IMG/VR virus record: IMGVR_UViG_3300020452_000175
Location: 1 to 23,374 of that record
Strand: one strand, 5' to 3'
Length of the DNA: 23,374 nt
From: a virus
In this document: piece after piece, positions 1 to 23,374 of the stretch
How the letters are laid out: the number at the start of each line of letters is the position of its first letter
Numbering within the stretch: position 1 is the stretch's first letter
Position numbers and translations under genes: made by a program
The notes under the pieces: model-generated
Told to the model about the DNA's origin: nothing
The model's input: only the letters and a program-made list of their open reading frames with translations
Database searches by the model: none

Positions 1-15
1 TGATGTCAGATCCAT
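1..15 (-). CDS. possible start of a further minus-strand gene, cut by the window edge
   Basis: An ATG lies 14 bases past the stop codon of the helicase-methyltransferase gene, and its frame is open for the five codons left in the window. The close spacing fits the tight packing of the other genes. No clear Shine-Dalgarno sequence precedes it, and nothing can be said about its product. Confidence 0.25.
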
Positions 16-29
16 GCTTTTGATTGTGT

Positions 30-3000
30 CTATTCTTTGATGACATTGATATCCACCAGATAGGCAACTTCTTCTTCAGTAAAGTTGAACTGAGTATCTA
101 GATTATCGTAATCTGTAATATCAGGTACTTCTCCATTCTTAACAGCAGGAGCAAAACCACTAGTTCTCTTATGATTGTCAATATATAACTGAATCAAAGG
201 ATGCTCAAAGATCTTAGATAATCTCTCACCTTCTTCCTCATCTTCAATAGGACACCATGCATTGAGCATACCAATATGTGCATTGGTTACAAATCTCTTC
301 TTATATGACATAGAGTATGGTACAACAAACTTCAATACATCACCAGTATCAGGTTCTACATTAGTATTAGCAGGATTATTACCTGAATGTAAGACCTCAA
401 ACTCACCATCATCACAATAATCTTCAGTAGCAATTGCTTGACCCATCTTCAGTGGGATACGTGGATGACTAGAGTTAGCAATCTTCTCCAAAATAGAAGA
501 CTGAACTAAATTATCACCCCATAATGGTACACCATTACGAAGATCCCAATTAAACTCACCATCATCTGTAATAACTTTAGTCTTACCTTTATATGGTTCT
601 TTAGTTAAGTGCCAACTACAAATCTTTACATTTTGATTGAAGTGTTGGTCTGCTGTATAATCAATCTCCTTTAAATTATAAATCGTAGAACAAAGTTTAA
701 GGAACTTCTTACCAAACCCAGTAGTACCAATAAATGATGCAGGACAAACCTCACACATATCACCACCATCCACTAACATATCAACATGCTGCATTAAGAA
801 CTTAGGCCATAGCTTATTGTTCTTTGCTTTGTTGTCTGTATTTTGATAGGGAGGATTAGCAAGAATCGCTGTTGGACGTAACACTGGTTGTTCGTTGGTT
901 AGGGTAACATGCTTATCAATATATTCTACCCTATTTCTGTGGTTAGCACAATCATCCCAGACTGTCAATTCATGAACATTAACATTTTGTTCCAATAACC
1001 TAGCAGTATGAGAACCGCTTGGATCGGAGTGTATAAGGGTCTGTGAGGTGTCTTTTAATTTATCAATCATTGGGTCAAGAATAATTAAAGGAATAGGTTG
1101 CTGGATGGCAGAGGACACTGAGAGAGTATCTAAAGTCTTAGTTACAGACTCCCTCATACTTGTTACGATAGTCCTAGCTTCTGTACCAATACGACGTGTA
1201 AGTTTCTCTCTACTATTGTGATTAGCATCTATAACATCAGAGAGTATACCCTCAGTATCACCACTAATATCACTATAGATTGGTGATTTTAAAACATCAT
1301 CTATAGTATTAACATTCTTACCTTCCTTCAAGATATAAAAAATACAAAGAGGTATACTCCTTAAAATTGCCCTAACTACTTTCTTCTTCCATTTGTTAGG
1401 GTCTTCATTAGACTTTTTTACAGTATCAATCTCCGCTTTATAACCAATCTCATTATTCATATCATCATCACCTGCAAGTGCCCTCTTTATTACCTTTGAT
1501 GATTCATTATTTGTAGCAAAAGTATTTACATTGTACTTAAACTCAACATCATCTAAATTTAAAATTGACTCTAAACTTTCCATTGTAGTCATAGTAGAAT
1601 CAATATCAGTAGATAGAATACTATCAAATTCTTCCTTTGTTAGTTCCCTAAAACCATTATCATAACCTTTAAGATCCATAAACTGAGTTTCATGATACTC
1701 TCTCAACTCAGGATTACTATCACATGCTAACTGGAATGAAGCATGCATTGATTTAAGAGCACGTTTACCATTGAAGTCAATCATATGCCAATTATGTTTA
1801 CCTGATCCTCCACGGAAGGCAAATTGATTCCAGAACTCAAGAGATTCACCACCCTTACAGTTGATAATAGTATCAATCTTCTCATTGGTAAATCCTAATA
1901 CATTTGCAGATGAAGTAAGAATAAGTGCTTTTGGATGTTCCTCAATAAACTTATTAATTTCATCTGCCTTATTTTTAGTATCACTAGTAACAACTAAAGT
2001 AGGCCACCAACAATCAACAATTTTTTTAAACTCATGGCATGCTGCTATTTTAGATAGTGCCATCATCATATATCTTCCTTGGAAGATCTTCTGCTTCAAT
2101 CCAACCTCTCTTTGTGTACCTTTAGGATCAAAGTTATCATATGCAAAGTCACGAGGAAGTTCTGGATTTAAAAACTTGTCAGTCTCTTGATCTATCAGGA
2201 ATGTATTATTAATTGAATCAGGATCACTACCAAAAATCTTACGATATGCAGGTGTATCATACACTTTTATTGTTGGTAACATCCTAGGACGAGGTTCATC
2301 AAATACACCCTTCATAGAATCTAACTGCTCATCAAAATAACTATAGACAAACTTATTATCATCCTTAAAATCCCATACTATGCTGTAAGCAGTACCAGAT
2401 AGATACAGTATCTTGGTATTATACCTCTCTTTAAGTTCAGTAAACTGTTTTGCTGTAGAACCTATATGACACTCATCAGCAACAAGTAAATCTGGTTGAG
2501 GTATCTCACGATTCATTAACGATTGTACCGTTGCCCATAAAACAACATTAACTGGACGTTCCATCCAAAATTCTAAATCCTGTTTCCAATTCTTATCCTT
2601 AACTGAGATATATTTAATAGTTGGGAAGAAGGTATTAGAATCATCCCTCCATGATTGCTGTGGTGAATCAAATCTAGAACATACAACAGTAAACTTATAA
2701 TCCCAATTCACAATATGTTGAAGAGTCATTACAGACTTACCAGCACGACACTTTGCAAATAATAAAAACTGTTCGTGACCAGATTGCCATGCTTTAGAGA
2801 TCTTATTTAAAAACCTCTGTTGATATGTACGTGGTTCAAATACTTCCCATTTCTTTACTGCACCAGAGAACCATCTCTCTTCAACCATCTGAACTACCAT
2901 ATCCATACTATAGATAGACTCATCAAACTCAAAAGTCTCTCTACCAATCTGTGTCATACCAGGTAATTCTTTCTTCAACCAAGCATGTATAACATGATCT

Positions 3001-3206
3001 TGATGACCTATATCCAAATCTTTATCACGTCTTGTAGACTGATCTTCCCAATATCCATGATTCACAAACTCAGAATTAAAGACAGTCAATATCTGCTTTG
3101 CTTTACCATAGTCACCATCACTATGCCTCTGTTTATATGAACGTGTAGTCTCACCAAGATTAAACCTATTAGGAATATTCTTGTAACCATCCAAATAAAA
3201 ATGCAT
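30..3206 (-). CDS. helicase / N6-adenine DNA methyltransferase fusion (Type ISP-like)
   Basis: This protein of about 1058 residues joins an ATP-driven DNA translocase to a DNA adenine methyltransferase. Superfamily 2 helicase motifs appear in order: a Walker A-like AKCRAGKS near residues 152-159, the Walker B box VADECH near 243-248, SGTA near 271-274, and an arginine-finger-like QFAFRGGSGK near 462-471. A mixed linker follows. A class I methyltransferase then shows an AdoMet-binding motif I-like DPSGSHT near 729-735 and the catalytic NPPY near 785-788, typical of the Eco57I/gamma N6-adenine type. The remaining 270 residues could hold target recognition. This order recalls single-polypeptide Type ISP restriction-modification enzymes such as LlaGI, but those have an N-terminal Mrr-like nuclease of roughly 150 residues and are longer. 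Here only about 110 residues precede the helicase. I chose ATG at 3206 over TTG at 3209. A terminator just upstream isolates the gene from the fibre operon. Domain calls are firm; restriction activity is unknown. Confidence 0.85.
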   Translation of the reverse strand: MHFYLDGYKNIPNRFNLGETTRSYKQRHSDGDYGKAKQILTVFNSEFVNHGYWEDQSTRRDKDLDIGHQDHVIHAWLKKELPGMTQIGRETFEFDESIYSMDMVVQMVEERWFSGAVKKWEVFEPRTYQQRFLNKISKAWQSGHEQFLLFAKCRAGKSVMTLQHIVNWDYKFTVVCSRFDSPQQSWRDDSNTFFPTIKYISVKDKNWKQDLEFWMERPVNVVLWATVQSLMNREIPQPDLLVADECHIGSTAKQFTELKERYNTKILYLSGTAYSIVWDFKDDNKFVYSYFDEQLDSMKGVFDEPRPRMLPTIKVYDTPAYRKIFGSDPDSINNTFLIDQETDKFLNPELPRDFAYDNFDPKGTQREVGLKQKIFQGRYMMMALSKIAACHEFKKIVDCWWPTLVVTSDTKNKADEINKFIEEHPKALILTSSANVLGFTNEKIDTIINCKGGESLEFWNQFAFRGGSGKHNWHMIDFNGKRALKSMHASFQLACDSNPELREYHETQFMDLKGYDNGFRELTKEEFDSILSTDIDSTMTTMESLESILNLDDVEFKYNVNTFATNNESSKVIKRALAGDDDMNNEIGYKAEIDTVKKSNEDPNKWKKKVVRAILRSIPLCIFYILKEGKNVNTIDDVLKSPIYSDISGDTEGILSDVIDANHNSREKLTRRIGTEARTIVTSMRESVTKTLDTLSVSSAIQQPIPLIILDPMIDKLKDTSQTLIHSDPSGSHTARLLEQNVNVHELTVWDDCANHRNRVEYIDKHVTLTNEQPVLRPTAILANPPYQNTDNKAKNNKLWPKFLMQHVDMLVDGGDMCEVCPASFIGTTGFGKKFLKLCSTIYNLKEIDYTADQHFNQNVKICSWHLTKEPYKGKTKVITDDGEFNWDLRNGVPLWGDNLVQSSILEKIANSSHPRIPLKMGQAIATEDYCDDGEFEVLHSGNNPANTNVEPDTGDVLKFVVPYSMSYKKRFVTNAHIGMLNAWCPIEDEEEGERLSKIFEHPLIQLYIDNHKRTSGFAPAVKNGEVPDITDYDNLDTQFNFTEEEVAYLVDINVIKE

Positions 3207-3227
3207 CAATTTAATTTTACTGAACCT

Positions 3228-3233
3228 ATTTTA
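3228..3233 (-). promoter_or_regulatory. possible -10 box for the helicase-methyltransferase gene
   Basis: TAAAAT matches TATAAT at five of six bases and lies about 20 bases upstream of the helicase-methyltransferase start, directly after the terminator T-tract. No acceptable -35 hexamer sits 16-18 bases upstream, so the gene may use another promoter type or read-through. Confidence 0.2.
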
Positions 3234-3377
3234 GCATAAAAAAAACCCCTTGATAGGGGTTTGTGACGGATCGTAATCTGGATCATAGTCTGGTTCTCTT
3301 GGATCAATCCGTGAATCCCACCAAAAGAACTGACATTGGTCTAAGCGCATATGCACTAATGGTCTATTTAATTTCAT
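3231..3377 (-). CDS. small acidic protein of 48 residues, translationally coupled to the fibre gene
   Basis: This ORF starts at an ATG overlapping the TGA stop of the fibre gene by four bases (ATGA), the coupling seen throughout this window. The product begins MKLNRPLVHM, has a WWD segment near residues 19-21, and then an acidic repeat-like stretch rich in Asp, Pro and Tyr (two DPDY-type units). No known domain is recognised. The last eleven or so codons are the terminator hairpin and T-tract itself, and the TAA stop lies five bases beyond the T-tract. Full-length product would therefore need read-through of the terminator. Coupling and composition suggest a real gene; function is unknown. 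Confidence 0.5.
   Translation of the reverse strand: MKLNRPLVHMRLDQCQFFWWDSRIDPREPDYDPDYDPSQTPIKGFFLC
3238..3262 (-). terminator. rho-independent terminator after the fibre transcript
   Basis: Read on the minus strand, an eight-base stem AAACCCCT / AGGGGTTT (3262-3255 with 3250-3243) encloses a four-base loop and runs into a tract of eight T residues. This is a strong intrinsic terminator for the transcript carrying the large fibre gene and the 48-residue ORF. The hairpin lies inside the last codons of that ORF. Confidence 0.9.
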
Positions 3378-6300
3378 TTTGATTCTAGTTTGTTTACTCT
3401 CTCTTTTAGTTCTGCAATCTGTAATTGCTGTTCCTTGATTGCTTCAATCAAAAGACCAACCATATTCTGATATGCAACTGACTTAAGTTTTGTATCAGGA
3501 TGTGTTTCTACAAGTTCTGGAAGAACCTTCTCAACCTCTTGTGCAATCAATCCAGTCTCAGGAAGACCACTAGACTTACGTATGTAATTTACACCACGTA
3601 ACATCTGAACTGTACTTAGAGCGTGTGGAATCGTCTCAACATTTCTCTTGATACTTTCATCAGATGTAACTGTGATTGTACCAGTAGAAGTTACGTTACC
3701 ATTCGCTGCAATTCTAAGTCTCTCTGATACGGCAGATGGACCTGTCTCCATTGTACCAAAGGTGATAGCAAACTGTCCAGATGATCCTTCAGATACACCT
3801 CGGATATATCCTCTCTCACCACTGTTACCAGTATCAAAACCTTCCCACTTAATACCACCATACTGGTATGAAGCATTAAGGATCGTATCAGTCTGTACAA
3901 ATCTTAAGAAGTTACCAGATGTATCTCCAGTAGTCTCTGGGTTAGTAGTAATAAGAACGTCTGCTTCATGAGTCGAGATACCAACTGTTCTAAATGTATT
4001 AGCATTAAGTTGTTGATTAAAGGTAGTAATACCAGTATTAATCAACCAACCATCAGGTACATTCCAAAGAACTGTGTCCATTCGGAACTCAACACTGTTC
4101 TCAAATAGAACCGCACCAGCAGCATATAGAGAATAACCTGCTTTTGCTTGAGAAGTTTCAATACCAACCTGTGCTGTGGTAGATATACCAACACCATCAA
4201 ATACCCAAACGTCAGATACGTTTGTTAACTGTGAACCATCTCCTTTAAATGATCCACTAAAGATACCAACATAGGAACCATCAGGGATCGCCTTGATAGG
4301 ACCAAATTCTTGCCAATTATTATCGTCAGTGTATACCCAACCAGCAGTTCCACCTGAAGATGGTTCTGAATCAAAGGTTATATCACCTACGTTACCAGCA
4401 ATTGAAGGAGTCGAGACACCAACACTATACTTTCTGGCAATAATTTCTTCACCTTGAATGAAGAGACTATTAACTTCAGCAGCAGCGTTTGTGGTTATCT
4501 TCTTATTAAAGACGACAGGACCATTAAACTCTGAGATAATATTCTTATCTTTACCACCATCAACCTTTATTCCTCGGTTAACTGTGAGTTGATCAGTATC
4601 CTCTACATCAAATCCAATAGCATTTGTATCAGATGTAATGTCTTCACCCGTAACTGTTGGTACTGGTGCTCCAGTAATTAAATCTTGTCCACTAGATCCG
4701 CTAGTAAACTTGTTAACAGTGTATTGGTTACCTTGGTCATCTAAACCATTATAGAATGGTGTACCACCATTATCAGATACAGACTGTGATAGAACTCGTT
4801 CTACATTCTTAAAGTCTCTATCCTGTCTAGATGGTAGTGCAGTAGAGTAGTTACCTGGTCCATATCCAAGATATTCAAATGTATGACCAGATGCACGAAT
4901 GATTGAGTTACGTCTAAATTCAATCGGTTTGAACCTAACTCTCCTAATTTGAGATCCAATTGCATGACTCTGTTTCTGAGTACCAAATAATCCACGGAAT
5001 ACATCAATAGTTGTATCCTGAACAACAGTCTCACTAATTCTCATTATCTCATTATCAACAACGAGATAGTCTCCAACATTCCAGTTGTAATTAAGAGCAT
5101 TAACAACTGTCAATGTATTAATAGTTGGGTCTGTTAATGCAACAGTAATTGATGTGGTAATACCTGCATACTGTGCAGATAATCTAGGAGATGCAAATTC
5201 ATTAGAAGGATCAATAACAGCAGCTTGAGCAGTATATCCTGTTGGATATAGTGACCATCCTGTTCCAGTTGGGGTTACTGCCTGAGTACCTACACCAACA
5301 TTGACTCCGAATGAATTGACTCCATATACCTCAGCAACATCAAATTCACCATTGAATAAATCTTGATCAAATCCAATAATTCTTGCACTATTATTGGTTA
5401 ATAAACCATGTGCATAATTTGTAACAGCACTTGCAATACCAGTAGTATTGTTATAAGTCAATGAAGTAATACCAACTACCTCACCAGTTACATAAGATGT
5501 AACGTCAGATAGAATAGTATTGTTAATGTTAGTCAAACCGTTGGTGTTGACACCTGCTATTGCAGCAGGACCACTGAATTGATATTCAGCATAAACCGTT
5601 GATGCTGAAGATACATTTACCTTCTTACTCTCACCAACAGGAACACTAGTTACTCTATAAAGTTGATTATAATCTGCAAATATACTATCTCTAATACCTT
5701 CAACCTTCAAGATCTCGTTGGTACTATCATGTATTTTAGTAACTTCAACAATACCTGCTGTCCATCCAGTTGTAGTAGCAACACCGACAACAGAAAGAGT
5801 ATTACCAATACCATATGCAGAACCACCATCAATTATCTTAACAGCAGTAATAGAACCGTTAGCATCAATCTTGATGTTTGCAGTAGCATTGTCTCCTGTT
5901 ACTGAAGTTCCAATCCCTACTAGTCTAGCATTATAAAGAGTCTGAATAGATCCAGATCCATCACCATATCCGTAACCAGCAGTAGATATTGCAACAATAT
6001 TAACTCTATTAAGGTTGTGATCTAGTTCAGTTGTTAATGTATGAGCAGTACCACTCTGTGATTCAATCTCAACAATTCCAACACCAACCTCAAAGTCTCT
6101 AATATTTTTATTAACAACCTCTTTGGTAATACTATTCTTAGGATCGTTTACATCAGTTAAACCAATGGGTGATGGTAGAGAGAATGTTCTAGTCTGATCA
6201 GGATCAGAATTTGGATTATCTCGATCTAACTGTGGATAAAGATTCTTAATAGGTTGTGAGAACCTCATATCATCGAATGGTTCTACACTAGGACTGTTAG

Positions 6301-9217
6301 AAGCATCAATTAGAGTTAAGTGATAAACACCATCCTTGACATTTGCCTTGTATTCCTGAATCTCGTCCTTCTTATAAAGGTATAAGGTGTTATTAAATTC
6401 AGTTCTAGTATATCTTGGAAGACTTGTATTTCTTTGAGATGTATTATTCTGGAATACACCTGGATCTGTCTTAATACCAACAGTAAATTCTCTTCTAGAA
6501 GTTCTACCTGTTACAGTGTATTGACCGTTATATCCAGTATTACCTAATCCAGTTGTGTTAAGACCAGATACTATATTAGTAATAGCAACTTTAGATCCAA
6601 CAGATAATTCGTGAGGAACTTCAGAAGTAAATGTAGCAACACCAACTGTTCCAATACCAGCATCCCAAACTGCATTTGAGAGGAATCTTGGGTTCCTTAA
6701 TTCAGAAGTATTACTAATCTGAACTGGATCAATACTATTATACTTAAGTACTTCAGCATCAGTTAATCCTACAGTAGAACTAGATTCTTGAATAACAAAT
6801 GAATCGCTTGGTGGTTTAGATAATACAGTAGAATCTTTAGGTACAACATATCTTACCTTATAGATCCTATCATCTAGAGATCTAGCATCAGGTTTCCTGC
6901 TTATAAATGTTCGTGGAGATGCTTGACCTAAAGTTGATGTTCCTAAACCTACAACAGAATCATAAATCTCGTTACTAGTAGTACTTACATTAACATACCA
7001 CTGACCAATAGAAGAATCATATTGAACTGGGTGACCAATATCACCTGATCCTTTATCTGATACTCTAGACTCAATACTTAAAATACCACCCTTACTATTA
7101 ACAGATACAGGTGCTAAACTAATAGTATCATTTAAGGTCTGTGCTAATTTAACTTGGTCACTATTAATACCAGAAGTAATTGCAAAGTAAACTGTGTTAT
7201 GGTCTATACCATCTGGAAGTTCACCATCATCACTCATTACTCTAACAGATTCACCATTAATAAACTGGTGACTATCAGTTAAAGTAAAGATATTAGAAGT
7301 AATACTGTTAATACCAATATTATTCCTACCAACAGTAGTTGTCTTAATAGAACTTACTTCTTTTGCACCAGTACCCTGAGTCTCAGGAAGAATTATCCTA
7401 GACTTCTTAGTAACTGGAATACCATTAATATTAAAGATTGCTTTTAGATCATCATTCTTTGCAGCACCAAGTCTATAACCTTCTAGTACTGTATTTGGTG
7501 GTTCAGCAGAGTTAAATCTATTATATAAGTATAATCTCGATGAGTTAGCAACACTAACAGTCTTATCAACATCAACAGGTAAAAATTCTATACCTATATC
7601 CTTACTATCAATCTTTTGTGGAGGGATAAAGTGTGTAACATATCCAGTATCGTCTCTTGCGAAGGCATCTGCCCTAAATCCTTTACAAACAATTGCTCTC
7701 GAACCGAAGTTAGAGTTAGAGTTGGTAATAGAATGGTCACCACCACTCTCTGCTACGAAATGATTAGCATAACCAATACCAAACGTAGATACTAATTGTA
7801 AAAACGCATCATTGGATGCTTTAATATGGAAGTTAGTGTAGGAGGGTTTGTAGAGTGCTCTTGAATCTGTGTGTAAATTAGATACAGCAGTAGAGTCCTC
7901 GTAAACGCCAGATGTGGGGTTGTATTTAACAAATGCATTGTCATCTTTTTGTAGTCCTATACCAGTGAACTGGGCAACAACCATAGATTTAAATCCATCT
8001 GCCTTTGATCCATCAGCATGGAGTCCACACATACCATAAACTGATCTTAATGAACAGTTAAAGATATATGGAGAAGCAGAAGTAACTGTATCAACAACAA
8101 TATTAAGTGTTGGTGATCCACTTACAATGTTAGGAAGTGCGTTTGAAGGAGGAGAAGATACATTATATTTAATTCTACTATCACTTTCTACCTTATTAAT
8201 AACAAATGATCCGTTATATCCACCAACAGGAACTCCTTCGATCCTGATTGGAGTATCAACATCAAGTCCTTTAATTCCTTCAGTAATATCAACTGTAATT
8301 TCAGTAGATGATGTACTACCATCACCTGCCTTGATACTACTAATACCAATATTTTGTCCTTGTGATCCAACAATACGGTGTTCATCAATTTTTGCTTGAA
8401 TATCTACAGCACTATTAGGGAAGTCAGGACTAATCTCTCTTCCACTAGAAGCTCCATAAAGTAAACCGATCTTCTGATAATACATATCAAGATCAGTTCT
8501 TGTTGTATTATAGTTTAAGTAAGAGTCAGCAAACTTAACACTGTTAACACCATCAGCGTATTCAAAACATGTAAGCTTGTGATGTGATTTATTAGGTACG
8601 AACTTATTGTTGCCATAATCTTGGAATATTAAAGAATTGGGATCTGCGTCAAAAAATGTAAACTGGTTAAAGTAACATGTACCTGTAACTCTAAACAAGC
8701 ATGTTGAATCAATCGTTCCGTCTTCTGGGTTTGGAACAAATTTTGGTCTAACTTTAGTCTTTCTAAGATCTCTTCCAACTATAGAAGTACCACGAGGGAT
8801 AATAACTCCACCGAAGACAGAGTTCACCTTATAGAGATCATTATCGTCGCTATCAATATCAAAATTAGTATCTAATGTAAATTCTGTCAACCCATTAGAT
8901 CCAGATCCACCCCTTGTCATCCAGTTATTACCAGACAAAGGATTATCATGAATAGGTATCCAACCTGGACGGTTGTCTATAACATGCTCACCTGGATATA
9001 CTATGATAGTGGTTCTACTGAACCTATCATTGTCCAACCCCTTTTGATATGAAAATCTAGATGCCTCAATAAGTGCCCTTTGAATAGTCTTAAAGGGTCT
9101 TACTAAGGAGTTACCTTGATTCTCAATACTATCGGTTGAGTCTATACTTGAAGGATCAACGTAAAGAATATCTCCACGACTGTTCTTCAGAAAATTATCT
9201 AAGCGACTAAGACCCAT
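3374..9217 (-). CDS. large tail-fibre-like virion protein with C-terminal S74 intramolecular chaperone
   Basis: This is a 1947-residue protein of the kind cyanomyoviruses carry as a large virion structural or fibre protein. The N-terminus (about residues 15-100) has the YVDPSS...RPFKTIQRAL pattern that opens pectin-lyase-like beta-helices. The middle is long, low in Cys and rich in Thr, Ser, Gly and Asn. It carries loosely repeated modules with a YNG/FNG core near residues 335, 905 and 1280. The C-terminal 96 residues are an S74 endosialidase-type chaperone: SDESIK at about 1852-1857 holds the self-cleavage Ser and the usual Lys, followed by GLIAQEVEKVLPE and a terminal coiled coil. In the family this domain trimerises the fibre and cuts itself off. 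The gene follows a T4-like late promoter at 9251-9258. S74 is certain from motifs; host-receptor binding is inferred. Confidence 0.9.
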   Translation of the reverse strand: MGLSRLDNFLKNSRGDILYVDPSSIDSTDSIENQGNSLVRPFKTIQRALIEASRFSYQKGLDNDRFSRTTIIVYPGEHVIDNRPGWIPIHDNPLSGNNWMTRGGSGSNGLTEFTLDTNFDIDSDDNDLYKVNSVFGGVIIPRGTSIVGRDLRKTKVRPKFVPNPEDGTIDSTCLFRVTGTCYFNQFTFFDADPNSLIFQDYGNNKFVPNKSHHKLTCFEYADGVNSVKFADSYLNYNTTRTDLDMYYQKIGLLYGASSGREISPDFPNSAVDIQAKIDEHRIVGSQGQNIGISSIKAGDGSTSSTEITVDITEGIKGLDVDTPIRIEGVPVGGYNGSFVINKVESDSRIKYNVSSPPSNALPNIVSGSPTLNIVVDTVTSASPYIFNCSLRSVYGMCGLHADGSKADGFKSMVVAQFTGIGLQKDDNAFVKYNPTSGVYEDSTAVSNLHTDSRALYKPSYTNFHIKASNDAFLQLVSTFGIGYANHFVAESGGDHSITNSNSNFGSRAIVCKGFRADAFARDDTGYVTHFIPPQKIDSKDIGIEFLPVDVDKTVSVANSSRLYLYNRFNSAEPPNTVLEGYRLGAAKNDDLKAIFNINGIPVTKKSRIILPETQGTGAKEVSSIKTTTVGRNNIGINSITSNIFTLTDSHQFINGESVRVMSDDGELPDGIDHNTVYFAITSGINSDQVKLAQTLNDTISLAPVSVNSKGGILSIESRVSDKGSGDIGHPVQYDSSIGQWYVNVSTTSNEIYDSVVGLGTSTLGQASPRTFISRKPDARSLDDRIYKVRYVVPKDSTVLSKPPSDSFVIQESSSTVGLTDAEVLKYNSIDPVQISNTSELRNPRFLSNAVWDAGIGTVGVATFTSEVPHELSVGSKVAITNIVSGLNTTGLGNTGYNGQYTVTGRTSRREFTVGIKTDPGVFQNNTSQRNTSLPRYTRTEFNNTLYLYKKDEIQEYKANVKDGVYHLTLIDASNSPSVEPFDDMRFSQPIKNLYPQLDRDNPNSDPDQTRTFSLPSPIGLTDVNDPKNSITKEVVNKNIRDFEVGVGIVEIESQSGTAHTLTTELDHNLNRVNIVAISTAGYGYGDGSGSIQTLYNARLVGIGTSVTGDNATANIKIDANGSITAVKIIDGGSAYGIGNTLSVVGVATTTGWTAGIVEVTKIHDSTNEILKVEGIRDSIFADYNQLYRVTSVPVGESKKVNVSSASTVYAEYQFSGPAAIAGVNTNGLTNINNTILSDVTSYVTGEVVGITSLTYNNTTGIASAVTNYAHGLLTNNSARIIGFDQDLFNGEFDVAEVYGVNSFGVNVGVGTQAVTPTGTGWSLYPTGYTAQAAVIDPSNEFASPRLSAQYAGITTSITVALTDPTINTLTVVNALNYNWNVGDYLVVDNEIMRISETVVQDTTIDVFRGLFGTQKQSHAIGSQIRRVRFKPIEFRRNSIIRASGHTFEYLGYGPGNYSTALPSRQDRDFKNVERVLSQSVSDNGGTPFYNGLDDQGNQYTVNKFTSGSSGQDLITGAPVPTVTGEDITSDTNAIGFDVEDTDQLTVNRGIKVDGGKDKNIISEFNGPVVFNKKITTNAAAEVNSLFIQGEEIIARKYSVGVSTPSIAGNVGDITFDSEPSSGGTAGWVYTDDNNWQEFGPIKAIPDGSYVGIFSGSFKGDGSQLTNVSDVWVFDGVGISTTAQVGIETSQAKAGYSLYAAGAVLFENSVEFRMDTVLWNVPDGWLINTGITTFNQQLNANTFRTVGISTHEADVLITTNPETTGDTSGNFLRFVQTDTILNASYQYGGIKWEGFDTGNSGERGYIRGVSEGSSGQFAITFGTMETGPSAVSERLRIAANGNVTSTGTITVTSDESIKRNVETIPHALSTVQMLRGVNYIRKSSGLPETGLIAQEVEKVLPELVETHPDTKLKSVAYQNMVGLLIEAIKEQQLQIAELKERVNKLESK

Positions 9218-9245
9218 TTTATTATACGAGATAAATCTTTATATG

Positions 9246-9452
9246 TTATATATTTATACCCTCAGAATCACCACCCTTTTCACGTAACTCGATCAAATGC
9301 TCAATCGTAGTTGCTACGTCATTCATTGCTTCTCGAATTTCTTTTCTACTACCAGTCTCTTGGTGGCATGCTCCCTTGGGAGAATATCTTTTAGTATATA
9401 GGGACCACCGCCATTCATTTAGTTGTGGGGAGTGCCATATTTGAACTCTCAT
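9246..9452 (-). CDS. conserved-type small protein of 68 residues
   Basis: This small protein, rich in Trp, Arg and Glu, begins MRVQIWHSPQ and ends with a charged helical segment (IREAMNDVATTIEHLIEL). It resembles short proteins of unknown function that cyanomyoviruses encode among their accessory genes, but I recognise no domain. It overlaps the end of the oxygenase-like gene by 38 bases, longer than the usual four, and no later in-frame Met is available, so this start is the likely one. The fibre's late promoter lies in its last codons. Confidence 0.65.
   Translation of the reverse strand: MRVQIWHSPQLNEWRWSLYTKRYSPKGACHQETGSRKEIREAMNDVATTIEHLIELREKGGDSEGINI
9251..9258 (-). promoter_or_regulatory. 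T4-type late promoter (TATAAATA)
   Basis: A perfect TATAAATA octamer on the minus strand lies 33 bases upstream of the fibre ATG, inside the last codons of the preceding 68-residue gene. This is the T4 late consensus, recognised in T4 by the gp55 sigma-like factor with the gp45 clamp. Initiation would be expected about ten bases downstream, leaving a short leader of about 25 bases. Confidence 0.8.
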
Positions 9453-10518
9453 ATACTGGGTTACTCCAATCGTTGGTGAAGTTTCTTAAATACTCTATCT
9501 TATCTAGCATCTCCCAACTATCTAATACAAACTCTTCGTTAGCAAAATGCAACTTAACTTTAAGTGCGACTGCCAAACGCATAATATAGTCTCTTCTATG
9601 ATAATCATCAGGTAAAGAAAATATACTAAACATCATAATATGATCAAGATTACCTTCTTGAATCAAATACTCTAGATAAGTATGCTTTCTACCTTCATTA
9701 TCACCAGTTTGATGTGGGAAGGTATAACCCATCCTATTACAATAGTCTTTAACGGTCAAAGTTTGGAAGTGTAAATCAATATATCTTGTCTTAAATCCCT
9801 CATACTCAGCATACATTACAACATTGTCGTTGTGTTTAATCTCGACCTTACGTGAATGAATGTCAGTATCACCTAATTTCCTAAAGTATGCACCAGGCCA
9901 TTTCCTATGAGGTTGACCATCTTTTAATAGAAGTCTAACATCAACACTCATTCTAGTTTTACCAGTTCTATTAGGAGCAGCACCATGAATATGCTCCTGA
10001 GTAAACAAGATAAACTGACCCTTCTTAATATTGACTGGTTCACAGGACTTCTGACATTCCTCTTGAAGTCTAGGGTAGTCCCACTCTTTACATGCATCAG
10101 TAATTTCCCTACTATCCATAAGGTTTACTATTTGCAGAGAGTTACTATCATAGGCATCAGTAAAAGGTAACCATACAGTTCTAAGACCTAAACCATTACC
10201 AACCCATTGACCTTGATGGAATGGTAAAACAGTCCCATCCTTATCTTGATTGGGTATGTTAATTCGTATATTACCAAACCTTTGCACCAATATCTCACCC
10301 AAAGAGACATAATCCTTTAAGAGTTTATCAAAGATCTCATAAAAATTAGTATCTGCTAAATCCTTACCTATAATCTTTGCTAGTTCTCCAATCTTTTTAG
10401 CAGGAACATGCTCATGTAATAAAGACAAATCCTGCACATCAGGATAGTGTTTTTGAATCGACTCTAGAGCAATTTCTGACAGGGGATAATTTTTCGCATC
10501 ATATGTGTATCGTCTCAT
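9415..10518 (-). CDS. 2OG-Fe(II) oxygenase-like domain fused to LIC12192-type sporadic carbohydrate cluster domain
   Basis: This protein has 367 residues and two parts. Residues 1 to about 200 resemble the phytanoyl-CoA/2OG-Fe(II) oxygenase family linked to sporadic carbohydrate clusters: an LVQRFGNIRINIP strand, PFHQGQW (100-105), LRTVWLPFTDAYDSNSLQIV, GQFILFTQEHIHG (167-179) with distal His 176/178, and RMSVDVR (189-195) for 2OG binding. The metal-binding HxD motif is not seen. The first His (101) is followed by Gln-Gly, so the site reads HxG. Residues about 235-355 (KTRYIDLHFQTLTVKDYC, then MMFSIFSLPDDYHRRDYI and LHFANEEFVL) match my memory of the LIC12192 family, normally a separate protein of about 130 residues from the same clusters. 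The start overlaps the upstream 43-residue ORF by ATGA. Substrate is unknown; a glycan or sugar-nucleotide role is inferred. Confidence 0.7.
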   Translation of the reverse strand: MRRYTYDAKNYPLSEIALESIQKHYPDVQDLSLLHEHVPAKKIGELAKIIGKDLADTNFYEIFDKLLKDYVSLGEILVQRFGNIRINIPNQDKDGTVLPFHQGQWVGNGLGLRTVWLPFTDAYDSNSLQIVNLMDSREITDACKEWDYPRLQEECQKSCEPVNIKKGQFILFTQEHIHGAAPNRTGKTRMSVDVRLLLKDGQPHRKWPGAYFRKLGDTDIHSRKVEIKHNDNVVMYAEYEGFKTRYIDLHFQTLTVKDYCNRMGYTFPHQTGDNEGRKHTYLEYLIQEGNLDHIMMFSIFSLPDDYHRRDYIMRLAVALKVKLHFANEEFVLDSWEMLDKIEYLRNFTNDWSNPVYESSNMALPTTK

Positions 10519-10646
10519 CGTTTCACATCATGAGCACATCCATCACCTTTATAGTCATCGCTATCATAATATCCACCTCTAGTCCCTGCGTAAAAGGTTG
10601 CTATCACAAATGGAATAGCAGTCCATAGGAGTATGTTACCTAGCAT
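10515..10646 (-). CDS. small single-pass membrane protein, 43 residues
   Basis: This ORF is joined to both neighbours: its ATG overlaps the stop of the NifU-like gene by one base (TGATG), and its TGA overlaps the start of the oxygenase fusion by four (ATGA). Residues 3-20 form a hydrophobic helix (GNILLWTAIPFVIATFYA). A short tail rich in Gly, Tyr and Asp with a Cys at 37 follows. One-segment membrane peptides like this are common in cyanomyovirus accessory regions. I recognise no family. The double coupling is the main reason to believe it is translated. Confidence 0.65.
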   Translation of the reverse strand: MLGNILLWTAIPFVIATFYAGTRGGYYDSDDYKGDGCAHDVKR

Positions 10647-10882
10647 CACAATACCTGAACAACTCCAACACAATCAGGAATATCCATCATCACTTTCTTC
10701 TCTATACCCTGTTTCAATGTCATAGCACTCATGGCACATGACTCACATGCACCACCCAATCTTATTTTGACAAGGTTTGTTTCTTCTTCTATTTCTACAA
10801 ACTCTAACCATCCACCATCTGCCTCAATATAGGGTATAAGGTCTTCAAGAGCCTTCTTTACGTTTTCTTCTGTTAATTCCAT
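10646..10882 (-). CDS. NifU-like (Nfu-type) iron-sulfur cluster carrier
   Basis: This 78-residue protein is a complete stand-alone NifU C-terminal domain, the fold that holds a [4Fe-4S] cluster between two subunits and hands it to target proteins. The features seen are an N-terminal helix ending IEADGGWLEFV, a strand VKIRLGGAC, the cluster-binding CESC (Cys46 and Cys49), and a following helix SAMTLKQGIEKKV with a closing beta strand. The length matches bacterial and cyanophage Nfu proteins. In the phage it may support Fe-S enzymes, such as host ferredoxin or photosystem components, during infection. It sits in the sigma70-driven island close to three iron-dependent oxygenase-type genes. The next gene upstream ends eight bases inside its start. 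Confidence 0.9.
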   Translation of the reverse strand: MELTEENVKKALEDLIPYIEADGGWLEFVEIEEETNLVKIRLGGACESCAMSAMTLKQGIEKKVMMDIPDCVGVVQVL

Positions 10883-11034
10883 AATCGTGTTAATTGGCGA
10901 ACATCTGATACACCATACAATGCTTTACATTTTTGTTCTGCATCTTCTCTTAGATTAGACTCACTTACAAATTCAACTTTAGTAAGTCTATTTGACTGTA
11001 ATAAGATTTGTGCAGACCATTTAGTTTGTTTCAT
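10873..11034 (-). CDS. small hypothetical protein, 53 residues
   Basis: This gene fills the space between the 64-residue gene and the NifU-like gene. Its ATG overlaps the upstream TGA (ATGA), and AAGGAGG six bases before the ATG is the best Shine-Dalgarno sequence in the window. It overlaps the NifU-like start by ten bases. The product begins MKQTKWSAQILLQ, then has EFVSESNLREDAEQKCKALYG. The DAE...A.YG pattern recalls short cyanomyovirus proteins of unknown function that may adopt a beta-beta-alpha fold. No catalytic motif is seen. Confidence 0.75.
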   Translation of the reverse strand: MKQTKWSAQILLQSNRLTKVEFVSESNLREDAEQKCKALYGVSDVRQLTRLWN

Positions 11035-11225
11035 CCAAACCCTCCTTTACCTTTACCACAATCTAATACTTCAATGCGAGATGCAAATTGAGATGGGGTT
11101 TCAAACCAAAGTTGTCTAACCTTTTCCCAAGAATCCACTACTGTAGATTGATTGTTTGAATACACCATTTTATAATGATGTCTGTCATATGGTTTGTCAC
11201 AAGTTTGTGTAAAAGTTTTACTCAT
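11031..11225 (-). CDS. small conserved-type phage protein, 64 residues
   Basis: The product begins MSKTFTQTCDKPYDRHHYKM, continues with a VDSWEKVRQLWFETPSQF helix, and ends in a Gly/Lys tail (CGKGKGGFG). Small proteins with a DKPYDRHHYK-type segment are, as I recall, recurrent in cyanomyoviruses, but no function is established. Its start overlaps the preceding membrane-protein gene by eight bases. Its 3' end doubles as the Shine-Dalgarno region of the next gene, and the same stretch of DNA recurs, in the same frame, in the gp5-like gene. Confidence 0.75.
   Translation of the reverse strand: MSKTFTQTCDKPYDRHHYKMVYSNNQSTVVDSWEKVRQLWFETPSQFASRIEVLDCGKGKGGFG
11036..11062. repeat. 27-base exact direct repeat, copy 1
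   Basis: These 27 bases are identical to 16094-16120. Here they encode the CGKGKGGF end of the 64-residue protein and carry the AAGGAGG ribosome-binding site of the following gene. Confidence 0.85.
11041..11047 (-). promoter_or_regulatory. strong ribosome-binding site for the 53-residue gene
   Basis: AAGGAGG on the minus strand lies six bases before the ATG at 11034 and within the last codons of the preceding gene. It decides the start of the 53-residue gene. It is part of a 27-base exact repeat found again inside the gp5-like gene. Confidence 0.8.
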
Positions 11226-11442
11226 TTGAGAGTACCAAGAAGAATTTGGTTTGATCTACTGGTGCGTTCTCATAAGATGAGATCTCACCATACTGTTTGT
11301 GGTCTTTGTATCCTACCATACGACCCTTCGTATTTTGAAGAGCAGACATGAAGACTACGAAAAAGAATACTGCTGGAGCACCAATTAGTAGTCCACCTCC
11401 AATCACATAGTAAGTCAGAATTTCGAGTAGAGAGTTTTGCAT
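11218..11442 (-). CDS. small membrane protein, 74 residues
   Basis: A single long hydrophobic helix spans about residues 10-33 (YYVIGGGLLIGAPAVFFFVV), with a short N-terminus and a polar C-terminal tail containing GYKDHKQYGEISSYENAP. It is probably a one-pass inner-membrane protein. The start overlaps the upstream stop by one base (TAATG) and the end overlaps the next start by eight. I do not recognise a family with known function. It belongs to the sigma70-driven accessory run. Confidence 0.75.
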   Translation of the reverse strand: MQNSLLEILTYYVIGGGLLIGAPAVFFFVVFMSALQNTKGRMVGYKDHKQYGEISSYENAPVDQTKFFLVLSNE

Positions 11443-11723
11443 TAGTCTAGTGGTAATTCTCTGGGGTTTTCGATTAGGTCGAGCATATCAAAATGCTCTG
11501 GGTGTGCTTGTTCCATCATAAGGTAACGAGAAAAAACATACAACTCTTCTTGAGTGTATGTTATATTATTGTCCTTATTTTGATTTGCTTCTTGAGCAAC
11601 TTTTTTATCAGTACACTCTTCTGTAGATAAATCTTCAAAAGTATACGGATATCCATTTATAAAACACATTCTAACTACTTGATTTTCATACCAAACATAT
11701 TTCCAAGTAATTTTTAACTTCAT
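11442..11723 (-). CDS. hypothetical protein, 93 residues (110 if a GTG start is used)
   Basis: This is the first gene downstream of a consensus sigma70 promoter. The first possible start is GTG at 11774, directly after an in-frame TAG; the first ATG is at 11723. I prefer the ATG because the protein then opens with a plausible strand (MKLKITWKYVWYENQ), and because the GTG lies 16 bases from the nearest Shine-Dalgarno-like sequence (GAGGGAG at 11797-11791), too far for normal use. The ATG itself has no clear ribosome-binding site, so the choice is open. The product has a basic beta-rich N-terminus, a YTFEDLSTEEC segment and an acidic C-terminal helix with EQAHPEHFDMLDLIE. No family is recognised. 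Confidence 0.65.
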   Translation of the reverse strand: MKLKITWKYVWYENQVVRMCFINGYPYTFEDLSTEECTDKKVAQEANQNKDNNITYTQEELYVFSRYLMMEQAHPEHFDMLDLIENPRELPLD

Positions 11724-11849
11724 TTGCAGTTTTAATTGTGGATAGAGGGCACTCTTTCTATCTGTGTTGTACACCTAGAGATCTTTTGTACTCCCTCTGT
11801 AAAATTCGTAACCAATGGACAAAACTGAGAATCAATTGATTACTGTATC
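11724..11849 (-). promoter_or_regulatory. leader region downstream of the sigma70 promoter
   Basis: The expected transcript from the promoter at 11850-11878 has a leader of about 70 bases to the GTG or 120 to the ATG. It contains a ten-base palindrome (ATCAATTGAT, 11831-11840) and a strong purine box GAGGGAG at 11791-11797 that is not followed by a start codon at normal spacing. No riboswitch or terminator fold is recognised. Confidence 0.35.
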
Positions 11850-11878
11850 ATTATATAGTCCTTAGATACTACTGTCAA
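11850..11878 (-). promoter_or_regulatory. consensus sigma70-type promoter
   Basis: On the minus strand TTGACA (11878-11873) and TATAAT (11855-11850) are both perfect and separated by 17 bases. The TGA inside the -35 hexamer is the stop codon of the upstream oxygenase gene. This type is used for early phage transcription by the unmodified host polymerase. It should drive the small genes from 11723 downward through the NifU-like gene. Confidence 0.9.
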
Positions 11879-12459
11879 GTCTTGGCATTAAACCAGAAGG
11901 ATAATATGTATCGAGTTCCAGACTCAACCTCACTAACATGATGAAGGTATTCTCGATTTGAGAATATTAATAACTTACCAGTTTTTGGTTTAACATCATA
12001 CCATACTTCCCCATTTATATTATCAAATTGAGTATGCCCACCAATATAATTATCATTCAAATATAAAAATGCTGCAAGAACATTAGGACTAAACATCTCA
12101 GACTTATCGTAATGAGGTTTCATAAATGTACCCTTAGGCCATCTTATAACACCACAATAATCTAATTGAATATCATTAACAAATGTTTTACAAATACTGG
12201 TTACATTACTAATAGTATTTTTAAAGAGTTCATCCTTTGTTAATTTAATATCAACAGGACGTACATCTCCACCCAAATAAATTGCACCATAATCACCATC
12301 TGGTTCTGGTATCTTAGGAGAATAACTTAAAGTCTCACCAGAATTTGAATGGGTTACCGTTTCTAAAAAGGAATCATTTTCCTTCTCATGAAGATCAATA
12401 AATGGTTGACATAAAGACGGACTTAAAAACTCGTCCTCAATATACATTACTTTCTTCAT
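11875..12459 (-). CDS. 2OG-Fe(II) oxygenase, prolyl 4-hydroxylase type (copy 2)
   Basis: This 194-residue protein has the double-stranded beta-helix signature of Fe(II)/2-oxoglutarate dioxygenases. The metal ligands are His116 and Asp118 in TFMKPHYD and distal His173 in YLHHVSEV, and Arg183 in GTRYILSFWF would hold 2-oxoglutarate. A DYCGVIRWPKG strand, AAFLYLNDNYIGGHTQF and KPKTGKLLIFSN complete the family pattern. Proteins of this type hydroxylate proline, other residues or small molecules; the phage substrate is unknown. Start: an ATG four codons further upstream is possible, but the ATG at 12459 overlaps the preceding TGA (ATGA), and the resulting MKKVMYIEDEF start aligns with the neighbouring paralogue's MKKLIYTEENF. 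It is a clear tandem relative of that gene. Its stop codon lies inside the -35 box of the next promoter. Confidence 0.9.
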   Translation of the reverse strand: MKKVMYIEDEFLSPSLCQPFIDLHEKENDSFLETVTHSNSGETLSYSPKIPEPDGDYGAIYLGGDVRPVDIKLTKDELFKNTISNVTSICKTFVNDIQLDYCGVIRWPKGTFMKPHYDKSEMFSPNVLAAFLYLNDNYIGGHTQFDNINGEVWYDVKPKTGKLLIFSNREYLHHVSEVESGTRYILSFWFNAKT

Positions 12460-12950
12460 TGGTTGTACCATATACTAAGAGCAAATCTCTCACCACCCTC
12501 AATCTTACTGACCGAATGTTTATACACAGAATTTGAGAAGATAAGTAACTTACCTGTCTCTGGTTTTATCCATGCATCATCAAAGCAAGTGTACCCACCT
12601 TTAAAATCGTCATTTAAATAAAGAACTGCTGCAAATAAATCAGGTTCTTGATTGGGTCTATGTGGATCAATATGAGGGTTCATAAAAGTACCAGGAGGCC
12701 ACCTTACCACACCTGCATAATCTATAAGTACCCTTTGATCAAATGTCTTACAAATATTCGTTACTCTATCGACAGCATTATTCTTTTGAGATTCAAAGTA
12801 TATTCCATCAAGAGTTGTTAGATATGTATTACCACCTCTACTATCATCACCATAAGGTATCTCATCTGGATTTGCCCTAGATAATTTAATAAGTTCCTGA
12901 CATTCTTCTGGAGTTATAAAATTCTCTTCTGTGTATATTAATTTCTTCAT
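12456..12950 (-). CDS. 2OG-Fe(II) oxygenase, prolyl 4-hydroxylase type (copy 1)
   Basis: A compact 164-residue Fe(II)/2-oxoglutarate dioxygenase. His93 and Asp95 (FMNPHID) and His145 (YKHSVSKI) are the metal triad, and Arg155 (GGERFALSIW) is the 2-oxoglutarate residue. The shared family blocks DYAGVVRWPPGTFM, AAVLYLNDDFKGGYTCFDD and KPETGKLLIFSN align with the following gene, so the two arose by duplication. The second copy carries about 30 extra residues, mostly before the core and around the active-site loop. The gene starts with an ATGA overlap on the Cys-containing 82-residue gene and ends with an ATGA overlap on copy 2. All catalytic residues are present, so activity is likely. The substrate cannot be told from sequence. 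Confidence 0.9.
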   Translation of the reverse strand: MKKLIYTEENFITPEECQELIKLSRANPDEIPYGDDSRGGNTYLTTLDGIYFESQKNNAVDRVTNICKTFDQRVLIDYAGVVRWPPGTFMNPHIDPHRPNQEPDLFAAVLYLNDDFKGGYTCFDDAWIKPETGKLLIFSNSVYKHSVSKIEGGERFALSIWYNQ

Positions 12951-13195
12951 TCTTTATCAAACGCACTCATTGCACCATCAACAAAACCACGTCTATATTC
13001 CCACGTATCACCTCCTGTCTGCCCTCTCTTAGGGTTTATACACTTCTCATAATCTGGATCTGATTTATCTATATTATTACATACTAAACTTGCTAAATCT
13101 AGTTCACTCCCTTTAGCACCTGTCCCAGTCCAACGGTGTTCACCGTTCAACCAAGTAGCACCACATTTTTCGCAGACCCTTTGCTCGAATTGCAT
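12947..13195 (-). CDS. small protein with CxxC motif, 82 residues
   Basis: The protein starts MQFEQRVCEKCGATWLNGEH, with Cys8 and Cys11 in a zinc-ribbon-like knuckle and further Cys at about 39 and 52, followed by KRGQTGGDTWEYRRGF and an acidic tail. A zinc- or iron-binding site is plausible, but the second half of the site is not a clean CxxC. It resembles short marine-phage proteins of unknown function. It is the first gene after a sigma70-like promoter, with an expected leader of only about 20 bases and no clear Shine-Dalgarno sequence, and it ends in an ATGA overlap with the first oxygenase. Confidence 0.8.
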   Translation of the reverse strand: MQFEQRVCEKCGATWLNGEHRWTGTGAKGSELDLASLVCNNIDKSDPDYEKCINPKRGQTGGDTWEYRRGFVDGAMSAFDKE

Positions 13196-13222
13196 TGCTG
13201 GTCATCCACACGTTACTATGAT

Positions 13223-13251
13223 AATTTAGGATAAAAAATTGTGTATGTCAA
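13223..13251 (-). promoter_or_regulatory. sigma70-type promoter
   Basis: TTGACA (13251-13246) is perfect, the spacer is 17 bases, and the -10 hexamer TAAATT (13228-13223) matches TATAAT at four of six. The TGA in the -35 box is the stop codon of the nucleotidyltransferase gene, the same layout as at 11850-11878. The promoter should drive the 82-residue gene and the two oxygenases. Confidence 0.75.
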
Positions 13252-13691
13252 GCAGTCCATTCTTCATTCCATCTATTAAGAATCCATGAACTACTATTCT
13301 TTTTATCATCACCACCAATACCAAATTTAAATTCTACTCTAGGATTATCAGCATACTTTTCCATCTCTGGAGTAGTACCCCTAGTCCTATCACCACCATT
13401 ACAAAATATTACCTTATCATATATCTCAAGTGCCATCCATATTGCATCATTAGCAGTATCATCCTTATCATTAAATTCAATAGCAACATCAACACACTTC
13501 AATTCTTTAATTATAGACATCCTTTCTTCCACATTCATAAAATACTTTCCTTTTTTCCTAACTAACCAATCGTCAGAATTAACAGCAACTCCTAAAGTTC
13601 CAAGTTCCTTTGCTGCTTTGAAGTATTGAATATGTCCACTATGTAAGGGATCGAATCCTCCACTTACTAATACTAAAGTTTTTTCATCCAT
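13248..13691 (-). CDS. HIGH-motif nucleotidyltransferase (cytidylyltransferase / heptose-phosphate adenylyltransferase type)
   Basis: This 147-residue protein transfers a nucleotidyl group from CTP or ATP to a phosphorylated sugar or alcohol. The signature GGFDPLHSGHIQYF contains the nucleotide-binding HSGH (17-20). VNSDDWLVRKKG forms the next strand and loop, and the C-terminal SSSWILNR (133-140) matches the ISSTxxR motif of the glycerol-3-phosphate cytidylyltransferase and RfaE families. The length fits a stand-alone family member. The frame stays open upstream to a GTG at 13769, but the ATG at 13691 gives the family's normal N-terminus (MDEKTLVLVSGG) and overlaps the stop of the 34-residue ORF by eight bases, so I use it. 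Sugar substrate and nucleotide cannot be decided. A link with the glycan-cluster-like fusion protein downstream is inferred. Confidence 0.88.
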   Translation of the reverse strand: MDEKTLVLVSGGFDPLHSGHIQYFKAAKELGTLGVAVNSDDWLVRKKGKYFMNVEERMSIIKELKCVDVAIEFNDKDDTANDAIWMALEIYDKVIFCNGGDRTRGTTPEMEKYADNPRVEFKFGIGGDDKKNSSSWILNRWNEEWTA

Positions 13692-13788
13692 TGTATTTTT
13701 TCTTTTTAGGTTTGTCACTCTCAGTGTGCTTTTTTTTCTTTTTCTTTTTGGTTCCGTTGCCGTTACCAAGGAAGCGATATCGAGGCAT
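13684..13788 (-). CDS. lysine-rich peptide, 34 residues
   Basis: This short ORF begins at an ATG overlapping the stop of the fibre/tip gene by one base (TAATG) and ends eight bases inside the nucleotidyltransferase gene. The product opens MPRYRFLGNGNG, then has seven consecutive Lys, and another KKKK run near the end. About 40 percent of residues are Lys or Arg, so it would bind nucleic acid or acidic surfaces. The codons are A-rich (AAA and AAG), with a run of eight A residues. The exact placement between two genes supports translation. No known family is recognised. Confidence 0.6.
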   Translation of the reverse strand: MPRYRFLGNGNGTKKKKKKKHTESDKPKKKKYNG

Positions 13789-14627
13789 TATTTTGTGTTG
13801 GTATTAGGAGGACCAGAGAATCTAGGATCATTATACACCCTTTCATCAGAATCTACTTTATTTGGGTCAAAGTTTGGATCTGGATAATCTTCCCAACTAT
13901 CACCCTCATATTCTGTGATCAGTGGATTAATATCCTTTCGTTCACCATATACATGATAGAAGCAGTCAATTGGTTTGTCATCTGCTTCACTAACAATTAT
14001 AAACTCATTGTTAAATTCTACCACGTTAAGATGGAAGTGTCTATCTCCAATAGGTTGTAACTGTACAGTAATACTTTCTTCTGCAACCAAATCCTTCCAA
14101 TAATATGGTAGATCAATTCTCTCATGATCTTTTAGTCTACCTCTATGATATACTCCTACCTCTGGTCCCTCAATACAGGCATATCTAAGTCTATGACCTT
14201 TGCCTTTAGTAGGATGTTGTATATCAAAAGGTTTTGGTTTACCATCAGCAGCAGAGAATCTCGAAGCAAGTTTACCTTTATTACCACAGTCAACTGCACC
14301 AGTGAAGAAGGCATCTCCATCAACATATAATAGGTCAGTCTGTGGTCCTGAGATCTTAAGGACATTTGACATTCTGCCATTGCCCTCCATTACAGAATCA
14401 CCTTTAACCTTTACAGACATTGGTGGCAATGTTCCATCAGGATTAAAGGTATTAGCAACCATTAAAGTTGCTTCAGAGTAAGTAAACCAAGGAGCACCAA
14501 CAAGCATAGGTGCTTCAATATATGCACCACCTCTAATCTGACTAGGACCAATTCCTAAACAAGGTGCTGGTAAACCCTCACCCACAAATAAAGTCTTCTT
14601 ACATTCTATGTCTGGAAACTTAGCCAT
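13788..14627 (-). CDS. tail fibre / baseplate tip protein with fibre C-terminal module
   Basis: The first 125 residues of this 279-residue protein are beta-rich and Gly-rich, with short repeating strands (GDSVMEGNGRM, VDGDAFFTGAV) resembling a trimeric fibre stem. The second half, from KPFDIQHPT (132-140) through HRLRYACIEGPEVGVY (145-160), LPYYWKDLVAEESITVQL and FYHVYGER (about 223-230), is a module I recognise from the ends of many marine phage tail fibres and virion proteins. The last 45 residues are acidic and rich in Pro and Asp. The gene directly follows the needle-like protein with an eight-base overlap, which suggests a role at the baseplate spike or a short fibre. It lacks an S74 chaperone. 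Confidence 0.8.
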   Translation of the reverse strand: MAKFPDIECKKTLFVGEGLPAPCLGIGPSQIRGGAYIEAPMLVGAPWFTYSEATLMVANTFNPDGTLPPMSVKVKGDSVMEGNGRMSNVLKISGPQTDLLYVDGDAFFTGAVDCGNKGKLASRFSAADGKPKPFDIQHPTKGKGHRLRYACIEGPEVGVYHRGRLKDHERIDLPYYWKDLVAEESITVQLQPIGDRHFHLNVVEFNNEFIIVSEADDKPIDCFYHVYGERKDINPLITEYEGDSWEDYPDPNFDPNKVDSDERVYNDPRFSGPPNTNTK

Positions 14628-15195
14628 CTAGTCCACCCCCCCGTTGTTGATCTTCTAATAATGATTCTCCTTTAGATGGAAGACCTGTGGTTGCTCCATC
14701 AGCACAGTCAATCAATCCACCCCAAAAATTAAGAGTGTTCTGACCGATTAACTCTAACAAACCAGATGAGAAGAATTTTACCACAGAGTCACCATTAACT
14801 TCAATGGTTTTAGACTTCATATTAATCTTCTCATTAGAATCTAGGTTAATTATACCTTTATTCGCATGTAAATCAATATCTTGTGCTTCTAGTCTTATTC
14901 TACCTCTTGCTGCTCTGATAACAATATCACCTTCAGCAGCATTTAATACAAAAGCATTGTTTGTTACTGGTCTCTCCCCACAGTGTATTTGATATACACC
15001 TGGACATCTATTAATAGTACCACCCTTCTGAGCACCAGAAGATATCATAGTCATATAATGCTCAACTTCCTGACCTGGAAGACCATTCCTAAGCATTATG
15101 CCACTTAATTGATTGTTCATATTAATATGACCAAACTTTAAATGACCGTAATCATTACCCAATTCTAATGGGTTATGTACTTTTAACTTTGCCAT
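14620..15195 (-). CDS. baseplate spike needle protein (gp5/VgrG-like beta-helix)
   Basis: This protein has 191 residues. The centre, about 89-150, alternates short strands in a regular register (GDIVIRAARGRIRLEAQDID, then INLDSNEKINMKSKTIEVNG). This is the pattern of the triple-stranded beta-helix that forms the membrane-piercing needle of T4 gp5 and VgrG proteins. The N-terminal 85 residues are a distinct domain with GHLKFGHINMNNQLSG. The C-terminus is Gly-rich. In T4 the needle is the end of gp5; here it is a separate gene starting at the TAATG overlap with the gp5-like protein. It is likely to assemble below the OB-fold hub. Structure is inferred from the strand pattern, not from a database match. 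Confidence 0.75.
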   Translation of the reverse strand: MAKLKVHNPLELGNDYGHLKFGHINMNNQLSGIMLRNGLPGQEVEHYMTMISSGAQKGGTINRCPGVYQIHCGERPVTNNAFVLNAAEGDIVIRAARGRIRLEAQDIDLHANKGIINLDSNEKINMKSKTIEVNGDSVVKFFSSGLLELIGQNTLNFWGGLIDCADGATTGLPSKGESLLEDQQRGGGLDG

Positions 15196-17651
15196 TAATT
15201 ACTCTCTATGATTCGGTATCCTTTGTCTTCATCAATAGTTCCCCTATTAACATTACCAACACAGTCAACAACTTTAACAACTGCTGTTCCTAATGGAATA
15301 TCACCAGCAGTATCATCACCAACTCTCCTAACACAGAAGATTGGATTTATAACAGCGTTGTAACCAGTATTAGTAGAGACATAAATTTCAGGTCTCTGTG
15401 TCCATCCTTCACCAGAATTAATAATCTCGACACTATCTAGCACACCAAAAGGACCAAAGGTTGCCTTTATCTCTGCACCAGATGTATTTGGTTCAATAAC
15501 AACCTTATCGAAGTTAGAATCATAATTCATACCTGAGGATTGAATTTCCAACCCACACATGTAAAGCATCACAGGATAACTACCAACAGTCAATGCAGGG
15601 AATGCATTAAAGTCGGTCTCACCATTAGGACCTGTACCTGGAATTAAAGTTGTACCTTTTCTACGTGCAATTCTATCTTCCTGTGGTTGATCTCCGTCTA
15701 ATGATTCAGTTCCACTACCATCAACCCCCACACCACTACTGGTAGTTGGAGTAACTTTACCACCAGGACCGATTACAACTTCACCAAGACCCGCTATAAC
15801 TCTGTTCTCTGGTTTAAGGACGGTATCTCCTATACCACCATCTACATTGGGTGTGGTTGTATCAATTTCTGGTGTTATTACTACATCAGGATCAAATCTT
15901 TCCCACTTACCATCTGTTCTTTTAACTACAGTTTGATCAGCAGTTGCCCAGACTCTTCCATCACCACCCATATCTCCATTTGGTTGTGAAGGGAATCCAA
16001 ATCCAGACTCTTCAACTATAACATTATCAACACTAAACGTTGGACGACCTGTATCTGGGTTAGTTCCACCATCTGGTCTCATCTTTGGTCTAACAAACCC
16101 TCCTTTACCTTTACCACAATTATCCTTAATAGTAACAAAAGGTTCCTTTATATATCCTAAACCTGGTGCAATAATATCAACTCCAAGAATATCACCTGCT
16201 GCACTAATAATTGCATTACCTCTAGCATGATTTGATGAATTACGTTCAAGACCACCACCCCAGAATGTTACTTCTGGTGGAGCACAAAATACTGGTCCAA
16301 CATTACATGCATTAGCAGCATTCGTAGCAGAGGTTAACATATCATCTAGATTTAACCCTTTAAGAGTATCAAAATCAACTAAATTCTTAACATCAGAAGC
16401 AAGTCCTTTAGCAGAATTTAAAACACTTTGAATATTAAATGTTGCATCTGGTTGACCACCTGCAAATATATCCCACTCACTAGACTCTGGACATTCTTGC
16501 TTGTCATCACATTTAAAGAATCCAGCAAGTTGTGATACAAGACCTAAGACAGAATCTGCAATATTAAATGCTCCACCAAGAATACTAGAGAGACTACCCA
16601 TAATACTATCAACTAATCCACTGATAGTTCCTAGTAGATTACCTAGTAATCCACCAATAAAATTCTCAATAGCACATGCTGGTATATTAATAAACCTATC
16701 AACCATCTTACCTAAGAAATCACCTATCATCTTAAATAAATTCTTAGTTATCTTACTGTATAAACAGGACAATAATTCAAGAGTGGCATCTTTAGCAGCT
16801 TTTACTTTATCTCGATCTATAGGAGCAACTGTATGATATAACTTCTTTGTCTCATTATTAAGTGTCTCCAAGACATTCTTACGTGTCTCTTTAATCATCC
16901 ACTTCATGCCTCTCGACACAAAGTTAGATGCAATATCAATTTTCTTCTGAATATAATCTTGTTTGTCCGTGATCCATCCAGATGCAGTATTTTCCCACCT
17001 TGAAAGTTGGTCTTGTGCTCTCTCAATATCCTTAATCATTCCCTGAACAGCTTTTTGTACCTGTCCCATTGGAACCTTCTCACATTCACTGGGTTGAGCA
17101 AACCCAAGTACTGGTTCTTCCTGTTGCCTTTGATCTGAGATACCCCAAATATTAGGATAGGCAAATCCTTCCATAGGATTACCTTGCCTTAAAGGTATAT
17201 CATAAGATGCAACTAGATCTTTTTCAGTGTATCCACTAAAAGGACCAAAACCATCAGTAGTAGATTGCTTCTTGTCTAGTTTAGTTTGTTCGTTATTAGA
17301 TTTTATACCGATAATAAATGCACCTGTTTTCTCAGCAGCATTAGTCCACATACCACGAACATGAGTACCTTGAGTAACAGCGGAGTTTGCACCACCTCCT
17401 TTGTGTCCACTACCCATTGGACTACCTGGTAATTCTGCCCAGATAAGTTGGTCATCTGGATTAATCGACTTATCAGGAGAGTTCACTCCAATAATTCGGA
17501 CACGAACTCTCTGACTCCAGTTCTTCAACTCATCTATACTAGTCAATCCTTCTTCATCTCTAGGCCAAGATTCTCTAGGCGCAACAATACCTTCCCAAAA
17601 GTGTTTGGAAATGGATTCTGGATTAAAAAGTAAACCTGAGTCTGCTGTCAT
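15195..17651 (-). CDS. gp5-like baseplate hub protein without lysozyme domain
   Basis: In this 818-residue protein, residues about 17-125 match the gp5/VgrG OB-fold that caps the central hub: FWEGIVAPRESWPRD, QRVRVRIIGVNSPD, LIWAELPGSPMGSG and VTQGTHVRGMW...GAFIIGI, comparable with T4 gp5. T4 gp5 next has a lysozyme domain and then a needle. Here neither follows. Residues about 200-310 are charged and helical. Residues about 315-385 are a hydrophobic Gly/Ser/Leu stretch (GGLLGNLLGTISGLVDSIMG) that could insert in a membrane. The C-terminal 370 residues contain Gly-rich beta modules (GGGLERN, LGYIKEPFVTIKDNCGKG, and near the end NSGEGWTQRPEIYV). A 27-base DNA repeat falls at about residues 511-519. 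It is translationally coupled to the needle gene. Confidence 0.82.
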   Translation of the reverse strand: MTADSGLLFNPESISKHFWEGIVAPRESWPRDEEGLTSIDELKNWSQRVRVRIIGVNSPDKSINPDDQLIWAELPGSPMGSGHKGGGANSAVTQGTHVRGMWTNAAEKTGAFIIGIKSNNEQTKLDKKQSTTDGFGPFSGYTEKDLVASYDIPLRQGNPMEGFAYPNIWGISDQRQQEEPVLGFAQPSECEKVPMGQVQKAVQGMIKDIERAQDQLSRWENTASGWITDKQDYIQKKIDIASNFVSRGMKWMIKETRKNVLETLNNETKKLYHTVAPIDRDKVKAAKDATLELLSCLYSKITKNLFKMIGDFLGKMVDRFINIPACAIENFIGGLLGNLLGTISGLVDSIMGSLSSILGGAFNIADSVLGLVSQLAGFFKCDDKQECPESSEWDIFAGGQPDATFNIQSVLNSAKGLASDVKNLVDFDTLKGLNLDDMLTSATNAANACNVGPVFCAPPEVTFWGGGLERNSSNHARGNAIISAAGDILGVDIIAPGLGYIKEPFVTIKDNCGKGKGGFVRPKMRPDGGTNPDTGRPTFSVDNVIVEESGFGFPSQPNGDMGGDGRVWATADQTVVKRTDGKWERFDPDVVITPEIDTTTPNVDGGIGDTVLKPENRVIAGLGEVVIGPGGKVTPTTSSGVGVDGSGTESLDGDQPQEDRIARRKGTTLIPGTGPNGETDFNAFPALTVGSYPVMLYMCGLEIQSSGMNYDSNFDKVVIEPNTSGAEIKATFGPFGVLDSVEIINSGEGWTQRPEIYVSTNTGYNAVINPIFCVRRVGDDTAGDIPLGTAVVKVVDCVGNVNRGTIDEDKGYRIIESN
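16094..16120. repeat. 27-base exact direct repeat, copy 2
   Basis: Identical to 11036-11062 and read in the same frame, encoding CGKGKGGF inside the gp5-like protein. Here the AAGGAGG it carries is followed by no start codon at normal spacing; the next ATG is 16 bases on. Confidence 0.85.
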
Positions 17652-17878
17652 TAGTCGTCGTACACTCTACATTCAAAAGCATCTGGATGATTGTCACAAT
17701 AAACTTCTAATGTTTGATCAGAGTGCCTAGCCTTCCAACCATCATCCTTTTCACCTTCATGCTTATCCATGAATCCATGCATTTTCAAATCCTCTTCAGA
17801 ATATTCGAGCATGCCATGATTGATATGTTCTTTATGATCCTTAGGATCAATATACTCATGTGGTTCTTTTTTAGTCAT
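17651..17878 (-). CDS. small hydrophilic protein, 75 residues
   Basis: A highly charged, His-rich small protein starting MTKKEPHEYIDPKDHKEH, with a helical EEDLKMHGFMDKHEGEKDDG centre and a C-terminal YCDNHPDAFECRVYDD with two Cys. It lies between the hub gene and the gp5-like gene, with its stop overlapping the gp5-like start (TAATG). Possible roles are hub assembly or chaperoning, from position only. No family is recognised. It is the first gene after an intergenic space carrying promoter-like sequences. Confidence 0.75.
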   Translation of the reverse strand: MTKKEPHEYIDPKDHKEHINHGMLEYSEEDLKMHGFMDKHEGEKDDGWKARHSDQTLEVYCDNHPDAFECRVYDD

Positions 17879-17900
17879 ATTCTTTTAGTATATGATGTAA

Positions 17901-17908
17901 GTATTTAG
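17901..17908 (-). promoter_or_regulatory. late-promoter-like octamer
   Basis: CTAAATAC on the minus strand lies 22 bases before the ATG of the 75-residue gene and resembles the T4 late TATAAATA box. It could give the gp5-like transcript its own late start. The match is imperfect. Confidence 0.35.
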
Positions 17909-17912
17909 TCTA

Positions 17913-17941
17913 ATTATATCAGTTTCTACCGAATGAGTCAC
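17913..17941 (-). promoter_or_regulatory. possible sigma70-type promoter
   Basis: TATAAT (17918-17913) is perfect and GTGACT (17941-17936) matches TTGACA at four of six with a 17-base spacer. The hub gene's stop codon lies directly before the -10 box. The intergenic space is only 40 bases and also holds the late-like box. Confidence 0.45.
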
Positions 17942-19211
17942 GCACCAAACGCATTTTGGTCAGGCAACTATCACTTGACAAATGATGACATATGTCAGAT
18001 ATCATATATGTTCCACTCAATTCTTTATCTGGACGTTCTGTTTTGTCAGTAGTTTGTGAAGGCAAATCAACCTTCACTAACTCACCTGCTCTTAAACTCA
18101 AATCACCAGGAATTTTTATTGTTACTACAACAGTAAACAATTTATTATATCTCATAGCAGACTGCATGAATACATCCTTTGCAGCAATATTCTCATCTGT
18201 TCCTTTCTTTACTTGATCATCAACATCACCATCAGGTAATTCACCAATATCAAGTCTTCTAAAAAATCTCCTAGATTCTAATCCATAATCTCGAATGAAT
18301 TCCTCATTCATCACAGGTAGATCTTTACCACCCAATAATTCTTGAGCAGCATTTTCTACTACTTTTGCTGCGGTATCAAAAATATCTGTAAATGGATTAT
18401 ATGTCTCCATCTTAGATCCATATGTTCCTGTTAATAAATTCTTTTTAACATTAATAGTACCTTTAGCACTATACTCAAGTATCTTAGCATCGTATCCTTG
18501 AGGAAGAGATGTACTTGAGTTATAAACAAAACTCTTTATAGGTTCTTCTCCAAACAAAACATCAATTGATTTAAATCTAAAACCATCATAATTCTCATAG
18601 AAAAAATATCCTGCAGACTCTTTTGCTTCTTCACTAACAGATAGTCTAGCAAGTTCAGTCATCAATTTGATAGGTTTCTTACCTTGTCCCATAAAGTTAT
18701 ACTTATTCTTTGTAGGATCACCTTCATATTCTTTTTGAGATTTTAAAAATTTACTTAATATATTACCAACAGATTCAGATATCTCACCATTATACCTAGC
18801 ATATACCTCAGTACCACAAAGTTCATTTGCAAGGAACTCTTTAGATACTAGATCAAGAGTATATGTTGCTCTCTCTGTATGTGATGATACGTTGCGAATC
18901 TCAGCGATCCACATACATTTATCACCTTCAAATTTTAATTTATTATCTTGATTATCTTCAAAAACTAATTCTACCTTCTCAAACCCAGTTAACTGTAAAC
19001 CAGATATTGCAGTATTACCCTCTTCACCTTGACCAGTATCTACTACAGTCAAGGTAAATCTAACTGTGCTATCAAGAATACTCTCATAATAATTGAACAT
19101 CACAATACCAGCAGAGATGTCCATCTTCTTGCCAGTATCTCTGTTAGATGTTATCTCACACTTGATTATATCACCAGATGTAAGAATACTATTTGCTGTT
19201 ACTACTGACAT
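17919..19211 (-). CDS. baseplate hub protein, gp27 / late-control-D-like
   Basis: This 430-residue protein sits directly before the gp5-like gene, the position of the ring-forming hub subunit that binds the OB-fold protein. Early strands (FNYYESILDSTVRFTLTVVD, then GFEKVELVFEDN) match the first beta-barrel domain of gp27/gpD hub proteins. The middle contains GNILSKFLKSQKEY and the characteristic LARLSVSEEAKESAGYFFYENYDGFRFKSID, the hub segment reading out a field value. The C-terminus (TVVVTIKIPGDLSLRAGELVKVDLP, then LSGTYMISDICHHLSSD) is the second barrel. The assignment rests on remembered family patterns and context; cyanomyovirus homologues are often annotated only as structural protein. 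The start overlaps the previous stop by one base. Confidence 0.75.
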   Translation of the reverse strand: MSVVTANSILTSGDIIKCEITSNRDTGKKMDISAGIVMFNYYESILDSTVRFTLTVVDTGQGEEGNTAISGLQLTGFEKVELVFEDNQDNKLKFEGDKCMWIAEIRNVSSHTERATYTLDLVSKEFLANELCGTEVYARYNGEISESVGNILSKFLKSQKEYEGDPTKNKYNFMGQGKKPIKLMTELARLSVSEEAKESAGYFFYENYDGFRFKSIDVLFGEEPIKSFVYNSSTSLPQGYDAKILEYSAKGTINVKKNLLTGTYGSKMETYNPFTDIFDTAAKVVENAAQELLGGKDLPVMNEEFIRDYGLESRRFFRRLDIGELPDGDVDDQVKKGTDENIAAKDVFMQSAMRYNKLFTVVVTIKIPGDLSLRAGELVKVDLPSQTTDKTERPDKELSGTYMISDICHHLSSDSCLTKMRLVRDSFGRN

Positions 19212-21202
19212 TATGCTAGTGCTGCCTCCATCCTGTTATCTATAGTACCGCTATTAGATGATCCTGCAGAAGATTTATCTCCTCCCGATCCAACAGAAAC
19301 ACTCTTCTCGACTATCTTATTTATTTTAACAATCTCGGTTGTTTGTCCTTCATAAGATGCTTCTTCTGATACTGCTGCTACATCAGAACTTAAACTTATT
19401 CTCTCAACTTTAAAGTTAAGTTGTTTAATCTTCTCAGACTGTTTAATTTTACTTGCAATTACCCTATCTTGCTCCTCTTGATTCGTTGTATCTTGATTAG
19501 ACGAATCAAGATCTGACATCAAGGGCATGGATGGAGGAGGAGCTGTAGATGCTGCTCCATTTGGTGGGAAGAATGATTTAACCAATGCAGGAGCAGTTTT
19601 TAATGGATTCACCAACCACAATAGATTTGGAATCTTTTTACCCATTAATAAAGATAAAGGTCCTATTAATACTTTTATTCCTATTTTAAATGCATTCCAA
19701 ATTTTCTCCTTACTACCAAACCCAAATCCAGGTATCCATTTTGGTGCTTTCTCAGGTAAATCTGGTATCTTAAATTTAGGAATTGATTCATAGAATCTAT
19801 TAAATCCACCAGTTATCCATTTAAATACTGCTTTACCAGCACTAAAGATCTTCATCAAGTTTCTTCTTAAATTCTGACCTACGGCTTTCCAACCTTTACC
19901 CATCAAACCTTCATATAGCATATCACCAACAAACACACCAATAGTTTCACCAATCAGTGTTCCTAAAACAGGAATAGGTATGAAGGTTCCTAATGCACCA
20001 CCTAATGCAGCACCAAGAGTTCTGAATAATGCTTTACCAAGAGGTTCTCCTGATACTACCGAGACTATACCAACAACTAAAGGACCAACAATGGGAATCT
20101 TACCAAAGAATTTTGATACAAATGGTTTAGCAGTCTTCAGTGCAGGAGCAATAAACTTAGCAGCTTTACCAAATAACTTTACAGCAAATGCACCAATCTT
20201 ACTCGCTCCTTTACTCGCTAGTTTACTACCAACACGCCTAGCAGCACCAGCACCTCTTCTTGCAAATCGGAATGCACCCTTTGCCCCTCTCTCGACAAAC
20301 CTGTTCAATCCACCCATTGCCCTATTAGCAAACCTACCTGTTCCTCTGGTTATACCTCTTCGGAATCTTGTTAAACCACGCCTCATCCTAAGTCTTCTTG
20401 CTTTAAGATTACGTAATCTCTTACCAAGTCCAGTCTTCTTAAACTTTCTAGCTAGATTCTTTTTCCACTTGGGTGTCTTACCTTTTCCTTTACCTTTTGG
20501 TTTCTCACCTGGCTTTTTCTTCATACCAGAAGCCGCCATCATAACAATCATGGCGAGATTAGCAAACTTAGTAAAGACACTCGTAAACGTATCGAATGCT
20601 TTTGCCCCATCCTCACCAAATATATTAGTGACTACACCTTTGACAGCATCTACTGCCTTGTATCCAAATTCAATAAACCCCGCAACAGCACCAAGTAACT
20701 TACCAGCAAATTCTTCTATCCAATTAAAAACTGGTTCTGCAACTCCAAGGAAGTTTATAAGTTGAGGTAAGAACTTTAATAACTTTAAAGCTAATGCACC
20801 TAATAAAGTATTCAGTATAAAATTCTTGACCAGATCCAATCCCTTTTTAAGTGGTTTAATCAGACCCTTTCCTACATTGCCAGCTTTCCTACCTGCAGTT
20901 TCTAAAGCATTCTCTGAACTTTTTCTCTTTTTACTATTTGCTTCAAAACGTTGATCTCGAACATCTTCCTTCTGTATCTTTAAAGTCTTTCTAAGAACAT
21001 CCTCAATATTAAGAGTCTTTTCATGAATTACTTTTAAGTCTTCAAGTATACCACTTTGACCTTGAGATTGTGCTTGATCTTCTGCTGGTTCTGTACCTTT
21101 ATCAGATGTTGCTTGTCCAGGCATCATCATCAGAGAAGGTTTAGTCTTAGGACTATCCTTCTTCTCTTTGATATTCATTAACTTACCAGCAGCAATAGCC
21201 AT
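19211..21202 (-). CDS. membrane-segment-rich virion protein, tape-measure or hub-associated
   Basis: In this 663-residue protein the N-terminal 100 residues are charged, with a short coiled coil (LEDLKVIHEKTLNIEDVLRK). Hydrophobic helices follow at about 127-152 and 212-226. A remarkable basic stretch at about 228-333 is full of Arg, Lys and Gly. Then come Gly/Ala-rich hydrophobic segments at about 368-384 and 395-430. The C-terminal 110 residues are Ser-rich and polar. The first hydrophobic block (LDLVKNFILNTLLGALALKL) resembles the corresponding block of the upstream gene (FDRLIKFLTTILLGKLLLNF), so the two may share ancestry. Alternating helical, hydrophobic and polar segments next to the hub suggest a tape measure or a component ejected into the host envelope. 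The gene starts one base after the upstream stop. Confidence 0.65.
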   Translation of the reverse strand: MAIAAGKLMNIKEKKDSPKTKPSLMMMPGQATSDKGTEPAEDQAQSQGQSGILEDLKVIHEKTLNIEDVLRKTLKIQKEDVRDQRFEANSKKRKSSENALETAGRKAGNVGKGLIKPLKKGLDLVKNFILNTLLGALALKLLKFLPQLINFLGVAEPVFNWIEEFAGKLLGAVAGFIEFGYKAVDAVKGVVTNIFGEDGAKAFDTFTSVFTKFANLAMIVMMAASGMKKKPGEKPKGKGKGKTPKWKKNLARKFKKTGLGKRLRNLKARRLRMRRGLTRFRRGITRGTGRFANRAMGGLNRFVERGAKGAFRFARRGAGAARRVGSKLASKGASKIGAFAVKLFGKAAKFIAPALKTAKPFVSKFFGKIPIVGPLVVGIVSVVSGEPLGKALFRTLGAALGGALGTFIPIPVLGTLIGETIGVFVGDMLYEGLMGKGWKAVGQNLRRNLMKIFSAGKAVFKWITGGFNRFYESIPKFKIPDLPEKAPKWIPGFGFGSKEKIWNAFKIGIKVLIGPLSLLMGKKIPNLLWLVNPLKTAPALVKSFFPPNGAASTAPPPSMPLMSDLDSSNQDTTNQEEQDRVIASKIKQSEKIKQLNFKVERISLSSDVAAVSEEASYEGQTTEIVKINKIVEKSVSVGSGGDKSSAGSSNSGTIDNRMEAALA

Positions 21203-21203
21203 A

Positions 21204-23374
21204 CTACACTACCCCCATGATGCCATAGAGTTCCATGCAATTTTTGCGATGTGCGTTCTCAAAAATTACAGGGAAGTCTTTTACTTCTCTCGACCCAGTT
21301 AAAGTACTACCACCACCACCATCTTTAATAACCTGTGGTGGTAAATTCGTAATATTGAATCCACCTTTTCCTGGTGGCATTGGAGGTTCTGGAATCGGAG
21401 GTGGTGGAGCCATCTCTAATTTAGTAATCCTCTCTTCCAATACAGGTAATTCAGAAGGTACAAGATTTGCGGTAACATTAACAATAGGACCGCTCATTTT
21501 ATTCTTAACAGCACCAATAGCACCACCAACAACATCCTTTGCCTTACCAAGCAATCCCTTACCAATACCAAATGGGTCCATAATCTTACTAGCAACTCCA
21601 CCTGCTTTCTTTAATCCACCACCAATACCTTTTAACATTCCACCAGCAAGACCTTGTGCTCCTTGCTCTCCAGGCGCACCCATTTTTCCTTCTGGTCCTT
21701 GAGCACCGTCAACACCATCTTTGGGAGGTGTTAAATCTACTGTTGCCGCATCCTTATTACCCAAATCAACTTTCTGTGGTTTCATTGGTTGTGGTTTAGG
21801 TCCAGCAACTAATCCACCACCAGACATCTTCTGAACATTCTCTGCAATCTCAGGAACATTTGATCCTCCAGCAGCAGCGTTCATACCTAAAAGAGTCTCA
21901 GCACCATACTTTTGTACAGCACCTTTACTCATCATAACTTCACCAGGTTGAGCAGCAATTAATTGAGTATCTGGTTCTGCACCTTTAACTCTCTGACCAC
22001 TTTTAGGAGTAATCTCTCCACCATTATTGAATAATGGAACTCCTGGTGTCATAGGAACTATTTGCCCACCACCAGAATATCCAACCATATCACCAATCTT
22101 CCATCCTCCACCTGCATCTGCACCCTGCTGTGAAGCATTGGGCATAACATTCATACCCGCTCCTTCCCAGACTGTTTCAGGTGCAGAATTTATATCACCT
22201 GATTTTGTATCTTTCGGAACTACACTTTCCTCTTTTTTATCTCCTTCACCATTCATTTTAGATATTCCAAACGCAGCTAATCCACCAAGTGCTATTGCAC
22301 CTGCTGCCCACGGGTTTTTCGCTATCGCCTTCAAAGCCGCAGGAATCCCCTTCTTCAACATAAACCCTGTAACGGTTAATAATTTAGCGACTACAAATTT
22401 TATCAATCCACCCAAAGGAGTGGCAAATAATACAAACGCAGCTAATAAAGTCGGCCACCAATCACCAATAAATCTTCCAAGTGTGTCTAACTGCTTTTTA
22501 TTCTGAGGATCACCAACATAGTCTACAAAGTTTAATAATAACTTACCTAAAAGAATAGTAGTTAAGAATTTTATAAGTCTATCAAAAACACTTTGAACAG
22601 GTGCTAATGCTTTACTTGCTACATTTTTAAGTCCCTTTATAGGACTCTCCATTTTATTTTCTGCTGCTGATCGTTGTGATTTCTCGTTCTGTTTCTTACG
22701 ACGAGCAATATCATTACGAATTAATGTATGTGAATTAGCAACAATCTCAGCAATTGATTCAACTGTTGTTCGTATTGCTTTTATAACTCCACCAATACCT
22801 TCAGGACCACCTTCTCCACCTTCACCACCTACCTCTGCGTCTGGTGGTCCTGGAGGTGCAGGGGGTTTTTTGTTAAAGAAACTATCAGAAAAATCTTGTC
22901 CACCAGTAGTAGCACCCTCACCAGCAGGAGCTTCATCATCACCTTCTGCTTGACCTTTTCTTACCTTAAATCTACCAACTTTACTTTTAACTCTCTTCCA
23001 TTCTTCTGTTATTAATTCAACTTCCTCATTAGACATGGTGGTTTTACCCATCCTGCCTTCTGCCATCTTCTCTCTTAAGAGAGTTCTGTAAGTAGCATAA
23101 TCAATACCAACTGTATCATCTAGTCCAATAATTCTTAATATTCTTTCATCAATCTCTTCGTCAACTAAATCCTCTTCACGAGTTCCTTCATATACATTTT
23201 GTCTTCCACCACTCGCACCAGTGCCACCATCACTCCCATCATCACCAGATCTACCATCAGCACCATCAGATCCTGAAGCACCTTGAGCACCTGACGTTCC
23301 AGCAGATCCTGAAGCACCCGAAGCACCTGACGCACCTGACGTTCCAGCAGATCCTGAGGCACCCGAAGCACCTG
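21204..23374 (-). CDS. collagen-like, membrane-segment-rich virion protein (5' part outside window)
   Basis: The reading frame is open to the window edge, so 722 residues are visible and the true start is outside. An internal ATG at 23066 would leave out the first 102. The visible N-terminus is about 18 collagen-like Gly-X-Y triplets rich in Ser, Ala and Asp, then an acidic linker (EEDLVDEEIDERILRIIG). Further on are a Pro/Gly-rich linker, hydrophobic helices about 160-185 and 200-270 residues after that internal Met, and a GEITPKSGQRVKG...QLIAAQPGEVMMSKGAV segment like those in tape-measure and tail proteins of related phages. A second, shorter collagen-like run (GAQGPEGKMGAPGEQG) lies at about 450-485 on the same scale. 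Location before the hub genes suggests tail assembly or genome delivery. Exact role is uncertain. Confidence 0.72.
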   Translation of the reverse strand, partial: GASGASGSAGTSGASGASGASGSAGTSGAQGASGSDGADGRSGDDGSDGGTGASGGRQNVYEGTREEDLVDEEIDERILRIIGLDDTVGIDYATYRTLLREKMAEGRMGKTTMSNEEVELITEEWKRVKSKVGRFKVRKGQAEGDDEAPAGEGATTGGQDFSDSFFNKKPPAPPGPPDAEVGGEGGEGGPEGIGGVIKAIRTTVESIAEIVANSHTLIRNDIARRKKQNEKSQRSAAENKMESPIKGLKNVASKALAPVQSVFDRLIKFLTTILLGKLLLNFVDYVGDPQNKKQLDTLGRFIGDWWPTLLAAFVLFATPLGGLIKFVVAKLLTVTGFMLKKGIPAALKAIAKNPWAAGAIALGGLAAFGISKMNGEGDKKEESVVPKDTKSGDINSAPETVWEGAGMNVMPNASQQGADAGGGWKIGDMVGYSGGGQIVPMTPGVPLFNNGGEITPKSGQRVKGAEPDTQLIAAQPGEVMMSKGAVQKYGAETLLGMNAAAGGSNVPEIAENVQKMSGGGLVAGPKPQPMKPQKVDLGNKDAATVDLTPPKDGVDGAQGPEGKMGAPGEQGAQGLAGGMLKGIGGGLKKAGGVASKIMDPFGIGKGLLGKAKDVVGGAIGAVKNKMSGPIVNVTANLVPSELPVLEERITKLEMAPPPPIPEPPMPPGKGGFNITNLPPQVIKDGGGGSTLTGSREVKDFPVIFENAHRKNCMELYGIMGVV
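23288..23374. repeat. 45-base tandem repeat encoding collagen-like triplets
   Basis: Two 42-base blocks, 23288-23329 and 23333-23374, match with one difference and are offset by 45 bases, equal to 15 residues or five Gly-X-Y triplets. The second runs into the window edge, so more copies may follow. The repeat lies in the N-terminal part of the partial structural gene. Confidence 0.8.

Follow-up and report, generated by a model that had tools for sequence, protein, structure and literature searches.

A phage protein that fuses two sporadic carbohydrate cluster families has a glycine-substituted putative iron site and a predicted resolvase fold

Iron(II)/2-oxoglutarate (Fe/2OG) halogenases carry a recognised signature, in which Gly or Ala replaces the Asp ligand of the iron site (PMC12346261, PMC11186838, PMC12871659). 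A missing carboxylate is no proof of halogenation, since AspH, a natural two-His Fe/2OG enzyme, is a hydroxylase (PMC8252765); the D414G variant of P4H is neither halogenase nor hydroxylase (PMC2767507). Marine phages do carry halogenases, among them VirX1 and other flavin-dependent enzymes of cyanophages (PMC10452541). The two protein families that concern us here are defined by curated profiles: TIGR04324 (SpoChoClust_2, the sporadic carbohydrate cluster 2OG-Fe(II) oxygenase), with a cut-off of 150 bits, and TIGR04323 (SpoChoClust_1, the LIC12192 family), with a cut-off of 55 bits. Our literature searches found no paper that mentions "sporadic carbohydrate cluster" or LIC12192, and searches for sugar halogenases and for repurposed resolvases returned nothing useful.

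We analyzed a 23,374-nt stretch of an IMG/VR virus record, hereafter the window, which is a fragment of a T4-like phage encoding tail tube and hub proteins, a baseplate hub-lysozyme, and a tail fibre of 1947 aa; it contains no tRNAs. On its minus strand lies an ATG-to-stop open reading frame (ORF) of 367 aa, whose domains and predicted active-site residues are collected in Table 1. Our main reading, to which we give a probability of roughly 0.4, is that this gene encodes a glycan-tailoring enzyme made from two fused neighbours, that its substrate would be a sugar, and that its reaction would most likely be halogenation.

Table 1. Positions in the window of the fused gene, its predicted functional parts, and two neighbouring genes
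Feature	Position	Strand	Basis
Fused two-domain protein, TIGR04324-like N-domain and TIGR04323/LIC12192 C-domain	9415..10518	-	Profile matches, AF2 model
N-domain, residues 1-228, predicted double-stranded beta-helix of PhyH/SyrB2 type	9835..10518	-	TIGR04324, PhyH, Foldseek, VIA
C-domain, residues 229-367, LIC12192 family, predicted serine-recombinase catalytic fold	9418..9834	-	Profile, structure model
Metal motif H101-Q102-G103: predicted first His ligand, Gly replacing the Asp ligand	10210..10218	-	
H178, predicted distal His ligand	9985..9987	-	Invariant in 45 relatives
R189, expected ligand of the 2-oxoglutarate C5-carboxylate, 11 residues past the distal His	9952..9954	-	
Large tail fibre gene, 1947 aa, S74 chaperone at end, next in same direction	3374..9217	-	
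Heptose-1-phosphate adenylyltransferase-like nucleotidyltransferase, upstream, same direction	13248..13769	-	

Both profiles match the one ORF, in agreement with the sequence-only reading, which had described a fusion of two sporadic carbohydrate cluster families. The C-terminal half had been likened to the LIC12192 family, and in an NCBIfam scan residues 237-344 did match TIGR04323 (7.5e-15), at a borderline score of 55.0 bits, or 57.7 bits in genome mode, which is above the cut-off but again borderline; relatives of the protein score 25 to 61 bits. The proposal that the N-terminal half belongs to the 2OG-Fe(II) oxygenase family held only in part. Residues 27-196 are homologous to TIGR04324 (9.1e-24), although at 84.4 bits they fall under its cut-off, compared with 283 to 342 bits for the curated members we found, and they do not have the HxD ligand of those members. 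Given these two differences, "oxygenase" is an unsafe label for this half, and an annotation of the fused phage gene as a 2OG oxygenase is probably wrong in its chemistry. The Pfam family PhyH also matches the N-half (33.6 bits, cut-off 22). AF2 modelled the whole fused protein with a pLDDT of 94 and a pTM of 0.90, and a sequence search of the PDB with the whole protein gave chance matches only.

The two families had been described as distinct proteins that co-occur in bacterial glycan clusters, and this proved correct. Matches above the cut-off for each family occurred in the same 6 of 398 sampled Pseudomonadota genomes; in 6/6 of these the two genes were adjacent, about 30 bp apart, with transaminases, a split transketolase, a sugar epimerase, or a radical SAM gene nearby. 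A single scan of 84,980 bacterial and archaeal species genomes gave three loci. In one of them (L163) a fused gene lies on a Roseivirga chromosome, within a polysaccharide cluster, surrounded by ABC-2 export genes, glycosyltransferases, sulfotransferases, NodZ-like fucosyltransferases, and a GDP-mannose dehydratase. Another, in a KSB1 genome (L164), consists of two separate, overlapping genes inside a polysaccharide cluster, and a second genome of the KSB1 phylum (L202) has the same unfused, overlapping arrangement, also in a polysaccharide cluster. The third (L162) is a contig, CAJQJC010000067.1, in a Candidatus Pelagibacter metagenome-assembled genome (MAG); with its structural-type proteins, radical SAM protein, and sugar genes it looks like phage DNA, either wrongly binned or from a phage captured with the cell. 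Neighbouring genes are thus found in six Pseudomonadota and two KSB1 genomes, and a fused gene in Roseivirga. No further copy was found among 241 genomes of the order of genome G001, and plasmids yielded only distant HxD PhyH proteins with the window query and no match for the L150 protein or for the C-domain of L145.

The fusion recurs widely among phages. Near-identical fused ORFs are present in further contigs, which argues against a single-contig artefact, and many additional contigs have more distant versions, at 26-72% identity. Scanning with patterns placed outside the metal motif confirmed that 329 IMG/VR stretches encode relatives. In the motif-blind scan, whose patterns drew on residues that follow the metal motif, both domains shared one ORF in 80/80 of the loci kept, so that the fusion is present in related phages. 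Among cultured phages in GenBank, neither the window protein nor the L131 protein had a relative. In seven phages (L085, L063, L120, L067, L088, L129, and L132) the fused gene is present twice in tandem; the second type reads HQGIWYGHGPGMY and has a weaker LIC12192 half. Three phages with the fused HxG gene also encode, close to it, a free-standing PhyH-like paralogue of HxD type (FHKDTEYGH), at L145:2-460, L254:1-519, and L265:2-460.

Across 133 neighbouring phage ORFs we counted 12 radical SAM proteins, 10 nucleotide-sugar epimerases or dehydratases, 4 nucleotidyltransferases, 4 GNAT proteins, 3 DegT aminotransferases, and 2 carbamoyltransferases, and in clades other than that of the window, proteins of these kinds, among them GDP-mannose dehydratase and heptose-adenylyltransferase-like proteins, adjoin the fused gene. 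In the window itself, the neighbours of the fused gene are mostly tail genes, and the order of fused gene, small ORF, and tail fibre is kept in its clade (12 loci checked). The heptose-1-phosphate adenylyltransferase-like gene, which is kept in the four closest loci tested, is a possible sugar-activation gene for the fused enzyme. This context, together with the bacterial polysaccharide clusters, supports the earlier suggestion that the phage carries a glycan-tailoring step. Because the unfused genes are adjacent or overlapping in bacteria, they are fused in Roseivirga, the bacterial copies sit in polysaccharide clusters, and the phages conserve the fusion, we consider a joint function of the two domains in glycan tailoring, likewise suggested beforehand, to be well supported.

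Several other genes of the window deserve mention. Directly upstream of the fused gene is a protein of 78 aa with a NifU-like Fe-S scaffold domain (10646-10882, minus strand), which is kept in the closest relatives. Farther upstream, a tandem of overlapping genes (11875-12471 and 12456-12950, minus strand) encodes two 2OG-Fe(II) oxygenases of small size, in which the HxD motif is normal (PHYD and PHID); PHROGs 2297 and 274 call such proteins "DNA endonuclease," which is probably a misannotation. Downstream of the tail fibre, a gene for 1059 aa (30-3209, minus strand) joins a ResIII-type helicase region to a DNA methyltransferase region resembling Eco57I and PHROG 3689, and this gene has the same position in L055, L096, and L097. 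A tail-region ORF cut by the window end (21204-23372, minus strand) starts with collagen-like Gly-x-y repeats (GASGASGSAGTSG...) and has a second collagen-like stretch internally.

The predicted iron site of the N-domain sets these proteins apart from the curated TIGR04324 members. In an alignment with 45 relatives at 26-72% identity, H101, G103, H178, and R189 are invariant, and Trp, Asn, and Thr residues around the iron site are invariant or nearly so; the role of R189 is the one expected from a PhyH-type fold. The motif of the window protein is H101-Q-G103-x-W. The six TIGR04324 proteins above the cut-off (L168-L173) instead read HSDVW or HADLW, the normal HxD, whereas Gly occupies the ligand position in essentially all fused phage proteins, in the Roseivirga protein, and, with the reading HTGLW, in the KSB1 proteins. 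The motif-blind tally was 78 HxG versus 1 HxD. At the DNA level, a pattern for HxG (HQG) was found in at least 120 stretches and one for HKD/HQD in 8, of which 6 (on 5 contigs) are family members.

The HKD phage proteins are fused as well (one is cut by a contig end), and they differ systematically from the HxG phage proteins only at Q102, G103, V106, R113, and F119, five positions that fall in an 18-residue stretch about the metal ligand. We had considered that an acidic residue elsewhere might compensate for the lost Asp and dropped the idea, as none was gained in the HxG group; since this comparison with the HKD proteins revealed no acidic residue specific to the HxG group, there is no obvious replacement ligand. 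In two trees, the HKD clade was placed next to L131 within the HxG proteins (96/86 with the motif columns and 83/87 without them). A reversion nested inside HxG, our first reading, is nevertheless only one possibility, because a single HxG clade was not rejected by an AU test with the motif columns removed (p 0.458). The iron ligand may have changed between Asp and Gly within one family, with HKD either ancestral or regained.

In the window protein HxG replaces HxD/E while the distal His and the 2OG Arg are kept, the halogenase motif, and SyrB2 and WelO5 have the same HxG/A pattern, with no acidic ligand, as the clade of phage, KSB1, and Roseivirga proteins. When the AF2 model was compared with known structures using Foldseek, the halogenase domain of CurA came out on top (1.6e-8) and SyrB2 was in the top ten. 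A second structural comparison, with VIA, placed PtlH first (Z 13.8) and had hydroxylases, including PHYHD1, at the top, so that the fold does not decide between halogenase and hydroxylase. We favour an N-domain that is a working two-His Fe/2OG enzyme, binding iron and 2OG, and by analogy with the described enzymes we regard halogenation as the likeliest, if unproven, single chemistry.

The most serious alternative is an enzyme in which water occupies the open site and which, without any carboxylate ligand, hydroxylates, desaturates, or epimerises a sugar. This is a strong rival given the precedent of AspH (PMC8252765), the Z ranking of the fold, in which PtlH and other hydroxylases come closest, and the HxD sister proteins of the same gene pairing, which are presumably hydroxylases. 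It would, however, leave unexplained both the strict Gly and the few HKD phages whose accompanying changes lie only round the metal, and HxG/A is otherwise the accepted mark of a halogenase (PMC12346261, PMC11186838, PMC12871659).

We think it improbable that the N-domain has abandoned catalysis and merely binds or acts as a scaffold for the C-domain. Pseudoenzymes commonly arise when a metal ligand is lost. In addition, P4H with a D-to-G change is inactive (PMC2767507). Against this reading, both His residues, the 2OG Arg, and the nearby Trp, Asn, and Thr vary little or not at all among relatives of 26-72% identity, and a closely related clade has Asp with the same other residues.

The C-domain yielded a feature that the sequence-only reading missed, namely a predicted resolvase fold. 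Modelled alone, the domain had a pLDDT of 84.7, and in a VIA search with this model the first 31 entries were catalytic domains of serine recombinases, with Z from 12.4 (4bqq) to 7.6, followed by the first non-recombinase at 6.7. Aligned with hhalign, the C-domain and recombinase profiles matched in register with a score of 27.2, at a probability of only 21%; the maximum was 16.2 in 100 column shuffles, and the reversed profile scored 10.4. In sequence searches, the Pfam family that drew the largest number of C-domain members was PF00239, with 3/46 matching at a best E of 0.058, which is not significant, and a PDB search with the C-domain profile gave chance matches only. In the hhalign register, the position of the catalytic Ser is mostly Glu or Asn (Ser in 3/49), and Arg occurs in 0/49 at the two catalytic Arg positions of the DRxxR motif. 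The LIC12192 domain is therefore predicted to have the catalytic fold of serine recombinases without the catalytic Ser or Arg, and it looks like a recombinase fold recruited to another task. Residues conserved even when the curated bacterial copies are included are Y236, Q252, Y259, L282, S298, L302-P303, R309, H324, and E328, and the domain probably binds or transforms a sugar substrate.

A resolvase-like domain could instead hold phage DNA, in which the 2OG domain would oxidise or halogenate a base or a sugar. Phages are known to hypermodify their DNA. The predicted fold would suit such a role, as would the existence of the Fe/2OG nucleotide halogenase AdaV (PMC11186838), yet the bacterial copies lie in polysaccharide clusters, the domain has neither the catalytic Ser nor the Arg residues, and we see no DNA-binding region beside it, so we rate this reading as very unlikely. 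Chance resemblance or a contig artefact, which might be suspected from a TIGR04323 score right at its cut-off, is refuted already by the 329 further stretches, the presence of both domains in all 80 kept loci, and the unfused neighbours in bacteria.

Returning to a halogenating glycan-tailoring enzyme, we propose that the fusion of two proteins encoded side by side in bacteria would give one enzyme for tailoring a glycan, either a nucleotide-sugar or a surface polysaccharide. H101 and H178 would hold Fe(II) and R189 would hold 2-oxoglutarate, while Gly103, standing in place of the Asp ligand, would leave an open coordination site. A halide would fill this site, the ferryl would abstract a hydrogen atom from one of the carbons of the sugar, onto which the halogen would then rebound. 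The C-domain would bind the substrate or perform a coupled step, using Y236, Q252, Y259, S298, R309, H324, and E328.

Two features are new here, the HxG site at the predicted iron centre and the predicted resolvase fold of LIC12192, an obscure family that thereby gains a predicted fold and a partner. An annotation as 2OG oxygenase gives way to a claim open to testing, that infection by marine phages may yield sugars that are halogenated or unusual in some other way. We suggest, tentatively, that a widespread family of marine phages might carry the first virus-encoded Fe(II)/2OG halogenase, and the first acting on glycan sugars, fused to a recruited resolvase fold and with a switch between Asp and Gly. 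If so, the HxG and HxD proteins would be natural near-neighbour pairs with few active-site differences, in which a change from hydroxylase to halogenase could be tested.

Among known systems, TIGR04324 is related to the fused protein by profile, by its pairing with TIGR04323, by its glycan clusters, and by the region of the distal His and 2OG Arg, but the window protein scores below 150 bits, has HxG rather than HxD, and is fused to TIGR04323. The C-domain shares the Y, Q, Y, S, LP, R, H, and E positions of the curated bacterial TIGR04323 copies; those are free proteins of 120-150 aa with LHxAVE, whereas here the domain follows an oxygenase-like domain and reads LHFANE. Its likeness to serine recombinases consists of the predicted fold and a weak in-register profile similarity, and it differs in having almost no catalytic Ser and no catalytic Arg, no DNA-binding region, and a location in glycan clusters. 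AviO1 and EvdMO1, the orthosomycin oxygenases, are Fe/2OG enzymes that act on oligosaccharides and match in PhyH fold; they belong to their own orthosomycin pathway, have a centre presumed to be HxD, and are without a LIC12192 domain. AspH is likewise a two-His Fe/2OG enzyme without the carboxylate, although of a different subfamily and hydroxylating EGF-like protein domains. VirX1-type halogenases are flavin enzymes whose fold and mechanism are unrelated to those of the fused protein. SyrB2, the CurA halogenase domain, WelO5, and AdaV share with it the two His ligands, Gly or Ala in place of Asp, and a PhyH-like beta-helix, but show no close sequence relation (only a partial match of 17.7 bits to TIGR01762), and the known substrates of Fe/2OG halogenases are carrier-protein-bound, alkaloid, or nucleotide, whereas the substrate proposed here is a sugar and its halogenation a prediction.
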